Part shown: in pieces, positions 1-64,000 of the stretch
Numbering within the stretch: the stretch's first letter is position 1
Layout of the letters: each line of letters starts with the position of its first letter
NCBI RefSeq assembly: GCF_017656155.1
Contig: NZ_JACDOH010000001.1
Span: 248,001 to 312,000, forward strand
DNA length: 64,000 nucleotides
Reading direction: 5' to 3'
Source of the DNA: Thermosyntropha sp.
GTDB lineage: Bacteria > Bacillota > Syntrophomonadia > Syntrophomonadales > Syntrophomonadaceae
Program-made: the position numbers and the translations under genes
The notes under the pieces: generated by a model
Database searches by the model: none
Seen by the model: the letters and a program-made list of their open reading frames with translations, nothing else
Told to the model about the DNA's origin: nothing

Positions 1-44
1 AACTGCTCTAAAACGGCTTTTGGAAAAAAGGCAGGTGGAAGTTT

Positions 45-200
45 ATGTTGTATTGTAGAGCTTTTGAAAAACTTACCAAGTGGTGGAGTTTTTCTATTAA
101 CTCTGATGATATGTGGAATAAAAGAGATTATAGGGAATTTATAGACTGGATGTATTGTCATGGAATAGATGTAGAACGTTATTTGCCTTACTGGAAATAA
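45..200 (+). CDS. small hypothetical protein (51 aa)
   Basis: An ATG lies shortly after an AGGTGG ribosome binding site and opens a 51-codon frame ending in TAA just before a strong terminator. The peptide is rich in Trp, Tyr and charged residues (WWSFSINSDDMW, ends LPYWK). I do not recognise it. The frame is closed upstream by a TAA at 9-11, so it is either a complete small gene or the 3' end of a frameshifted larger gene cut by the window edge. Confidence 0.4.
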   Translation: MLYCRAFEKLTKWWSFSINSDDMWNKRDYREFIDWMYCHGIDVERYLPYWK

Positions 201-213
201 TAGATTTGAATGT

Positions 214-247
214 AAAAAAGGACGGTAATTTTCCGTCCTTTTTTTGT
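214..247 (+). terminator. rho-independent terminator
   Basis: Perfect 8-bp stem AAGGACGG/CCGTCCTT with a 7-nt loop and a long T tract. It ends transcription of the small gene at 45-200. The A-rich left flank could also let it work leftwards for the lipase. Confidence 0.85.
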
Positions 248-261
248 TCGGAAGTTTATGC

Positions 262-1887
262 TTAATTTTCAGAAATTGTTGATTCTTCAGTTGTTTCGGA
301 AGATGGAGGTTTTAAAGTGTCTTCGGAAGTCAGATCCTGGTCATGTTCTGTGATGGTTTGGATATTTTCATCGTTTTTTTCTGGGGCTTCATTTGTTTGT
401 TCTTCAGTTGTTTCGGAAGATGACGGGTTTAAAGTATCTTCGGAAGTCAGATCTTGGTCATGTTCTGTGATGGTTTGGATATTTTCATCGTCTTTTTCCG
501 GAATTTCATTTGTTTGCTCTTCGGTTGTTTCAGAGAATGATGGGTTTAAATTATCTTCAGAGGTTAAATCCTGCTCATGTTCCGGAATAGTTTGAGTATT
601 TTCATCGTCTTTTTCCGGGACTTCAGCATAGTCGGCAGGAAGTGATGCTAAAAGTTGGGCATGTTTAAGATACCAGGGACATGGATTCCACAGAGTTCCG
701 ATGCCTATTATATCTAGGTGGTCATACCCTTCTAAAACTCCCATGTAATTCCACACCCCTCTGCGTGGATTGCCATCATAGTTTATTATCTGGTCGGTCG
801 AATTTATCTTGGGGCCATTCTGGGATATAAGGCTTACTAAGCCGTCGTTAGGCCACCATGTTTTATCTATAGGAACCTGCCCTGGAACATTGCGGGTATA
901 TGAACCTATATGCAGAGCAAAAGGCACTAGAAAGAGATTCATGGTGATTTTTGGGACTTGATAGTCAGCAAAAAGGAATTTGCGGGTGGCGTTGGTTGCC
1001 CAAGAGAAATAATATACATTTTCCTGTGCCTGGACCCAGCCATTGAGTTCGCGAGCACCTTCAACCGCCAAGTCCCAGTTGGAAAGGTCACGGTTTAATT
1101 TCCAGTAGCTGCTTTCGAAAACGCGTTTCAGGTAGGCATCAACCGGTTCTCCTTGGTATCTGGTAAGACCGAACTGGTCGAGTTTTAAATCGTAAAGCTG
1201 GTTGGGGGTGCTGAGTGTTGACATAAATCCAATAAAGCTCTGTAGCCAGGGCATTCCTTTATTTATTGCGTTATCCAGTGAGGTTCCATCGTGAGGAGTG
1301 GAAATAGTAGTTATGCTGTGCACCCAGGAGTGGCCGCCGGCAAATAAAGGAGAAAGATTATCTTGGGTGTAGGATCTTTCTTCTTCTGCTCCTTGTTCTA
1401 AAAGCTGAACTAAAGTGCGAATGGTTTGTCCACCCATGCTGTGCCCTATGAGGTGAACTTTTTTAATTTCGCCGGTTTCCGGATCAACCTTTCCTAAATC
1501 TGGGATAAATGCTTTATAGGTTCTGCCATATCTTGCATGTCCGTATTTGGCAGCATGAGCTGCTCCATAGTCGACTGTGCCCCCTACCAGCTGTGCATAC
1601 AGTTCACACGCTCTATCCCAGTTGCTGGAAACAGGGCCTACTGCGGCTGTATGGACTTCATATCCATGGGCCTTGAGGTATTCTTGAATGTCATAAAGGC
1701 CTCCCCAATATTTGAAGTCGAGCATTTCGTCGCGACCAAATCCGCCGAGCCCGTGAACCAGGACTATCGGATAGCGGTTGCCGCTTTGAGGGGTAGCTGT
1801 TTCTGCTAGAGCGGGAAGAAGTGAACTGATGTTGAGAAAAAATAAAGAAAGAATAAAAATAGCTAGGGATTTAAAGTTTTTTTTCAT
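262..1887 (-). CDS. secreted triacylglycerol lipase (family I.5/I.6-like) with C-terminal acidic repeats
   Basis: Extracellular lipase of 541 aa that should hydrolyse triglycerides to fatty acids. A signal peptide (about residues 1-28, ending ALA) precedes an alpha/beta-hydrolase domain. That domain closely follows the large thermophilic Geobacillus lipases: VLVHGLGGFG for the oxyanion region, the FKYWGG and GPVSSNWDRACE segments, and HAAKYGHARYGRTY. The nucleophile is Ser150 in GHSMGGQ; a candidate catalytic Asp lies in WWPNDGLV and His in GYDHLDIIGI. The GxSxG form with Met is more like staphylococcal lipases than the AHSQGG of Geobacillus. After about residue 422 come three near-identical 39-residue acidic repeats (PEKDDEN..., about residues 423-541), which are not part of the lipase fold. 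In a fatty-acid oxidiser this enzyme would supply substrate. The start has AAGGAGG eight bases upstream. Confidence 0.93.
   Translation of the reverse strand: MKKNFKSLAIFILSLFFLNISSLLPALAETATPQSGNRYPIVLVHGLGGFGRDEMLDFKYWGGLYDIQEYLKAHGYEVHTAAVGPVSSNWDRACELYAQLVGGTVDYGAAHAAKYGHARYGRTYKAFIPDLGKVDPETGEIKKVHLIGHSMGGQTIRTLVQLLEQGAEEERSYTQDNLSPLFAGGHSWVHSITTISTPHDGTSLDNAINKGMPWLQSFIGFMSTLSTPNQLYDLKLDQFGLTRYQGEPVDAYLKRVFESSYWKLNRDLSNWDLAVEGARELNGWVQAQENVYYFSWATNATRKFLFADYQVPKITMNLFLVPFALHIGSYTRNVPGQVPIDKTWWPNDGLVSLISQNGPKINSTDQIINYDGNPRRGVWNYMGVLEGYDHLDIIGIGTLWNPCPWYLKHAQLLASLPADYAEVPEKDDENTQTIPEHEQDLTSEDNLNPSFSETTEEQTNEIPEKDDENIQTITEHDQDLTSEDTLNPSSSETTEEQTNEAPEKNDENIQTITEHDQDLTSEDTLKPPSSETTEESTISEN
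265..621 (-). repeat. three tandem 117-bp coding repeats in the lipase C-terminus
   Basis: Three in-frame copies of a 39-codon unit (residues 423-461, 462-500, 501-541). Each reads PEK(D/N)DEN.QTI.EH(D/E)QDLTSED.L.PS.SETTEE. The copies are very similar in DNA as well as protein, so they expanded recently or are kept alike by recombination. They are acidic and proline/serine/threonine rich, as expected for a disordered surface stalk or linker. Confidence 0.9.
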
Positions 1888-1949
1888 GTTTTACCTCCTT
1901 AATTTTCACATTTTGCCTCCTTAACAAGATATTAAAAGATCAACTATAA

Positions 1950-1977
1950 ATATTACATATATATATTTTTATGTCAA
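1950..1977 (-). promoter_or_regulatory. putative promoter of the lipase gene
   Basis: On the minus strand TTGACA (1972-1977) and TAATAT (1950-1955) are separated by 16 bases. Downstream the leader carries two similar ribosome-binding segments, TTAAGGAGGCAAA and TTAAGGAGGTAAA. The first is followed by ATGTGA (start-stop), the second by the lipase ATG. Confidence 0.6.
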
Positions 1978-2040
1978 TACATAATTAAATTTGACATTTT
2001 TTCACAAATATAAATAAGGCAAGTTTTAAGGCAAAAAAAT

Positions 2041-2082
2041 ACCAAAATAAAAAACCCGAACACCTATTTATTCGGGTTTTAA
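2041..2082 (-). terminator. terminator after the RMD1-like gene
   Basis: Perfect 10-bp stem AAAACCCGAA/TTCGGGTTTT with a 10-nt loop. On the minus strand it is followed by a T-rich tail, so it ends the gene at 2186-3250 before the lipase promoter. Confidence 0.8.
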
Positions 2083-2185
2083 AACGACAAATTATTATTT
2101 TTATTTATTTGAAATATAGAAAAAAGGCATAATCGAAAGTTAATTTAGAAAATAAAGAAAATTAAAAATAAGGCCTGTGAAGTTT

Positions 2186-3250
2186 TTAGATAATACTCTG
2201 CAAAATAGCGAAGATAAATTCTAAGGCAATAAGGATTATTATAATCCATTCTAAAAAGTTGGAGTGCTGAATATTAACTTCGTTGCTCAGAAGGGAATAA
2301 TTTTGATAAATTACGCTGATCATACGATTTAAGCTTTCCGACCACTGACCTGTTCTTAAAACCCTGAGGGTAGTCTCATAGACCCGGGCATAGTATATGT
2401 CTTCAGTTATTTTGATGAAGTTTTTTATTTTTTCAGTTACTTCGGTAATATCGCCTATTATTTCCATGAGTTCGGACATAATCTGCCGGTAGCGGCGTAG
2501 GCGGGCATAGCGGGATAGTTTTTCTGCCTGTTCAATATCATCGTACATTTTTTCCATCCGGCGAGCTACCAGATTATCGTAGTAGCGCAGCTTTAAAAGC
2601 TGAACATTAGCAAATTCGATTAAGTCCTGCAGGTCTTGCGGGTCTTCAGAATCGCATAAAAGAGCGGAATCCCAGCTGATGATTGCAAAATCGTCCTGGC
2701 TGTAGGATAAAGTGTTATTCAGGACTTGCTGTCGCATTTGAGGGCTGAAATTAGTTTTTTCTCCCATAAGAATAATCATAGGGTCAGAAATTTCTTCTTT
2801 ATTGTTTATGCAATAGATGATGTAGTCTTCGTAAAAATCAAGGTTTATTGTTATTTTTTCTAAATAAGAAGCTAAAGTATTTATCAGCATGTCAACATAA
2901 AGGCTGAATACTTGGTCTAAGCCCTGCTGACCGGAAAAATAAAGGGCAATGTCTTCAAGGGGGATTTTATCAGAGTGATTTCTATCTTCAAAAAACAGAC
3001 AGATGCTGACTGCTCCTATGTCATAAATCCTAGCCCTAGCAATGAGTGGTATCTCTTGCTTTTCCAGGCTGAATGTAAAGGTGCCGAGATTTATAAGAAG
3101 GGGAGGCGTATCTAGCTGTATAGAACTTGGTTTAACCCGGGAAAAACGGCGGCGACTTATGCTGTGATCGGCGGATATTTCCTGTTCAAGCTTGTCCAGG
3201 TTTATTTCTGTTCCTGTTTCATAGATGCGGTAAAAATAGATGGCAGACAT
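2186..3250 (-). CDS. RMD1/YagE (DUF155) family membrane-anchored protein
   Basis: 354 aa. I assign it to the DUF155/RMD1 family by architecture: an N-terminal alpha/beta part, a long helical segment around 200-320 rich in Leu/Arg/Glu (LKLRYYDNLVARRMEKMYDD, then RYARLRRYRQIMSELMEIIGD), and a C-terminal NFLEWIIIILIALEF membrane anchor, which is characteristic of this family. Molecular function in bacteria is unknown; eukaryotic relatives sit in the mitochondrial inner membrane. CGGAGG precedes the ATG. It is a single-gene unit, divergent from the acyl-CoA dehydrogenase and closed by its own terminator. Confidence 0.75.
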   Translation of the reverse strand: MSAIYFYRIYETGTEINLDKLEQEISADHSISRRRFSRVKPSSIQLDTPPLLINLGTFTFSLEKQEIPLIARARIYDIGAVSICLFFEDRNHSDKIPLEDIALYFSGQQGLDQVFSLYVDMLINTLASYLEKITINLDFYEDYIIYCINNKEEISDPMIILMGEKTNFSPQMRQQVLNNTLSYSQDDFAIISWDSALLCDSEDPQDLQDLIEFANVQLLKLRYYDNLVARRMEKMYDDIEQAEKLSRYARLRRYRQIMSELMEIIGDITEVTEKIKNFIKITEDIYYARVYETTLRVLRTGQWSESLNRMISVIYQNYSLLSNEVNIQHSNFLEWIIIILIALEFIFAILQSII

Positions 3251-3468
3251 AATACCTCCGGAATTGTTGCAGTTTTTTCATTATTTTATCATTTTTAAGG
3301 GTAATAGCAAGTTTTAAGGAAATAGTATTAAGGAAAAGGCTTGTTATACTTTAATGTTGAAAATTTTATATAATATTAATTTGCAAACAAAATTCTTTAC
3401 CAATATAGCATAAGGTTATAAAATATAATAAAGCATAATAAATATTAATTTTTGTGGAGGGGAAAGTG

Positions 3469-5307
3469 ATGGCTGCTACCAATTTTCTTTACGACCTTAG
3501 AGATGCTAAATTTGTTCTTAAAGAATGGTTGGATTTAGAAAAACTGCTAAGTTATCCTGCATTTAAAGATTACTATTCAGTTGATGATGTTGATGCTTTT
3601 CTTGATGTTGCTTACAAAGTTTCCCGCGATGTAGTAGCTCCGGCCAATGAAGATGCCGACGAGATAGGTGCCCGGTTTATCGATGGCAAGGTTGTTACCC
3701 CCGAATCGTTCAAAAATGTTTACAAGACCTGTATGGAAGCAGAGTTAGGCCCTCAGATTGCCGACCGTGAAGTGGAAGGTCATCTTCCCTGGGCTATATA
3801 TGCTCCTATGGGAGAAATGATTATAGCTGCTTCAGCGGCAATTCCAACTTACTGGGGACTTTCAGCCGGAGCGGCCGGGGTTATACAGAAATATGCCTCA
3901 CCTGAGCTTAAAAAGAGATTTTTACCTAAGATGTTTTCAGGAGAATGGGGAGGAACCATGAATCTAACCGAGCCGGGAGCCGGATCGGATGTGGGAGCAG
4001 CTACTACTAAAGCTTATCCGACAGATACTCCGGGGCTTTATAAGATTAAGGGAACCAAAATGTTTATAACTGCTGGGGATCATGATATAGTAGAAAATAT
4101 TATACATTTGGTTTTGGCCAGAATTGAAGGAGCTCGCGAAGGTACGGCAGGATTATCCCTTTTTATCGTTCCTAAGATATGGGTAAATGAAGATGGGAGT
4201 TTAGGCGAGTGGAATGATGTTACTACAGTCGGTATTGAGCATAAGATGGGGCTTAAAGGATCGGCTACTTGTACTTTATCATATGGCGAAAATGACAAAT
4301 GCTACGGCTGGCTTATAGGTGATCCCCCGGGTGAAGACGGTAAAGGACAGGGTATGAAACAGATGTTTACCATGATGAATGAGGAAAGGCTCAATACCGG
4401 GCTTCTTGCCCAAGGTGTTATGGCCGCTGCCTGCTATAATGCAATAGCTTACAGTAAGGAAAGGGTACAGGGAACCAAGCTTACTAATCCTAAAGGCCCT
4501 AGAGTAAGGATTATTGAACATGAAGATGTCCGCCGTATGCTTCTTTTGCAAAAATCAGTGGTGGAAGCATGTCGTGCTCTTCTTTTCAAAACTTACTATT
4601 ATGTTGATTTATCTCATGAAAGCCCGGATCCGGAAGAAAGAGAATATGCCCACCATATGTTTATGCTGAATAACCCGTTGTGTAAAGCGTATACTTCGGA
4701 TATGGCATGGCTTATGTGTGGAGAAGCTATCCAGACTTATGGCGGTTACGGCTTTATTGAAGAATATCCGGTAGCCCAGCTGGCAAGAGATGTAAAGATA
4801 TTCTCCATCTGGGAAGGAACTAACTATATACAGGCTTTAGACCTGGTAGCCCGTAAGTTTACCATGGGTGGCGGAAAGTATTTAATGGCGTGGCTTAAGG
4901 AAATAAGCGACTTTATTGAAAATAATAAGAATAATCCGGAATTTGAAAAAGAATTTAAGATGCTGTCTGACTGCTATGCTGAATATCAGGCTATTTTAGG
5001 ACAGCTTAATAAATTTTTAAGTGAAGGTAAAATATCTATGATGCCGCTGTATGCTACCCGCATATTACATGCCAGCGCTATGGTTTATTGTGGGAAACTG
5101 ATGTTAGAACAGGGTTTGTTAGCCAATAAGAAGCTCAAAGAATTGGGAGAAGACCATTATGATGCTAGCTTCTATAAAGGCAAGGTGGCAACTGCTAAAT
5201 TCTATGTTATGAATGTAGTACCGCAGGTATTTGCGATAAGGAGAATGATTGAAGGGGAAGATGCAACTGCTATTGAAGTCCCTGAAGAAGCTTTAGGCGA
5301 TTTCTAA
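3469..5307 (+). CDS. acyl-CoA dehydrogenase, long (about 600-aa) type
   Basis: FAD-dependent enzyme that oxidises acyl-CoA to enoyl-CoA, the first step of beta-oxidation. At 612 aa it belongs to the long group with an extra C-terminal domain (like DmdC-type and Syntrophomonas dehydrogenases), not the 380-aa classic group. Visible signatures are MNLTEPGAGSDVGA (flavin/substrate loop), GLKGSATCTL, EAIQTYGGYGFIEEYP and the catalytic-Glu region IWEGTNYIQ. I start at ATG 3469: an upstream in-frame GTG at 3454 overlaps the GGAGGGG ribosome binding site and is unlikely to be used. No ETF genes are adjacent. It fits a syntrophic fatty-acid oxidiser together with the lipase and the genes at 31-34 kb. 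Confidence 0.93.
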   Translation: MAATNFLYDLRDAKFVLKEWLDLEKLLSYPAFKDYYSVDDVDAFLDVAYKVSRDVVAPANEDADEIGARFIDGKVVTPESFKNVYKTCMEAELGPQIADREVEGHLPWAIYAPMGEMIIAASAAIPTYWGLSAGAAGVIQKYASPELKKRFLPKMFSGEWGGTMNLTEPGAGSDVGAATTKAYPTDTPGLYKIKGTKMFITAGDHDIVENIIHLVLARIEGAREGTAGLSLFIVPKIWVNEDGSLGEWNDVTTVGIEHKMGLKGSATCTLSYGENDKCYGWLIGDPPGEDGKGQGMKQMFTMMNEERLNTGLLAQGVMAAACYNAIAYSKERVQGTKLTNPKGPRVRIIEHEDVRRMLLLQKSVVEACRALLFKTYYYVDLSHESPDPEEREYAHHMFMLNNPLCKAYTSDMAWLMCGEAIQTYGGYGFIEEYPVAQLARDVKIFSIWEGTNYIQALDLVARKFTMGGGKYLMAWLKEISDFIENNKNNPEFEKEFKMLSDCYAEYQAILGQLNKFLSEGKISMMPLYATRILHASAMVYCGKLMLEQGLLANKKLKELGEDHYDASFYKGKVATAKFYVMNVVPQVFAIRRMIEGEDATAIEVPEEALGDF

Positions 5308-5331
5308 AAATAAAAATTTTGATAAGATTTT

Positions 5332-5371
5332 AAAAGGCATTTCCTGGACAAACAGGAGATGCCTTTTTTAT
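5332..5371 (+). terminator. terminator after acyl-CoA dehydrogenase
   Basis: Long stem AAAGGCATTTCCTG/CAGGAGATGCCTTT (one G:U pair) with a GACAAA-type loop and a T tract. Confidence 0.88.
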
Positions 5372-5479
5372 TTGACTTAAGATTTAATTTTATTTAACTG
5401 GTATAACTTATTTTTATTTTTAATATAATACTTTGTGTGTTATATTGATTTTAGACATGAAAGGGGAGGAAAAAGCACA

Positions 5480-6616
5480 GTGTCAAATGTTGAACTTAAA
5501 GATTTTACCAGCATAAGGGAAGTAAATTTGCTGAGAATAAAGGAAGCCAAGGAACAGGGAGGGAAGGTAGTAGGTGTTTACTGCACTTACTGTCCGCAAG
5601 AGCTTATATTGGCGGCGGGAGCTATTCCAGTAGGGCTTTGTGGGACTAAAGAAGAACCTATTGCCGCAGCCGAGGAAGTTTTGCCTCGCAATCTCTGTCC
5701 GCTTATAAAATCTTCCTATGGCTTTGCAGCAACAGATACTTGCCCATTCTTTCATTTTTCTGATGTAATTATTGGGGAAACTACCTGTGACGGCAAAAAG
5801 AAGATGTTTGAGATTATGCAGGAGATTAAGCCAGTTCATGTTATGCAGCTTCCCCATCTGAAAGACAGCGAAGCCGGGCTTGAGCTTTGGATAAAGGAAC
5901 TGCACAGACTTAAGAAATTTTTAGAGGAAAAATTAGAAGTTGACATAAAAGATGAAGCTATATGGAAAGCTATTGATACAGTAAATGCTGAGACCCGTGC
6001 TGCCAAGGATATATGCGATCTTAACCAGATGGATCCGCCTCCGTTAAGCGGTTTGGAGCTTTTAACCGTTACCTGGTCGCGTAGCTTTACTGCAGATAAA
6101 AATGAAGTTACGAATATGCTGGAAACTTTTAAGAAAAGGCTTTTAGAAAAGAAAGTAAACCGTCCACGTCCCCGGGCTAGAGTGCTTTTAACAGGATGCC
6201 CGGTAGGCTTAGGCACTGAAAAGGTTATACGAATTACTGAGGAGCTGGGGGCAGCAGTAGTTGCCATGGAAAACTGTTCTGGTTATAAAACTTTAGAACT
6301 CCTGACCAGCCAGGAGTTTGATGACCCGATTGTGGCTTTGGCTCATAAGTATATTGAGATTCCCTGCTCCTGTATGAGCCCTAACGCTTATCGTCTTGAG
6401 CTTATAGGGCGCATGATTGATGATTTTAAAGCAGATGCAGTTATAGATTTAACCTGGCAGGCATGTCATACTTACAATATTGAGGCATATGCCGTAGAAA
6501 AAATGGTAAAAGGCAAGGGGATTCCTTATCTGCATCTGGAAAGCGACTATTCTAATTCAGATTTGGAAAGCTTAAAGATAAGAATTGAAGCATTGTTGGA
6601 GATGGTAACAGGATGA
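5480..6616 (+). CDS. double-cubane-cluster anaerobic reductase (HgdB/BcrC superfamily)
   Basis: 378 aa, in the 2-hydroxyacyl-CoA dehydratase subunit superfamily. The segments YCTYCPQELILAAGA, RNLCPLIKSSYGFA, DTCPFFHFSD, GETTCDGKKKM and HVMQLP are typical of single-subunit double-cubane [8Fe-9S] proteins, not true dehydratase pairs. Cys35, Cys38, Cys54, Cys73, Cys88 and Cys103 lie in the N-terminal half; CSGYK, IPCSCMSP and QACH follow. Related proteins accept very low-potential electrons from an ATP-hydrolysing partner; the physiological substrate is unknown. I start at GTG 5480 with GGGGAGGA nine bases upstream; the longer frame to 5435 has no binding site. The stop overlaps the activase start (ATGA), which implies translational coupling. 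Confidence 0.85.
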   Translation: MSNVELKDFTSIREVNLLRIKEAKEQGGKVVGVYCTYCPQELILAAGAIPVGLCGTKEEPIAAAEEVLPRNLCPLIKSSYGFAATDTCPFFHFSDVIIGETTCDGKKKMFEIMQEIKPVHVMQLPHLKDSEAGLELWIKELHRLKKFLEEKLEVDIKDEAIWKAIDTVNAETRAAKDICDLNQMDPPPLSGLELLTVTWSRSFTADKNEVTNMLETFKKRLLEKKVNRPRPRARVLLTGCPVGLGTEKVIRITEELGAAVVAMENCSGYKTLELLTSQEFDDPIVALAHKYIEIPCSCMSPNAYRLELIGRMIDDFKADAVIDLTWQACHTYNIEAYAVEKMVKGKGIPYLHLESDYSNSDLESLKIRIEALLEMVTG

Positions 6617-7374
6617 TAAGCATAGGGCTGGATATTGGTTCAGTTGCAGCCAAAGGGGTTATGCTGGCTGGAGACAGGAGCTTTAAGGTAGTGCTTCCTA
6701 CCGGCTGGAGTCCGCGTGATGCAGGGCATAATATAATTGAGCACCTTTTAGATGTTTCAGGGATAAGACGCAGTGAAATTAATGCGATAGTAGTTACTGG
6801 CTATGGTCGGGTTGCTTTAGATGAAGCGGATAAAGCAGTTACGGAAATCAGCTGTCATGCTAGAGGAATAGCCGAGTTTTATCCGGAGGTAAGAACGATT
6901 ATAGATATTGGCGGACAGGACAGCAAAGTTATAAGGATAAATGAAAAGGGTAAAGTTGTAGATTTTGCCATGAATGACAAATGTGCGGCAGGAACCGGCC
7001 GTTTCCTTCAGGTTATGGCCAATACTTTAGGGATGGATGTGAGTGAGCTTTCAGTAGCAGAGATTGTAGAGGAAAAGGTTACTATAAACAGCATGTGCAC
7101 AGTATTTGCCGAATCAGAAATAGTAAGCCTTATGGCTAGAGGAGTTTCTAAAGGAGGCATAATTGCCGGGATACATGAGTCGGTGGCAAGGCGGGTAGCA
7201 GCTATGGCTAAAAGGGTAGGAATAAAGGAAAAAGTAGCTTTTACCGGCGGGGTTGCCCTCAATGCCGGTATCAGAAGGGCATTAGGGAGGGAATTAGGTT
7301 GCGACATAATAATTCCTGATGTTTGCCAGTTTACTGGTGCTTTAGGAGCAGCTTTGCTAGGGTTTGAATCATAA
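6613..7374 (+). CDS. ATP-dependent activase of the double-cubane protein (BadF/HgdC family)
   Basis: 253 aa, the usual length of a BcrA/BadF/HgdC-type activator. It is an ASKHA ATPase with GLDIGSVAAKGVML (phosphate 1), IDIGGQDSK (phosphate 2) and FTGGVALNAG (adenosine motif). Two cysteines, in NDKCAAGTGRFLQV and NSMCTVFAESE, are the residues that bridge one [4Fe-4S] cluster between two subunits in this family. It should inject one electron into the upstream protein per ATP-driven conformational cycle. The ATG overlaps the preceding TGA. Confidence 0.92.
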   Translation: MISIGLDIGSVAAKGVMLAGDRSFKVVLPTGWSPRDAGHNIIEHLLDVSGIRRSEINAIVVTGYGRVALDEADKAVTEISCHARGIAEFYPEVRTIIDIGGQDSKVIRINEKGKVVDFAMNDKCAAGTGRFLQVMANTLGMDVSELSVAEIVEEKVTINSMCTVFAESEIVSLMARGVSKGGIIAGIHESVARRVAAMAKRVGIKEKVAFTGGVALNAGIRRALGRELGCDIIIPDVCQFTGALGAALLGFES

Positions 7375-7388
7375 AAGGAGGCTTTGAT

Positions 7389-7601
7389 GTGATTGAAAAA
7401 GAAATGTTGGTAGTAGATGTGATTGACAAGTATCCGGAAACCGAAAAAGTTTTTCGTTCTTATGAAGAAAAAGTGGGAAGTTGTATTATGTGTTCCCATC
7501 TTTTTAACACTTTAGAAGCAGTAAGCAAGGATTATAATTTTGATTTAGAGGAGCTTATTCGTAAACTGGAGAAGGCGGCCTTAAAAGAAGAGGAGGAATA
7601 A
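7389..7601 (+). CDS. small DUF1858-like protein
   Basis: 70 aa, GTG start with AAAAGGAGG upstream. The pattern VVDVIDKYPETEKVF, then CIMCSHLFNTLEAVSKDYNFDLEEL, is that of the DUF1858 fold: a short helical domain with a CxxC pair often found next to hybrid-cluster or redox proteins. The CIMC pair could bind metal or act as a redox dithiol. Its place between the activase and YedF suggests a role in cluster assembly or electron transfer; this is inference. Confidence 0.7.
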   Translation: MIEKEMLVVDVIDKYPETEKVFRSYEEKVGSCIMCSHLFNTLEAVSKDYNFDLEELIRKLEKAALKEEEE

Positions 7602-7617
7602 TTTGGGAGGTATTTAT

Positions 7618-8199
7618 ATGGAGAAAATAGTTGATGCCAGAGGTCTTAACTGTCCCCAGCCGGTTATTCTTACCAAGAGGGCGATGGATGAAAATGATGG
7701 AAGCTATAAAATAACAACTATAGTAAATCAGAAGGTAGCACTAGAAAATGTAAGTAAATTGGCGGTAAGCCAGGGTTATGAATATGAAGTAGAAGAAAAA
7801 GGTGGGGATTTTTATATTCATATGTATAAAATGACAACGGCTTCAGTGGAAAGTAAAGAGAAGAAAGAGATTGCTATCCTTATAAAAAGCCGTTTGTTTG
7901 GAGAAGGAGAAGAAGAGTTAGGGCAGATTTTGATGAAAAGTTTTCTTTATACTCTAATGGAGATGAAAGGCGATATTAAGCATATAATTTTTATGAACAG
8001 CGGAGTATTTTTAGCATGTGAAGGTTCCCCAGTTCTGGAGCATTTAAAGGTTATGGAAGAGGAAGGGGTTAATATACTTTCCTGCGGCACCTGTTTAGAC
8101 TATTATCAGATGAAAGATAAGTTGAAGGTGGGAAGCGTAACTAACATGTACACGGCGGTGGAAATATTAACCTCTGCCCATAAGAGTTTGACTTTATAA
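7618..8199 (+). CDS. yedF: YedF-like TusA-DsrE fusion (sulfur/selenium carrier)
   Basis: 193 aa. The N-terminal TusA domain has the carrier motif DARGLNCPQPV (Cys12). The C-terminal DsrE-like domain contains LSCGTCLDYYQMKDK. This fusion is the YedF family, linked in many genomes to selenium metabolism and sulfur relay. The start is ATG 7618; the in-frame TTG at 7603 would place the GGGAGG binding site inside the gene. The next gene is a cysteine desulfurase-like enzyme that could load the cysteine. The DUF3343 gene often found between these two in Clostridia is absent. Confidence 0.88.
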   Translation: MEKIVDARGLNCPQPVILTKRAMDENDGSYKITTIVNQKVALENVSKLAVSQGYEYEVEEKGGDFYIHMYKMTTASVESKEKKEIAILIKSRLFGEGEEELGQILMKSFLYTLMEMKGDIKHIIFMNSGVFLACEGSPVLEHLKVMEEEGVNILSCGTCLDYYQMKDKLKVGSVTNMYTAVEILTSAHKSLTL

Positions 8200-8230
8200 A
8201 AGGTTTCTTTTAAAAAGGGGAGATGCTCGC

Positions 8231-9379
8231 TTGAATATTATCTACATGGATAATGCTGCTACTACTTACCCTAAGCCAGAGGCAGTATATGAGGCAGTAG
8301 ACTATTTTAACCGCTTCTTAGGAGCCAATCCCGGTCGGGGAAGCAATCAGCAGACCTTAAGAGCCGGTTCGGTGCTTTTGGAAGCCAGGGAAAAAATAGC
8401 CCAGCTTTTTAATATTACAGAAAGTTCGCAGATTGCGTTTACCCTTAATATAACTGATGCTTTGAATACTGCCTTAAGGGGAATTTTGAAGCCGGGAGAC
8501 CATATTATTACCACCAGCATGGAACATAATGCGGTAGCCCGTCCGGTTTTTGCCTTAGCTGAAGAAGGTATAGAGTGGACAACAGTTTCCTGTTTTTCTG
8601 ATGGCAGTTTAGATCCGAAGAAGATAGTTGAAGCTATTAAGCCTAACACTAAAGTTATATGTATGCTTCACGCTTCTAATCTTACCGGAACCATTATGCC
8701 CATAGCAGAGGTGGGCAAAATCGCCCGGGAGCATGGAATTATATTTATAGTAGATACTGCACAAACGGCTGGAGTTTTATCAATAGATGTGGAAAAGCAG
8801 TTTATCGATGTTTTAACTTTTACGGGACATAAAGGTTTATTAGGCCCGCAGGGAACTGGAGGCATTTATGTTAGGCCGGATATAGAAATAAAGCCTCTGC
8901 GTTATGGAGGAACCGGCTCATTATCTGAATATCTTGAACAACCTGACATAATGCCGGACCTTTTAGAAAGCGGAACTCCTAATACTCCAGGCATCGCAGG
9001 GCTTTTGGCAGGGGTTCAGTTTATACTGGAAACCGGAATTGAAAATATAAGAAAACATGAGCAAAAGCTTATGGATATGCTTTTATGCGGACTTAAGGAA
9101 GTCCCTGGGATAGAGATTTACGGGCCTTTGAATGTCAAAAAACAGACTGCTGTTTTAGCTTTTAATATTAAAGATATAGATTGTGGAGATGTTTCTTTAG
9201 TTCTCGACCACGAGTACGGTATTATCACCAGGGCAGGTATGCATTGTGCACCTCTAGCCCATAAAACTATAGGGACTTTTGAAAAAGGCGCTTGCCGTTT
9301 AAGTCCAGGATTTTTTACTACGGAGGAAGAGATAGAAAAAGTAATAAAAGCGGTTCATGAAATAGCCAGGCAAAAGTAG
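8231..9379 (+). CDS. cysteine desulfurase family PLP enzyme
   Basis: 382 aa, class V aminotransferase fold. It has IYMDNAATTYPKP at the N-terminus, SMEHNAVARP, the PLP-binding Lys in FTGHKGLLGPQGTGG, and GMHCAPLAHKTIGT with the likely persulfide cysteine. It would transfer sulfur (or selenium) from cysteine (or selenocysteine) to the upstream YedF. The start is TTG 8231 with AAGGGGAGA eight bases upstream; the only nearby ATG (8246) would remove conserved residues. Last gene of the operon. Confidence 0.88.
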   Translation: MNIIYMDNAATTYPKPEAVYEAVDYFNRFLGANPGRGSNQQTLRAGSVLLEAREKIAQLFNITESSQIAFTLNITDALNTALRGILKPGDHIITTSMEHNAVARPVFALAEEGIEWTTVSCFSDGSLDPKKIVEAIKPNTKVICMLHASNLTGTIMPIAEVGKIAREHGIIFIVDTAQTAGVLSIDVEKQFIDVLTFTGHKGLLGPQGTGGIYVRPDIEIKPLRYGGTGSLSEYLEQPDIMPDLLESGTPNTPGIAGLLAGVQFILETGIENIRKHEQKLMDMLLCGLKEVPGIEIYGPLNVKKQTAVLAFNIKDIDCGDVSLVLDHEYGIITRAGMHCAPLAHKTIGTFEKGACRLSPGFFTTEEEIEKVIKAVHEIARQK

Positions 9380-9399
9380 GTGCAGGTTGAAAAAATAGT

Positions 9400-9443
9400 A
9401 AAGAGGACGGTTTTTAAGCATCAGAGCCGTCCTCTTTGTTTTT
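9400..9443 (+). terminator. terminator of the double-cubane operon
   Basis: 11-bp perfect stem AAAGAGGACGG/CCGTCCTCTTT with a 16-nt loop and T-rich tail. Confidence 0.85.
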
Positions 9444-9521
9444 GGTGCTAAATGCAGGTTTCCTGGCTGATTAATAATTATATAAAAAAATTAAAAAAAT
9501 AAAAAAGGCTTAAGAAAATTG

Positions 9522-9550
9522 TTGCCATATACCCCTAAGGGGTATATAAT
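9522..9550 (+). promoter_or_regulatory. promoter of the TDT transporter with a CsoR/CstR-type operator in the spacer
   Basis: TTGCCA (9522-9527), exactly 17 bases, then TATAAT (9545-9550). The spacer is filled by a palindrome, ATATACCCC-TAA-GGGGTATAT (9527-9547). Cys-rich DUF156 repressors (CsoR for copper, CstR for persulfide, FrmR for formaldehyde) recognise G-tract palindromes of this type. Bound protein would block RNA polymerase. The regulator gene is not in the window. Confidence 0.75.
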
Positions 9551-9591
9551 GACTTTTGATACGAGATTATTAAATATTAGGAGGTATGAAA

Positions 9592-10701
9592 ATGCTACGA
9601 AGAGAGGGTATTATTAAAAACTTTTCTCCAGCTTGGTTTGCTGCGGTTATGGGAACCGGAGGATTAGCTAATGTAGTTTATATATGGGGAAAAAGTTGGA
9701 TTCCAGCTTATAATCTGGGAGTTATTCTGGCATGGTTGACTGCAGCGCTTTTTGTAATTTTTTTAATTCCGTGGATTTTAAGATGGATTTTATATTATGA
9801 TGAGGTTAAAAAGGATTTGTATCATCCCTTGCTGCGCAATTTTTTTGCAACTATGCCTATTGCCATTATGGTTGTTGCTACCAATGTCAACTTGATGGGG
9901 AAAAGCTTTTTTTCTGCTGAGTTTATTTTAAAATTTCTTTTAATTGTTTGGATTGTAGGGATATTGGGAGCCTTTTTAATAGGCGTATGGGCTACTTTTA
10001 TCATGATGAAGGAAGAAAATACTTCTCCACAGATGATGAATTTTGCCTGGTTTATTCCTCCAGTAGGAAATATCATTATTCCTCTGGTTGGAAGTCCCTT
10101 GGTGGCTATGCTTTATCAGAAAGGCATTGCCTGGGCTAACACGGCCTGGCTTATAAACTTAACTTTTTATGGGGTTGGATTTTTCCTTTTTATTTTTGTC
10201 GGCAGTGTTATTTTTAATCGCCTGGTTAGGCATGCTTTGTCTCCGGCTGGTATGACGCCCAGCTTCTGGATACTACTGGGGCCGGTAGGAGTTGGGGTTT
10301 TGTCACTTATGGGTATAGCTGATACCGGAAAAATGTTAGGCTTTATTGTCAATCCTGACATACTTTATATCTTTGCCTTTATTTTATGGGGATTTGGATT
10401 CTGGGCTTTTGTCCAGGTTTTGGTTCTTACCATAGACTATGTTAAGCAGGGTAGTATACCTTTTTCTCTTTCCTGGTGGGCTTTTGTATTTCCACTAGCA
10501 GTTTATACTATGTCTGCTCTTAAGGTAGGACATTATTTTAATTCTGGTTTGGTGCATGGCTATGCTGGATTGTTAACATTACTCTTGTTCTTTTTCTGGG
10601 TGATTTCGTTTGCTAAAACCTTGAAAGGAATTGGAGATGGAAGTTTATTTATTCCTCATACAGCACCTTCTGAAGGATTGAAGCAAAGTAACAGTAATTG
10701 A
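9592..10701 (+). CDS. TDT/SLAC1-family anion transporter (TehA-like)
   Basis: Integral membrane protein of 369 aa with about ten hydrophobic helices. The opening NFSPAWFAAVMGTGGLANVVY and the later WFIPPVGNIIIPLVG are family signatures of the tellurite-resistance/dicarboxylate and SLAC1 group, which includes malate, sulfite and chloride carriers or channels. I choose ATG 9592: AGGAGG at 9579-9584 leaves a 7-base gap to it, but only one base to the ATG at 9586. Its promoter carries a CsoR/CstR-like operator. If that repressor senses persulfide, sulfite or a similar sulfur anion would be a reasonable substrate; this is inference. Confidence 0.85.
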   Translation: MLRREGIIKNFSPAWFAAVMGTGGLANVVYIWGKSWIPAYNLGVILAWLTAALFVIFLIPWILRWILYYDEVKKDLYHPLLRNFFATMPIAIMVVATNVNLMGKSFFSAEFILKFLLIVWIVGILGAFLIGVWATFIMMKEENTSPQMMNFAWFIPPVGNIIIPLVGSPLVAMLYQKGIAWANTAWLINLTFYGVGFFLFIFVGSVIFNRLVRHALSPAGMTPSFWILLGPVGVGVLSLMGIADTGKMLGFIVNPDILYIFAFILWGFGFWAFVQVLVLTIDYVKQGSIPFSLSWWAFVFPLAVYTMSALKVGHYFNSGLVHGYAGLLTLLLFFFWVISFAKTLKGIGDGSLFIPHTAPSEGLKQSNSN

Positions 10702-10752
10702 TATGGTTTTTGAAGTCTGGCAGGTTTTTATCGCTAATATAACGGATAATAA

Positions 10753-10878
10753 GATGTAGTACATCTTTCTTCCTGTATGATAATGGAAGGAAGTTATCCT
10801 AAGTGTCCGCATTATGATGACATTAAGAAGTCTATTGAAAGCAAGGGAATAAAAGTAGTGGAGGGGACACATTATTAG
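10753..10878 (+). pseudogene. 3' remnant of a CGGC-domain protein gene
   Basis: A short frame reads DVVHLSSCMIMEG, then YPKCPHYDDIKKSIESKGIK, then VVEGTHY and a stop. I recognise this as the C-terminal end of CGGC-domain (putative metal-binding) proteins. A TAA at 10750-10752 closes the frame upstream, and the CGGC-containing N-terminal part is missing. This is most likely a decayed gene between the transporter and the ferredoxin. Confidence 0.6.
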
Positions 10879-10928
10879 ATAATGTTAATGACAGTTATCT
10901 AAGCAGCAAAAGAAGGAGGAGTTAAAGA

Positions 10929-11306
10929 GTGGTTAAAAGAAAAATTATAAAGATTAATGAAGAACTTTGTAATGGATGCGGCAATTGCATAAGCCCTTGT
11001 GCTGAAGGTGCTTTAGCTTTAGTTAATGGCAAAGCCAAGGTAATAAGAGAAGAACTTTGCGATGGAGCAGGTTTTTGTATTGGAGTTTGTCCTACAGGTG
11101 CTTTGACATTAGAAACCAGAGAGGCTCCAGCTTTTTCTGAGATAGCGGTCAAAGAACACAAAAAAACGCAGAATATAGATTATATTCCCCAAAAGTGTGA
11201 ATCCTGCGGAAGAAGTGAGGATGAAGCTTATATGATTGCGGTTAAATATAGAGGAGAATCATTATGGTACTGCACGAAGTGCTTACCTAAGCTTATTCAT
11301 GGTTAG
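10929..11306 (+). CDS. ferredoxin-like 4Fe-4S protein with a C-terminal zinc-ribbon-like CxxC pair
   Basis: 125 aa, GTG start after AAGGAGGAG. The first cluster motif [16 protein letters not shown] is complete. The second, [16 protein letters not shown], lacks the second cysteine (Ala instead), so it may hold a [3Fe-4S] cluster or a differently ligated one. The C-terminus has [10 protein letters not shown] and WYCTKCL, a four-cysteine zinc- or iron-binding knuckle. Probably a small electron carrier; partner unknown. Confidence 0.82.
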
Positions 11307-11321
11307 CCAGGAAAAATAAAA

Positions 11322-11360
11322 AAATGACAGCCGGGCATGAACTCTTATACCCGGCTGGAA
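11322..11360 (-). terminator. terminator between convergent genes
   Basis: 11-bp stem CAGCCGGGCAT/ATACCCGGCTG (one G:U). The minus-strand side is followed by a long T tract, so it mainly serves the gene at 11363-11752, and may also stop the ferredoxin transcript. Confidence 0.8.
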
Positions 11361-11362
11361 GA

Positions 11363-11752
11363 CTATTTAACATCTACATATATGTCTATATTTTTGTAAT
11401 AATACTGGTTTTTGAACATGTGATTACTTCTTATTGCTACGACACCACTTATGGTAACAGTATAGTCATCTTTTTGTCTTGCACTTAACTTTACGTTAAC
11501 CAATGTGCTGTTTGGACTTTGGAGCATAACTGTTACCGGTTCTTCAGGAAGGATATATATGATGCGATCGTAGAAAAGATATACCTTGCATTCCAGGACT
11601 AAAACACTTTTTTGACCGTTAAACTCAACCGGGATGTTTTTGTATAAAAAGGCATAATGGTAATCACCCAGTGCATATGCAGAAAGGGGATACATCAATA
11701 TTAAAAGGGTGATTAAGTAAAAAATGACGGTTATTCGGATTTTTTTAAGCAT
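11363..11752 (-). CDS. secreted protein of unknown function
   Basis: 129 aa with a clear signal peptide (about 1-28, hydrophobic core VIFYLITLLILMYPLSAYA). The mature part looks beta-rich (VLVLECKVYLFYD, VTVMLQSPN, YTVTISGVVAI) and has only one cysteine. I do not recognise a family. AAAGGTGG precedes the ATG. Single-gene unit. Confidence 0.7.
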   Translation of the reverse strand: MLKKIRITVIFYLITLLILMYPLSAYALGDYHYAFLYKNIPVEFNGQKSVLVLECKVYLFYDRIIYILPEEPVTVMLQSPNSTLVNVKLSARQKDDYTVTISGVVAIRSNHMFKNQYYYKNIDIYVDVK

Positions 11753-11997
11753 AGGAAATCCACCTTTCTTTTAATATACCGATTTTATATTATTATCGAT
11801 ACTAAAAGGCTGAGAATAACGGGAACTATCCCTCTCTCTTAATTAAGGTGTTTTAATTTCCATATTTTATTGTTAAAAAAGGAAAAGACAATAATAAATT
11901 TACTTTTTTAAAATAGTTTAACATAAAATCTGCGATAAAAGGTTCTGCTGAAATTATATTTTTCCAAAGAAAAAAGACAGCATAAGGAAGTGACAGC

Positions 11998-12741
11998 ATG
12001 AAGGGAAGGATAGCTTTAGTTACCGGTGCAGGCCGGGGGATAGGGGCGGCAATAGCTGAAAAACTAGCTGAATCCGGAGCTAAAGTAGCTATAAATTATA
12101 ATTCATCAAAAGAAGCTGCTTTTGCACTGCTTGAAAAAATGCGGACAAGAGGGTTTGAGGTGATAGCAGTAAAGGCAGATGTGGCAGAACCTTCCCAGGT
12201 AGAGGCTATGTTTGAAAAGATAGAAAAAACTTGGGGAGGAGTAAATATATTGGTTAATAATGCCGGGGTGGGACTTAAGAAGCTGATAACTGATACTGCA
12301 GTTGAGGAATGGGACAGGGTTATTAATATCAATCTCAAAGGGGCTTTTCTCTGCAGCCGCCGGGCTTTACCTGGCATGATAAGCCGCAGATATGGAAGGA
12401 TAATAAATATTGCTTCAGTTTGGGGCATAACCGGGGCTTCCTGTGAATCTGTCTATGCGGCGTCCAAAGGAGGGCTTATTGCTTTTACCAAATCCTTAGC
12501 CCGGGAAGCAGGGTATTCCGGAATTACGGTGAATGCTATTGCTCCGGGGCCGGTACAGACAGAGATGCTGGATTCGGAGCTTGATCGGGAAGAAATAGCT
12601 GAATTAATAAATGATATTCCGGCAGGAAGATTGGGAAGGGCTGCTGATATTGCGGAAGCCTGTTTGTATTTGGCTTCGGATAAGGCTGAATTTATAAATG
12701 GACAGGTTATGGTAGTGGACGGCGGCTGGATTTCAGTTTAA
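11998..12741 (+). CDS. fabG: 3-oxoacyl-ACP reductase-like SDR
   Basis: 247 aa classical short-chain dehydrogenase/reductase: TGAGRGIGAAIAEKLA (NADP(H) binding), VNNAGVG, catalytic Ser in INIASVWG and YAASKGG (Tyr/Lys), VDGGWISV at the end. Closest in look to FabG, reducing a 3-ketoacyl thioester. It stands alone without other fab genes, so the acyl carrier and the direction of the reaction are not settled. Confidence 0.8.
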   Translation: MKGRIALVTGAGRGIGAAIAEKLAESGAKVAINYNSSKEAAFALLEKMRTRGFEVIAVKADVAEPSQVEAMFEKIEKTWGGVNILVNNAGVGLKKLITDTAVEEWDRVININLKGAFLCSRRALPGMISRRYGRIINIASVWGITGASCESVYAASKGGLIAFTKSLAREAGYSGITVNAIAPGPVQTEMLDSELDREEIAELINDIPAGRLGRAADIAEACLYLASDKAEFINGQVMVVDGGWISV

Positions 12742-12820
12742 TTTTATGTAGAGATTGGTGCAGGATTTTAGGAGTAAAGGGCGAAAAAAGAGAATAATAT
12801 TTTATACCGGGGGGCTTTTT

Positions 12821-13276
12821 ATGAAGAAGGTCTTAATTATAAATGATTCCCGGTTGGAAAGGTATATTCTTAAAGACCAGCTTACTAAATTAGACTATGA
12901 GGCGGAAGCGGTAGATGAATATTTTGCTTTTGAGTATCTTAAAAATTATGCCCCGGATGCGGTTATAGTTAATTTCACCATGCAAAATATAACAGGAGAT
13001 AAACTAGTTTTCGCGATAAAAAAAGAGTTTCCGCGCATTAAGTGTTACCTTTGTTCCTGCACCCCGCTACATCTGGAAGATTATGAGGATAAAGGGGTTG
13101 ATGGGGTTTTTAAAACTCCGATTACTCTGGAACAGTTGAGAAAAGTACTTGATGGAAAAATGGAGATAAAGGTAGAAAGTTTTCGGTTTTGTCCTTATTG
13201 TGGAAGAGATTTGACTAAAGGGGGTAAAAATTATTTTTTCTGTCCTTTTTGCGGAGCTAAATTAAAAGCAGAATGA
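12821..13276 (+). CDS. degenerate response-regulator receiver with zinc ribbon
   Basis: 151 aa. The N-terminal 115 residues follow a CheY-like fold (KVLIINDSRLERYIL, PDAVIVNFTMQNITGD, VDGVFKTPITLEQL). Asn51 stands where the phosphorylated Asp should be, and the first acidic pair is ND. The C-terminus is a zinc ribbon (FCPYCGRDL ... FCPFCGAKL). It is probably a phosphorylation-independent signalling or protein-binding module. I start at ATG 12821, preceded by GGGGGG; the longer frame lacks a ribosome binding site. No kinase is adjacent. Confidence 0.78.
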   Translation: MKKVLIINDSRLERYILKDQLTKLDYEAEAVDEYFAFEYLKNYAPDAVIVNFTMQNITGDKLVFAIKKEFPRIKCYLCSCTPLHLEDYEDKGVDGVFKTPITLEQLRKVLDGKMEIKVESFRFCPYCGRDLTKGGKNYFFCPFCGAKLKAE

Positions 13277-13356
13277 AATTTCTTTGATATTTATTTCAAA
13301 GAAGGAATTTATCAAACAAAATAGAATACCTCTTTTAAAAAAGGGGAGGTATTTTT

Positions 13357-14097
13357 ATGAAAATAGCAGCTGTTTACGGTTCTCCGCGGAGAGGAAAAAT
13401 ATCCAAGACTTACTGGCTTTTAGACGCTTTTCTTGCAGGATGTCGTGATGAGGGAGCAAAGATTCAGCTTATAAACCTTAATGAATATGATATTAAGTTT
13501 TGCACGGGATGTTATACCTGCTGGACGAAAACACCGGGTAAATGCGCCCTTAAAGATGACATGCCGAAAATTATCGAAATTTTAAAAGAGGCGGATTTAG
13601 AGGTATGGGCTTTTCCTATGTATTTTTTCGGCCCTACAGCATTGTTTAAGAATTTTTTAGACCGAACAATGATTTTTGCAGAGCCTTTTTTTGAAATTAA
13701 AGACGGAATTTGTACTCATCCTATGCGTTATGAGGAAAAGAGCAAGGACAAGATTATAATATCGGTATGCGGTTTTCCGGAAATGGATCATTTTAAACCT
13801 ATCCATGAGTGGCTTAAGTTTATGGAGGGACGGGGGCTTTTAAATATAAAAGCCGAAATATACCGTCCGGCTGCCGAGTTTTTAGTTGCTCCGCCGTTTA
13901 AGGCAAAGAAAGAGGAAATTCTAGAAGCAACTAGACGGGCTGGTCAGGAGTATGTTCGTGATGGTATTATAAAAGAAGAGACGATGAGGATTATAACGCA
14001 GGACTTAATGGATCAGGAAGCCTTTATAAGAGAAGGTAATAAATACTGGCAGTGGGAAATTGACAGGTGGGAGGCCAAAAGAAAAGAAAATCTATAG
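13357..14097 (+). CDS. flavodoxin-fold NAD(P)H-dependent oxidoreductase
   Basis: 246 aa. VYGSPRRGKISKTYWLLDAFL is the FMN phosphate-binding loop of the NADPH-dependent FMN reductase/iron-sulfur flavoprotein group. FCTGCYTCWTKTPGKCALKDDM is a cysteine segment like those that bind a cluster or act as redox thiols. PMYFFGPTALFKNFLDR follows. It has an unusually long C-terminal tail after residue 180. Substrate unknown. GGGGAGG precedes the ATG. Confidence 0.8.
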   Translation: MKIAAVYGSPRRGKISKTYWLLDAFLAGCRDEGAKIQLINLNEYDIKFCTGCYTCWTKTPGKCALKDDMPKIIEILKEADLEVWAFPMYFFGPTALFKNFLDRTMIFAEPFFEIKDGICTHPMRYEEKSKDKIIISVCGFPEMDHFKPIHEWLKFMEGRGLLNIKAEIYRPAAEFLVAPPFKAKKEEILEATRRAGQEYVRDGIIKEETMRIITQDLMDQEAFIREGNKYWQWEIDRWEAKRKENL

Positions 14098-14102
14098 AAA
14101 TC

Positions 14103-14129
14103 AAATCACGGGGGAATGCCCCGTGATTT
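14103..14129 (+). other. intercistronic hairpin
   Basis: Perfect 11-bp inverted repeat AAATCACGGGG/CCCCGTGATTT with a 5-nt loop, six bases after the flavodoxin stop. No T tract follows, and the next gene's ribosome binding site begins eight bases downstream. Possible RNA stability or processing element. Confidence 0.6.
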
Positions 14130-14151
14130 ATGTGTATGGAGGTTTTTCATT

Positions 14152-14802
14152 ATGTTGAGATATAAAAATATACTGTTTGACCTGGACGGAACATTGACGG
14201 ACCCTAAAGTCGGAATAACTAAATCGGTGCAGTATGCATTAAATAAGATGGGGATAAAAGAGGATGATTTAGATAAGCTTACTAAATTTATAGGTCCTCC
14301 TTTAGCTCATTCTTTTATGGAGTTTTACAATTTTAATGAAAAAGAAGCTTATCAGGCGGTGGAGTTTTACCGGGAATATTTTGCCTGCAGGGGAATGTAT
14401 GAAAATCAGGTGTATGAAGGGATAAGAGGGCTTTTAGATAAGCTTTGCAGGAAAGGTGGAAGGCTTATTGTCGCAACCTCTAAGCCGACTGTTTTTGCCC
14501 GCAAAATATTGGAGCATTTTAACTTGATTCATTACTTTGCTGATGTAATAGGCAGCAATCTTGACGGCACCCGGGTAGACAAGGGAGAAGTCCTCAAAGA
14601 GGCTTTAAGGGTTATGGATATTAAAGACTTAGAAAAAACAGTGATGATAGGAGACAGAAAACATGATGTAATCGGAGCTCATCGCAATAATATAAAGGCC
14701 ATAGGGGTAATTTACGGCTATGGAGGCAGGGAAGAGCTTGAAAAGGCGGGAGCGGATTATGTTGTCAGCACTGTAAAAGAGCTTGAAAATTTATTGATTT
14801 AG
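14152..14802 (+). CDS. HAD-family hydrolase (phosphoglycolate-phosphatase-like)
   Basis: 216 aa. Motif I is LFDLDGTLTDP, motif II VATSKP, and motif III/IV GDRKHDVIGAHRN. Overall it resembles the PGP/Gph subgroup with a helical cap. It dephosphorylates a small phospho-metabolite that cannot be named from sequence. ATG 14152 has TGGAGG at the right distance; the 12-codon upstream extension runs through the hairpin and is unlikely. Confidence 0.85.
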   Translation: MLRYKNILFDLDGTLTDPKVGITKSVQYALNKMGIKEDDLDKLTKFIGPPLAHSFMEFYNFNEKEAYQAVEFYREYFACRGMYENQVYEGIRGLLDKLCRKGGRLIVATSKPTVFARKILEHFNLIHYFADVIGSNLDGTRVDKGEVLKEALRVMDIKDLEKTVMIGDRKHDVIGAHRNNIKAIGVIYGYGGREELEKAGADYVVSTVKELENLLI

Positions 14803-14824
14803 ATTGAGGGAGGTTTTATCGTTA

Positions 14825-15463
14825 ATGAAAATTTTGGGGGTTATTGGCAGTAAAAGAAAAAAAGGAAATACATCTTGTTTAGTACAAGAAGCTATTAAAG
14901 CGGCCCAAAAAGAAGGTGCAGAAACAGAATTAATTTTTCTCGGAGATTATTCCATAAAAGATTGCACAGGTTGTGAAGGTTGTAAGGATACTTTAAAATG
15001 CGTAATTAATGACGATATGCAAAAAATATATCCCCTTCTTTTGGAAGCAGATGGAATTATTTTGGGATCACCTACCTACTTTTATAATATATCAGCTGAC
15101 ATGAAAGCTTTTATTGACAGATGTTATTGTTTTGAAGTATTTGCAGAAGATGACCGTTCTTGCTGGCTGGGTATTAATGAGGTATTGGGAGGTAAATATG
15201 CTGTTGTAATAGCGGTTTGTGAACAGCATGACGAAAAAGATATGGGCTTTACTCCTGAAGCAATGTCTAAACCGTTAGAAGCCTTGGGATATAGGGTAGT
15301 AGATATGGTTAGAGTATTAGGTCTTTTTAAAGCTGGTGAAGCTTTACAAGATAACAAAGCATTAGAGCAATCTAGAAAAGCTGGAGAAAGATTAGTAAAG
15401 ACAATAAAGCTTAGAAAAGATACCGAGACAAAAATTAAAGAGTTAAAGAAAACATATAATTGA
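14825..15463 (+). CDS. flavodoxin-fold NAD(P)H-dependent oxidoreductase
   Basis: 212 aa. GVIGSKRKKGNTSCLVQEAI (FMN loop), DCTGCEGCKDTLKCVINDDM (four cysteines, as in iron-sulfur flavoproteins) and GSPTYFYNISADMKAFIDR. It is a second member of the family at 13357-14097, but shorter and clearly divergent, so not a recent duplicate. GAGGGAGG precedes ATG 14825. Confidence 0.82.
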   Translation: MKILGVIGSKRKKGNTSCLVQEAIKAAQKEGAETELIFLGDYSIKDCTGCEGCKDTLKCVINDDMQKIYPLLLEADGIILGSPTYFYNISADMKAFIDRCYCFEVFAEDDRSCWLGINEVLGGKYAVVIAVCEQHDEKDMGFTPEAMSKPLEALGYRVVDMVRVLGLFKAGEALQDNKALEQSRKAGERLVKTIKLRKDTETKIKELKKTYN

Positions 15464-15667
15464 GAGTTTTGCAATAATTTCATTTTTTAAGCAAAAAAAT
15501 GAAGGAAATATAATCCAATATGTTTTGTTTTTTGGTGGCTGTTTAAAATATACGATAAGATTCGGGATGAAGCTTTTTTTGACAAAGAACTAAATTTTTC
15601 TGGGTTAGTTAATATGTAAAATTTTCATTTGCTAATACTGCGGGGGTCCTGTTTTATGTTCAGAACC

Positions 15668-15695
15668 TTGACATGAAACTTTATAATTATATAAT
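15668..15695 (+). promoter_or_regulatory. promoter of the BusR-like regulator gene
   Basis: TTGACA (15668-15673), 16 bases, TATAAT (15690-15695). The gap from 15464 to here holds no gene I can support. Confidence 0.65.
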
Positions 15696-15763
15696 TTTTT
15701 AGAAAATAAAATGTATATCAATTTGTTTTAAGCTTGGATTTGTTTTTATGGAGGGCATTGATT

Positions 15764-16447
15764 ATGAAGGATTTGGGTCTAACAAGTAATGAAGAAAATC
15801 GCGAGGGAAAGGAAATGCTTAGTTATTTAAAGCCGCCGCGCTATGAACAAATAGCTTTTGATATAGCAAAAAAAATTGCCCGCAATGAATATGCGGAAGG
15901 GGAAAAACTTTATGGCCGTTCAACTCTGGCCGGACAGTATAATACTTCTCCGGAAACAGTAAGAAGAGCAGTAGCAATACTGCAGAGCATGAATGTGGTG
16001 ATAGTAAAGCAGGGAAAAGGCATTATTGTAGGATCTAAAGATGCTGCAGCAGCTTTTGTTCGGGAGTTTGAGTTTCGTTATACTATCGAGAATATGCGTG
16101 AAGAATTGATGAGGCTTATGGAAGAGCGAAATCGTATTGACAGTAAGATTGCAGAAACTTTATCCCGTTTAGTAAGTTATACTACAAAAATGTTCGGAAG
16201 GCTGGAAAAGATTGAAGAGATTGAAGTAAAACCAGGCTCTTGTTTGGTGGGAAAAAGTTTGTCCTCGGCTGAATTCAGGACTAAAACAGGTGCAACTGTT
16301 TTAGGAATAGTCAGGGATGGAAAGGAGATTTTTTCACCGGATGCGGCGATGTTGATTCAGGAGGGTGATTTGTTGGTTTTTGTCGGTTCTTCAGAAAGCA
16401 AATCATCTATTGAAAAATTAGTACAGGGAGAAGAAGATAAAAAATGA
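15764..16447 (+). CDS. BusR-like GntR-family regulator with RCK_C (TrkA-C) domain
   Basis: 227 aa. A GntR-type winged helix (about 24-92: RYEQIAFDIAKKIARNEYAE, RSTLAGQYNTSPETVRRAVA) is joined by a coiled coil (about 105-145) to an RCK_C domain (about 150-225, GSCLVGKSLSSAEFRTKTGA ... EGDLLVFVG). This order is that of BusR of lactococci and streptococci, a c-di-AMP-responsive repressor of the betaine importer busA. Here it lies directly upstream of a betaine-type ABC transporter, which supports the same role. c-di-AMP binding is inferred from the family. ATG 15764 has GGAGGG eight bases upstream. Confidence 0.83.
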   Translation: MKDLGLTSNEENREGKEMLSYLKPPRYEQIAFDIAKKIARNEYAEGEKLYGRSTLAGQYNTSPETVRRAVAILQSMNVVIVKQGKGIIVGSKDAAAAFVREFEFRYTIENMREELMRLMEERNRIDSKIAETLSRLVSYTTKMFGRLEKIEEIEVKPGSCLVGKSLSSAEFRTKTGATVLGIVRDGKEIFSPDAAMLIQEGDLLVFVGSSESKSSIEKLVQGEEDKK

Positions 16448-16483
16448 ACTAGGATTATTATCGGTTATTTTTTTTGAAATGAC

Positions 16484-16536
16484 TAACAACTTATGATTGC
16501 GGACAGGTTGTTATGCAAAAGAAAAAAGTTTATAAT
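16484..16536 (+). promoter_or_regulatory. promoter and candidate operator of the betaine-type ABC operon
   Basis: TTGTTA (16508-16513), 17 bases, TATAAT (16531-16536). The -35 box is part of the right arm of an inverted repeat, TAACAAC-N16-GTTGTTA (16484-16490 and 16507-16513). Two half-sites spaced well over one helical turn, overlapping the -35, fit a repressor with two DNA-binding heads, such as a GntR-RCK protein. Confidence 0.65.
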
Positions 16537-16588
16537 GATTTAGTGAACAAAAATAAATCTAACGAAATAGTTAAGGGGGATAGATTGT

Positions 16589-17656
16589 ATGATGGGTAAG
16601 ATGGTGGATGGTAGTAAAAAGATATTAAAAATGTTGAAGGTGTCTGGATTACTTATGCTTATGGCAATGATGGTTTTAGCCGGGATGGGCTGTGGGACAA
16701 CCGACAAGCCTGCTGGAGAAACTAAGCCTAAGATTATATTGGGAGATTACAGCTGGGATAGTGCTCTCGTACATAATCGGATTGCAGGTTTTATTATTGA
16801 AAAAGGCTATGGTTATCCCGTTGATTACACTTTTGGGGAAAGCATGATTATTTTGCAGGGGCTTGAAAGAGGCGATATAGATATATCTATGGAAACCTGG
16901 GTGGATAATATTAGAGAAGCTTATGCCAAGATGATAGCTTCCGGAAATGTTAAGGATTTGGGAGATAATTTCGCAGATGCCCGCCAAGGCTGGTATGTTC
17001 CGGCTTATGTCATAAAGGGTGATCCTGAGCGTGGAATAGAACCTATGGCACCTGATCTTAAAAAGGTAACGGATTTAGCAAAATATTGGGAGCTGTTTAA
17101 AGATCCTGAAGAACCCGGTAAGGGCCGTTTTTATAACAGCCCGGCCGGTTGGGTAGTTACTTCCATTAATGAAAAGAAAATGGAGGCTTACGGACTCAGC
17201 AAGTATTATAATGTTTTTTCATCAGGATCAGATGCAGCTTTAGCTACCTCAATTGCTTCAGCTTATGAGAAAGGAAAGCCGTGGTTAGGTTATTACTGGG
17301 AGCCTACCTGGATTATGGGTAAATATGACATGATAAAGCTGGAAGAACCTGTTTATGATGAAAAAGTTTGGGAAAAGGATTATGGATGTGATTTCCCGCC
17401 CAGTAAGGTTACCATAACTATAAACAGCGGATTAGAGGAGAAAGCACCTGAGGTAGTCGAGTTTCTTAAAAACTATGAAACAACTTTGAAACAGAATAAT
17501 GCTGTTTTGGCCTATATGCAGGACAATGGTGGCGGCAAAGAAGGTGCTGAAAAGGCAGCTCTCTGGTTTTTTGAGCAGTATCCGGATACCTGGAAAGCAT
17601 GGTTGCCGGCCGATGTTGCTGCAAAAGTGGAAAAAGCCTTAAAGGAGATGAAATAG
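16589..17656 (+). CDS. glycine betaine/quaternary amine ABC transporter, substrate-binding lipoprotein
   Basis: 355 aa lipoprotein. The N-terminal hydrophobic stretch ends in a lipobox with cysteine (VLAGMGCGTT). The OpuAC/ProX-type fold follows: LGDYSWDSALVHNRIAGFII, DISMETWVDNI and GYYWEPTW, with aromatic residues of the kind that cage quaternary ammonium groups. First gene of the importer operon; the ATPase starts two bases after its stop. Confidence 0.88.
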   Translation: MMGKMVDGSKKILKMLKVSGLLMLMAMMVLAGMGCGTTDKPAGETKPKIILGDYSWDSALVHNRIAGFIIEKGYGYPVDYTFGESMIILQGLERGDIDISMETWVDNIREAYAKMIASGNVKDLGDNFADARQGWYVPAYVIKGDPERGIEPMAPDLKKVTDLAKYWELFKDPEEPGKGRFYNSPAGWVVTSINEKKMEAYGLSKYYNVFSSGSDAALATSIASAYEKGKPWLGYYWEPTWIMGKYDMIKLEEPVYDEKVWEKDYGCDFPPSKVTITINSGLEEKAPEVVEFLKNYETTLKQNNAVLAYMQDNGGGKEGAEKAALWFFEQYPDTWKAWLPADVAAKVEKALKEMK

Positions 17657-17657
17657 G

Positions 17658-18512
17658 ATGGATGAATCAAAACATTTGGTGGAAGTAAAAAATTTATGGA
17701 AGGTTTTTGGAATAGATAATTTAACAGGTTGTAGTTTTACTTCTGAGGATGTAAGAATGATTGAAGAAAAAAAGGGAATTATTGCGGTAAGAGATGTTTC
17801 TTTCAGGATTAAGCGGGGGGAAGTATTTGTTGTTATGGGTTTGTCTGGCAGTGGTAAATCTACACTGGCCAGATGTTTATTGCGGTTGATTGAACCAAAT
17901 CACGGTGAGATAATGTTTGACGGTTTGGATATAACGAAGATGAAAAAGCAGGAACTTATTGAATTTAGAAGGCATAAGGTGGCTATGGTTTTTCAGCATT
18001 ATGGGCTATTGCCTCACCGGACGGTTTTAGAAAATGTGGCCTTCGGATTGAAGCTAAGAGGGGTTAAGAAAAATAAAAGAGAAGCTATCGCGCGAGAAGT
18101 CATTGCACGGGTGGGATTAACCGGCTGGGAAAGTCGTTATCCTCATAATTTGTCAGGTGGAATGCAGCAGCGAGTAGGGATTGCAAGGGCATTAGCCCAG
18201 GATGCAGACCTTCTGATAATGGATGAACCGTATAGCGGTTTGGATCCTTTGATCAGGAGAGAGATGCAGGATGAATTGATAAGATTGCAGAAGGAATTTA
18301 AAAAGACGGTTTTGTTTGTTACCCATGATCTTAATGAAGCCGTGCGGTTAGGGGATTGTATGGCAGTAATGCGCGCAGGAAAGATTGTTCAGATAGGCTC
18401 TCCTGAAGACGTAATTGCTAGACCGGCCAATGAATATGTGCAGAGATTTGTCGGGGACCATAATAGAATGCAAGAACTTTCAGCAGGAGCTTCTAAAATA
18501 GCTTCGGCCTAA
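17658..18512 (+). CDS. glycine betaine/quaternary amine ABC transporter, ATPase
   Basis: 284 aa. Walker A GLSGSGKST, Q-loop VFQHYGLLPHRTV, signature LSGGMQQRVGIARAL, Walker B LLIMDEPYSGLDP. The N-terminal VKNLWKVFG and IIAVRDVSFRIKRGEVFVVM are typical of OpuAA/ProV. It stops soon after the ABC domain and lacks the tandem CBS domains used by OpuA for ionic-strength or c-di-AMP sensing, so control probably rests on the adjacent BusR-like repressor. Confidence 0.9.
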   Translation: MDESKHLVEVKNLWKVFGIDNLTGCSFTSEDVRMIEEKKGIIAVRDVSFRIKRGEVFVVMGLSGSGKSTLARCLLRLIEPNHGEIMFDGLDITKMKKQELIEFRRHKVAMVFQHYGLLPHRTVLENVAFGLKLRGVKKNKREAIAREVIARVGLTGWESRYPHNLSGGMQQRVGIARALAQDADLLIMDEPYSGLDPLIRREMQDELIRLQKEFKKTVLFVTHDLNEAVRLGDCMAVMRAGKIVQIGSPEDVIARPANEYVQRFVGDHNRMQELSAGASKIASA

Positions 18513-18546
18513 GATGATAATGCAGGATACAGGGGGATTAAGCTTT

Positions 18547-19407
18547 ATGTTTCCGGAAAGTATGGAGTATCATATCAGCAGTCATATTGATGCATTTATA
18601 GCCTGGCTGAATGTAGCTGGAGAGGCGCAATTTGCTGCTATAAGCAAAGGCTTGCTGAGCATGATTTTAACTGTATACAATTTACTTGTATTTATACCTT
18701 GGTGGATTTGGATTGTGCTGGTAGCTTTAATTTACTGGTACTGCAGGCGGAAACTGGTTTCGAGTATAATTCTTGCTTTACTGTTGATGTCAGCAGGAAT
18801 ATTCGGTTACTGGTCAGCTGCAATGGAGACTTTAGCGGTAGTTATCGTAGCAGTTTTGCTTGCGGTTTTATTAGGTATTCCTCTGGGAATTTTGATGTCG
18901 CAAAAAGACAAGGTAGAAGTTGTTTTGACTCCCCTACTGGATGCGATGCAAACTTTGCCCAGTTTTGTTTATCTTATTCCGGTTTTAATGTTATTCGGCT
19001 TGGGAAAGGTGCCAGCAGTATTAGCTACCTTTATTTATGCCCTTCCTCCGGTAGTGCGACTTACCAATTTGGGAATCAGACAGGTTTCGGACAATCTGGT
19101 GGAGGTGGGAGAGGCGTTTGGAGCTAATCGCTGGCAGTTGATGAAGGAGATTTTACTGCCACTGTCTGTGCCTTCAATTTTGGCAGGGATAAATCAGACG
19201 ACGATGATGGCTTTAGCTATGGTCATAGTCTGCAGTATGATTGGAGCCGGAGGAGTAGGCTATGATGTTTTGATAGCCATCAACAGATTAGAAGTTGGAA
19301 AGGGCTTTGAAGCTGGTTTTGTGGTGGTGGCTCTGGCTATTATCATAGATCGCTTAACCCAGGGTATTGCTCAAAGGTGGCAAAATCCTGGAATGGCAAA
19401 AGAATAG
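18547..19407 (+). CDS. glycine betaine/quaternary amine ABC transporter, permease
   Basis: 286 aa, several membrane helices with the permease-ATPase coupling loop EVGEAFGANRWQLMKEILLPLSVPSILAGINQ. This is the OpuAB/ProW type. I prefer ATG 18547, preceded by AGGGGG; the frame stays open to an ATG at 18514 immediately after the ATPase stop, which lacks a binding site. Last gene of the operon. Confidence 0.88.
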   Translation: MFPESMEYHISSHIDAFIAWLNVAGEAQFAAISKGLLSMILTVYNLLVFIPWWIWIVLVALIYWYCRRKLVSSIILALLLMSAGIFGYWSAAMETLAVVIVAVLLAVLLGIPLGILMSQKDKVEVVLTPLLDAMQTLPSFVYLIPVLMLFGLGKVPAVLATFIYALPPVVRLTNLGIRQVSDNLVEVGEAFGANRWQLMKEILLPLSVPSILAGINQTTMMALAMVIVCSMIGAGGVGYDVLIAINRLEVGKGFEAGFVVVALAIIIDRLTQGIAQRWQNPGMAKE

Positions 19408-19414
19408 TATTTAA

Positions 19415-19443
19415 AGAGGCAGGTTTTTTAGCCTGCCTCTCTG
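19415..19443 (+). terminator. terminator of the betaine-type operon
   Basis: 9-bp perfect stem AGAGGCAGG/CCTGCCTCT with a T-rich loop; the tail is only moderately T-rich. Confidence 0.65.
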
Positions 19444-19510
19444 CTTGAAATGATAATGTAATCAGCTTTTATATTCAATTTTTGCTTGGCTTATTAGCTT
19501 CTGCTTAAAA

Positions 19511-19618
19511 TTATTCCAGCTTTTTTTCTCGGGTAGCTGCATCAAGCTGTTTCCCTGCTTTTCCTTCTTGTTCTTTTTCCACTGCCTGACGCAGGTTGGC
19601 AAGAGCCAATCCTTTTAA
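19511..19618 (-). pseudogene. possible 3' remnant of a minus-strand gene
   Basis: A 35-codon frame with no ATG reads LALANLRQAVEKEQEGKAGK and on to REKKLE before a TAA. The helical, Lys/Glu/Gln-rich composition looks coding, but no start or upstream part remains. Not assigned to a family. Confidence 0.3.
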
Positions 19619-19631
19619 TTATATTGATGCT

Positions 19632-20042
19632 TTACTTCCTTTGTAGCTCAAAAATTTCTTCCTTTTTATTCCACTCGATTCTAAGGTTTATATTGTCTCC
19701 AGAATTGTTGGGTATGAATCCTCCTTGGCTCGACGTATGTGAAGTAATACTTTTAGTTACTCTGTCCAGGTGACGTCTTCCACTGACGCTGTTTCCAGGC
19801 ATTTGATAAATGAAAAAAACTTCTCCGATATCGTCTGGATTTGAACCAATGTATTTTATTTCCATAAATTCTGATGCTTCATTCCCTTTTATAGTCATTA
19901 CCATCTTGGCCTTCCATTCATGCCCCTGGCCGACGAAAATTATCTGTTCATTATCAGTAGGGGATTTATAAATAATATATATAGATAAGATAAGGATAGC
20001 TACAGCTATTATTATCAACCAGAAAGAAGTCTGTTTTTTCAT
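19632..20042 (-). CDS. membrane-anchored protein of unknown function
   Basis: 136 aa from ATG 20042. One N-terminal membrane helix (FWLIIIAVAILILSIYIIYK) is followed by an extracytoplasmic domain with beta-type segments and no cysteine. Its upstream neighbour ends 11 bases before, so the two are probably one transcript. I do not recognise the family. The longer frame to 20084 overlaps that neighbour. Confidence 0.6.
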   Translation of the reverse strand: MKKQTSFWLIIIAVAILILSIYIIYKSPTDNEQIIFVGQGHEWKAKMVMTIKGNEASEFMEIKYIGSNPDDIGEVFFIYQMPGNSVSGRRHLDRVTKSITSHTSSQGGFIPNNSGDNINLRIEWNKKEEIFELQRK

Positions 20043-20052
20043 CAGTTTTTTT

Positions 20053-20808
20053 CTAGCCTCCAAAACTCCAGTCTTGTAAACCATAATCTTGTATTCTGAC
20101 TTCTAAAGTCCAAGGATTAGAAGTACCACGCTTTATTTCGATATATGTTCCACCCATTTGTCCCATAATAGGGGTTTGAACAATATATTCATTACTCCAA
20201 TAGGGGTTTAATGTATACCACTGTCCGGGAGTATCAATATTTCTGGAAGTAAAAGCAGTATTAAAAGGAGAGTTACCTATCGTTGTGCCGTTATAAGTTT
20301 CCCCAAAAGCTCTAGCATATACTTTTGTCGTAGTATATGTTACAGTATTATCCAACCTATCATATCTACCTTCCCATTTAGATATTCTATTAAAAGTCAT
20401 TCCATCTCTAGTCTGGCTTCCTGCAAAATATGCTCGCACATAAGCACGGGTTGTTATAGCGGGGTCAGTTCGATTTTTTTCGTCTGTGTATGAGTCTGTA
20501 GCAAAAACTGTGATTCGATAAATATTTTCAATTTGATTGGTTTGGAGGTTTAAAATATCTCTAAATTTTTCTTTGACAACATAACAATTAACTTTTTGCC
20601 CATTTACAAAAGCAGATATTTTTTCTCCTGTTGGTAATTCATTAAAGATTTGTGCATCTTTCAATATATTATCTAAATTATTGTCAAGATGATACTCTTT
20701 TAATATAATTTCTTTACCATACAAATCTTCTTCTAATCCAAAGGCTGAACAAGGATTAGAGTAAATAGCTATAAAACATATCAATAATCCAATTATTAAC
20801 TTCCTCAT
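20053..20808 (-). CDS. secreted protein of unknown function
   Basis: 251 aa with a signal peptide (about 1-22, IIGLLICFIAIYSNPCSAFG). The mature part has many Thr, Tyr, Asn and Arg residues (AITTRAYVRAYFAGSQTRDG, YTTTKVYARAFGETYNG), suggesting an extracellular beta-rich fold. No family recognised. GGGATGGG lies before the ATG. Likely co-transcribed with the membrane protein downstream. Confidence 0.65.
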   Translation of the reverse strand: MRKLIIGLLICFIAIYSNPCSAFGLEEDLYGKEIILKEYHLDNNLDNILKDAQIFNELPTGEKISAFVNGQKVNCYVVKEKFRDILNLQTNQIENIYRITVFATDSYTDEKNRTDPAITTRAYVRAYFAGSQTRDGMTFNRISKWEGRYDRLDNTVTYTTTKVYARAFGETYNGTTIGNSPFNTAFTSRNIDTPGQWYTLNPYWSNEYIVQTPIMGQMGGTYIEIKRGTSNPWTLEVRIQDYGLQDWSFGG

Positions 20809-21314
20809 ATTCCCATCCCTTTTACAGTAAAATAATGATTGTTTTTAATTCAGTTGCTTCTCAAGACAGGCAATTTATACCCCTCCTTTATTTGCCAAAT
20901 CTAGAAATATTATAAAATAAAATATAAAAAGAAAACAAGCTTAAATGAATTTTTGGTTGGAATTTATTCTTAGATTATATATTTTAAGAGATAGATGTTA
21001 GAAAAGATAACAATTTGAGTGTAAGAGAAAAGCTTTTAGTTAATTTTATATTGGGGTTATATATGAGAATTGGAAATAGAAAAATGACAGAAAATTTATC
21101 TAATGGCTAAATATAATTTTTGCAGTTTTAAAAGGCGGGTAATTTTCCCGCCTTTTAAGTTTTTCATAATTGCCTGTGCTAGATGCAGATCTTATACAAA
21201 AAGGCATATTGTTTCTAAATATGCAAAATTATAAAAAAATGGTACTGCAGGTTTATTAGGTTAACTAAATGAGACTTTTTCATATTAACTAACCCAAGAA
21301 ATATTGGAATTTTT
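20809..21314. other. gene-free interval upstream of the insertion sequence
   Basis: AT-rich. The only strong element is a hairpin AAAAGGCGGG/CCCGCCTTTT at 21130-21156 with flanking A and T tracts, which could terminate transcription in either direction. No coding frame is supported. Confidence 0.5.
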
Positions 21315-22665
21315 AAGGGGTAAAAAAAGGACTTCACCCCTTATCTTGCCGAATTTTATAGGTGACGAAACCCAAAATGCAAGGAGGCGAAGTCACTTAT
21401 GTATATTCGACAAGGCTGTGTTTTTTCCTTTGAGGATGCATTAAAAATTCAACCTCAATCTAGACTTGAAAAAATAATTAACACCCTTGACTATAAACCA
21501 GTTCTTGACAAATTTAACAGATCCGACAGTAAATCTGGTCCGAAACCATATCCGACTTATGCTATGCTAAATGCTCTAATTGCTATGCGTCTGGAGAACA
21601 TGAATAGTTTTAGCCAACTGGTCGAACGACTTAAGTATGATGGCTATTTACGTTACGTTTGTGGCTTTGAGGTTTTTGGAAAGACACCCAGTATAGCCTC
21701 TTTTAGCCGTTTTTACTCCAAGATCATAGAAGATGATTGCCTTAAAGTCTTGTTTTCATCAGTAGTTAACCAAGCCGAAGAAATGGGACTACTCGATCTT
21801 AGTGCTGTAGCCATTGACTCCAGTAAGGTTGAAGCCTATGAAAAGGCAGTACCCAACAAGAAGATTGCCAAGGATGGGAAATCAGCCAACTGGGGTATTA
21901 AGAGTGATACTAATGGTAACCCCATAAAATGGTTTGGTTATAAACTACATATCGTAACTGACGTAAAATCTGGGCTTCCTGTAGCTATTAAGGTAACACC
22001 AGCCAATGTTACTGATGCTAGTGTAGTTGAAGAGATTCTGGAACTAACTGCTGAGAATATACATTCCCGGATATGCTACTACCTGATGGATTCGGGTTAT
22101 GACCAAAACAATGTATATTCACTAATCAGAGATAAGTATCAGGCTCAAGCTATTATTGCACTCAACAATCGGAGTGCTAAACAGCCTAAAACAGGCTTGG
22201 ATTGGAACGGAACCCCCATCTGTTCTGCTGGTTACAGGATGGTATACTGGGGATCTTACAAAGGTGAAAACAAGTTCCGCTGTCCTCATGTCTTGGGTAA
22301 ATGTAATTGTCCTTTTGGTTCTGCCTGGTGTTCTGAAAGCAACTATGGAATGGTAGTAAAAACCCGAGTTAAGGACAATCCTCGCTTGTTTTGCACACCC
22401 CACCAGGGTACTGCTAAATGGCAAAAACTTTATAACTTGCGCACCTATTCGGAACGTTGCTTCAGCCGCTTTAAAGAAAACTTAGGCTTAGAAACCGGGT
22501 TAACCGTACGTAAGATTAAGAAAGTAGAAGCTCATGCTTATCTTTGTGCAATAACAATGATTGCGGCTGTAATATCAGTTAACCAGGAAAATAATATTAA
22601 GTCGTCAGCAGCATAGCATTTTATCAGGTTTTTAAAGAACTCTCCCTTCAAAGGGGGAAGTATGC
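21315..22665 (+). mobile_element. insertion sequence with DDE transposase (ends not defined)
   Basis: Contains the intact transposase gene at 21399-22616. A hairpin AAGGGGT/ACCCCTT (21315-21342) lies just before the gene. I could not find convincing terminal inverted repeats or a target-site duplication, so these limits are approximate. Confidence 0.55.
21399..22616 (+). CDS. transposase, IS4/IS5-group DDE type
   Basis: 405 aa, full length. The N-terminal DUF772-like region (KPYPTYAMLNALIAMRLENM, FSQLVERLKYDGYLRYVCGF) is followed by the DDE domain: first Asp in AVAIDSSKVEAY, second Asp in CYYLMDSGYD, and Glu in RTYSERCFSRFKENLGLE (YREK-like). An insertion of about 80 residues between the second Asp and the Glu contains a cysteine-rich part (CPHVLGKCNCPFGSAWC), possibly metal binding. 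AAGGAGG precedes the ATG. The exact IS family is uncertain. No frameshift is visible, so it may be active. Confidence 0.88.
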   Translation: MYIRQGCVFSFEDALKIQPQSRLEKIINTLDYKPVLDKFNRSDSKSGPKPYPTYAMLNALIAMRLENMNSFSQLVERLKYDGYLRYVCGFEVFGKTPSIASFSRFYSKIIEDDCLKVLFSSVVNQAEEMGLLDLSAVAIDSSKVEAYEKAVPNKKIAKDGKSANWGIKSDTNGNPIKWFGYKLHIVTDVKSGLPVAIKVTPANVTDASVVEEILELTAENIHSRICYYLMDSGYDQNNVYSLIRDKYQAQAIIALNNRSAKQPKTGLDWNGTPICSAGYRMVYWGSYKGENKFRCPHVLGKCNCPFGSAWCSESNYGMVVKTRVKDNPRLFCTPHQGTAKWQKLYNLRTYSERCFSRFKENLGLETGLTVRKIKKVEAHAYLCAITMIAAVISVNQENNIKSSAA

Positions 22666-22795
22666 CCAATTACTGTAATTGGTTATAATAGAATGTAATT
22701 TAACTGTTAAAATCGGCATTAACTGTTATATTGCAGTGATGCTATTACTCAATAGTTGCTTTTGCTATATTGATTTTTTGAGTTATGCAAAAGTC

Positions 22796-23374
22796 TCAAA
22801 TAGAAATTATTTCATTTTCCTTACAGCAGTTTTGATAATAACATACTCCCAACATGGGCCAGTAATCGGGATTATGGAATTCCCGGCTGTAAAAGCCTAT
22901 AAGACTGTCACATGGTTCTTTGCATTTTAACAGCAGCCCGTAGTTCCTGTAATGGCCGTTGTACCACTTTTGAACTATATTATGAGTCAGTTTCATCTTT
23001 ACCCATCCGAAGTATCCGGCGTCAATATCAACATGACCTACTGCCTGGGAATAATCAACCATAGGTTTATTATTCCAGGTAACGGTGTTTTCATCCCAGT
23101 ACTGCATTATTCTATAGGCGTAAAGCCTAGTGGTACAAGGGATTTCATTGCGATAGATCATTAGATATAATCTGGTTGAAATAAGTTCGCTATTGGGGGG
23201 AATTTGATTACATCCCAGGCTGCATAAATCAAATTTTATCAGGCTTTGATATTCATCGTTAGCCCCCTGGTATCTGTTAGTATAGAGATAAGGTACGTTG
23301 CCAAAGTTGGTATCCGGGTAGTATTGGGCAATATAAGCGTCTTTTTCAGGGGTAAAATATATCCGGGTAGGCAT
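22796..23374 (-). CDS. DNRLRE-domain protein
   Basis: 192 aa. The layout AYIAQYYPDTNFGNVPYLYT, then YQSLIKFDLCSL, NSELISTRLYLMI and YWDENTVTWNNKP is the DNRLRE pattern: a beta-sandwich module common in cell-surface and extracellular proteins. There is no signal peptide, and the C-terminus is cysteine-rich (YYQNCCKEN). AAGGAGGG precedes the ATG. It stands next to an insertion sequence. Function unknown; adhesive or carbohydrate-binding is the family expectation. Confidence 0.75.
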   Translation of the reverse strand: MPTRIYFTPEKDAYIAQYYPDTNFGNVPYLYTNRYQGANDEYQSLIKFDLCSLGCNQIPPNSELISTRLYLMIYRNEIPCTTRLYAYRIMQYWDENTVTWNNKPMVDYSQAVGHVDIDAGYFGWVKMKLTHNIVQKWYNGHYRNYGLLLKCKEPCDSLIGFYSREFHNPDYWPMLGVCYYQNCCKENEIISI

Positions 23375-23632
23375 GTTATCCCTCCTTTCCTTGATTTCAC
23401 TATATAATACTGGTGTTGTTGGAAAAGTGTTACTGAATAAGGGGGTTATTTGTAGAAAGGAATGGCTTTGCCAGGGCAGATAAATTTATTGTTTAATATA
23501 AAATAAGTATTTTATGGCTGGGCGCATTGTTTTTGCTGCTTATTTTCTTATTTTTTTATGGGTAATTTTTATATAATAATAAAGCAATCAGGCGTGGCCG
23601 AGAGATTATATTTGGAAAATGAGGAGGAGAAA

Positions 23633-25765
23633 ATGGAAGGTAAGATTTTAGCCCGGATAGCCGAGGAAACAGGGATTGATATAAGACAGATAAAAAATAC
23701 GGTTAAACTTTTGGATGATGATAATACAGTGCCTTTTATTGCCCGCTACCGCAAGGAGGTTACTGGTGGCCTGGATGAAACTGGGATACGCAGAATTCAG
23801 GAACTTTTGCGCCTGTACAGGAATTTGGAAGAAAGAAAAGCCGAAGTTATAAGGCTTATTGCAGAACAGGGTAAGCTTACTTTGGATATTGAGAAAAGCA
23901 TTGTTAATGCCCGCAATGTAACTGCGGTGGAAGATATATACAGGCCGTTCCGCCCGAAGAGAAAGACCAGGGCTTCTGCTGCACGGGAAAAAGGGTTGGA
24001 GGGCTTAGCCTTGTTTATAAGGTATGAAAAGGGAGATCCGGAAAAAGAAGCAGAGAAATATCTGTCGGAAAAGGTGGTGACAATAAAAGATGCCTTGAAA
24101 GGAGCTGTGGACATAATTGCGGAGGAAATAGCAGATGATGCGGATATAAGGGGCTATGTCAGGAATTATCTGCGAAAAACAGGGATTATGGTATGCCGGG
24201 CTGAAGATGAAGAAAAGGATTCGGTTTACCGCATGTATTATAATTACAGTGAACCGGTAGACAAAATACCACCTCATAGGATATTGGCTATAAATCGCGG
24301 AGAAAGGGAAGGATATATAAAGGTAGATGTTGAGGTTGATGTAGATAAAATGTTGAATCATATCAGGCAAAGTTATAGAGCGGTTTGCTTGGCTAATGAT
24401 GCTTATATGCAAAAGGCGGCAGAAGATGCATACAAACGTTTGATAGAGCCTTCAGTTATACGGGATATAAGAAATGAGCTTACTAAAAAGGCTGAGGAAC
24501 ATGCAGTTGAAATTTTTGCTCAAAATCTTAGACATTTACTCCTGCAGCCGCCGATAAAAGATAAGATGGTTTTGGGGGTAGACCCTGCCTATCGAACAGG
24601 ATGCAAGTGGGCGGTTGTGGACGAGACCGGCAGGCTTCTGGAAACAGGGGTGGTTTATCCTACTTTACCCCAACAGAAGGTGGCTGAAGCCAAGCAGGAG
24701 TTTATCCGTTTAGTAAGACAGTACAAGATAGATATAATCGCTATAGGAAATGGAACGGCTTCCCGGGAAACTGAACAGTTTGTGGCTGAGTTTATTCAGG
24801 AAAACAAGGAGTATAACCTGGCCTATATTATTGTTAATGAAGCAGGAGCCAGCGTATATTCTGCTTCTGAGCTGGCAAAAGAGGAATTCCCCGGACTTGA
24901 TGTGGCTGAAAGGAGCGCAGTATCTATCGCCCGCAGGCTGCAGGATCCTCTGGCTGAGCTGGTAAAAATCGAGCCTAGATCTATAGGGGTGGGACAATAT
25001 CAGCATGATGTGAATCCCAAATTTCTAGCGGAAAAGCTGACCTGGGTGGTAGAATCAGCTGTTAACTATGTAGGGGTAGATGTCAATACTGCTTCTGCTT
25101 CCCTCTTAAGCTATGTAGCAGGGATTAACAGCACAGTTGCTAACAATATAGTCAAATACCGGGAAGAAAACGGAAAATTTAAAAATCGTAAGGAACTGTT
25201 GAAAGTTCCACGGTTGGGAGCCAAAGCGTTCGAACAGTGTGCCGGGTTTTTGCGCATAGAAGGAGGAGATAACCCACTTGACGGGACAGCTATACATCCT
25301 GAATCATATGAGGCTGCTTTAAAGCTTCTAGATTATCTGGGAATGGGACTAAATGACCTGGGAAGCGAAGAACTTAAAGAAAAGATTAGGAAGCTTGATT
25401 TAGCGGAAACAGCTGGAAGGCTTGAAATAGGAGTTCCTACCTTGGAGGACATGATTGAAAATATGATAAAGCCTAAGCGCGATCCGCGGGAGGAGCTACC
25501 TCTGCCTATATTCAGACAGGATGTTCTATCTCTGGAAGATCTAAAGCCTGGGATGAGGCTTAAAGGTACAGTTACCAATGTGGTTGATTTTGGAGCTTTT
25601 ATTGATATAGGGGTAAAAAACAGCGGACTTGTTCATATTTCCGAATTATCACACCATTTTGTGCGTCATCCTATGGAAGTAGTGACGGTAGGAGACGTAG
25701 TTGAGGTGGAAGTTTTATCGGTGGATGCGGAGAAAGGGAGAATTGCTTTGAGTATGAGGATATAG
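23633..25765 (+). CDS. tex: Tex-family RNA-binding transcription accessory protein
   Basis: 710 aa, the usual Tex length. N-terminal helical region with TVPFIARYRKEVTGGLDE, YqgF-like nuclease fold (VLGVDPAYRTGCKWAVVD), helix-hairpin-helix part (NTASASLLSYVAGINSTVAN) and C-terminal S1 domain (GTVTNVVDFGAFIDIGVKNS). Tex associates with the transcription machinery and binds nucleic acid. ATG 23633 has GAGGAGG upstream; the longer frame to 23558 has no binding site. A broken copy of its S1 domain lies at 29291-29499. Confidence 0.93.
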   Translation: MEGKILARIAEETGIDIRQIKNTVKLLDDDNTVPFIARYRKEVTGGLDETGIRRIQELLRLYRNLEERKAEVIRLIAEQGKLTLDIEKSIVNARNVTAVEDIYRPFRPKRKTRASAAREKGLEGLALFIRYEKGDPEKEAEKYLSEKVVTIKDALKGAVDIIAEEIADDADIRGYVRNYLRKTGIMVCRAEDEEKDSVYRMYYNYSEPVDKIPPHRILAINRGEREGYIKVDVEVDVDKMLNHIRQSYRAVCLANDAYMQKAAEDAYKRLIEPSVIRDIRNELTKKAEEHAVEIFAQNLRHLLLQPPIKDKMVLGVDPAYRTGCKWAVVDETGRLLETGVVYPTLPQQKVAEAKQEFIRLVRQYKIDIIAIGNGTASRETEQFVAEFIQENKEYNLAYIIVNEAGASVYSASELAKEEFPGLDVAERSAVSIARRLQDPLAELVKIEPRSIGVGQYQHDVNPKFLAEKLTWVVESAVNYVGVDVNTASASLLSYVAGINSTVANNIVKYREENGKFKNRKELLKVPRLGAKAFEQCAGFLRIEGGDNPLDGTAIHPESYEAALKLLDYLGMGLNDLGSEELKEKIRKLDLAETAGRLEIGVPTLEDMIENMIKPKRDPREELPLPIFRQDVLSLEDLKPGMRLKGTVTNVVDFGAFIDIGVKNSGLVHISELSHHFVRHPMEVVTVGDVVEVEVLSVDAEKGRIALSMRI

Positions 25766-26160
25766 CGATAGTATTTTAGAACTTTTTATAGGGAGTTAAA
25801 ATATTGTTTTGATTTCTTCACACTTATTTTTCCAGGATGTTTTTGAACAGCTTGCATTCCAAAAAGATTGCCGGATAAAGGTTCCAGCATACCATCATAT
25901 CATCATATGAAATCGGCTACGGCTGCTCCTTTATCCGACTTTATAAATAAAATAGCTGCATAATAAGAAGGAAGTTTCCTATTGGAATAAGGAACCCGCA
26001 GTCCTGCAATCTTTGCGGTGCTGGTGTTAATTTTTATATATGCGTTGGCATATGCGTTGGCCTATGGAAATAATTTCTGGTTTATAAGTACACCTGTTTA
26101 TGTCTGAAGAAAAGACATGATTGTTGTTTTTGAGATTTTATCCTGAGAAGTGCTAAAATG
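25766..26160. other. intergenic interval with a long-range hairpin and short tandem repeat
   Basis: No gene supported. It contains an inverted repeat CGGATAAAGG (25872-25881) and CCTTTATCCG (25928-25937), with an inner CAGC/GCTG pairing, so a structured RNA or a small mobile remnant is possible. At 26039-26062 a 12-bp unit TATGCGTTGGC(A/C) is repeated. This falls in a short startless hydrophobic frame (IYALAYALAYGNNFWF) that may be a gene remnant. Confidence 0.45.
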
Positions 26161-26577
26161 TTAGTTTTTGGGGTTGATGATGTGGTTAAATGTGACAGTG
26201 TATGCTAAAATTCCAAATATAACATAAAATATAATGGCTGAGATCAGACAATAATAACATATTTGCGGGGCCCATTTGAATTGAGAAAATTGTAATGCAG
26301 AAGCGATAACTGCACACAAAGCAGCAATTATCAAGCTTAAGTATTTACACCAGTTAAACCGTAGTGATAAAGACATTAACAAGCAAAGCATTAATGCAGC
26401 TCCGGCTCCGATTAAAGCTATGCCAGCATCGGAAATAGGAAGAAAAAGGAATTTACCGTTACACGACTCACAGTTTGTGTTTGCAGGGTTATATTTAGTC
26501 CAGGCTGTATAAATGAGCAATAAAGTGTTAATTAAACATAGAGCAGTAGTGTATCTATAAAAATTTTTTTCAATCAC
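26161..26577 (-). CDS. VKOR/DsbB-like membrane thiol oxidoreductase
   Basis: 138 aa with four predicted membrane helices. A loop pair NCESCNGK follows helix 1, and a second pair ICYYCLISA opens the last helix. Two cysteine pairs in this arrangement are the hallmark of vitamin K epoxide reductase-like and DsbB-like disulfide-forming enzymes. Its ATG overlaps the end of the upstream two-TM gene, so the two are translationally coupled. It lies downstream of a ten-cysteine bacteriocin-like precursor, so I infer that it forms that peptide's disulfides. Assignment is by motif only. Confidence 0.65.
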   Translation of the reverse strand: MIEKNFYRYTTALCLINTLLLIYTAWTKYNPANTNCESCNGKFLFLPISDAGIALIGAGAALMLCLLMSLSLRFNWCKYLSLIIAALCAVIASALQFSQFKWAPQICYYCLISAIIFYVIFGILAYTVTFNHIINPKN

Positions 26578-26842
26578 GGCGTATCCCTCTTTTAGTTTTT
26601 TTTATTGAATTAAAGCGTTTTTCATGGTATTTATAAATAAGAAAATAGGCGATTAATATTACGGATACTCCGGTAATTAATCCTGGCAGAAAAGCATTAT
26701 TATACTTTTTTATTATGTTAGCTGATAGAGTAGCGATCATCATGATTATAAAGCCTAAGAAAAAATTTGCGGTTATTTTTGACTTTCTGTTTAAAAAAAC
26801 AATATTATTAAAATGATTATAAAGATAAAATATATATGCCAC
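26570..26842 (-). CDS. small two-TM membrane protein of the bacteriocin-like locus
   Basis: 90 aa, two hydrophobic helices (ANFFLGFIIMMIATLSANII and LPGLITGVSVILIAYFLIY), then a Lys/Arg-rich tail ending KKTKRGIRRD. I do not recognise it. The GTG start is 17 bases after AAGGAGG, a long gap. Its position between the precursor gene and the VKOR-like gene makes an immunity or export-accessory role possible. Confidence 0.6.
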   Translation of the reverse strand: MAYIFYLYNHFNNIVFLNRKSKITANFFLGFIIMMIATLSANIIKKYNNAFLPGLITGVSVILIAYFLIYKYHEKRFNSIKKTKRGIRRD

Positions 26843-26962
26843 ATAGTGTGTTAGTTTTGCCTCCTTGTGAGAATGTTAGTAGAAAAAGTTAATTTTCGTT
26901 TATTAATATATTAAAATAACTGTATTTTGGTGTATTTGTTATGTTTTAAGAAGCAAAATAAC

Positions 26963-26995
26963 ATCATGATAGGACTTCTAAAGTCCTATCATGAT
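26963..26995 (-). terminator. intercistronic terminator/attenuator in the bacteriocin-like locus
   Basis: Perfect 15-bp stem ATCATGATAGGACTT/AAGTCCTATCATGAT with a 3-nt loop, 12 bases after the stop of the ten-cysteine frame. On the minus strand the tail is only moderately T-rich, which fits partial termination between a highly expressed precursor and its accessory genes. Confidence 0.7.
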
Positions 26996-27007
26996 TTGAA
27001 CTGGTTA

Positions 27008-27751
27008 CTAATAACCATAGGATGTGCAAAGGTTTTCACAATCTTTATACTTATCAAAAGCGTAACATACAGCCCACCAGATTGCGAAGCAAATAACTTC
27101 ACATGGAATGTTTTCTAGACCACCACAAACTACTGCACATTTCCAGGCGCCGAAACCATTACATCCAAAGCTTGTTATAGCATCGCATACCTTAACACAT
27201 GCACTATGTTTGGATAGTTTAATAACTGCATTTTGTTTTTCAATACTAACCTTTGGATTATCAGAATTTGAATTGATAGTAGTTTTAATTTCATCGCCGG
27301 TAGCTTCAACAGATCCGGAATAAATAACTTGACCATCAACGATATCATATATATCGACTTTTTTACCTGATGAGGAGAAAATTCCAGCAGTATATCTTGT
27401 TTTTCCATCAGTATTCGAATATGCAATTCTTACGTTGTTGTTAAGCCATAAGATTACTATATTACCGATTTTCTTTCCTAATGTACATTATAAAGACTTT
27501 GATTTTTTGATAACATAATTGTCACCAGCTAATGTTTTTATCAGTAGTTTAACATTGTCATCTGCAAGTGCTTTTTTAAGCATATATTTATTATGTTTGT
27601 TGTTAAGAACAACAAAGTTTAATTTGAATTTTTGATCAATATATTGAGTTGCTGCATATCCGGCTAATGCTGGGGTTGTTATTAATGATAACATGATTAT
27701 AGTTGCAATTAGTTGCTTCCAATAAATTTTTTTTGATTTCTGAACACTCAC
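27008..27751 (-). pseudogene. halocin C8-like bacteriocin precursor interrupted by one in-frame TAA
   Basis: Read through one TAA (27488-27490), this 248-codon frame gives a coherent preproprotein. It has a GTG start after GGGAGG, a signal peptide (about 12-34, ending PALAGYAA), a propeptide of about 150 residues, and a C-terminal domain from about residue 180. That domain runs SACVKVCDAITSFGC, then WKCAVVCGG, IPCEVICFAIWWAVC and KDCENLC, ending TSYGY. It has exactly ten cysteines in short pairs between hydrophobic stretches, as in the haloarchaeal peptide halocin C8. The part after the TAA has no ATG, GTG or TTG in frame, so it cannot easily be made alone. Either the gene is newly inactivated, the stop is a sequence error, or it is read through. 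Family assignment is from memory of the cysteine pattern. Confidence 0.6.
27488..27751 (-). CDS. truncated N-terminal part of the bacteriocin-like precursor
   Basis: The 87-aa product that would be made if the TAA at 27488 is obeyed: a signal peptide (WKQLIATIIMLSLITTPALA) and the first part of the propeptide, with no cysteine. On its own it has no recognisable function. GTG start, GGGAGG nine bases upstream. Confidence 0.5.
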   Translation of the reverse strand: MSVQKSKKIYWKQLIATIIMLSLITTPALAGYAATQYIDQKFKLNFVVLNNKHNKYMLKKALADDNVKLLIKTLAGDNYVIKKSKSL

Positions 27752-28141
27752 ACTTTATTACCTCCCTTTTAACACCCATGAGTAGGTTTGTGCGTGAATT
27801 AAGCTATTTATATTTTTGTTTTTATATTTATGAACAAAATTTGGTCAATTTGCTGGTGTAATTTAAGGTTATATACTTTATTAAAACTTATTGAATTTAA
27901 TTAGTCTTCAAACAAGCAATTAAACCACCTCCTTACAACTTTTAAAACAATAACCACTTATTTCTATTGTTTATAAAATAACCCAAAAAAAAAAATAAAG
28001 TCAATCCAAAAAGAAAAGTTTAATGGTGTTTAATTTTAAATTGGAGATTTTAAAGAATGGATTTGAGAAAAACAAATTATTTTTTGAGTGATGACAGTAT
28101 AATAAATTACTGAAATAATTGTAATTTGTAATTATCTATCT
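27752..28141. other. long AT-rich leader region upstream of the bacteriocin-like gene
   Basis: No gene supported. On the minus strand TTGACT followed after 18 bases by TATTTT (around 27975-28005) is a possible promoter; the spacer contains an 11-T run. Downstream a very strong ribosome-binding sequence, AAGGAGGTGG (27925-27934), is followed only by short frames, so a tiny leader peptide or a decayed gene is possible. Confidence 0.35.
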
Positions 28142-29225
28142 AGCCCCCTAACCGAATTGGAGAAAAAGCATTTAAGTGATAAGATAAGAACTAAAAACGA
28201 GGGGTAATTAATAATATAAAAAAAGAGAATATACCTGGGAATTTAAAGAACAAATAATAAAAGAATGTCAGGAAATTAGCAATATAGCACTGGTTGCACG
28301 CAGACATAATATTTCTTCTAACACTATTCGAAACTGGATGCGAAAAATCAAACAAACAGGTTCATTAAATCCATTACCTAAAGATCAGGCAAAAAGAAAG
28401 CGAGAAATCGGGCTTTGTCCATCCACATATTATGAAAATATATCCAGAAGATGCAGCATTTCAGAGAAAAATAAGTCTGAAGAATATACTGCTCCTGAAA
28501 ACAATGGGGGAAGACCTGTTCCCGGGTATTCCCTTACCGGTAAAGGAGAAAAAATACCTGATGAACAAATAAAAGAGTTCTTGTGCAAATTAGTTTGCGG
28601 TGACGACTTTTCCTATGGTTATAACAAACTTACCATCTGTATTAGAGAAGATTATGACCTTAAAATAAACCGTAAAAAAGTTTACAGACTTTGTAAGGAG
28701 CTTAATATTCTTAAACCTCAGCGTAAAAAACGTATTTTTCTTTCAATTGTCACTTATAGATGTATTTGATCGTTCAGTTATTGATTATCATCTGGGATTA
28801 TCCTGCACAGCTAAAGACGCTGTCAAAGTCTTAAAGAACTCCTCAATAAAAAGGAAACTTACTAAAGGAATAAAGCTTCCTAAAATAAAGAAGATAATGG
28901 GCCACAATTTACAGCTAACCAATTTAAAAAAACGATGGAAGAATTAGGATTATTCCATGAAAGAATCCCTGTAAAAACGCCCAATATAAATGCTCATACA
29001 GAATCGTTCCACGCAATTTTAGAAGATGAGTGCTACAGCCAAAATGAGTTTGACAGCTTTATGGATGCTTACCAGGTTATAACAGAATATATGGAATTTT
29101 ATAATCAGCGCCGAAGAAATGGAAGTATAAATTTTATGACTCCAAATGGATTTTACGAAGCATTTATGAGTAATTCTGTAAAACTTGAATCTTTTAGTGC
29201 ATAATCTCCGGATTTGGAGGGTCAA
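28142..29225 (+). mobile_element. decayed IS3-family-like insertion sequence
   Basis: Holds a broken orfA-orfB transposase. The flanks show weak inverted similarity (left TAGCCCCCTAACCGAATTGG, right end in reverse TGACCCTCCAAATCCGGAG), which may be the original ends. Limits are tentative. Confidence 0.5.
28215..29204 (+). pseudogene. IS3-family transposase, fragmented
   Basis: Three frames together give one damaged transposase. The first, from 28215 with no start codon, has an orfA helix-turn-helix (EFKEQIIKECQEISNIALVA, NISSNTIRNWMRKIK). It runs into orfB-like sequence (FSYGYNKLTICIREDYDLKI, RLCKELNILKPQRKKR). The second, about 28747-28947, begins in LSLIDVFDRSVIDYHLG. The third, 28935-29204, has the end of the catalytic core (NINAHTESFHAILEDE, YNQRRRNGSINFMTPNGF). 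The segment with the first catalytic Asp is deleted and two frameshifts are present, so it cannot be active. Confidence 0.8.
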
Positions 29226-29290
29226 GCCGTTATTAGTTAGATTAATACGGAATATTGAAGGAATAATTAAGGCAAAACTTTAGATAGCTG

Positions 29291-29499
29291 ATGTTAGAGG
29301 AACCAGTTACCAATATAGTTGATTTTGGAGTTTTTGTGGATATGGAGGTAAAGAAAAGCGGACTTGTGCATATTTCCGAGCTTTCACACAACTATGTCCG
29401 CCATCCTTTAGAAATGGTCTCGGTAAGGAATAAGGTTGAGGCATAAGTTTTATCAGAGATGTTAAAAAAGGACGAATTGGTCTTACTATGAAGCGTTAG
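29291..29499 (+). pseudogene. broken copy of the Tex S1 RNA-binding domain
   Basis: The frame from 29291 reads PVTNIVDFGVFVDMEVKKSG, then LVHISELSHNYVRHPLEMVS. This matches the intact Tex C-terminus at about 25565-25762 almost residue for residue. A TAA interrupts at 29444; sense continues VLSEMLK, shifts frame, and ends GRIGLTMKR before a stop. Only the last quarter of a tex gene remains, directly after the dead IS3-like element. Confidence 0.75.
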
Positions 29500-29843
29500 A
29501 ATTTGAGATTGATAATGGTGAATGAGGGGGATTTTATTTGTCTCTGTATAATGAAACGCGAGGAGGCAGATAAGATTTCCCTTGTTTTTTGTGGGCTGGG
29601 GAATGCTAATAAGCATATTAATATAAAAAATAAAATTTTAAATTCGGCTGCATTTATGTCGGATCTAACTTATTTACAGCAAAGATTGGAAGTTAGATTG
29701 AGTTATTATTAGTAATGGCAGACGCTTATACTACATCTAAAAGGATCCATAAGAGCTGTAGAGTTTTGGTTTTAGATAAGTAGAAAGGAGGTTTTATTGT
29801 ATACTATATTAAGGTGAATAAATAACTTTAAGGAGCGAACTTT
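29500..29843. other. interval without a supported gene
   Basis: A 69-codon plus-strand frame (29503-29712, ATG at the start, ends RLEVRLSYY) has no good ribosome binding site and no family resemblance. I treat it as doubtful. AAGGAG near 29831 belongs to the next gene. Confidence 0.35.
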
Positions 29844-31013
29844 ATGCCTTATGATTTTGATGAGATTATAGATCGCAAAAACACCGGGAGTATGAAATGG
29901 GACGGAGTAAAGGATATTTTTGGGGAAGAAGACCTCCTTCCCATGTGGGTTGCGGATATGGATTTTAAGGCTCCAGAGCCGGTTATTGATGCCTTGATTG
30001 CCCGGGCTAAACAGGGGATTTTTGGCTATAACAGAAAGACAGATGCATATGATGAAGCTGTTATTAAATGGTTTAAGCGAAGGCATAATCTGGATTTGAG
30101 GCGTGAGTGGCTGTGTTTCAGTCCCGGAGTAGTTACAGGATTAAATCTAATCGTTCGCGCTTTTACTGAAGAAGGGGATAAAATTATTATTCAGCCTCCG
30201 GTTTATTATCCGTTTTATCATGTAATAGGTGATAATAAGCGTATAATAATAGAAAATAATCTGCTTCTTAAAGATGAAAGATATTATATGGATTTTGATG
30301 ATTTAGAGGATAAAGTCAAAGATAAAAAGGCTAAAATGCTTTTTCTCTGCAGTCCGCATAATCCGGTAGGAAGGGTATGGAAAAAGGAAGAACTTATTCG
30401 TTTAGGTGAAATATGTCTAAAAAATGATGTTATAGTGGTGGCGGATGAAATTCACTGTGATTTGGTCTATTCAGGGTATAAACACATTCCTTTTGCTTCT
30501 TTGAGCCCTGAACTGGCACGAAAAAGCATAACGACTGTATCTCCCAGCAAAACTTTTAATCTGGCTGGGCTTCAGACTTCGGTGGTTATAATTCCTGACT
30601 CTGAATATAGAGCTTGTTATAAGAAAATGCTTAATATTCATCGGGCTTCGCATATTAATACCTTTGGCATGGTAGCTTTGGAAGCCGCATATAACTATGG
30701 GGAAGAATATCTTGACCAATTGCTTTCTTATCTTGAGGGCAACCTTAATTTTTTAATCAGTTATATAGAAGAAAATATGCCGCAGATAAAGGTGATAAAA
30801 CCGGAAGGCACCTATCTGGTTTGGCTTGATTTCAGGTCTGTTTGTGCTGATTATGAAGAATTGAATCAAATAATGATAAAAAAAGCCAAATTAGCTCTAG
30901 ATCCGGGATACTGGTTTGGTGAAGCGGGGAAGAGGTTTATGCGCATCAACATAGCATGTCCTCGAACCATATTGGAAGAAGGACTCAGAAGGATAAGAGA
31001 GGCTTTTAAATGA
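29844..31013 (+). CDS. patB: MalY/PatB-type cystathionine beta-lyase/aminotransferase
   Basis: 389 aa, fold type I PLP enzyme. LLPMWVADMDFKAPEPVIDA is the hallmark of the MalY/PatB subgroup. Others are GIFGYNRKTDAYDEAV, FSPGVVTGLNLIVRAFTEEG, CSPHNPVGRVW, ADEIHCDLVY, and the PLP Lys in VSPSKTFNLAGLQ. These enzymes split cystathionine or similar C-S bonds to give a thiol, pyruvate and ammonia. AAGGAG precedes the ATG. It stands alone. Confidence 0.88.
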   Translation: MPYDFDEIIDRKNTGSMKWDGVKDIFGEEDLLPMWVADMDFKAPEPVIDALIARAKQGIFGYNRKTDAYDEAVIKWFKRRHNLDLRREWLCFSPGVVTGLNLIVRAFTEEGDKIIIQPPVYYPFYHVIGDNKRIIIENNLLLKDERYYMDFDDLEDKVKDKKAKMLFLCSPHNPVGRVWKKEELIRLGEICLKNDVIVVADEIHCDLVYSGYKHIPFASLSPELARKSITTVSPSKTFNLAGLQTSVVIIPDSEYRACYKKMLNIHRASHINTFGMVALEAAYNYGEEYLDQLLSYLEGNLNFLISYIEENMPQIKVIKPEGTYLVWLDFRSVCADYEELNQIMIKKAKLALDPGYWFGEAGKRFMRINIACPRTILEEGLRRIREAFK

Positions 31014-31015
31014 TA

Positions 31016-31043
31016 AAAAGGGGTGGTTTAAACCACCCCTTTA
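31016..31043. terminator. bidirectional terminator
   Basis: Self-complementary GGGGTGGTTT/AAACCACCCC with A and T tracts on both sides, directly after the patB-like stop and before the stop of the minus-strand SDR. Confidence 0.85.
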
Positions 31044-31055
31044 AAATATATCAGC

Positions 31056-31823
31056 TTATTTAGGCTGCATGCGGATTGCGCCGTCGAGGCGGATGGTTTC
31101 GCCGTTCAGGTAGCCATTTACTACGATTTGTTCTACCAGCATTGCGAATTCATCAGGATTACCGAGTCTCTGCGGGAAGGGAACTTGCTGTGCCAAGGAT
31201 TGACGAGCAGGTTCAGGCAGGGCTTTCATCATTGGAGTATCGAATATACCAGGAGCTATAGTGCATACGCGGATAGCGTGTCTTGCCAGGTCGCGTGCGA
31301 CAGGCAGGGTCATTCCAACTACGCCGCCTTTAGATGCGGAATAGGCAGCTTGTCCGATCTGTCCGTCGAATGCAGCAACAGAAGCAACATTGATTATAAC
31401 GCCTTTTTCTCCGCTTTCATCTGGTTCATTCTTGTCCATTTCAAATGCAGCGTGTGCCAGCATATTGAAAGCACCGATCAGGTTGATTTCGATAACCATC
31501 CTAAACCAGTCAATGTTATAGGGACCATCTTTGCCGATAGTGCGTCCGGCTGCGCCTACGCCGGCGTTATTTACCAGAATGTGAATGGCACCAAATTTTT
31601 CCTTGGCGGTTGCACAAACATTTTTAATGTCATCAGTTGAAGTCATGTTGGCCTTTACAAAAACAACTTTTTCTCCTAATTTTTCAGCTAATGCTTTACC
31701 TTTTTCTTCATTCAGGTCAGCGATTACTACATTGGCACCAGCGTTGTGCAGGCGAACAACTGCAGCCTCTCCCAAACCAGAAGCTCCACCGGTAACAATG
31801 GCGGTTTTGCCAGCGATTTTCAT
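31056..31823 (-). CDS. 3-hydroxyacyl-CoA dehydrogenase of the SDR (HSD10-like) type
   Basis: 255 aa. VTGGASGLGEAAVVRL (NAD binding), IADLNEEKG (acidic residue selecting NAD), VNNAGVG, NVASVAAFDGQIGQAAYSAS (Ser, Tyr and following Lys of the triad). The insertion FEMDKNEPDESGEKGVIINV and the ending NGETIRLDGAIRMQPK are typical of HSD17B10-type 3-hydroxy(-2-methyl)acyl-CoA dehydrogenases. It would carry out the NAD-linked third step of beta-oxidation. AAGGAG precedes the ATG. It is divergent from the acyl-CoA hydrolase/transferase gene. Confidence 0.85.
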   Translation of the reverse strand: MKIAGKTAIVTGGASGLGEAAVVRLHNAGANVVIADLNEEKGKALAEKLGEKVVFVKANMTSTDDIKNVCATAKEKFGAIHILVNNAGVGAAGRTIGKDGPYNIDWFRMVIEINLIGAFNMLAHAAFEMDKNEPDESGEKGVIINVASVAAFDGQIGQAAYSASKGGVVGMTLPVARDLARHAIRVCTIAPGIFDTPMMKALPEPARQSLAQQVPFPQRLGNPDEFAMLVEQIVVNGYLNGETIRLDGAIRMQPK

Positions 31824-32137
31824 TACATTCCCACTCCTTTTTAGATATTTTTGTTAATAAGGGAAGATTTTGCTTCACCCTCCCGTATACCATAATAATA
31901 TCACACAAATGTAATTTAGTGGAGAAAAAATTCACATTCAGAAAATTCGTTTTATTGATTTTAAGCAATATGTATGCATTGTTTGTATTTGAGCGGTTTT
32001 TTAGATAAATAAATTGATAATTCTAAATAATAAAAATTTTGCAAAATTTAAGCAGGAATTTTTTGCAGGCTAATAAAATATTATTAAATACATCACACCT
32101 TAATGATTTTGTAAAATTTTTGGAGGCAGGTGATTTA
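31824..32137. other. divergent promoter region
   Basis: No separate gene supported. It separates the minus-strand SDR from the hydrolase/transferase. The latter's frame stays open back to a TTG at 32039, but there is no ribosome binding site there. TTGCAG with TAAATA 16 bases later (about 32064-32091) is a possible rightward promoter. Confidence 0.4.
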
Positions 32138-34312
32138 ATGACACCGAATGAGGGAGCTATTTATGATGATGTGCGAAAATGTGTCGATGAGATTATTAAT
32201 TATGTAGGCAAAGATATTACTTTTGCTATGACCTTAGCTTTAGGAAAACCAGCCAGACTTATTAATGAACTTTATCGAAGGGCTAAGGAAGATCCTGAAA
32301 TAAAGCTTAAAATTGTTACCGCTCTTTCTTTAGAGAAGCCGCGCGGCCAATCAGAAATTGAACGAAGATTTTTAAAACCTTTATCAGAAAGAATTTTTGC
32401 TGGAGTACCAGACTTTGATTATATAATTGATTATAGGGAAGGAGAACTTCCTTCTAATGTGGAAATCTACGAGTTTTTCTGCAAAGCAGGAGCTAATTTG
32501 CATTCCGCTGAACTTCAACAAAACCACCTGGCCTCTAACTACACTCATATTCCCCGTGACGCATCTGAATTCGGAGTTAATGTTGTGGGAATACTTTTAG
32601 CTTCTGGTGAAATTAACGGAAAAAAGATGTATTCCACTGCTTGCAATCCTGATGTGACCCTGGAAGCTATGGAATTAACAATGAAAAAAAGAATGAGTGG
32701 AGAAAAAGTAGCTATTATCGGAGAAGTAAACAAAAATATGCCCTTTATGTATGGGGATGCAGTAGTAGGGCCGGAAAAATTTGATATTATATTGGAAGGG
32801 CCTTATTTTGACTATGCGCTTTTTGCTCCCCCTAAGGATGCGGTTGCTTTATCTGATTATGCGATAGGTCTCAATGTAAGTACCTTAGTAAAGGATGGAG
32901 GAACTATTCAGGTAGGGATTGGAGCATTAGGGGATTCAATTGTTTCCGGGCTTATTATGCGGAATGAACATAATGATGTTTACAGGGAGATTATTAATAA
33001 GTTGGAAATCCCACGAAGATATGGCAAGCTTATTGATAGAATAGGCGGACTGGAACCCTTGCAAAAAGGGCTTTATGGTTCCTCTGAAATGTTTATAGAT
33101 GCTTTTATACAGATGTATAAAAATGGCATCTTAAAGCGCCGGGTTTTTGAAAGCATTCCTTTGATGAAACTTATAAACGCGGAAGAATTAGATCCTGATA
33201 ATATAAGAGAAGATATAATAGATAAATTATTAGAGATGGAAGCTATTAAGCCCCAAATTAATCAAAAAGATTTTAATTTTTTGACCTATTTTGGTATTTT
33301 AAAGCCTGGTTTAAGGTTCGAAGATGGTTTTATCATAGATGGAGAAGAAAGATATTCTGCTGATATGAATGATGACAGAGCGCGCCGAGAAATCAGAAAA
33401 ATTTTAGGGAAAAGGCTTTTAAACGGGCAGATTCTTTTAGGAGCATTTTTTATAGGGCCTAAGTTTTTTTATGATGCGCTTAATACGATGAGTGAAGAAG
33501 AGAGGAAACTTTTTGGCATGTCAGGGGTTGATAAGGTTAACCAACTGTATGGGGGAGAAGAGTTAAGAGCACTTCAGCGCAAAGATGCCCGCTTTATAAA
33601 TACCGGCATGGTAGCTACTCTTTTGGGGGCAGTAGCTTCTGACCAGCTTGAAGACGGAAGAGTAGTAAGCGGTATAGGTGGACAGTATAATTTCGTAGCT
33701 ATGGGTCATGCTTTGCCGGATGCGAGGGTTATAATTATGATTAAGAGCACCAAGGGAACAGGGAGGAAACTCAAATCTAATATAGTTTTGAAGTATGGAC
33801 ATTGTTCTGTTCCTAAACACTTGAGGGATATTATCGTTACCGAATATGGGATTGCCGATATAAGAGGTAAGCCACATAAAGAAGTGGTAATGGAAATGAT
33901 TAAGATTGCTGATTCCAGGTTCCAGGATCGGCTCCTCGAACAAGCGAAAAAGGCCAAACTTATACCTAAAAATTATGATATACCTCCTGAGTATAGAAAC
34001 AATACTCCCGAAAAGATTGCTTCCATTTTGGGACCTTATCAAAAACAGGGGTATTTTAAGCCTTATCCTTTCGGAACTGATCTAACCGAAGATGAAATAA
34101 TACTTGGCGGTTCTCTCAAAGCTTTAAAAGCACTTTCTACCGGCTATCCTCTTAAAATGACAAGTGGTTTATTTTTAGAGCTCTTAAGGCCGGTTCCACG
34201 GTCTGCCGTAAAATATCTGGAAATGATGCAGTTGGATAGCCCTAAAGGTTTAAAAGAAAGATTTATGAGAAAAATGGTGGTTTTTGCTTTGAGGAATAAT
34301 AAATGGATATAA
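32138..34312 (+). CDS. acetyl-CoA hydrolase/CoA-transferase family protein, long form
   Basis: 724 aa, much longer than the 430-aa 4-hydroxybutyrate CoA-transferase group. The first half (AMTLALGKPARLINELYRRA, ALSLEKPRGQSE) and second half (GGTIQVGIGALGDSIVSGLI, GVDKVNQLYGG, VSGIGGQYNFVAMGHALPDA, TEYGIADIRGK) match the acetyl-CoA hydrolase/transferase N- and C-terminal domains. A middle insertion of about 150 residues separates them. It may move CoA between acyl groups or release acetate at the end of beta-oxidation. I choose ATG 32138 (GGAGGCAGGTG upstream) over the TTG at 32039. Confidence 0.82.
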   Translation: MTPNEGAIYDDVRKCVDEIINYVGKDITFAMTLALGKPARLINELYRRAKEDPEIKLKIVTALSLEKPRGQSEIERRFLKPLSERIFAGVPDFDYIIDYREGELPSNVEIYEFFCKAGANLHSAELQQNHLASNYTHIPRDASEFGVNVVGILLASGEINGKKMYSTACNPDVTLEAMELTMKKRMSGEKVAIIGEVNKNMPFMYGDAVVGPEKFDIILEGPYFDYALFAPPKDAVALSDYAIGLNVSTLVKDGGTIQVGIGALGDSIVSGLIMRNEHNDVYREIINKLEIPRRYGKLIDRIGGLEPLQKGLYGSSEMFIDAFIQMYKNGILKRRVFESIPLMKLINAEELDPDNIREDIIDKLLEMEAIKPQINQKDFNFLTYFGILKPGLRFEDGFIIDGEERYSADMNDDRARREIRKILGKRLLNGQILLGAFFIGPKFFYDALNTMSEEERKLFGMSGVDKVNQLYGGEELRALQRKDARFINTGMVATLLGAVASDQLEDGRVVSGIGGQYNFVAMGHALPDARVIIMIKSTKGTGRKLKSNIVLKYGHCSVPKHLRDIIVTEYGIADIRGKPHKEVVMEMIKIADSRFQDRLLEQAKKAKLIPKNYDIPPEYRNNTPEKIASILGPYQKQGYFKPYPFGTDLTEDEIILGGSLKALKALSTGYPLKMTSGLFLELLRPVPRSAVKYLEMMQLDSPKGLKERFMRKMVVFALRNNKWI

Positions 34313-34338
34313 TAGCATTGATTAATAAGCTGTTTTTT

Positions 34339-34366
34339 ATAAGGGGATAATCAGTCCCCTTATTTT
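34339..34366 (+). terminator. terminator after the hydrolase/transferase gene
   Basis: 9-bp perfect stem ATAAGGGGA/TCCCCTTAT followed by T residues. Confidence 0.75.
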
Positions 34367-34469
34367 CACTATTTTTAGAGCTTTTTAAAGGTTGTATAAA
34401 TCTATTTGAAGTAGTAAAATGTTGGATAATGATTCTGGCTTTTGATTTTTTTATGTGGGAGGAAGGCAA

Positions 34470-35324
34470 GTGGGAAATATAAGAATATATGCGGATAATG
34501 CCTGTGACCTGGATAGAGATGTTATTGAGAAGCTTGGAGTAAGGATGTTTCATATGCCGGTAACTATAAACGGCAAGACTTATAGGGATCGATTGGATAT
34601 TAATCCGAAGGAATTTTATGAGTTAATATCAAAACCAGGAGTCCTTCCGGTTACGGCGCAGATAAATCCGGCTGAGTTTCAGCAGGAGTTTGAAAAGGTT
34701 ATAAAAGAAACAGATGATGAGATAATATATATTGCTTTTTCATCCGGACTGAGCGGTACTTATCAATCAGCCTGTATAGCGCGGGATATGGTAGCCCCGG
34801 AAAGGATAACAGTCATTGATTCCAAGAGTGCTTCGGTAGGATATGGGCTTACGGTTATAAGGGCGGCTAAAGCAGTAGCAGCCGGTAAGAGCAAAGAAGA
34901 AGTTATTGCAGAAATTGAGGATAATGTAAGGAGAATAGAACACATATTTATAGTTGGCAATTTTGAAATGCTCAAAAGAGGCGGAAGGGTAAGTGCTACT
35001 TCTGCTGTTTTGGGGAACTTGCTTAATATTAAGCTTATACTTCACTTTGTAGATGGTAAAATAGTACCTTTAGAAAAGGTAAAAGGGCTTAAAAAAGCTA
35101 AAAAGAGGATGCTGGAAATTATGGAAGAAAGGGCTGCGGAAGACTTGCCTTATCAGCTTATAGGAATCAATCATTCGGCTGATTATGAAGGAGCCCTGGA
35201 GATTAAAGAAATGATCAAAGAGAGATTTGGGTGCAAGGATTTTGTTATTTCCGAAATTGGTGCTGCAATAGGTTCTCATGTGGGAGCCGGGACATATTCG
35301 GTATTTTTCCTTAACAAAGGATAA
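34470..35324 (+). CDS. DegV-family fatty-acid-binding protein
   Basis: 284 aa. IYADNACDLDRDVIEKLGV, FSSGLSGTYQSACIARDM, IDSKSASVGYGLTVIRAA, and the glycine-rich end GAAIGSHVGAGTYSVFFL are DegV signatures. DegV (FakB-like) proteins carry a fatty acid, in some species for phosphorylation by a FakA kinase that is not seen here. I start at GTG 34470 because GGAGGAAGG lies in front of it; the GTG at 34455 would overlap that site. Confidence 0.9.
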   Translation: MGNIRIYADNACDLDRDVIEKLGVRMFHMPVTINGKTYRDRLDINPKEFYELISKPGVLPVTAQINPAEFQQEFEKVIKETDDEIIYIAFSSGLSGTYQSACIARDMVAPERITVIDSKSASVGYGLTVIRAAKAVAAGKSKEEVIAEIEDNVRRIEHIFIVGNFEMLKRGGRVSATSAVLGNLLNIKLILHFVDGKIVPLEKVKGLKKAKKRMLEIMEERAAEDLPYQLIGINHSADYEGALEIKEMIKERFGCKDFVISEIGAAIGSHVGAGTYSVFFLNKG

Positions 35325-35327
35325 AGA

Positions 35328-35359
35328 AAAAGGGGTGTTTTTTTATGGACACCCCTTAT
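35328..35359. terminator. terminator between convergent genes
   Basis: 9-bp perfect stem AAGGGGTGT/ACACCCCTT with a T-rich loop. It also contains the stop region of the minus-strand glycosyltransferase. Confidence 0.75.
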
Positions 35360-36371
35360 CTTTGTTTTTTAAAATTTTTTCATATACTTTGATATAATCT
35401 TCTACCATTCGGTTTTGACTGAACTTTTCTTCTACCCATTTTCTAGCGTCAGCCCGATTGAGACAACTGATATATTTGAGCTTGTCGACTGCTTCGTCTA
35501 TATTATTTACCAGGAATCCAGTTATTCCGTCTTTTATGACTTCTGACATGGAACCGCGATTAAATGCTATGACCGGGGTGCCGCATGCCATGGATTCAAC
35601 CACACTTAAGCCAAAAGGTTCAGCAAAGTTTATGGTATGAATAAGGGCATAAGCATTGCCTAGAAGGATATTGCGTTTATATGGATCAATTGAGCCTAAA
35701 TATACTATATTGCGGTTATCTATATAAGGTTTTACATTTGCCTCAAAGTAATTTTCATCCTGAATTATTCCGGCTATATAAAGCTTCATTCCGGTTATTC
35801 TGGCAATTTGTATTGCTTCAGTTGTCCCTTTGTCTTTGTGGATACGCCCTAAGTAGACCAGATATTTTCCGGGTTTTTCCACGAAAGTAAATTCGTTTAA
35901 ATCTATACCATGGTAGATTGTGGCGATGTATTCCAGTTCAGGCCTGCGGTCAGCATTGCTTATTGATACATAATAAGTGTTTTTATTATATTTCTGATAT
36001 ACCGGCAAGATTTTATCAGATGAAAATCCATGGATGGTTGTTAAAACCGGCGTTTTTACTAAACGGCTGAAGGTTAGAGGCAAAAAGTCATAGTGATTGT
36101 GAATAAGGTCAAATTTTTCTGCCTCTTCAAATAAATGAGAGATATGCAGGGCTTCCCAAACTTTAGGATCTATATCCCGGTTTTCTTCATAAGGGTACGG
36201 GCATATCCAGGCAAGCTTGCCGGCAGTGATAGAGTTGCCGGTAGCAAAAAGGGTTACGTCAATATTTTTTTTAACAAGCCCTTCAGCCAGAAGGGATACT
36301 ACCCGCTCCCATGGACCGTAATGTTCAGGAGGGGTGCGCCATGCTATGGGTGCTAACAGTGCTATTTTCAT
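35343..36371 (-). CDS. glycosyltransferase, GT4-like
   Basis: 342 aa, GT-B fold. The N-terminal acceptor half (IALLAPIAWRTPPEHYGPWE, LIHNHYDFLPL) and the C-terminal donor half (YLGRIHKDKGTTEAIQIA, EPFGLSVVESMACGTPVIAF with the EX7E pattern) match group 1 transferases. Proteins opening APIAWRTPP..YGPWE are a common soil and thermophile subgroup of unknown sugar specificity. ATG 36371 has AAAGGAG in front. The next gene upstream is VanW-like, so a cell-envelope role is reasonable. Confidence 0.85.
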   Translation of the reverse strand: MKIALLAPIAWRTPPEHYGPWERVVSLLAEGLVKKNIDVTLFATGNSITAGKLAWICPYPYEENRDIDPKVWEALHISHLFEEAEKFDLIHNHYDFLPLTFSRLVKTPVLTTIHGFSSDKILPVYQKYNKNTYYVSISNADRRPELEYIATIYHGIDLNEFTFVEKPGKYLVYLGRIHKDKGTTEAIQIARITGMKLYIAGIIQDENYFEANVKPYIDNRNIVYLGSIDPYKRNILLGNAYALIHTINFAEPFGLSVVESMACGTPVIAFNRGSMSEVIKDGITGFLVNNIDEAVDKLKYISCLNRADARKWVEEKFSQNRMVEDYIKVYEKILKNKDKGCP

Positions 36372-36393
36372 TTTCTGCTCCTTTGTTAAATTT

Positions 36394-37464
36394 TTATGGT
36401 ACTTCTGCGATTGCAATTATTACATATTTATCCAAAACTTGAGCTAATATTTGTATCGGGTGATTTCGGGTATTGCAGAATTTGAAATCCTGTATACCGT
36501 AGGAAACAGTAGCATCTTTGTCATAAGGGACATAGCTTACTTTCATGCTGTGGGGATGCCTCTCTATTACTTTAAGCTGAATATCTAAAACTGCGTTGTA
36601 GAGTGTGCTGGAAACCTGGCAGATTCCTCCGCCTATTCCAGGCAGGACTTTTTTGCCGGCAAACACAGGGGCTTTTTTAAAGCCTGCGGCAGGAGTTCTT
36701 TCCCCTACAATTTGGTTGAATGAAAAAATCTGCCCGGGATAAAGAACCTGTCCATTTATTTTTTGACAGGCTAAATTTATGTTATCAGTGCGGTTAGGCA
36801 ATTTGCTAAGCAGTGTTGTATAGTAACCTGTCATGATTTTATGGTTGGGGTAAAGATCATTGAAAACAGGCACCTCATTAAATGTTCCCCAGAGCGGGAG
36901 GTTGTCGGAAATTTTTGTAAAGCCAGCACTTCTAAGGGTTAAGATTTTTTTAGCCGGGTTATAAAAAGGAGCATACCCTGCTTCTTCCGCTAACAAACGC
37001 AGGGGAAGGAAAAATTCTCCTTCTATGATTACAGGTACAGTGTCCAGTATTATGGTTTCTTCATTTTGCAGTGCCTGAAGCTCGTTAGCGCGAAAAGACC
37101 AGCTTATCCCTTCTTTTTTGAGCCATATCTGGTTGCAGTCTGCCATGTCCAGGGAAAAACCAAAGAGAAGGGCTGCATCTTCGGCTGAAATCATAGCGCG
37201 GTTGTCGCCATTTATAAATGCAGAATTTTGAAGATTGGCTAACTGGCCATCTATTTCGATGCTTATTTTATTTGGATAAGAAAAGGAACTGTCAACATAA
37301 CTTTTTTCTGCATTTAAATCATTCTGCTGTTCTTCTACGGTTATGTAATCATTGGGATTTGATCCCTCTAAAGGAGCTGCACTGCTGGCTGCCGGGTTAA
37401 GGAAGATAATTCCGCATATTAGTATGACGAAAAAAGTATTCGGAATTTTTTTTGTGTTTTTCAT
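36394..37464 (-). CDS. VanW-family protein with copper-amine-oxidase-N-like domain
   Basis: 356 aa, secreted (signal peptide about 1-29). Residues about 65-175 resemble the stalk domain found in many clostridial surface proteins (AMISAEDAALLFGFSLD, FFLPLRLLAEEAGY). The C-terminal half is VanW: GQIFSFNQIVGERTPAAGFK, GIGGGICQVSSTLYNAVL and HPHSMKVSYVPYDKDATVSY. VanW has no settled function despite its link to vancomycin-resistance loci. AAAGGAGG precedes the ATG. Confidence 0.85.
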   Translation of the reverse strand: MKNTKKIPNTFFVILICGIIFLNPAASSAAPLEGSNPNDYITVEEQQNDLNAEKSYVDSSFSYPNKISIEIDGQLANLQNSAFINGDNRAMISAEDAALLFGFSLDMADCNQIWLKKEGISWSFRANELQALQNEETIILDTVPVIIEGEFFLPLRLLAEEAGYAPFYNPAKKILTLRSAGFTKISDNLPLWGTFNEVPVFNDLYPNHKIMTGYYTTLLSKLPNRTDNINLACQKINGQVLYPGQIFSFNQIVGERTPAAGFKKAPVFAGKKVLPGIGGGICQVSSTLYNAVLDIQLKVIERHPHSMKVSYVPYDKDATVSYGIQDFKFCNTRNHPIQILAQVLDKYVIIAIAEVP

Positions 37465-37671
37465 TCTATTCCTCCTTTGAATTATATAAAATAGCTATGA
37501 AACACATGTAAAAATATTCCAATAAAATTTTTCTCCGAGAAATAGTATTGCCGATATGAAAAGGGTTTATGCACAAAAGATCAAAATATTACATAGATGG
37601 AAAAGGGCAAGTATGGTATATTTATAAAGACATTGGGAACATATCCGCACAACAAAGGAGGCATTATTTAC

Positions 37672-39258
37672 TTGGAAAATAAAGAATTCAGCAATATGGG
37701 GCTAAAAGAAGAGCTTTTAGAAATGATTAAGGCTAAAGGTTTTATTTGTCCTACCCCTATCCAGATTGAAGCTATACCATGGGCCTTAAAAGGGAAGGAC
37801 ATAATGGGGCAGGCACAGACAGGTACCGGAAAAACTGCTGCTTTTGGACTTCCTATACTTAATAAAATAGAAAAAGGAGCAGGATTGCAGGCTCTTGTTT
37901 TGTGTCCTACCCGGGAGCTGGCAGTCCAGGTAATGCGTGAAATATCGTTTTTAGGTAAAAAAATGATGATCGGTGTTGTAGCAATATATGGAGGGCAGCC
38001 GATTGAAAGGCAAGTTTATGCTTTAAAGAAGAGACCGGAAATAGTTGTGGGAACTCCCGGCCGAATACTAGATCATCTTCGGCGTAATACTATTTCATTT
38101 AGTGGAGTGAAGTTTTTGGTGCTGGATGAAGCGGATGAAATGCTGGATATGGGCTTTTTGCCTGATATAGAAAGAATTCTCAGATTTTGCCCTTTAGAAA
38201 GGCAGACTTTTCTTTTTTCAGCTACCCTTAGTGAAAAAGTAAGAAAACTTGCTTTCAGATACATGCAAAATCCTAAAATTATAGTTATTCCATCTCCTGA
38301 ACGAACTGTCCCGATGATTGAACAGAAGTATTATATGGTAAAACCTGGTTTTAAAAATGAAGCTTTATGTGCTGTTTTAGACAACAGCCAAATATCTGCC
38401 TGTTTGATTTTTTGCCGCACGAAGATAAGCACATCTAATTTAGCGAAGATTTTACGTAAAAAGGGTTATGAAGCGGGATGTCTGCATGGGGATATGTCGC
38501 AAAGGGAAAGAGACTGGGTTATGTCTGCTTTTCGCAGCCGCAGCATATCAATCCTGGCAGCGACTGATCTTGCTGCCCGGGGAATTGATATAAAGCATGT
38601 ATCACATGTAATTAATTATGACATACCGGAGGATCCTGAGAGCTATGTTCACCGGATAGGGAGAACAGGGAGAGCGGGAAGAAAAGGAACTGCCATAACT
38701 TTAGTAGAACCGGAACAGATAAATAGGCTCAGAGCGATTGAAAATTATACCGGTAAAAGGATAAAGCGAGATATTTTGAATGTGAATAATGAAAAGCTCC
38801 AAGAAAAGCAACTCTTGCGAATGGAAAAGCTTATAAAAGATAAGATGACGGAGAAAAGTGATGAAATGAGTTTTGTTTTGGCTTTAAAATTAATGAAGGA
38901 ATATAGGACGGAGGATTTAGTAAAAACCCTTTTAAACATAATATGGCAGGAATTTAGGCTTGAAGAGATTGAAAATGGGGCTGTTGAAGAATTGGAAATG
39001 GTAAATGTTGAGATTCCTTGGGGGAAAGTTCATGGTGCAGATGCTGATAATATAATTCGTTTTTTAGTTGATAATACAGCTTTATCTTTAAATGAAATTG
39101 GAGAAATTGAAATAGGAAAAGAAGAGTGTTATATTGAGGTTCCTCTCAGCCAGGTAGATGCAGTTTATAAGGCGATGAATGATTTTAAGCCGGGAAGGCA
39201 AAGAAAGGGGAATTTCTTTAAGTATAATTCCGGCCTACCGGATGAATTATGCCAGTAA
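37672..39258 (+). CDS. DEAD-box RNA helicase with DbpA/CsdA-type RNA-binding domain
   Basis: 528 aa. Q motif FICPTPIQIEAIPWALKG, motif I AQTGTGKT, Ia PTRELAVQ, Ib TPGRILDH, II DEAD, III SAT, V DLAARGIDIKHV, VI HRIGRTGRAGR. The C-terminal DbpA-like domain (VNVEIPWGKVHGADADNIIR) would bind structured RNA, probably rRNA. I use TTG 37672, ten bases after AAAGGAGG; the first ATG in frame (37696) is too far from it. Confidence 0.9.
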   Translation: MENKEFSNMGLKEELLEMIKAKGFICPTPIQIEAIPWALKGKDIMGQAQTGTGKTAAFGLPILNKIEKGAGLQALVLCPTRELAVQVMREISFLGKKMMIGVVAIYGGQPIERQVYALKKRPEIVVGTPGRILDHLRRNTISFSGVKFLVLDEADEMLDMGFLPDIERILRFCPLERQTFLFSATLSEKVRKLAFRYMQNPKIIVIPSPERTVPMIEQKYYMVKPGFKNEALCAVLDNSQISACLIFCRTKISTSNLAKILRKKGYEAGCLHGDMSQRERDWVMSAFRSRSISILAATDLAARGIDIKHVSHVINYDIPEDPESYVHRIGRTGRAGRKGTAITLVEPEQINRLRAIENYTGKRIKRDILNVNNEKLQEKQLLRMEKLIKDKMTEKSDEMSFVLALKLMKEYRTEDLVKTLLNIIWQEFRLEEIENGAVEELEMVNVEIPWGKVHGADADNIIRFLVDNTALSLNEIGEIEIGKEECYIEVPLSQVDAVYKAMNDFKPGRQRKGNFFKYNSGLPDELCQ

Positions 39259-39260
39259 AT

Positions 39261-39290
39261 AAAAAAAGGAGGATTTCCTCCTTTTTTTAT
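39261..39290. terminator. bidirectional terminator
   Basis: 12-bp stem AAAAAAAGGAGG/CCTCCTTTTTTT with loop ATTT, between the convergent helicase and chemoreceptor genes. Confidence 0.88.
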
Positions 39291-40799
39291 TTACAGATTT
39301 TGCAGTTTATCAGCATCTTCTTTAAGTTTGGCTGCCATCTGATTTATTGTTTGGACAGCCTCGAATATATTTTCTATTATTTTAAGCTGTTCATTGGTTA
39401 TGGCAGTAACTTCTTCCGATGCAGCGGCGAGCTGCTGAGCACCTGTAGATATATTTTGAATATTGCGTTCCACTTCATCATTTGAGGCAATCAATTCTTC
39501 AATAGTTGCGGAAATGTTGTGAACTGCGTTATCTATTATAGAAGAATGCTGGTCTATTTTATTAAACAGTTCATGTCCTTCATTTACAACTGCGATTTGT
39601 TCTGCTATTGCCTGGTTGGATTCTTCGATCTTGCTTGCCGTGTTATGTGTATTGTTCTGTACTTCACGGATAATGTTCTGGATATTGGCGGCGGCTGCTG
39701 CCGATTCATCTGCCAGTTTGCGAACTTCGTCTGCTACTACGGCAAACCCTCTGCCAGCTTCTCCTGCTCTGGCTGCTTCGATGGCGGCATTAAGGGCTAA
39801 CATGCTGGTTTGATCAGCGATATTTGATATGGTAAGTACAATTTTTCCAATTTCCTCTGACTGTTTATTTAAGGCTTGCACTGCAGAAGTTGCTTCTTTG
39901 CTTATTTCTGAGGTTTTTGCCAGAGTGGTTGTTTGATTTTCAATGGTTTTACGTCCGGTGTTGACAATCTGAATGAAATCATGGGAGAGTTTGCTTATTT
40001 TTTCAATTTCCTCTCCTATATCATGCAATGCCTGAACCATCTGGTTTATAGTCTGGGAAGCCTTTTCAATCTGTCCTGCCTGTTCAGAGCTGGTAGAAGC
40101 TATGTCCTCTATGCCGTGGTTAATTTGAGTAAAAGATTCTTTGCTTATTTCGGCTGTTTTGAAAAGTTCATCAGAAGTAGAAGCCAATTTTTGAGAGCTT
40201 ATGTTTATATTCTCTGCTTCATGCTTTAAAAGTTCATTATAGCTGATTGCCTTTTCCTCCCGGTCAGTAGCAAGTATAAGCAGTTGTTGTGTTGCCTTGG
40301 CTCCGAAAGCAGCGGCTACTGATGCTAGGGCAAAGGATACATATCTTATTCCCAGAACATTAAAGGGTGGTTTGAGATGAGGCATAGCCTGTAAAATTAT
40401 GATGTCTCCTATTATGATAAATGCCCCTGCAGTTATTGCCAGCTTTACATCAAAGTAGAGCAGGGAAAAGATTAAAACTATGTACATAAGATTGACGGTT
40501 TCATGAACCGGTGATATAATACGACAGGTGAATAAAAGAAAGAATTGTATTAATATTACGAAATATTTAGTCCAAGGAGCGACCGAGTATTTTTTTACGA
40601 CCCAGAAGGTTATCAGAGTCCATAAAACATAATTACCCATATAAATACTCATCGATACCGGTGTTAAGGTAGAGCTGGTATGTCCTTTAAAGTAAAAGAA
40701 AAGGGTTCCTGCGGTCGTTAAAATACCTACCATGATCAGTATTTTAAGCGCCCGATAGTGATTTTCGATCATGTTTTTTTCTAAAAGTTGATTTCCCAT
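39291..40799 (-). CDS. methyl-accepting chemotaxis protein
   Basis: 502 aa. Six membrane-spanning segments in the first about 185 residues with almost no periplasmic loop ([20 protein letters not shown] ... [15 protein letters not shown]) replace the usual ligand-binding domain. The cytoplasmic signalling hairpin contains the strictly conserved tip [40 protein letters not shown]. No HAMP domain is evident. It may sense a membrane or small-molecule signal. ATG 40799 has AAGGAGG upstream. A cheW is at 58 kb. Confidence 0.9.
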
Positions 40800-40925
40800 T
40801 TTAATAAGCCTCCTTGTTACATATTGCAAAGAGTTTTAATATGATGGTGAGAATAAAGAAATTAGATTGTATATATTATTATAAATAATTATCTCTGACT
40901 ATAAATAGGTTTTATTAATTTTTTT

Positions 40926-40961
40926 AAAAAAGGATGGGATTTGATTTTCCCATCCTTTTGC
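40926..40961 (-). terminator. terminator after the gene at 40986-41411
   Basis: 12-bp perfect stem AAAAGGATGGGA/TCCCATCCTTTT. The minus-strand side is followed by T residues. Confidence 0.8.
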
Positions 40962-40985
40962 TGTTGAAGGGCGGTGAAGCTTTGC

Positions 40986-41411
40986 TTATCTGTTTCTGCG
41001 GACAGCTGAATTTATTTTTCGGCTATTTTGAGCGGTAGGTGATAGCGATTTTAATTTTGGACCTTCAAATATAATATTAAGTTCTTTCTGGGTAAATCGC
41101 TGGCTCGCCACCAGGTCGGCATTGCTGTCTTTACCCCATACGCTTACTAAGGCGCTTTTGGAGTTTTTCACCTGTATTTGCAGTTCGTATTCTGTTATGT
41201 TGGTAATATCAAATATGGCGAAATCGGAGGAGTTGGGACGCACGGTAAAGCTGGCCTTGTCAATTTCGGTTTTTGTTCCGTTAAGCTTGTATGCTTTTAT
41301 TTCTACTTCTACTTTTGTTTTAGAGCTTACATTAAGCACTTTTACCCATACATTGGTAGAAGCGTTACCAGCCGCGTTTTCTACGGGGCCAGTTGAATAA
41401 ATTCTGTACAA
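40986..41411 (-). CDS. hypothetical protein, beta-sandwich-like
   Basis: 141 aa from TTG 41411, which follows AAAGGTGG at good distance. The ATG at 41429 has no binding site and would put AAAGGTGG inside the gene. The protein alternates hydrophobic and polar residues (NVWVKVLNVSSKTKVEVEIK, ELQIQVKNSKSALVSVWG), as in an all-beta fold, and ends in a basic tail (RKINSAVRRNR). No signal peptide and no known family. Confidence 0.55.
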   Translation of the reverse strand: MYRIYSTGPVENAAGNASTNVWVKVLNVSSKTKVEVEIKAYKLNGTKTEIDKASFTVRPNSSDFAIFDITNITEYELQIQVKNSKSALVSVWGKDSNADLVASQRFTQKELNIIFEGPKLKSLSPTAQNSRKINSAVRRNR

Positions 41412-41576
41412 GCCTGGTCCACCTTTCATGCTTTTTATATGTTATATGCCTATAAGATTCATTTGGTGCTAAAATTATTTGAATGTTGGGCAGATATGAA
41501 TAAAGAATTAGAACAGGATTGAAGAATCTTCTGGTATTATAAATGGGGAGATAAACATGGCAGAGGATGAGGAATT

Positions 41577-42485
41577 ATGCTGAAAATTTTATCTATTGTT
41601 TTACCGATTTTTATTGTTTTACTTTTGGGATATTTTTTAAAAAGGATGAGATTTTTAGATGAAAATTTTATCGCAGTTTCTAACCGACTTATATTTAATA
41701 TTTTTCTTCCACTTTTGCTTTTTTATCAAATAGCGTTGTCAAATTTTTATGATGTTTTTAATCTAAAAAGCATTGTCTTGATGTATGTTGCAATTTTATT
41801 GACTGTTTTTCTAAGCTACATATTAGCTGGATTTTTGAAGCTTGATTTAGAACAAACGGGCACTTTTGTTGTGGATAATTTTCGCAGCAATGTGGCTTAT
41901 GTAGGGCTTCCTGTATGTTATTATGCATTAGGAAGGGAAAGTTTGCCGGTGGCCGCTGTTCTTATGGCTTTTAATGCTCCATTAGTTAACATTTTGACTG
42001 TTTTAGTTTTAAACCGGAATAATACTGATTTTAGGCTTTTTATAAAAGAGATAATTCTTAATCCTCTTATTATAGCTGCTGTTTTGGGAATAATTTTTTC
42101 TGTTTTCCCCATAAATTTTCCGGTTTTTATAAAACGAAGCTTTGAAATTGTAAATGGAGTAACTATGCCTTTATCACTCATTGCTATTGGAGCTACTATA
42201 AGTTTCAGCGGTATTTCGAGTAGTAAACTGGTAATAGGTTTAAGCAGTATGATAAAGCTTGGGATAATGCCTTTGTTTATATTTTTGTATTTGTCTTGGA
42301 CTCAGGGATATTTCAGCTTGGCAGATAAGGTTTTGATTATCCTTATGTCCTGTCCTACCGCAGTTGCTGCTTATATTACGGCTGCAGGCATGAACGGGGA
42401 TGAAGATTTGGCCAGCGGCACAATAGTGGTTAATACTGTTTTGTCTTTGTTCAGTTTTATAATATGGCTTAAGTTACTGCAATGA
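41577..42485 (+). CDS. AEC-family transporter (auxin efflux carrier-like)
   Basis: 302 aa, about ten membrane helices. FIVLLLGYFLKRMRFLDENF, NIFLPLLLFYQIA, NVAYVGLPVCYYALG and PLSLIAIGATISF are AEC/MdcF-type features. Bacterial members transport organic acids such as malonate or malate. Substrate not determined. Confidence 0.82.
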   Translation: MLKILSIVLPIFIVLLLGYFLKRMRFLDENFIAVSNRLIFNIFLPLLLFYQIALSNFYDVFNLKSIVLMYVAILLTVFLSYILAGFLKLDLEQTGTFVVDNFRSNVAYVGLPVCYYALGRESLPVAAVLMAFNAPLVNILTVLVLNRNNTDFRLFIKEIILNPLIIAAVLGIIFSVFPINFPVFIKRSFEIVNGVTMPLSLIAIGATISFSGISSSKLVIGLSSMIKLGIMPLFIFLYLSWTQGYFSLADKVLIILMSCPTAVAAYITAAGMNGDEDLASGTIVVNTVLSLFSFIIWLKLLQ

Positions 42486-42513
42486 GAAGATCAGGGGGCA
42501 AAAGGAAAAATTT

Positions 42514-42696
42514 TTGACTGCTCTGTTTGAAAGTTTGTTTAAAGGAATTAAGGATGAATTACTTTTTAGTTTTAAAAGCCTGGATTTGGAGTTGGGTAAT
42601 ATGCAAAGACCTGAGAATGTTATAGTTATAGTAGATAGAAAAGATAGTTGGCAGGAAAGATATTTGAAGCTATTATTAATAGGAATAGAGTTATAA
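42514..42696 (+). CDS. small hypothetical protein (60 aa)
   Basis: TTG start with AAAGGA eight bases upstream, between two transporter genes on the same strand. It is mixed charged and hydrophobic (LFESLFKGIKDELLFSFKSL), ends LKLLLIGIEL, and has no family resemblance. Moderately likely to be real from position and binding site only. Confidence 0.4.
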   Translation: MTALFESLFKGIKDELLFSFKSLDLELGNMQRPENVIVIVDRKDSWQERYLKLLLIGIEL

Positions 42697-42719
42697 ATGG
42701 CGGAGGAAGGTAAAAAGCA

Positions 42720-43187
42720 ATGGATTATAAAGTCATAGCAACCGTATTTTTTTCCTCTATGCTGCCGATTGTTGAGCTTAGAGGGGGAATTCCTCTGGGT
42801 ATAGCTTTGGGAATGAGCTATTTAGAAGCAGCGGGGTTATGTATCATAGGGAGTACCTTAATTGTGCCGGTAGTTTTTTTTGCGGTGCGCCCTATTTTTA
42901 ATTTTTTTCTGAGCAGAAACCTTTTTGAACATCGTATAAATAATTTTATAGAACGGACTTTGCGCAAGAGCAGTAAGGTGAAAAAATATGGTTTTTGGGG
43001 CCTCTTTTTATTTGTTGGTATTCCACTGCCGGGAACGGGAGCATGGACTGGGACTTTGCTTGCTATTTTGCTGGATATACGATTTAAGTCTACTTTTTTT
43101 GCAGTTTTATTAGGCAATATTTTGGCCAGCCTTATAATATTGATGCTTACCCATTCATCGATTATGTTAATAGACTGGGCAAGATAG
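42720..43187 (+). CDS. small multidrug-export family protein (COG2426)
   Basis: 155 aa, four or five membrane helices. SSMLPIVELRGGIPLGIALG and FVGIPLPGTGAWTGTLLAIL are the two conserved motifs of the Sm_multidrug_ex family. The multidrug-export name is historical; substrate and mechanism are unclear. Confidence 0.85.
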   Translation: MDYKVIATVFFSSMLPIVELRGGIPLGIALGMSYLEAAGLCIIGSTLIVPVVFFAVRPIFNFFLSRNLFEHRINNFIERTLRKSSKVKKYGFWGLFLFVGIPLPGTGAWTGTLLAILLDIRFKSTFFAVLLGNILASLIILMLTHSSIMLIDWAR

Positions 43188-43220
43188 GAGGAGAAAGGTT
43201 CCTCTTTTTTTTTGACAAAT
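43188..43220 (+). terminator. weak terminator upstream of zur
   Basis: Short stem GAGGA/TCCTC with a 7-nt loop followed by a nine-T tract. Confidence 0.5.
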
Positions 43221-43237
43221 TAATTTTAAGAAAATAT

Positions 43238-43287
43238 TTGTAATATGTGGTAAGATGTCCTATAATCCTAAATAGTAATTATTATCA
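43238..43287 (+). promoter_or_regulatory. zur-znu promoter with Fur/Zur box
   Basis: TTGTAA (43238-43243), 17 bases, TATAAT (43261-43266). Just downstream TAGTAAT-T-ATTATCA (43273-43287) matches the 7-1-7 Fur-family consensus TGATAAT-N-ATTATCA with two differences in the left arm. It covers the expected transcription start, so the first gene probably represses its own operon when zinc is sufficient. Confidence 0.75.
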
Positions 43288-43305
43288 TTTAGGTGGTGGC
43301 GCATT

Positions 43306-43734
43306 TTGCAGAAGCTTCTAGAAAAAATATCAGGTAATGGTTATAAAATAACTCCGCAGCGAAAACTTATTTTACAGGTGTTAATGGAGAAAGGGAACCC
43401 TCTGACTGCAGAAGAAATTGCTGTGGAAGTAAAAAAAGTCAGGTCAGATATGTCTACTGCCACTGTTTACCGCAATTTAAGTTTGATGACATCAATAGGT
43501 ATTATCAATAAGTTTTACCTGGAAAGTGAACCTGCTTTTTATGAACTCGCTGAAAAACATGGCCATCATATGCGGTGTATTTCCTGTGGACGGGTTTATA
43601 GCTTGAATATCTGTCCCCTTAACGGGGAAGTGATTAGTATAGCTGAAGAATACGGTTTTACCATTAAGAGTCATTATTTTGAAATAGGAGGTTATTGCAG
43701 AGAGTGCAGCTCAAAAAATAGTATGGGGGGATAG
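43306..43734 (+). CDS. zur: Fur-family metalloregulator, probably Zur
   Basis: 142 aa. Winged helix with TPQRKLILQVLMEKGNPLTA and DMSTATVYRNLSLM (recognition helix). The regulatory His-rich part is EKHGHHMRCISCGRVY, and the structural zinc site is CISC and YCREC. TTG start after AGGTGG. Placement directly before znuA, znuC and znuB with only three bases to znuA makes zinc the likely signal, although iron cannot be excluded from sequence. Confidence 0.85.
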   Translation: MQKLLEKISGNGYKITPQRKLILQVLMEKGNPLTAEEIAVEVKKVRSDMSTATVYRNLSLMTSIGIINKFYLESEPAFYELAEKHGHHMRCISCGRVYSLNICPLNGEVISIAEEYGFTIKSHYFEIGGYCRECSSKNSMGG

Positions 43735-43737
43735 GAT

Positions 43738-44619
43738 GTGAAGAAGAAAACAAAAATTTTGAATGCGTTTTTGTTGCTTTTAATTTTTATATTTCAAATA
43801 AGCGGCTGTTTTAGAGAAGCAGATAAGGAAGAAGTGCCTGAAATTAAAAATATTAAGGCTTTTGTAAGCATTTTACCTCAAGCAGAATTGGTTAGAAAAA
43901 TAGGAGGAGAACAGGTCGAAGTGAGTGTGTTGATACCTCCGGGAACAACGCCGGAGGATTACGAATTGTCGTCTGGGCAGCTTAAGGCCTTGAGCGAAGC
44001 AGATGTTTATTTTATGGTAGGCCATCTTCCTTTTGAAAAAGCATGGTACGAAAAGATAAAATCGGTAAATCCCGATTTGCTTATAGTTGATACTTCACGG
44101 GATATAAATATTATAGACGACAATCCCCACATATGGCTTTCCCTCAAATTAGCCTGTTTGCAGGCAGATAATGTATGTAAAGCCCTAGTCCGAATAGATC
44201 CGGAAAATAAAAGTTATTATGAAGAGAATAATAAAGCATTGAAATCTGAACTGAAGAGTATAGATGAAAAAATTGCTGGTAAATTTGCAGGCTTGAAAAA
44301 TAAAATATTTATTACTTACCATCCTGCCTGGACTTATTTCGCGCAGGATTATGGGCTGAAAGAAATTGCGATTGAGGAACATGGAAAAGAACCTACCCCT
44401 CAAGATATTGCCCGAATAATAAAAATTGCTAGAGAGAATAATGTCAAAACAATTTTTGCTACCCCGCAGCACAGCACCCGGAGTGCTGAGGCTATAGCTA
44501 GGGAAATTAATGGAAAAGTCGAGCTTATAGATCCTCTGCCTTCCAATTATAATTATATGTTAAAAGTAGCTGAAGTTTTGGCGCAGGCAATGGAGGCGCA
44601 AAAAGAAAATGGCAGATGA
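43738..44619 (+). CDS. znuA: zinc ABC transporter substrate-binding lipoprotein
   Basis: 293 aa, GTG start. Lipobox with cysteine in FQISGCFRE. Cluster A-I fold: LIPPGTTPEDYELSSGQLKA, FMVGHLPFEKAW, NPHIWLS, TYHPAWTYFAQDYGL. In many ZnuA proteins a His lies in the first of these (dPHxYE); here it is Glu-Asp, so that ligand is missing. The His of PHIW and of YHPAW remain. It also lacks the His-rich loop. The metal is taken as zinc from the zur context; manganese is the alternative. Confidence 0.85.
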   Translation: MKKKTKILNAFLLLLIFIFQISGCFREADKEEVPEIKNIKAFVSILPQAELVRKIGGEQVEVSVLIPPGTTPEDYELSSGQLKALSEADVYFMVGHLPFEKAWYEKIKSVNPDLLIVDTSRDINIIDDNPHIWLSLKLACLQADNVCKALVRIDPENKSYYEENNKALKSELKSIDEKIAGKFAGLKNKIFITYHPAWTYFAQDYGLKEIAIEEHGKEPTPQDIARIIKIARENNVKTIFATPQHSTRSAEAIAREINGKVELIDPLPSNYNYMLKVAEVLAQAMEAQKENGR

Positions 44620-45382
44620 GTTTAATGTAATTGAGATAAGAAACTTGTGGGTAATTATTAATGGGCGCAGTATTTTGAGGGATGTAAATTTGGAGGTAGA
44701 GGAAGGGGATTTTCTGGGGATTATAGGACCTAATGGCGGAGGAAAGACTACTCTTCTTAAGGTGTTAGCCGGCCTTATAAAGCCTACCTATGGAGAAGTA
44801 AAGATCGGAGGGAAGAAACTTAATTATAACTCTAAATATATAGGATATGTTCCTCAGTATTCTTTTTTTGATTATGATTTTCCCATCACGGTAGAAGAAG
44901 TTGTACTGTTAGGGCGTATTGCTCATAAAAAAGGGCGCAGTTTTTCTGTATATGACAGGGAAAAAGCCTATGAAATGCTCCAAAAAGTAGAAATGTATGA
45001 TTATCGGCACAGACAAATAGGGGAACTTTCCGGAGGAGAAAGGCAGCGGGTTTTGGTGGCCAGAGCGTTGGCTTTAGAGCCGCATATCCTGCTTTTGGAT
45101 GAACCTACGGCTAGTGCTGATCAAAGATTTGCGGCAGGATTTTATGAGATTTTGCGGGATTTGAACAAAGAAATGACTATTATACTGGTTTCGCATGATA
45201 TAAGCGCGGTATCCAAATATGTTAATAATATAGCCTGTTTAAATCAAACCTTGTATTTTAATGAAGGAAAAACCATTTCCCCTGAAGTTATCGAAAAGGT
45301 TTATCATTGCCCTGTTGAATTGATTGCTCATGGAGTTCCGCATAGAGTACTTCCTCCTCATGATGGTGTAGTAGGTGATTGA
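44609..45382 (+). CDS. znuC: zinc ABC transporter ATPase
   Basis: 257 aa. Walker [14 protein letters not shown]-loop [20 protein letters not shown], signature [15 protein letters not shown], Walker [13 protein letters not shown], and H-loop VSHDISAVS. The sequence after Walker B is typical of ZnuC/MntB-type ATPases. It overlaps the end of znuA, with GGAGG before the ATG. Confidence 0.9.
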
Positions 45383-45384
45383 TT

Positions 45385-46233
45385 ATGTATTTGTTACAGT
45401 ACGATTTTATTCGTCATGCTTTGCTGGCTGGTATTCTGGTAAGTATAGCCTGTGGTATAGTAGGAACTTATGTAGTGATAAAAAGGATAGTTTTTATAAG
45501 CGGAAGTATTGCCCATATTGCTTATGGGGGTATAGGACTTGGGTATTTTCTGGGAATAAATCCACTCTGGGGAGCTTTTGCTTTCACAACAGTCTCTGCT
45601 TTAGGAATGGGAATGATAAGCTACAAGGCAAAACAAAAGGAAGATACCATAATAGGTATTATGTGGGCAGTAGGTATGGCGATAGGAATTATTTTGGTTC
45701 AGCAGTGTGATAGTTATACAGCAGACCTTATGAGTTATCTTTTTGGCAATATACTTATGGTGCCGGTAAATGACCTGATATTTACGGGTATTCTGGATAT
45801 AATAATAATAGCTATTGTATACTATTATTTTGAAGAATTTAAAGCGGTTTCTTTTGATGAGGAGTTTGCCAGATCAGCAGGGATTAAAACTGAGAGATTT
45901 TATATTTTGCTTCTTTTATTGGTAGCTTTAACAGTCGTAGTCATGATAAGAGCAGTAGGAATAATCCTCGTAATAGCTTTGTTGACTATTCCACCTACTA
46001 TTGCCAGGCAGTATACCCAGAGGCTTGGCCATATGATGTTTCTGGCAGTTATATTAGGAATTATTTTTACTACCGGAGGACTTTATTTTTCTTTTTGTTT
46101 TAATCTGCCTTCCGGGGCTACTATTATTCTTTTATCGGCTGCCAGCTTTTTTATTTCCTTAAGTCTGCAAAAATTAAAGAACCATATGCTGAACTTAATG
46201 TCGGGTAAAAATAGTTTTTATGAAAAAGGTTAG
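45385..46233 (+). CDS. znuB: zinc ABC transporter permease
   Basis: 282 aa, about eight membrane helices, ABC-3 family: [53 protein letters not shown] and [21 protein letters not shown] use ATG 45385 with TAGGTG in front. The frame can begin at a TTG at 45379 inside the last codons of znuC. Last gene of the operon. Confidence 0.9.
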
Positions 46234-46332
46234 ATTGATATAATAGGGTAATATAAAGCTATATGTTATAATTTAGCGTATAGACGAATATTAATTCACA
46301 GATTTAATCTATAAGTATGGGAGGGAATGATA

Positions 46333-46890
46333 GTGGAGACACGCGAATGTATAAAAACCAGGCGCAGTATACGACGGTTTACTGATGAACCGGTATCAGA
46401 TGATCTTTTATATGAAGTTTTAGAAGCTGTAAGATGGGCACCTTCCTGGGCTAATACCCAGTGCTGGGAGATAATCGTGGTAAAAGACAGCAGCACTAAA
46501 GATAAGATAGCGTCTATTCTTTCACCGAATAATCCTGCTGCTAAAGGGGTAAAAGAAGCTCCGGTGGTGCTTATTGTCTGCGGTAGAACTGGATTAGCAG
46601 GGTTTAAGGATGGAGTAGCTAAAACTGATAAAGGCGATTGGTATATGTTTGATGTAGGAATTGCCTGCCAGAATTTATGTTTGGCAGCTCATGACCTGGG
46701 GTTGGGAACGGTTCATGTAGGAAGTTTGGATCATAAGGCTTTAGATGAGCTTTTAGGATTGCCTGAAGATGTTAAAAGTGTAGAGGTAATACCGCTTGGC
46801 TATCCGGCTAAAGAGGGGAAAGCTCCACCCCGTAAAGCTATAGAAGATTTTGTGTATTTTGAAAAATATGGAAATAAAATAAAGGCGTAA
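46333..46890 (+). CDS. nitroreductase-family FMN oxidoreductase
   Basis: 185 aa. KTRRSIRRFTDEPVSDDLLY and RWAPSWANTQCWEIIVV (FMN binding), DVGIACQNLCLAAHDLGLGT, and VIPLGYPAKEGKAPPRKAIE. Typical short nitroreductase-like protein; natural substrate unknown. GTG 46333 lies seven bases from GGGAGGG and is preferred to the ATG at 46327, which almost touches it. Confidence 0.88.
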   Translation: METRECIKTRRSIRRFTDEPVSDDLLYEVLEAVRWAPSWANTQCWEIIVVKDSSTKDKIASILSPNNPAAKGVKEAPVVLIVCGRTGLAGFKDGVAKTDKGDWYMFDVGIACQNLCLAAHDLGLGTVHVGSLDHKALDELLGLPEDVKSVEVIPLGYPAKEGKAPPRKAIEDFVYFEKYGNKIKA

Positions 46891-46894
46891 TCGA

Positions 46895-46920
46895 AGCAGA
46901 GCCTTGTGCTCTGCTTTTTT
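46895..46920 (+). terminator. terminator after nitroreductase
   Basis: 7-bp stem AGCAGAG/CTCTGCT followed by a T tract. Confidence 0.8.
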
Positions 46921-46963
46921 AAAAGTGGGGGGGGAAGGGACTAAAAGGCAGGGAGTGATTATT

Positions 46964-47635
46964 ATGGCAGTCAGCATATTTGATGTAATAGGGCCAGTTA
47001 TGGTGGGTCCTTCCAGCTCCCACACAGCCGGGGCAGCTAAAATCGGAAGTGTTGCGCGTCGTGTATGTAAAGACAAAATAGTTGAAGTTGATTTTTACCT
47101 GCATGGTTCTTTTGCTCAAACTTATAAAGGTCATGGAACGGCTAAAGCCCTTTTAGGCGGAATTTTAGGGATGAGCCCTTGTGATGAAAGAATAAAATAT
47201 TCATATAAAATAGCTGAAAAAGAAGGAATGAAATTTGCTTTTCATCAGGTGGATTTGGGTGATGTTCATCCTAATACTGTTAAAATAGTAATGAAGGATG
47301 ATGAAGATAGAAAACATGAACTTATTGGGTCTTCTATCGGTGGGGGCAAGATACTTATAACTAATATAGACGGGATGGAAATGGAGTTTACCGCGGAGTA
47401 TCCTACTATTATTAATAAGCATTTAGATAAGCCGGGGACAGTAGCTAAAGTTTCTTCTATATTGGCCAGATATGATATAAATATTGCTTTTTTAAAAGTT
47501 TTTCGTCAATCCCGGGGAAGTTTAGCTTCTATGGTTATAGAAACAGATAACAAAGTAACCCCGGAAATTTTAGAAGAAATACAGGCCATTCCTACTATAA
47601 AACAGATTATGTTCATAGATGCTGATGGCAGGTAA
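46964..47635 (+). CDS. sdaAB: L-serine dehydratase, beta subunit
   Basis: 223 aa. SIFDVIGPVMVGPSSSHTAG (serine-binding SSSHT), and a C-terminal ACT domain (LDKPGTVAKVSSILARYDIN) that probably senses serine. It forms the iron-sulfur L-serine dehydratase with the next gene, giving pyruvate and ammonia. ATG 46964 is preceded by AGGGAGTG; the 20-codon upstream extension is not supported. Confidence 0.93.
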   Translation: MAVSIFDVIGPVMVGPSSSHTAGAAKIGSVARRVCKDKIVEVDFYLHGSFAQTYKGHGTAKALLGGILGMSPCDERIKYSYKIAEKEGMKFAFHQVDLGDVHPNTVKIVMKDDEDRKHELIGSSIGGGKILITNIDGMEMEFTAEYPTIINKHLDKPGTVAKVSSILARYDINIAFLKVFRQSRGSLASMVIETDNKVTPEILEEIQAIPTIKQIMFIDADGR

Positions 47636-47650
47636 AATGGAGGGACAAAT

Positions 47651-48538
47651 ATGTATCAGTTTAACCATGCAGTTGAGCTTTTAAACTTGTGCAGAGAGTA
47701 TAAGCTCAGTATACCTGAAATTACCTTAAGGGCAGAGGCAGAGGAAAGCGGAAGGAATGTAGAAGAAATTTGGCGCTTAACGGAAGAAAACTTTAGGGTT
47801 ATGGAGGAATCCATACGAAAGGGATTAAATCCCGATATAAGGTCGGTTGGGGGGCTTATAGGAGGAAATGCTTATAAACTTAGTATTTATGGACAGGCTG
47901 ATACTTTAAGCGGAAGGAAAATAGTTAAGGCAGCTAGCTATGCACTGGCAGTAAGCGAAGTTAATGCTGCTATGGGCAAGATAGTAGCAGCACCTACGGC
48001 AGGCTCCAGTGGAGTGGTTCCCGGGGTAATTATATCCATAAAAGAAGAAAAAAATCTCAAGCTTAAAGATGCTATAGAAGGTCTGTTAGTAGCTGCCGCA
48101 GTAGGTAAGATTATAGCGGTTAATGCTACTCTTTCCGGGGCAGAAGGTGGCTGTCAGGCTGAGATAGGTTCGGCTGCAGCTATGGCAGCGGCAGCAGCTG
48201 TTTTTATGAGTGGAGGAAAAGAACAAATGTGTTTTGACGCTGCTTCTATTGCTTTAAAAGGTTTATTAGGTCTGGTATGTGATCCGGTGGCAGGATTAGT
48301 AGAAGTGCCATGTTCCAAGCGCAATGCTGTTGCGGCAGCAGTTGCCCTTATATCTGCCGATATGACTTTAGCCGGTATATCTAGTTTTATTCCTTTTGAT
48401 GAAGTGGTTGAGGCTATGTCCAGGGTTGGCAGGCAAATGTCTCCTGATTTAAGAGAAACTGCCCGTGGAGGATGTGCAATAACTCCAACTGCTTTGGCAT
48501 TTACCCGCCATATAATTGAACAATCAGACGACTTATAA
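47651..48538 (+). CDS. sdaAA: L-serine dehydratase, alpha subunit
   Basis: 295 aa. GKIVAAPTAGSSGVVPGVII, SGAEGGCQAEIGSAAAMAAA, GLVCDPVAGLVEVPCSKRNA: the three cysteines ligate the catalytic [4Fe-4S] cluster. Starts 15 bases after the beta subunit with GAGGG upstream. Together they deaminate serine without PLP, an oxygen-sensitive reaction usual in anaerobes. Confidence 0.93.
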   Translation: MYQFNHAVELLNLCREYKLSIPEITLRAEAEESGRNVEEIWRLTEENFRVMEESIRKGLNPDIRSVGGLIGGNAYKLSIYGQADTLSGRKIVKAASYALAVSEVNAAMGKIVAAPTAGSSGVVPGVIISIKEEKNLKLKDAIEGLLVAAAVGKIIAVNATLSGAEGGCQAEIGSAAAMAAAAAVFMSGGKEQMCFDAASIALKGLLGLVCDPVAGLVEVPCSKRNAVAAAVALISADMTLAGISSFIPFDEVVEAMSRVGRQMSPDLRETARGGCAITPTALAFTRHIIEQSDDL

Positions 48539-48575
48539 GGTTTGCAAAGTTAATATGGATATACCGGATTTTAGG

Positions 48576-48607
48576 CTGTCAACAAGGTGATTGTTGGCAG
48601 TTTTTTA
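48576..48607 (+). terminator. terminator of the serine dehydratase operon
   Basis: 9-bp stem CTGTCAACA/TGTTGGCAG (one G:U) and a six-T tract. Confidence 0.82.
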
Positions 48608-48912
48608 GTTAGAGGACTTTTCTTGTGAAACTGTAAATGTATAACGGAGTAACGGAAGATAGAAAATATAACATGAAGACAGACTTTATAATCACGTAGG
48701 GGATTAGTGAAACCATTATACTTGCAGGTAAGCTGATAAAAAGATATTAGATATCTATTTATAAACGCCAGGAAAAGTCGGAGAAATAATTTGTTTTTAT
48801 ATATTTCGAACATAAAATACATTTAAACTTTAGAACCATCCCGAAATTAAAAACTGTTTCGGGTCGAAATAATTTATGGATTTCCAGGTTGTTCCAAAAT
48901 GAAAAAGATTTG
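48608..48912. other. gene-free interval
   Basis: No coding frame supported on either strand. It contains a small hairpin CCCGAAA/TTTCGGG (48840-48863) of unknown role, then runs into the promoter of the NifX/Mrp operon. Confidence 0.5.
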
Positions 48913-48957
48913 TTGACATATGCCCGATACAGGAGTAATATTAAAAATAGACATATG
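48913..48957 (+). promoter_or_regulatory. NifX/Mrp operon promoter with duplicated GACATATG boxes
   Basis: TTGACA (48913-48918), 17 bases, TAATAT (48936-48941). The octamer GACATATG occurs at the -35 (48915-48922) and again near +1 (48950-48957). The same arrangement is found at 55809-55852, so this is a shared regulatory site, probably for a repressor acting on both. Confidence 0.75.
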
Positions 48958-48991
48958 TTAATTATTTTATAAAGGAGGCAGCTTAGCAGAT

Positions 48992-49330
48992 ATGAAGATA
49001 GTTATGCCGGTAAGTAACAATAGCCCTGATGCTCTTATTGACGACCGTTTTGGGAGATGTCCCTATTTTGCTATTCACGATACCGAAAGTGGGAAAACTA
49101 CTTTTGTTGCCAATGATGTGCAGGAGTCGGGAAGTGGAGTTAATGCGGCCAGTAATGTTTTAAAGTTTTCTCCTGATGCAGTTATAACTTTGACTATTGG
49201 GCCTAAGGCTTTCCGGGTGATAAAAACCTCTGGAACTAAGATTTATGAAGGGGTAAAAGGAAATATTAAACAAAATATTGAGCTTTTAACCCGCGGTGAG
49301 TTGAAAGAGATTAATGCACCTAATAATTAA
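48992..49330 (+). CDS. NifX/NifB-type dinitrogenase iron-molybdenum cofactor-binding domain protein
   Basis: 112 aa. IVMPVSNNSPDALIDDRFGR, then CPYFAIHD, and later FSPDAVITLTIGPKAFRVIK, the standard fold of this family, which binds Fe-S or Fe-Mo clusters as a small carrier. No nitrogenase genes are in the window. Such proteins also accompany Mrp-type ATPases in non-fixing anaerobes, as here. AAAGGAGG precedes the ATG at a longer than usual gap. Confidence 0.88.
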   Translation: MKIVMPVSNNSPDALIDDRFGRCPYFAIHDTESGKTTFVANDVQESGSGVNAASNVLKFSPDAVITLTIGPKAFRVIKTSGTKIYEGVKGNIKQNIELLTRGELKEINAPNN

Positions 49331-49351
49331 TATTCGCGGAGGAGGGAAAAA

Positions 49352-49708
49352 GTGAAAATTGCAGTTGCTTGCATGGGAAATAAAGTTTCTGAGCATTTTG
49401 GACACTGTGAGGACTTTGCTGTTTTTAAAGTGGAAAATGGCCAGATTGTGGCTAAAGAGGTTATTCCTAATCCTGAACATCAGCCGGGATTTTTACCGGG
49501 CTTTCTCAAAAAGCAGGGAGTAGATGTGGTGATAACCGGAGGTATGGGTAGTAGAGCCAAAGAGCTTTTTGCCGAAAAAAATATAAAGACTGTGACTGGA
49601 GTAAGTGGCGAGGCTGAAGAGGTAGTCCAAAAATACCTGGCTGGAAATCTGGTTTCCACTGATGAAACCTGCCAGCATCACGGAGAAGGACATGGCTGCA
49701 GCCATTAA
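49352..49708 (+). CDS. NifX/NifB-type cofactor-binding protein with His-rich tail
   Basis: 118 aa, GTG start after AGGAGGG. VACMGNKVSEHFGHCEDFAV and DVVITGGMGSRAKELFAEKN are typical. The tail CQHHGEGHGCSH has four His and two Cys and likely binds metal. Second cluster-carrier gene of the operon; it differs clearly from the first. Confidence 0.88.
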   Translation: MKIAVACMGNKVSEHFGHCEDFAVFKVENGQIVAKEVIPNPEHQPGFLPGFLKKQGVDVVITGGMGSRAKELFAEKNIKTVTGVSGEAEEVVQKYLAGNLVSTDETCQHHGEGHGCSH

Positions 49709-49743
49709 TAAAATAATAATCCTGCCAGAGGAAGTGAACAGAG

Positions 49744-50592
49744 ATGATTATAGCCGTAGCCAGTGGTAAGGGGGGGACAGGAAAAACTACTGTTGCCACT
49801 AATCTTGCCTATTATCGCGCGCGTGATGAGAAGGTTTTTTTTATGGATTTAGATGTGGAAGAGCCTAATGCAGCTGTTTTTCTGAAGCCAGAAATAGAAG
49901 AAGAGTATCCAGCTGTCAAAAAAGTTCCCCAGATAGATGAAGAAAAATGTAAGAACTGCGGTAAATGTGCCAGAGCCTGTGCATTTAATGCTCTGGCAGC
50001 AGCTTTGGACAAAATCTTGGTATTTCCGGAGATGTGCCATTCCTGTGGACTTTGCAGCAAGGTATGCCCGTTTGACGCTATAAGGGAGATTGATTATGAA
50101 ATAGGAAAGGTTTTCAGAGGAAACAGCAGCGGACAAATCTTATTCTATGAAGGCAAGCTTAATATAGGGGAAACTTCAACTCCTGAGGTTATATCTGCAG
50201 TCAAAAAAAATATAGTTCCCGGGCACCTTACTGTGTTAGACGCTCCTCCGGGAGCTTCCTGTTCAGTAATGGAAACGCTGGAAGAAGTGGATTTTTGCCT
50301 TTTAGTAGCTGAACCTACTCCGTTTGGATTAAGCGACCTTAAGCTTATGGTAGAGCTGATGAAGGAAATGTCGATACCTTCGGGGATAATAATAAACCAG
50401 TGGCAAGAGGAGAATCTCATTATCGACCGGTTTGCAGAGGAAAAAAACCTGCCAGTTTTACTCAGGATACCGTTTGACCGCAGGATAGCCCATGCTTATT
50501 CAAAAGGGGAGCTTTTCAGCGAAACAATCGAAGATTATCAGAATATATTTGAACCTGTAGTCCCAGGAATTAAGGAGCTGATAAAAAAATGA
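49744..50592 (+). CDS. Mrp/MinD-type ATPase with 2x[4Fe-4S] insert
   Basis: 282 aa. Deviant Walker A ASGKGGTGKTTVATNLAY. A ferredoxin-like insert at about 60-115 has CKNCGKCARACAFNAL and CHSCGLCSKVCPFDAI. Walker B-like LTVLDAPPGASCSV, then VAEPTPFGLSDLKLMVELMK. These cluster-carrying P-loop proteins handle Fe-S or Fe-Mo clusters and occur as tandem pairs next to NifX-like proteins, as here. It overlaps the next gene by four bases. Confidence 0.9.
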   Translation: MIIAVASGKGGTGKTTVATNLAYYRARDEKVFFMDLDVEEPNAAVFLKPEIEEEYPAVKKVPQIDEEKCKNCGKCARACAFNALAAALDKILVFPEMCHSCGLCSKVCPFDAIREIDYEIGKVFRGNSSGQILFYEGKLNIGETSTPEVISAVKKNIVPGHLTVLDAPPGASCSVMETLEEVDFCLLVAEPTPFGLSDLKLMVELMKEMSIPSGIIINQWQEENLIIDRFAEEKNLPVLLRIPFDRRIAHAYSKGELFSETIEDYQNIFEPVVPGIKELIKK

Positions 50593-51443
50593 AACAGATA
50601 GCAGTAATAAGCGGCAAAGGCGGCAGTGGCAAAACTTCTTTAAGCTCCTCTTTTATAAGTTTAGCTTCTCCTTGCATTATATGCGATTGTGATGTGGAGT
50701 CTCCCAATCTTCATATCCTTTTGCAGCCGAAAAAAATAAATGAGGAAGCGTTTTATGGGCTCAATAAGGCATATATAAATAAGGAAAAATGCATAGAATG
50801 CGGTTTATGCCTGGAATCCTGCCGGTTTTCAGCAATTGAGACATCTTATGAGGTTTTAGCTCATAAATGCGAAGGCTGCGGGGTTTGTTCTTATGTCTGC
50901 CCGGTTGGAGCAGTAGAGATGAAACAGCATCCGGCCGGAACTTATTTTAAGTCTGCTACCCGTTACGGGACGATGGTACATGCAAAGTTAGGGATTGGAG
51001 AGAAAAATTCTGGCAAACTGGTATCCTTGCTTAGAAAAAAAGCGAAAGAGGCGGCCGCGAAAGAAGAAATGGAATATATAATAATCGATGGGCCTCCCGG
51101 CACAGGGTGTCCGGTTATTGCAACTTTGAGCAATGTTGACCTGGCAGTAATCGTAACTGAACCTACTCTGTCCGCTGTTCACGATATGATGCGGGTTATT
51201 GAGCTTTGTCAGCATTTTCGAGTTAAATTCGGGGTGGTAATAAATAAAAAAGATTTAAACCCGGAAAAAAGCGAAGAAATAAAAAAATACTGCCGGGGAA
51301 AAGGGATACCTTTATGGGGAGAGCTACCCTTTGACCCTGATTTTAGAAACTCTATAAAAAATCTTGCAATTCCTGCGGAATATTCAGAAAAAATAAAAAC
51401 TGACATAAATTCAATATGGTATAATGTAATTGAAACTTTGTAA
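50589..51443 (+). CDS. Mrp/MinD-type ATPase with 2x[4Fe-4S] insert (second copy)
   Basis: 284 aa. ISGKGGSGKTSLSSSFI, CIECGLCLESCRFSAI, CEGCGVCSYVCPVGAV and YIIIDGPPGTGCPVIATLSN. Paralogue of the preceding gene with the same domain order; the pair probably forms a heterodimer. ATGA overlap with the upstream stop. Confidence 0.9.
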   Translation: MKQIAVISGKGGSGKTSLSSSFISLASPCIICDCDVESPNLHILLQPKKINEEAFYGLNKAYINKEKCIECGLCLESCRFSAIETSYEVLAHKCEGCGVCSYVCPVGAVEMKQHPAGTYFKSATRYGTMVHAKLGIGEKNSGKLVSLLRKKAKEAAAKEEMEYIIIDGPPGTGCPVIATLSNVDLAVIVTEPTLSAVHDMMRVIELCQHFRVKFGVVINKKDLNPEKSEEIKKYCRGKGIPLWGELPFDPDFRNSIKNLAIPAEYSEKIKTDINSIWYNVIETL

Positions 51444-51465
51444 GCGGTGTTAAAACCGCTTTTTC
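51442..51465 (+). terminator. terminator of the NifX/Mrp operon
   Basis: Stem AAGCGGT/ACCGCTT followed by a short T tract. Confidence 0.7.
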
Positions 51466-51510
51466 CTTTGTTTAGGGTAAAATATAATGGATAAATGGGA
51501 GGAGATATTT

Positions 51511-52509
51511 TTGAAACGATTGCTCGGCGTCTTACTCGTTATTTTTTTTGTTTTTTCTCTAACCGGCTGTCAGAACGAAGTAGAATCCTCAAAAAAACGG
51601 TTTAATGTAGCAGTTGAATATACTGACCATGCGGCTGCTTTTTACCTGGCACGGGGAATGAACCTTTTTAGCAATGCCGGACTTGATATTGATGAAGTGA
51701 AGATGTACGCCAGCGGAGTAGGTGTAGCTGCAGCTTTTGCACGGGGAGAATTTGATGCTGGCTATATGTGTTTAGTTCCTGCTATTTATACTTATGTTAA
51801 TGGCGAAGTTCCCATAAAAATAATTGCCGGAACCCATAAAGACGGATATGGATTAGTTGTAAATGAGGCTAAAATAAAGGAAATGAAAGATTTAGAAAGA
51901 GATGATGTATTGCTTGCCAACGGCCGTGAAGGAACTGTGACTGATTTTTTGCAGAGAGTTTTAATAGAAAAAGAAAATCTTAACCGGGAAAAAATTATGC
52001 AACACACTGTGCGCATGAATGCTGCCAAACAGCTTATGGCTCTGAAGAGCGGTCGGGTGGATGCTGTTTTTGTTCCGGAGCATTTTGCGACTATGGCTGC
52101 TTCCTTTCCGGGTATGAAAATGCTTTTTAAAAGCCAGGATATTTGGCCTGATATGCAGGGGAGCGTCCTGGTAGTTACCGAGGATTTGTACCGTAATCAT
52201 CCAGAAATAGTAAAAAAACTAAGAGAAATTAACCGGAAGAGCCTCGAGTTTATAAATAAAAACCCTGACAAAGCAGCAGAGATTATCGCGGCTGATTTGA
52301 ATACAGGGGAAGAAATGGTAAAAGAAGAGATGAAAACGCCGGAGGCCGAACTTAAAGTAACACCTGGGCTTGTTCGTTCTTCGTTGGCTAATATGAGATG
52401 TACAGAAGATATCAAAATAGAAGAAATTCAGGCAGTTATAGATAAAATGTATGCCATGGGATATATAACAAAATCATTTGATGCTAAAGAAATTGTTGCT
52501 TATGAGTAG
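51511..52509 (+). CDS. NMT1/SsuA-type ABC transporter substrate-binding lipoprotein
   Basis: 332 aa. TTG start after GGGAGGAG; the ATG at 51487 would put the binding site inside the gene. Lipobox FSLTGCQNE. The fold is that of NMT1/SsuA/TauA proteins (YTDHAAAFYLARGMNLFSNA, then ARGEFDAGYM). Family ligands include sulfonates, nitrate, bicarbonate, riboflavin and thiamine precursors; none can be chosen from sequence. The operon partner DUF364 suggests a metal-related ligand, which is inference. Confidence 0.85.
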   Translation: MKRLLGVLLVIFFVFSLTGCQNEVESSKKRFNVAVEYTDHAAAFYLARGMNLFSNAGLDIDEVKMYASGVGVAAAFARGEFDAGYMCLVPAIYTYVNGEVPIKIIAGTHKDGYGLVVNEAKIKEMKDLERDDVLLANGREGTVTDFLQRVLIEKENLNREKIMQHTVRMNAAKQLMALKSGRVDAVFVPEHFATMAASFPGMKMLFKSQDIWPDMQGSVLVVTEDLYRNHPEIVKKLREINRKSLEFINKNPDKAAEIIAADLNTGEEMVKEEMKTPEAELKVTPGLVRSSLANMRCTEDIKIEEIQAVIDKMYAMGYITKSFDAKEIVAYE

Positions 52510-52526
52510 AAGGTGACTTAAAACGG

Positions 52527-53279
52527 ATGAAGCTAAAGATTGGAAAAAAAGATGTGCTTTTTTTGATACCTGTTATAATATTTCTTTCTTTATGGGAAAT
52601 AGCGGGGAATCTTGCCCATACCCCTTTATTTCCCCCTTTGAGCCGGGTGCTGGCTGAAATGTTTCGCCTTTTAGAAAACGGAATACTTCTTAAAAGTTTG
52701 GAGGCAAGTCTGCTGAGGGTTCTTGCAGGTTATATTTTGGGGAGCCTTTTCGGTCTGTTTATAGGTATTCTTATGGGCATAAGCAGGATTGCCGAGTATG
52801 CTTTAAGGCCTTTGATAAGCATGCTTTTTCCTATTCCTATTTTGGGCTGGCTTCCACTCTTAATGCTCTGGATAGGGATAAATGAGGCTCTACCTATAAC
52901 CCTTATATTTATATGTACTTTTTTTCCGGTGGCCTATAATACCTTTACCGGAATAAGGGAAGTTAAAGCTGAATATATAAAAGCTGCCAGGACATTAGGT
53001 GCTTCTGACTGGTTTATCTTCTGGCATGTAATATTTCCACTGGCTTTGCCTAACATATTTACCGGATTGCGTCTTGAGGCTGGCATGGCATGGCGGTCGG
53101 TAATTGCAGCTGAAATGTTTGCCATTCCAGTTGGGATTGGTGCTTTGCTCATGAACGGGGAAAATTTGATAAGAGTAGACATAATCATGACATGCTTAAT
53201 TGTTTTATCAATTATGTCTGTATTTTTTGAATATATCTTTATATGGCTGGAAAAGAAGACTACCGGAGCCTGGAGGTAA
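52527..53279 (+). CDS. SsuC/TauC-type ABC transporter permease
   Basis: 250 aa, about six membrane helices, with the coupling loop EYIKAARTLGASDWFIFWHV and PNIFTGLRLEAGMAWRSVIA typical of the nitrate/sulfonate/taurine group. It ends two bases before the ATPase start. Confidence 0.87.
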   Translation: MKLKIGKKDVLFLIPVIIFLSLWEIAGNLAHTPLFPPLSRVLAEMFRLLENGILLKSLEASLLRVLAGYILGSLFGLFIGILMGISRIAEYALRPLISMLFPIPILGWLPLLMLWIGINEALPITLIFICTFFPVAYNTFTGIREVKAEYIKAARTLGASDWFIFWHVIFPLALPNIFTGLRLEAGMAWRSVIAAEMFAIPVGIGALLMNGENLIRVDIIMTCLIVLSIMSVFFEYIFIWLEKKTTGAWR

Positions 53280-53281
53280 AA

Positions 53282-53959
53282 ATGGCTTTAATCTGTCTTA
53301 AAAATATTGCCAATTCCTACTGCTTAAAAAACATAAATTTAACTATACAAGATGGAGAACTTATGGTGCTTTTGGGGTCTACCGGTGCAGGTAAAAGCAC
53401 CCTTTTAAATGTTATTGCTGGATTAACTCCGTATGAAGGGGAAGTGTATTTCAACGGACGGAATATGAATTTAATTCCCCCGGAAAAACGCGGAATTGGG
53501 TATCTGTTTCAGGATATTGCTCTTTTTCCTCATCTTTGCGCCTATGACAACATCGCCTTCAGCCTGCGGGCAGCAAAATGTCCAAAAGATGAGGTAAAAA
53601 GAAGGGTTGAAGAGATTATGCAGCTTATGCATATATCTCATCTCAAAGATCGCTACCCCAAAGAGCTTAGCGGTGGAGAAAAACAGAGGGTGGGGCTGGC
53701 TCGTGCCCTGGTTAGGAAACCGGAGATACTTCTCCTCGATGAACCTTTATCTAGCCTTGATCCGGCGACTGCTTGCAGTATTCGCAGAGAACTGAAGCAG
53801 CTCAAAAGAGAACTTAAGCTTACTATACTTTATGTAACCCATAATTATGCAGAAGCGGGGGAATTAGCCGACAGAATTGCTGTTATTATGAATGGGGAGC
53901 TAAAGAGGTTAGGTTCTCCAGAGGAGATTTTAAATAACTTGACAGTCAATCCCAGTTAA
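53282..53959 (+). CDS. SsuB/TauB-type ABC transporter ATPase
   Basis: 225 aa. Walker A GSTGAGKSTLLN, Q-loop YLFQDIALFPHLCAYDNIAF, signature LSGGEKQRVGLARAL, Walker B LLLDEPLSSLDP. ATG 53282 follows TGGAGG; the frame extends back to 53243 within the permease but without a better start. Confidence 0.9.
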   Translation: MALICLKNIANSYCLKNINLTIQDGELMVLLGSTGAGKSTLLNVIAGLTPYEGEVYFNGRNMNLIPPEKRGIGYLFQDIALFPHLCAYDNIAFSLRAAKCPKDEVKRRVEEIMQLMHISHLKDRYPKELSGGEKQRVGLARALVRKPEILLLDEPLSSLDPATACSIRRELKQLKRELKLTILYVTHNYAEAGELADRIAVIMNGELKRLGSPEEILNNLTVNPS

Positions 53960-53971
53960 GGAGGTTAAAAA

Positions 53972-54724
53972 ATGCTGGAAAACCGCCGAAAGAACTTTTT
54001 TGAGGAGTTGAAGAGAGAATTTATCCACCTGGCAGACGCTCTTGGCTTGAAAGAGGCGAAAGTGGAAGTTAAGGCTTCTCCCTTAAAGCCGGAAGATGCC
54101 ATTGGTGCAGTTAAGCGTCAGGACTATGTACTTTTGAAAGGCAAAGAAAAACTCCTTGAAGCTACGGTTATGGGATGCCGGGGACAGGCTTTCACCAGCG
54201 CTCAAGGAGATTTTAAAGGGACTCTGGAAGAAGTTTTGTCTTTTGACTTGGAAAACGACTTTCAGCGTGCGGTATATGTTGCTGTATTAAATGCTATTGC
54301 CCTTTATGCAGGAAAAACTGAAAAAACCGTGCACTGCCGCAATGAGGGACCTGAGCTGTGTGCCCAAAAAGCAGCCGATTATTTTAAGGGAAAATACGGC
54401 AATCCCCGCATCCTTATGGTAGGCTACCAGCCTGCCCTGGCTGAGGCGCTGAATAATGCGGGATTTTCCCTTACTGTATTAGATCTGGATTCTGACAATA
54501 TAGGAAAAAACAAAAACGGGGTATTAATTCAAAACGGGAGAGAAAACTTAAGCGAACATATTGCTTCCTGTGACGTTATATTTGCTACCGGCAGCACTAT
54601 CTGCAACGCAACTATCGACAATTTCTACAATACAGGGAAACCGCTTGTTTTTTTCGGTACCACTGGTGCTGGAGCTGCAGCTTTGCTCGGGATTGAAAGA
54701 TTTTGTCCGGAGTCAATGGCTTGA
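53972..54724 (+). CDS. DUF364 protein (putative heavy-metal chelation family)
   Basis: 250 aa. GYQPALAEALNNAGFSLTVL, DVIFATGSTICNATIDNFYN and FFGTTGAGAAALLGIERFCP are DUF364 features: a Rossmann-like C-terminal domain after an enolase-N-like first domain. The family is annotated as putative heavy-metal chelation from structure only. AAGGAGG precedes the ATG, 13 bases after the ATPase gene, so it belongs to the importer operon. Confidence 0.82.
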   Translation: MLENRRKNFFEELKREFIHLADALGLKEAKVEVKASPLKPEDAIGAVKRQDYVLLKGKEKLLEATVMGCRGQAFTSAQGDFKGTLEEVLSFDLENDFQRAVYVAVLNAIALYAGKTEKTVHCRNEGPELCAQKAADYFKGKYGNPRILMVGYQPALAEALNNAGFSLTVLDLDSDNIGKNKNGVLIQNGRENLSEHIASCDVIFATGSTICNATIDNFYNTGKPLVFFGTTGAGAAALLGIERFCPESMA

Positions 54725-54738
54725 GAAAGATAAAAAAG

Positions 54739-54766
54739 AAAAACCTGGCTATGCCAGGTTTTTCTT
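54739..54766 (+). terminator. terminator of the ABC-DUF364 operon
   Basis: 11-bp perfect stem AAAAACCTGGC/GCCAGGTTTTT with a 3-nt loop and short T tail. Confidence 0.82.
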
Positions 54767-54831
54767 ATTATAAGACAATAGGGCTGAGGATAAAATATAG
54801 CGAAAGAAGAATGAGTTTATGGGGGTTATAA

Positions 54832-55800
54832 ATGAATAACAAAGTTTTAATATTTGTTTTTATTTTGAACTTATTTTCTGTGGCTTTTTCCCTTCCTGTC
54901 CAGGCTGCCCCGGATTTAAACATATCTTCTGATAATAGTCAAAGAATTGTGGTGAATCGTACTGATTTTCCGGTGCTTTATTTTAAAAAACCTAATATAA
55001 GAGGTGAAGCAGTTTATCTCTTAGAGGCAAGGCTTAGGGAGTTGGGATATGATATTTTGCCTGATGGAGTTTATGATGCTGAAACAGAAAAGGCAGTGCG
55101 TTTGTTTCAAATAGCCAATCAACTTGAAGATAGTGGGGTAGTCAATAAGAAGATTTGGCTTGTTTTGATGGAAGAAGATAAGGGTGAGGACTGTTTTACT
55201 AAAGATGAGGAGCAAATGAAAGGGAGAGTTGTAATAGTTATTGATACAGCAACTCGCAGATTAATGCTCTATCAGGATGGAGAAAAGATAGTAAGCTATC
55301 CAGTAGCAGTAGGCAAAAATTCAACTCCATCACCTATTGGAGAATGGAAGATAGTTCATAAATCTTTAAACTGGGGCAATGGATTTGGCACCAGATGGAT
55401 GGGACTTAATGTGCCTTGGGGAATTTACGGGATACATGGCACCAATAAACCAGGTTCAATTGGCAGTTATGCTTCACATGGATGTATACGAATGTTTAAT
55501 CGGGATGTGGAAAAACTTTATCCTCTCATTCCCTGGGGGACTACAGTGAGGATAGTTAACAACGGTAAGATGTATCCTGAAAAAGTAGCACCGAAACCAT
55601 TAAAAAAAGGAAGTTTGGGACAGCAGGTGGTTTATGTACAAGCGAGGCTTAAAGATTTGGGTTATGTTTTTGATCGGGCTGACGGAAGATATGGGAATAT
55701 GACTGAACTGGCAGTTAAATATTTTCAGATAACTCATGGAATTGAACCTACTGGAGAAGTTGATGAAGCTGTTTATCGAGCCTTAGGTTTAATTGATTAA
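54832..55800 (+). CDS. L,D-transpeptidase with two peptidoglycan-binding domains
   Basis: 322 aa, secreted (signal peptide about 1-25, ending VQA). Domain order: PGBD1-like (EARLRELGYDILPDGVYDAE), YkuD catalytic domain (VVIVIDTATRRLMLYQDG, GIYGIHGTN, and the nucleophile in YASHGCIRMFNRD), then a second PGBD1 (VQARLKDLGYVFDRADGRYG). It cross-links or modifies peptidoglycan independently of penicillin-binding proteins. Confidence 0.92.
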   Translation: MNNKVLIFVFILNLFSVAFSLPVQAAPDLNISSDNSQRIVVNRTDFPVLYFKKPNIRGEAVYLLEARLRELGYDILPDGVYDAETEKAVRLFQIANQLEDSGVVNKKIWLVLMEEDKGEDCFTKDEEQMKGRVVIVIDTATRRLMLYQDGEKIVSYPVAVGKNSTPSPIGEWKIVHKSLNWGNGFGTRWMGLNVPWGIYGIHGTNKPGSIGSYASHGCIRMFNRDVEKLYPLIPWGTTVRIVNNGKMYPEKVAPKPLKKGSLGQQVVYVQARLKDLGYVFDRADGRYGNMTELAVKYFQITHGIEPTGEVDEAVYRALGLID

Positions 55801-55808
55801 AAAAAATA

Positions 55809-55852
55809 TTGACATATGCCCATAAACCTTCTACAATTAAAATAGACATATG
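55809..55852 (+). promoter_or_regulatory. DUF5320 gene promoter with duplicated GACATATG boxes
   Basis: TTGACA (55809-55814), 17 bases, TACAAT (55832-55837). GACATATG is present at 55811-55818 and 55845-55852. The first box continues GACATATGCCC exactly as at 48915, and the second begins TAGACATATG in both promoters. This implies common control with the NifX/Mrp operon. Confidence 0.75.
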
Positions 55853-55875
55853 ACCAAAAAAGGGAGGTGTAAAAT

Positions 55876-56151
55876 ATGCCAGGTTTTGATGGAACTGGGC
55901 CTTTAGGCTATGGGCCTATGACAGGCAGAGGTCTTGGCCCCTGCGGCAGAGGGCTTAGAAGAGGTTATTTTGGTTTCGGACGCGGCAGGGGAATAGGGTT
56001 TGGTCGCCGGTTTGGAGGATTTGGTCGCTGGTTCGGAGGGTTTGCAGACCCACGTTTTGTTTATGATTTTAACCTTAAAGATTATAAGAGATATTTAGAA
56101 CAGGAATTAGCAATAGTAAACGAAGAGCTGGCAAAAGAAGAAAAAGAGTAA
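55876..56151 (+). CDS. DUF5320 Gly/Arg/Phe-rich small protein
   Basis: 91 aa. MPGFDGTGPLGYGPMTGRGL opens the DUF5320 family, found beside NifX-like and Mrp-like proteins in anaerobes. The middle is a Gly-Phe-Arg-rich low-complexity run (residues about 24-55); the end is a short charged coiled coil (LEQELAIVNEELAKEEKE). Role unknown. GGGAGGTG precedes the ATG. Confidence 0.85.
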   Translation: MPGFDGTGPLGYGPMTGRGLGPCGRGLRRGYFGFGRGRGIGFGRRFGGFGRWFGGFADPRFVYDFNLKDYKRYLEQELAIVNEELAKEEKE

Positions 56152-56167
56152 TTCCCCCTTAGCTGTT

Positions 56168-56205
56168 AAGGAGCAATCTAATTTTAAGATTGCTCCTTTT
56201 TTTAT
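56168..56205 (+). terminator. terminator after the DUF5320 gene
   Basis: 12-bp perfect stem AAGGAGCAATCT/AGATTGCTCCTT and a long T tract. Confidence 0.9.
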
Positions 56206-56369
56206 TTTTTAAATTTTTTGTAAATATTTTTGCGATATGAAATAAATTTGTTCTTTTCAGAAATTATAATTCGACAGGAAAAAGATGGTTAAAATAATAT
56301 AATTAAACTTATATATTAGAATTATTTATATTAATGTTTTAACGGTTTTCAATACAAGGGGGTGAACTT

Positions 56370-57929
56370 TTGCATATTTGGCTTAATGGTTTTTTAAAAT
56401 CTTTTCATGAAAATTATAATGGTTCAAATATGATGACAGGGATTATGGAAATTCTAGAGTCTTTCTTTCTATTAACTGATGAAGATTTAAATATAATAAA
56501 GGCCAGCCGGGGGGTTAGAAATTTATGGAATGTTGGAAGAGAAAATTTGGAAGGCTTAAGTCTTTTTACCTTACTGTCAGAGGAGGAGTTGAATTTAATA
56601 CAGGAATTGTTGAATTCTTCTGAAAGATGTAAAATTATTCATTTTAAGACTGGAGGGGACAAGCTTAGAAGCTTTAAAATCCATGCCGGTTTTTTAATAG
56701 ATAGTACAGGCCGGGAATATTATGTGTTTTCAGGGGTAGAGATTAGTGATATTTTGTATGAAAAAAATAAAATTGAAGAGGTTAGCTATAGTAAAACTGA
56801 ATTTTTAGCTAATATAAGCCATGAAATCAGAACTTCTTTGGTGGGAATTCTGGGTTTTTGCGAGCTGATGAGACGTGAAGCTTTGAGTATTATGCAAAGG
56901 GAAGGTATAGAAACTGTATATTATTGTGCTAATCAGCTTTTAGGTCTGGTAAATGATGTGCTTAATTTATCTAAAATTGAAGCAGGACAGATTGAGATAA
57001 AGCGGCATGAATTTGATCTTCATAATATGATAAAACAGACTTTTTTATCTTTGTTGCCTCAGTTCAAGAAGAAAGGTTTAGCTTTTAAACTGGTCATATC
57101 TGATGATGTGCCGGAAAGTGTAATAGGTGATGAAATACGCATAAGACAGGTGCTTAACAATCTCTTGATAAATGCAGTTAAGTATACGGACGAAGGGTAT
57201 ATAAAGCTAGAGGTTAAACGGGGAAAAGAGAAATTATATGAAAGCCTGGATTTTAATTTGTGTTTTTTAGTTTGCGATACGGGCAGAGGACTTAAAGCAG
57301 AAGATGTCGAACAGTTATTTAAGCCTTTTGTCCGGATTAATGATTATGGGGAAGAAAACACCGGCACCGGGCTGGGGTTGGCTATAACTAAAGAGCTGGT
57401 AGAAATTATGGGTGGAAGTATATGGTATGAGCCAAATGGAGAAAAGGGATCTATTTTTGCATTTTCTATTCCTTTAAAAAAGGCGAAAAATAGTATAAAA
57501 AATGATTTTGAAAGTAATGATGAAAGTTTAGAAAATAATAAAACCTGTGCTAAAGGCAAAAAGGTTTTGCTGGTTGAGGACATAGCTGTTAACCGAAAGC
57601 TTATAAGCTATATGCTTAAAGATTTGGGGTATGAAGTGATAACTGCGGAAAATGGGCAGAAGTGTCTTGAAGTTTTAAAAACAGAAGTGCCGGATGTTAT
57701 TTTAATGGATATGCAGATGCCAGTTATGGATGGTTATAAAGCTGCTTCTATTATACGGGAAACAGGAAATATATATATACCACTGGTTGCTTTGACGGCT
57801 TATGCTATGGAAGGAGATGTTGAAAAGTGTCGTCAAGCAGGATGCGACTACTACCTCAGCAAGCCTTTTACTCAAGAACAGTTAAAAAATGTTTTAGACG
57901 AGTGTTTTAAATTTAAAGATAGGGTTTGA
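56370..57929 (+). CDS. soluble hybrid histidine kinase with receiver
   Basis: 519 aa, no membrane helix. A PAS-like N-terminal part (about 25-130) precedes HisKA with the phospho-accepting His151 in FLANISHEIRTSLVGILGF. The ATPase domain has N box RQVLNNLLINAVKY, G1 CDTGRGL and G2 TGTGLGLAITKEL. A C-terminal receiver has Asp447 in VILMDMQMPVMDG and Lys in YLSKPF. TTG start after AGGGGGTG. No output protein is adjacent; cheW follows but has its own binding site. Signal unknown. Confidence 0.9.
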   Translation: MHIWLNGFLKSFHENYNGSNMMTGIMEILESFFLLTDEDLNIIKASRGVRNLWNVGRENLEGLSLFTLLSEEELNLIQELLNSSERCKIIHFKTGGDKLRSFKIHAGFLIDSTGREYYVFSGVEISDILYEKNKIEEVSYSKTEFLANISHEIRTSLVGILGFCELMRREALSIMQREGIETVYYCANQLLGLVNDVLNLSKIEAGQIEIKRHEFDLHNMIKQTFLSLLPQFKKKGLAFKLVISDDVPESVIGDEIRIRQVLNNLLINAVKYTDEGYIKLEVKRGKEKLYESLDFNLCFLVCDTGRGLKAEDVEQLFKPFVRINDYGEENTGTGLGLAITKELVEIMGGSIWYEPNGEKGSIFAFSIPLKKAKNSIKNDFESNDESLENNKTCAKGKKVLLVEDIAVNRKLISYMLKDLGYEVITAENGQKCLEVLKTEVPDVILMDMQMPVMDGYKAASIIRETGNIYIPLVALTAYAMEGDVEKCRQAGCDYYLSKPFTQEQLKNVLDECFKFKDRV

Positions 57930-58064
57930 ATAATATAAAATTGAAGTTTTATTTGTTATATTTTAAAGGATTTTATACCCAATATGTTAAATATAATGTA
58001 TATTATAAAATATAAAAGTCTGAATTGTTGTCAAAATGCAGGCTGGATGAGGGAGGGTTTTAAA

Positions 58065-58535
58065 ATGGCTGATGAAATTCAACTGGTGGTGTTTACTTTA
58101 AAACAAGGTGGGACAACTTGTGAATATGGCGTTCCAATAACTAAAGTGCAGGAAATAATCCCTATGACTACTCCTACAAAATTGCCTCAGACTCCTGATT
58201 TTGTAGAAGGAATTATCAATCTGCGTGGTAAGATTATACCTATTATTGATTTAAAGAAAAGGTTTGCCATGGGAGAATCTGAAATTACCAGTGAAAGCCG
58301 TAGTGTAGTAGTAGAGGTGGAAGGGCAAACAGTAGGTATAATTGTAGATGAAGTAAGTGAAGTTTTACGGTTACCGGTAAGCAGTATTGAACCTCCGCCT
58401 GCTGTTATGGGGGGAATTACTGCAGAGTATTTAAAAGGGGTAGGCAAGATCAATGACAGGCTTTTAATTTTGCTTGATATGGATAAGATATTGACTGAAC
58501 AGGAAAAGAAGGAGTTAGCGGAAGTAGGGGAATAA
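58065..58535 (+). CDS. cheW: CheW-like chemotaxis coupling protein
   Basis: 156 aa. FTLKQGGTTCEYGVPITKVQ, FVEGIINLRGKIIPIIDLKK and VGIIVDEVSEVLRLP are the CheW features that link receptors to the CheA kinase. ATG 58065 is preceded by GAGGGAGGG; the extension to 57984 has no support. No cheA in the window. Confidence 0.92.
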   Translation: MADEIQLVVFTLKQGGTTCEYGVPITKVQEIIPMTTPTKLPQTPDFVEGIINLRGKIIPIIDLKKRFAMGESEITSESRSVVVEVEGQTVGIIVDEVSEVLRLPVSSIEPPPAVMGGITAEYLKGVGKINDRLLILLDMDKILTEQEKKELAEVGE

Positions 58536-58559
58536 AAAATAGTTTCAAAGAGGCACCCT

Positions 58560-58595
58560 GCCCTGGAATCTAAAAGGTTTCGGGGCTATTATTTT
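58560..58595 (+). terminator. possible terminator after cheW
   Basis: Stem GCCCTGGAA/TTTCGGGGC with two G:U pairs, followed by a T-rich stretch. Confidence 0.45.
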
Positions 58596-58684
58596 TGCAG
58601 TATAATTACATATAAATTTTGGAGATTATTACCTCTTATTGGATAAACTAAACTTAGCTTTAATCTTAATATAGGTGGTATTAT

Positions 58685-59098
58685 ATGTTAATAGGTATAG
58701 ATATAGTAGATATTGAAAGGGTAAAAAAAGCGGTTGAAAGGAATCCGCGTTTTTTAAAACGGGTTTTTACTCCGAATGAACTAGAATACTGTATGGGAAA
58801 AAATAATCCATATCCTTCGCTGGCAGCAAGGTTTGCGGCTAAAGAAGCTTTGCGTAAACTGCATCCTTTTTTTTCTAAAGGTATTAAGTTTCACGAAGTG
58901 GAAGTAGTTCGAGACAGTGGTGGAAGACCGAACATAGTTTTATATGGCAATGCTTTGCTTAAAAAAAGACAGGCAGGGATAGAAAATTTATCTTTAAGCC
59001 TTTCACATGCAAAGTATCAGGCGGTAGCTGCTGTGATAGCTACGAAAGGAGTGGGGGAAAATGAAGATTTTGAAAGCAGCGGAGATGAAAGAAATTGA
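58685..59098 (+). CDS. acpS: holo-[acyl-carrier-protein] synthase
   Basis: 137 aa. MLIGIDIVDIERVKKAVERN (Mg-binding Asp), FTPNELEYC, ARFAAKEALRKL (catalytic Glu/Lys), and LSLSHAKYQAVAAVIA. Transfers the phosphopantetheine arm from CoA to ACP. Its 3' end overlaps the next gene by 38 bases, an acpS-nnr order common in Firmicutes. Confidence 0.94.
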   Translation: MLIGIDIVDIERVKKAVERNPRFLKRVFTPNELEYCMGKNNPYPSLAARFAAKEALRKLHPFFSKGIKFHEVEVVRDSGGRPNIVLYGNALLKKRQAGIENLSLSLSHAKYQAVAAVIATKGVGENEDFESSGDERN

Positions 59099-60614
59099 TA
59101 AACGAGCAAGCAGCGAATACGGAATTCCAAGCATTGTCCTGATGGAGAATGCGGGAATAAGAACAGTTGAAGTTATTGAAGAAGTATTAGGTGATATAAG
59201 AGAGAAGAAGGTAGTTGTTGTAGCTGGAAAAGGAAATAATGGCGGAGATGGGCTGGTTATAGCAAGGCAGCTTATAAACGGCGGGGCAAGAGTCGAAACA
59301 TTTTTACTGGGTGAAGAAAAAGAACTTACTGTAGATACCAGGATAAACTATGAAGTTTTACAAAAAATGAAAGGAAGTATTTATCCTCTGTTAACACCAG
59401 ATCATTTGCAGATATTTAAAAACAGCCTTCTCAATGCGGATTTAATAGTTGATAGCATTTACGGAATAGGATTTAAGGGAAGTTTGGGTGATTTTGAAGC
59501 TGAAGTTGTGAATATTATAAACAGAAGCAGGTCTTTAGTAGTGGCGGTAGATATACCTTCAGGGATAGAGGCTGATACAGGGAAGGTACATAATACAGCG
59601 GTAAAAGCTCATCGGACGGTAACTTTTGCTGCTCTCAAGTTAGGGCTTATTTTGGAACCGGGGCATAGTTTTGCAGGCAACATAACAGTTGCTGACATAT
59701 CTATACCCCGAGGACTTGTTGATAATGATGACTTAAAGAATAATCTTATTACCAGGGAAATGATAAAACCGTACATAAATAAGAGCAATCCTGAATCGCA
59801 CAAAGGCACTTATGGACATGCACTGGTAATAGGAGGAACAGCAGGAATGACCGGGGCTGTAAGTATGGCTTCTTATGCAGCTTTGCGCACCGGTGCTGGA
59901 TTGGTAACAGCTGCGGTTCCCGAGTCTTTACTCCCTGTTGTAGCCAGTATGCGTTCCGAAGTTATGACGGCTCCGCTTTCTGAGACGGCACAGTCTACAA
60001 TTGCCTTAGAGGCTATACCTGCTATTGAAAATCTATTGGGAACAGCTTCAGTTTGTGCAATAGGCTGTGGTATGTCACGTTATATGGAGGCCAAGTCTGT
60101 CTTGCGCTTTGTTTTAGAAAAATCAGGAGTGCCTCTGGTTATAGATGCTGATGGGCTTAATGCCTTATCTGAAGATGTAAGTATGCTTGCTAGTCGCCAA
60201 GTGCCAGTAGTTTTAACTCCTCATCCGGGGGAAATGGCAAGGCTTATTAAAAAAAGCATAAAGGAGATTCAGGTTAACCGCCTGGAGATTGCTCGGGAAT
60301 TTGCAGAAAAGTGGCAGGTAACTCTGGTTTTGAAAGGCAATAAAACGATAGTAGCCCTTCCTTCAGGTGATGCATATATAAATATGACGGGGAATCCAGG
60401 AATGGGTACTGCAGGTAGTGGAGATGTCCTATGCGGTGTCATTGCTGGACTTATTGCGCAGGGGTTAAATCCGCAAATAGCATCGATAGTTGGAGTATAT
60501 GTTCATGGCTTGGCCGGGGATTTAGCAGCTGAAGCAAAAGGAGAGCGTGGCCTTGTAGCTGGTGATATAATAGAGTTTGTTCCTGAAGTTTTGAAACAGA
60601 TGGAGTTATCTTAA
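59061..60614 (+). CDS. nnr: bifunctional NAD(P)HX epimerase/dehydratase
   Basis: 517 aa. The N-terminal YjeF epimerase domain (PSIVLMENAGIRTVEVIEEV, VVAGKGNNGGDGLVIARQL, AVDIPSGIEADTG) is fused to the C-terminal ribokinase-like dehydratase (GTYGHALVIGGTAGMTGAVS, VIDADGLNAL, LTPHPGEMARL, GNPGMGTAGSGDVLCGVIAG). It repairs hydrated NADH and NADPH. GTGGGGG before the ATG lies within acpS. Confidence 0.94.
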   Translation: MKILKAAEMKEIDKRASSEYGIPSIVLMENAGIRTVEVIEEVLGDIREKKVVVVAGKGNNGGDGLVIARQLINGGARVETFLLGEEKELTVDTRINYEVLQKMKGSIYPLLTPDHLQIFKNSLLNADLIVDSIYGIGFKGSLGDFEAEVVNIINRSRSLVVAVDIPSGIEADTGKVHNTAVKAHRTVTFAALKLGLILEPGHSFAGNITVADISIPRGLVDNDDLKNNLITREMIKPYINKSNPESHKGTYGHALVIGGTAGMTGAVSMASYAALRTGAGLVTAAVPESLLPVVASMRSEVMTAPLSETAQSTIALEAIPAIENLLGTASVCAIGCGMSRYMEAKSVLRFVLEKSGVPLVIDADGLNALSEDVSMLASRQVPVVLTPHPGEMARLIKKSIKEIQVNRLEIAREFAEKWQVTLVLKGNKTIVALPSGDAYINMTGNPGMGTAGSGDVLCGVIAGLIAQGLNPQIASIVGVYVHGLAGDLAAEAKGERGLVAGDIIEFVPEVLKQMELS

Positions 60615-60706
60615 ATAATATAATATCAGATCCTGGTGAATATTATGGTATGCCAAGTTTTATAATTGATAATAAATAATGAATATTCAGGAAAGAAGGG
60701 GAATAT

Positions 60707-61162
60707 ATGTTGGCTAGAGATATTATGACCCGTGAAGTTATTATGGTTAAACCTGATACTACTATTGAAGAAGCGGCCAAAATTTTAGTAGAAAACAAAA
60801 TCAGCGGTATTCCGGTTGTAGATGACGATGAAAATATTTTGGGTATAGTTACAGAAAAAGACCTGATGGTTAAGGCTTCTGAATTAAAAGTTCCTTTTTA
60901 TATTACTTTATTTGACAGTATTATTTTTTTAGAAAATCCCATACGATTTAATAACAATCTTAAAAAGTATTTTGCTTCCCAGGTCCAAGACGTAATGACT
61001 ACCCGGGTAATTATGGTGGAAGAAGATACCCCGGTAAGTGAAGTTGCCCGCCTCATGCAGAGTGAGAAGGTAAATCGCATTCCGGTGGTAAAAGAAGGGA
61101 AAATAACCGGTATTATTACCCGTAACGATATTCTTAAATCCCTGGTAAGAAAAGATGGATAA
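60707..61162 (+). CDS. tandem CBS-domain protein
   Basis: 151 aa made of two CBS motifs (ARDIMTREVIMVKPDTTIEE, ISGIPVVDDDENILGIVTEK; VQDVMTTRVIMVEEDTPVSE, VNRIPVVKEGKITGIITRND). Such proteins bind adenine nucleotides and act as energy or signal sensors. It overlaps the start of alr by eight bases, so translation is coupled. Confidence 0.88.
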   Translation: MLARDIMTREVIMVKPDTTIEEAAKILVENKISGIPVVDDDENILGIVTEKDLMVKASELKVPFYITLFDSIIFLENPIRFNNNLKKYFASQVQDVMTTRVIMVEEDTPVSEVARLMQSEKVNRIPVVKEGKITGIITRNDILKSLVRKDG

Positions 61163-62279
61163 TAAAAGACCTACCTGGGCAGAAATAGATTTAGAGGCGG
61201 TAAGACATAATTTGCGTCAGATAAGGGAAGCGGCTGAAGGGTCTAAAGTAATGGCAGTAGTAAAGGCTAATGCATATGGACACGGTATGCTCAAGGTATG
61301 TGAAGTCTGCCTTAAGGAAGGGGTCGATTATTTCGGAGTAGCTAGTTTGGATGAAGCTCTAAATATAAGGGAAGAAAATATAAGAACACCTATACTTATT
61401 TTGGGATATGTTTCGCCTGAATATGCTGAAATTATAATAGAGAACGACATAAGCTGCACAGTGTTTAATTTAAACATGGCAGAGGCTTTATCCAGGGCTG
61501 CGGTTAAACTAGGAAAAAAAGCGGCAGTCCACATAAAAATAGATACTGGTATGGGAAGATTGGGCTTTTTACCTGATGAGGAAAGCCTGGACATTGTAAG
61601 AAATATTATTGCCCTGCCGGGCATATTGGTAGAAGGTATATTTACTCATTTTGCTACTGCTGATGTTCGGGATAAGAGTTTTGCCTATGAACAGCTTACT
61701 CGCTTTAACTGGTTCGTAAGTGAATTAGAAAAGGATGGAACCAAAATTCCTATTAAACACTGTTCCAATAGTGCAGCGCTTATTGATTTACCTGAAGCAC
61801 GTTTTAACATGGTAAGGGCAGGAATAATTTTGTACGGCCTTTATCCTTCAAGGGAAGTCGATCAGAATAGAGTTAAAGTAATTCCAGTTATGCGGCTCAA
61901 AAGCAAAATCAGTTTTATAAAAGAGCTTCCAGCCGGGCATACCGTAAGCTATGGACGGACTTACCGCTGTTTAGTTCCTACTAGGGTAGCTGTTGTTCCT
62001 GTAGGATATGCTGATGGATATAGCAGGCTTTTGTCTAATAAGGCATGGGCGATGGTAAAAGGGAAAAAAGTGCCTCTGATTGGAACTGTTTGTATGGATC
62101 AGTGTATGTTTGATGTAAGTGAGGTAGAGGGTGTAAAAGAAGGTGACGAAGTCCTTCTATTTGGGAGAAAGGAAGATGGAATAACGGTTGATGATTTAGC
62201 TTCCATAATTGGAACGATAAATTATGAGGTCCTATCCTGTATAGGGCCACGCGTTCCCCGTATTTTTATAGGTGAATAA
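61155..62279 (+). CDS. alr: alanine racemase
   Basis: 374 aa. PTWAEIDLEAVRHNLRQIRE, the PLP Lys in AVVKANAYGHG, TGMGRLGF, HCSNSAALIDLPEARFNMVR, the catalytic Tyr in TVSYGRTY, and GTVCMDQCMFDV. It makes D-alanine for peptidoglycan. The alr-mazEF order is typical of Firmicutes. Confidence 0.95.
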   Translation: MDNKRPTWAEIDLEAVRHNLRQIREAAEGSKVMAVVKANAYGHGMLKVCEVCLKEGVDYFGVASLDEALNIREENIRTPILILGYVSPEYAEIIIENDISCTVFNLNMAEALSRAAVKLGKKAAVHIKIDTGMGRLGFLPDEESLDIVRNIIALPGILVEGIFTHFATADVRDKSFAYEQLTRFNWFVSELEKDGTKIPIKHCSNSAALIDLPEARFNMVRAGIILYGLYPSREVDQNRVKVIPVMRLKSKISFIKELPAGHTVSYGRTYRCLVPTRVAVVPVGYADGYSRLLSNKAWAMVKGKKVPLIGTVCMDQCMFDVSEVEGVKEGDEVLLFGRKEDGITVDDLASIIGTINYEVLSCIGPRVPRIFIGE

Positions 62280-62370
62280 ATAAAAAGAAATTATTGGATT
62301 TGCGAGCACCTTTTCATTTTAGATATAATGTTGCTATCGGTTATACATGTGTAATTTGGAGGTGCTCGTT

Positions 62371-62640
62371 TTGATAGCCTCAAAGCGAATAATAATAACG
62401 GTTCCAGAAAATCTTTTGGCTGAGGTTGAAGATATAATGATAGCGGATGATAAAAGCCGCAGTGAAATAATAAGAGAAGCGATTAAATTTTATTTGGGGG
62501 AACGTAAAAGAATTTTGCTTAGAGAACAGATGAAAAAGGGATATATAGAAATGGCAGAGATAAATTTGCGCATTGCGCGTGAAAATGTGGGAGTGGAAGA
62601 TGAAGTTATGAAAAACGGTGTAGAAAAATGGTTGGAGTGA
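62371..62640 (+). CDS. ribbon-helix-helix antitoxin (MazE/NdoAI-like)
   Basis: 89 aa, TTG start six bases after GGAGGTG. The N-terminal ribbon-helix-helix is KRIIITVPENLLAEVEDIMI and DDKSRSEIIREAIKFYL; the C-terminal acidic tail should wrap the toxin. Directly upstream of mazF, as ndoAI is in Bacillus. Confidence 0.88.
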   Translation: MIASKRIIITVPENLLAEVEDIMIADDKSRSEIIREAIKFYLGERKRILLREQMKKGYIEMAEINLRIARENVGVEDEVMKNGVEKWLE

Positions 62641-62648
62641 TATGATAG

Positions 62649-62996
62649 ATGATTAAACGAGGTGAAATTTATTTTGCACAGCTGAACCCGGTTATAGGGT
62701 CAGAACAGGGTGGCACAAGGCCGGTAGTAGTTGTGCAAAATGATATAGGCAACCAGTATAGTCCGACTACGATTATACTGGCTATAACCTCGCAGATTAA
62801 TAAAGCGAAACTGCCCACCCATGTTGAACTGAAAGCAGATAATTATGGTTTAGAGAGGGATTCGGTTATTTTAGCCGAGCAAATAAGGACTATTGATAAA
62901 ACCAGGCTGAAACAGCGAATAGCTGCTTTAGATGAAGAAACCATGAAGAAAGTAGAACAGGCTTTGCTTATAAGTTTAGGTTTGACCGAAATATGA
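62649..62996 (+). CDS. mazF: MazF/EndoA-type mRNA interferase toxin
   Basis: 115 aa, the length of Endo[56 protein letters not shown], and [17 protein letters not shown]. Sequence-specific endoribonuclease held inactive by the preceding protein. Confidence 0.93.
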
Positions 62997-63029
62997 TACA
63001 TAATAACATAATCGAAAGGGTTATTGAAA

Positions 63030-63062
63030 GATAGCCCCGGCTTTTGAGCCGGGGCTATTTCA
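63030..63062 (+). terminator. terminator of the alr-mazEF region
   Basis: 11-bp perfect stem TAGCCCCGGCT/AGCCGGGGCTA with a 4-nt loop and a short T tract. Confidence 0.85.
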
Positions 63063-63085
63063 CTTTAGGTAAGGGAGGGAAAGGT

Positions 63086-63166
63086 ATGATTCAGGTACAT
63101 ATTAACCTGAAAAGGGGGGGCAAAAAAATATTGATAATGATTATCATTATCAATTATGCAGGTTAA
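63086..63166 (+). CDS. possible 26-aa leader peptide overlapping a Fur box
   Basis: ATG preceded by a strong GGGAGGGAAAGG. It encodes MIQVHINLKRGGKK followed by hydrophobic ILIMIIII and ends NYAG. The Fur palindrome lies inside the frame, so the Ile-rich part may be only the reading of that palindrome. An inverted repeat TTCAGGT-N8-ACCTGAA (63090-63111) is also inside. Doubtful as a gene. Confidence 0.25.
   Translation: MIQVHINLKRGGKKILIMIIIINYAG
63131..63153 (+). promoter_or_regulatory. perfect Fur-box palindrome
   Basis: 11-bp arms TTGATAATGAT and ATCATTATCAA around one central base; the inner part matches the classical GATAATGAT(A/T)ATCATTATC iron box. It lies about 100 bases before the amidotransferase gene. 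TTGATA at its left edge could serve as a -35, but I see no good -10. Confidence 0.75.
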
Positions 63167-63251
63167 TTTTTTTTAGTCAAGGGAAAAATTTTTATATTTT
63201 GAAACGGGGGTAAGTATATTTTTATAAGAATTGAAACAGGGAGGGATTTAT

Positions 63252-63947
63252 TTGCGCCCAGTTATAGGGATAACCGGTGATTTTTTTGAGGAGGAAAATC
63301 TTTTAAGGCTTAAAAAATATTATATTGATATGGTCATGAAAGCAGGAGGAATAGGAATTATTTTAGCTCCGGTAGAAGATGAATTTATAATCAACAATTA
63401 TATAAATATATGCGATGGCTTTATTTTCAGCGGTGGAGGAGATATTGATCCCTGTTATTGGGGGGAGGCAGCTACTCCTTCTATGAGGGAAATAAATCCT
63501 TTAAGGGATAGGTTTGAAATTATGCTGGGACGCAAGATTTTGGGAGGAAATATACCTGCCTTAGGGATATGCCGGGGATGCCAGCTGCTTAATGTGGCAG
63601 CAGGGGGAAGTATTGTGCAGAATATTGTTTCTTTGATGTCTCATGAGCAAAAAGCTCCGCGTAGTTATCCTTTTCATGATATATTTATAGAGGAAGAAAG
63701 TATTTTGTATAAAATATTAGGGACCGGAAGAATAAAAGTAAACAGCTTTCATCACCAGGCGGTAAATAAGCCTGGGAATGGTATAAAAGTGAGTGCCAGA
63801 TCAGCCGATGGAGTAGTTGAGGCAGTTGAAAGCGAAAATCATTATTTTGTAATAGGAGTACAATGGCATCCGGAATGTATGGATGATAAATACTCTTTTC
63901 TTCTTTTTAAGGCATTAATTGGAGCTTGTCTGAGATATATCTATTAG
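63252..63947 (+). CDS. class I glutamine amidotransferase-like hydrolase (PuuD-type)
   Basis: 231 aa. VIGITGDF, CDGFIFSGGGDIDPCYWGEA, nucleophile Cys in ALGICRGCQLLNVAAGGSIV, FHHQAVNKPG, and GVQWHPECMDD. This is the gamma-glutamyl-GABA hydrolase family, which cleaves gamma-glutamyl amides. TTG 63252 lies six bases after CAGGGAGGG; the upstream TTG at 63231 would include that site. It follows a Fur box, so iron-dependent expression is possible. Confidence 0.87.
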   Translation: MRPVIGITGDFFEEENLLRLKKYYIDMVMKAGGIGIILAPVEDEFIINNYINICDGFIFSGGGDIDPCYWGEAATPSMREINPLRDRFEIMLGRKILGGNIPALGICRGCQLLNVAAGGSIVQNIVSLMSHEQKAPRSYPFHDIFIEEESILYKILGTGRIKVNSFHHQAVNKPGNGIKVSARSADGVVEAVESENHYFVIGVQWHPECMDDKYSFLLFKALIGACLRYIY

Positions 63948-64000
63948 CTAGTATTATAATAAACTAGGATTTTACATTTAACAGACCAGGATTTTAGTTC

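What the first reader, a model, noticed from the sequence alone, without database searches (positions are those of the whole stretch)
27008..27751. Hidden ten-cysteine halocin C8-like bacteriocin precursor split by one TAA
Reading the minus strand through a single in-frame TAA at 27488-27490 joins a secreted N-terminal fragment to a 159-codon frame with no start codon of its own. That frame ends in a domain with exactly ten cysteines in short pairs between hydrophobic stretches. Ten cysteines and a long propeptide are the layout of halocin C8, a peptide known mainly from haloarchaea. An ORF caller that needs a start codon misses the mature peptide. The intact frame on both sides of the stop, with no other lesion, argues for a very recent mutation, a sequence error, or readthrough.
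Basis: partly seen in the sequence, partly recalled or inferred. Interest (0 to 1): 0.85.

Follow-up and report, generated by a model that had tools for sequence, protein, structure and literature searches.

The report
Broken gene for cysteine-rich bacteriocin-like peptide
The window carries a copy, broken by one stop codon, of a real but undescribed gene family in heat-loving anaerobic bacteria whose intact members should be exported and trimmed to a small disulfide-bonded peptide, probably a weapon against other bacteria; this strain has most likely lost the ability to make it.

Summary
In detail: on the minus strand a GTG-started, secretion-signal frame (27751-27491) runs into one TAA (27490-27488) and continues for 159 codons with no ATG/GTG/TTG, ending in a ten-cysteine domain. 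It is not chance. Same-genus Thermosyntropha lipolytica has one uninterrupted 275-aa homologue, and a complete genome from another class has one of 255 aa; both run straight through the stop position. The window copy is a broken gene, and the neighbouring small membrane-protein gene seems damaged too. The third gene of the operon, a four-helix VKOR-like thiol oxidase with two CxxC motifs, is intact. Following that partner finds the same layout (signal, pro-region, cysteine-rich C-terminus, oxidase next door) in further genomes, at three loci beside agr-type regulatory genes. Of 13 precursor genes, four are cut by point lesions and two survive only as tails. 'Halocin C8-like' holds for layout only: the family's core pattern is twelve cysteines, the window copy lacks the first and last, the TIGR04449 model does not match it, and profile comparison with halocins gives only a weak signal. 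Best reading: a pseudogene of an undescribed family of secreted, disulfide-bonded, bacteriocin-like peptides. Antibacterial activity is inferred, not shown.

The parts
27761..27766 (-). Shine-Dalgarno sequence GGGAGG, 9 nt before the GTG start
   Evidence: direct reading
27488..27751 (-). 5' part of the precursor gene: 87 codons coding for the signal segment (LITTPALAG motif) and the first half of the pro-region, ended by the TAA
   Evidence: homologous to the N-terminus of the intact proteins
27488..27490 (-). in-frame TAA, the lesion, at codon 88 of the precursor
   Evidence: intact homologues have no stop there
27008..27487 (-). 3' part of the precursor gene, 159 codons plus TAG: second half of the pro-region and the C-terminal Cys-rich peptide; no start codon
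27011..27202 (-). ten-cysteine C-terminal domain, putative mature peptide; lacks the first and last Cys of the twelve-Cys core pattern
26963..26995 (-). 15-bp hairpin right after the precursor stop codon; T-rich tail, probably a partial terminator or mRNA stabiliser; same position in T. lipolytica and in G112
   Evidence: fold z -7.3 in the window, -4.6 and -8.1 in the two homologues
26570..26844 (-). small membrane-protein gene, candidate immunity protein; ATG at 26844 opens a hydrophobic N-terminus (MWHIYFIFIIILIILFF*) that matches the G038 homologue, the rest matches in another frame, so probably frame-broken; the GTG at 26842 gives a 90-aa ORF
26161..26577 (-). VKOR-like four-helix thiol oxidase, 138 aa, intact, CxxC at residues 36-39 and 107-110

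Best explanation
Minus-strand 27751-26161 is the decaying remnant of a three-gene operon for a secreted, disulfide-bonded peptide, most likely a bacteriocin. In intact relatives gene 1 codes for a pre-pro-protein: a Sec-type signal, a pro-region of about 150 residues and a C-terminal Cys-rich peptide of about 65-70 residues. Gene 2 is a small membrane protein, the best candidate for self-immunity. Gene 3 is a VKOR-like membrane oxidase that would put disulfides into the exported peptide. A hairpin after gene 1 would keep precursor mRNA above partner mRNA. Shown here: the family, its intact members, the linked oxidase with two invariant CxxC pairs, the hairpin at the three closest loci, the lesions. 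Inferred: export, pro-region cleavage, disulfide formation, membrane-active killing, immunity. In the window strain a nonsense mutation ends gene 1 inside the pro-region, so no mature peptide is made; gene 2 looks damaged as well; the oxidase gene is still intact.
For: Intact uninterrupted homologues in T. lipolytica (L004/L005, 275 aa) and G112 (L008, 255 aa), aligned through the stop, E 3e-19 and 4e-28. All ten window cysteines align. pN/pS 0.22 in the tail shared with G038. Same operon order precursor - membrane protein - VKOR-like in G112/G066 and, across two T. lipolytica contigs that overlap by 438 nt, in that species. VKOR-like identity: two invariant CxxC in 11 sequences; all four PDB sequences matched by their profile are VKORs; one relative sits beside a secreted thioredoxin-like gene (L049). 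Oxidase-linked precursors with the same leader in G393, G278, G035, G031, G089 and G130, and agr-type genes beside L047, L048 and L052, as is usual for regulated bacteriocins. Hairpin after gene 1. Second lesion in gene 2.
Against: No homologue has a tested activity. No dedicated ABC transporter or protease is linked. The membrane-protein gene differs between loci (4-helix type in G112 and T. lipolytica, another type in the window and G038). VKOR matches are below curated cut-offs (Pfam VKOR best E 0.028; PDB best E 0.11). The membrane protein's role as immunity is only by position. Nothing excludes a structural or adhesive role for the peptide.
Confidence: 0.62

Rival explanations
1. The TAA is a sequencing or assembly error and the strain has an intact, working precursor gene.
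For: The rest of the frame is clean and all ten Cys are kept; pN/pS in the tail is low. G066 differs from intact G112 by only 3 positions in 768 nt, one of them a frameshift, a pattern that an error could also give.
Against: The stop is a substitution, not a homopolymer indel. The next gene shows a separate frame-breaking gap against its G038 homologue. Other genomes show the same kind of decay at other positions, and two hold only tails.
Confidence: 0.15
2. The gene is expressed by programmed readthrough, frameshifting or phase variation, and breaks in the pro-region are a regulatory feature of the family.
For: Four precursors in different genomes are broken by point lesions before the Cys-rich part (window, G066, G130, G278:C28), three of them with the oxidase gene intact.
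Against: The lesions differ in kind and place (nonsense; loss of 1 nt; gain of 2 nt; frameshift) and none lies in a long slippery run. Near-identical intact copies exist (G112, G089). TAA is not decoded by known readthrough systems, and no Rfam element was found.
Confidence: 0.04
3. It is a true (distant) member of the halocin C8 family.
For: Same layout (signal, long pro-region, Cys-rich C-terminus), CxxC at the start and C-x5-C at the end of the domain in intact members. hhalign of five family domains against four halocins aligns the whole domain, 0 of 150 Cys-fixed shuffles as good. One oxidase-linked domain (L051) scores 19.4 bits, E 0.0016, with TIGR04449.
Against: hhalign probability only 14-33%, and 5 of 200 Cys-fixed shuffles as good with three domains. 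A halocin HMM gives the window 9.5 bits, reached by 5 of 500 Cys-fixed shuffles, and gives L044 and L051 nothing. TIGR04449 below cut-off in all 396 genomes, where chance matches reach 19.1 bits. Twelve versus ten Cys with different spacing. Pro-regions unrelated.
Confidence: 0.2
4. The Cys-rich protein is not antimicrobial but an exported structural, adhesive, signalling or redox protein that also needs an oxidase.
For: No activity data. VKOR-like oxidases serve many exported proteins, and some relatives occur without a precursor (L049, L046).
Against: Patchy distribution, fast divergence of the C-terminus, repeated loss and agr-type genes at some loci fit bacteriocins better.
Confidence: 0.2

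Closest known systems
Halocin C8 (proC8/HalI; NCBIfam TIGR04449)
   Same: Exported precursor with long pro-region and C-terminal Cys-rich hydrophobic peptide of about 70 residues; begins with CxxC and ends with C-x5-C in intact members.
   Different: Haloarchaeal, Tat-exported, the pro-region itself is the immunity part (PMC11509114); ten Cys in another spacing; no oxidase gene among the annotated neighbours of three haloarchaeal copies. Here: bacterial, Sec-type signal, twelve-Cys core pattern, VKOR-like partner, unrelated pro-region.
Sublancin gene cluster with the BdbA/BdbB oxidoreductase pair, Bacillus subtilis
   Same: A disulfide-making membrane oxidoreductase is encoded with an antibacterial peptide (cluster layout from my own knowledge; PMC12445088 links BdbA to sublancin).
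   Different: Sublancin is a short glycopeptide exported by a peptidase ABC transporter; here the precursor is 200-380 aa with an ordinary signal segment and no linked transporter.
Closticin 574 (Clostridium tyrobutyricum)
   Same: Clostridial-type bacteriocin made from a long signal-bearing pro-protein with the active peptide at the C-terminus (own knowledge, not tested here).
   Different: Not known to me for a twelve-Cys pattern or a linked VKOR-like gene; no sequence comparison made.
VKOR family (PF07884; Synechococcus VKOR 3kp9/4nv2)
   Same: Four helices, CxxC redox pair in the last helix, profile matches only VKORs in the PDB.
   Different: About 140 aa, no fused thioredoxin domain, first Cys pair is CxxC, below the Pfam cut-off.

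Membership tests
Halocin C8-like domain (TIGR04449) | score above the curated cut-off of 24 bits | tested here: not met
   no match for the window, L004 or L008; L051 19.4 and L044 11 bits; 0 of 396 genomes over cut-off
Halocin C8-like domain (TIGR04449) | ten cysteines in halocin C8 spacing | tested here: not met
   the core family has 12 Cys, C-x2-C-x3-C-x7-C-x7-C-x3-C-x5/7-C-x3-C-x7-C-x8-C-x3-C-x5-C; the window's ten lack the outer two
Halocin C8-like domain (TIGR04449) | profile-level homology of the domain | tested here: inconclusive
   hhalign probability 14-33%; 5/200 and 0/150 Cys-fixed shuffles as good; halocin HMM 5/500
Halocin C8-like domain (TIGR04449) | pro-region homologous to HalI | tested here: not met
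   hhalign probability 0.4, 2 of 150 shuffles as good
Bacteriocins in the wide sense | exported gene-encoded precursor with a separable peptide | tested here: inconclusive
   conserved hydrophobic leader and pro-region architecture; cleavage not shown
Bacteriocins in the wide sense | kills related bacteria; linked gene gives immunity | not testable with these tools
   needs peptide assays
VKOR family (partner gene 26161-26577) | Pfam PF07884 gathering score | tested here: not met
   E 0.19 for the window, best member 0.028
VKOR family (partner gene 26161-26577) | two redox Cys pairs in a four-helix membrane protein | tested here: met
   both CxxC invariant in 11 sequences; four helices predicted, low confidence, pLDDT 63; PDB profile hits all VKOR
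VKOR family (partner gene 26161-26577) | oxidises thiols with quinone | not testable with these tools
   needs biochemistry

The most novel reading that the evidence does not exclude
VKOR-partnered Cys-rich precursors are an unrecognised class of disulfide-knotted bacteriocins in thermophilic anaerobic Bacillota, distantly homologous to archaeal halocin C8, so that one peptide scaffold is used across the two prokaryote domains, with producers repeatedly turning into non-producers by breaking the precursor gene.
Probability: 0.2. Interest if true: 0.62.

Novelty: new variant of a known kind. Interest (0 to 1): 0.42.

Why it matters
The window's own copy is a broken gene, which is ordinary. The family behind it is not in NCBIfam, Pfam or PHROGs at any useful score, and no paper in the searched library joins VKOR to bacteriocins in a relevant way. 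Intact members in cultivable or sequenced thermophiles (T. lipolytica and G112, probably Carboxydocella) give ready candidates for heat-stable, disulfide-bonded antimicrobial peptides, and the VKOR-like gene is a good search handle for more, because it is far better conserved than the peptide. The pattern of broken precursors beside intact partner genes offers a small natural data set on loss of toxin production.

Tried and rejected
TIGR04449 over 101 relatives and 396 genomes of the phylum: nothing over cut-off. Pfam, NCBIfam and PHROGs on precursor and partners: no family. Plasmids, phages and viral contigs: no homologue, so no sign of a plasmid or phage carrier. AlphaFold models of precursor (pLDDT 40) and VKOR-like protein (pLDDT 63) were too poor; the Foldseek result for the latter is meaningless. 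Rfam: none. DUF4179 match of the N-terminus (E 0.0016, 0.033 for the full length) is below its cut-off and covers the signal segment and early pro-region; taken as chance. Halocin pro-region homology: rejected. Downstream restart: no ATG/GTG/TTG after the stop, and such a product would lack a signal. The first L004 domain alignment used a wrong frame and was redone.

Full report
What is there. On the minus strand a GTG at 27751, 9 nt after GGGAGG, opens a frame with a hydrophobic signal segment (…LIATIIMLSLITTPALAGY…). After 87 codons it meets TAA at 27490-27488. The frame then stays open for 159 codons to a TAG ending at 27008, with no ATG, GTG or TTG. The final 64 residues hold ten cysteines.

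It is a real gene, split. Search of relatives found homologues of the part after the stop in three other genomes, later five. Same-genus Thermosyntropha lipolytica (L004/L005, named) has one uninterrupted 275-aa ORF. G112, a two-contig genome of another class in the same phylum (from its size and contig number probably Carboxydocella, my inference), has one of 255 aa. The window protein, with X for the stop, aligns with both from signal to tail, E 3e-19 and 4e-28. Twelve cysteines are shared by the two intact proteins. The window keeps the inner ten and lacks the first and the last. The G038 tail also ends without the last one. Loss of both ends together suggests that they pair (inference). 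In the 33 codons shared by window and G038, pN/pS is 0.22: the frame was under selection as protein.

The lesion and its neighbours. No homologue ends at the TAA. The next gene (26844-26570) matches its G038 homologue in two frames with a gap of about 20 nt: the hydrophobic start MWHIYFIFIIILI in one, the rest in another. The operon therefore seems to carry two lesions, which favours decay over a sequencing error. The third gene (26577-26161) is intact and 52% identical to its G112 counterpart, far more than the precursor (about 24%).

The partner leads to a wider family. The third gene codes for a four-helix protein with two CxxC pairs. In 11 relatives both pairs are invariant; the only PDB sequences that its profile matches are VKOR structures, with weak E-values of 0.11-1.4; one relative sits beside a secreted thioredoxin-like gene (L049). 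I read it as a VKOR-like disulfide-making oxidase. Searching 396 genomes of the phylum with it and looking next door gave further precursors with the leader motif PAxxG: G393 (279 aa, C-terminus ending in GYCP), two in G278, G035, G031, G089 and G130. G393 joins the core family by sequence (2e-7 with G112), and G278:C28 joins G393 (1e-17); the others share mainly leader and partner. The loci in G278 (L047), G130 (L048) and G031 (L052) lie beside a histidine kinase, an AgrB-like protein and a LytTR-type regulator. The two T. lipolytica contigs with precursor and oxidase overlap by 438 nt, so the operon is whole there. A strong hairpin follows the precursor stop in window, G112 and T. lipolytica and is also present at L047 and L052.

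Decay is common. G066 differs from intact G112 in 3 of 768 positions, one a single-base loss. G130 has two extra bases against the intact G089 copy. The G278:C28 precursor is frameshifted and its oxidase truncated. G038 and G099 hold only tails. That is 4 point-broken and 2 remnant precursors against 7 intact (T. lipolytica, G112, G393, G278:C13, G035, G031, G089). In the window, G066 and G130 the oxidase gene is intact. The lesions differ in kind and site, so I take them as losses, not as a programmed switch.

Halocin C8? Fetched haloarchaeal relatives share the layout, the opening CxxC and the closing C-x5-C. Homology is not established: TIGR04449 misses the window protein and reaches its cut-off nowhere in the phylum. 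hhalign gives 14-33% probability; with five domains no Cys-fixed shuffle of 150 did as well, with three domains 5 of 200 did. A halocin HMM gives the window 9.5 bits, reached by 5 of 500 Cys-fixed shuffles, and nothing for L044 or L051. The pro-regions are unrelated.

How it would work. In intact relatives the precursor would leave by the Sec route, the oxidase would close disulfides, an unknown protease would free the C-terminal peptide, and the peptide would act on membranes of competitors while the small membrane protein protects the producer. Only the sequence facts are shown; the activity steps are inference from architecture, operon and agr linkage. In the window strain the peptide is not expected to be made.

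Limits.

Noticed in passing
26570-26844 (-): Small membrane-protein gene appears frame-broken near a run of seven T; its ATG-frame start matches the G038 homologue, the rest lies in another frame.
   Followed up: yes
28338-29204 (+): IS3-type transposase in three overlapping pieces (143, 66 and 89 aa), apparently a decayed insertion element upstream of the precursor gene; a related fragment lies near the operon end in T. lipolytica (L042 1867-2235).
   Followed up: no
21399-22616 (+): Intact-looking transposase ORF of 405 aa (IS1182/IS5-like by eye).
   Followed up: no
262-1887 (-): Secreted lipase-like protein with a C-terminal acidic repeat (EKDDENxQTIxEHxQDLTSEDxLxPxSSETTEE), as fits the lipolytic genus.
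   Followed up: no
20053-20808 (-): 251-aa secreted protein without known family assigned here, in an AT-rich stretch.
   Followed up: no
L050 2590-3738 and L048 4047-5200: Oxidase-linked leader proteins in G089/G130 whose C-terminus is long and Cys-poor: the same leader and partner seem to serve quite different cargo.
   Followed up: partly
L051 817-1660: Second G278 precursor, frameshifted, whose C-terminal domain gives the best halocin C8 model score seen among the loci (19.4 bits).
   Followed up: partly
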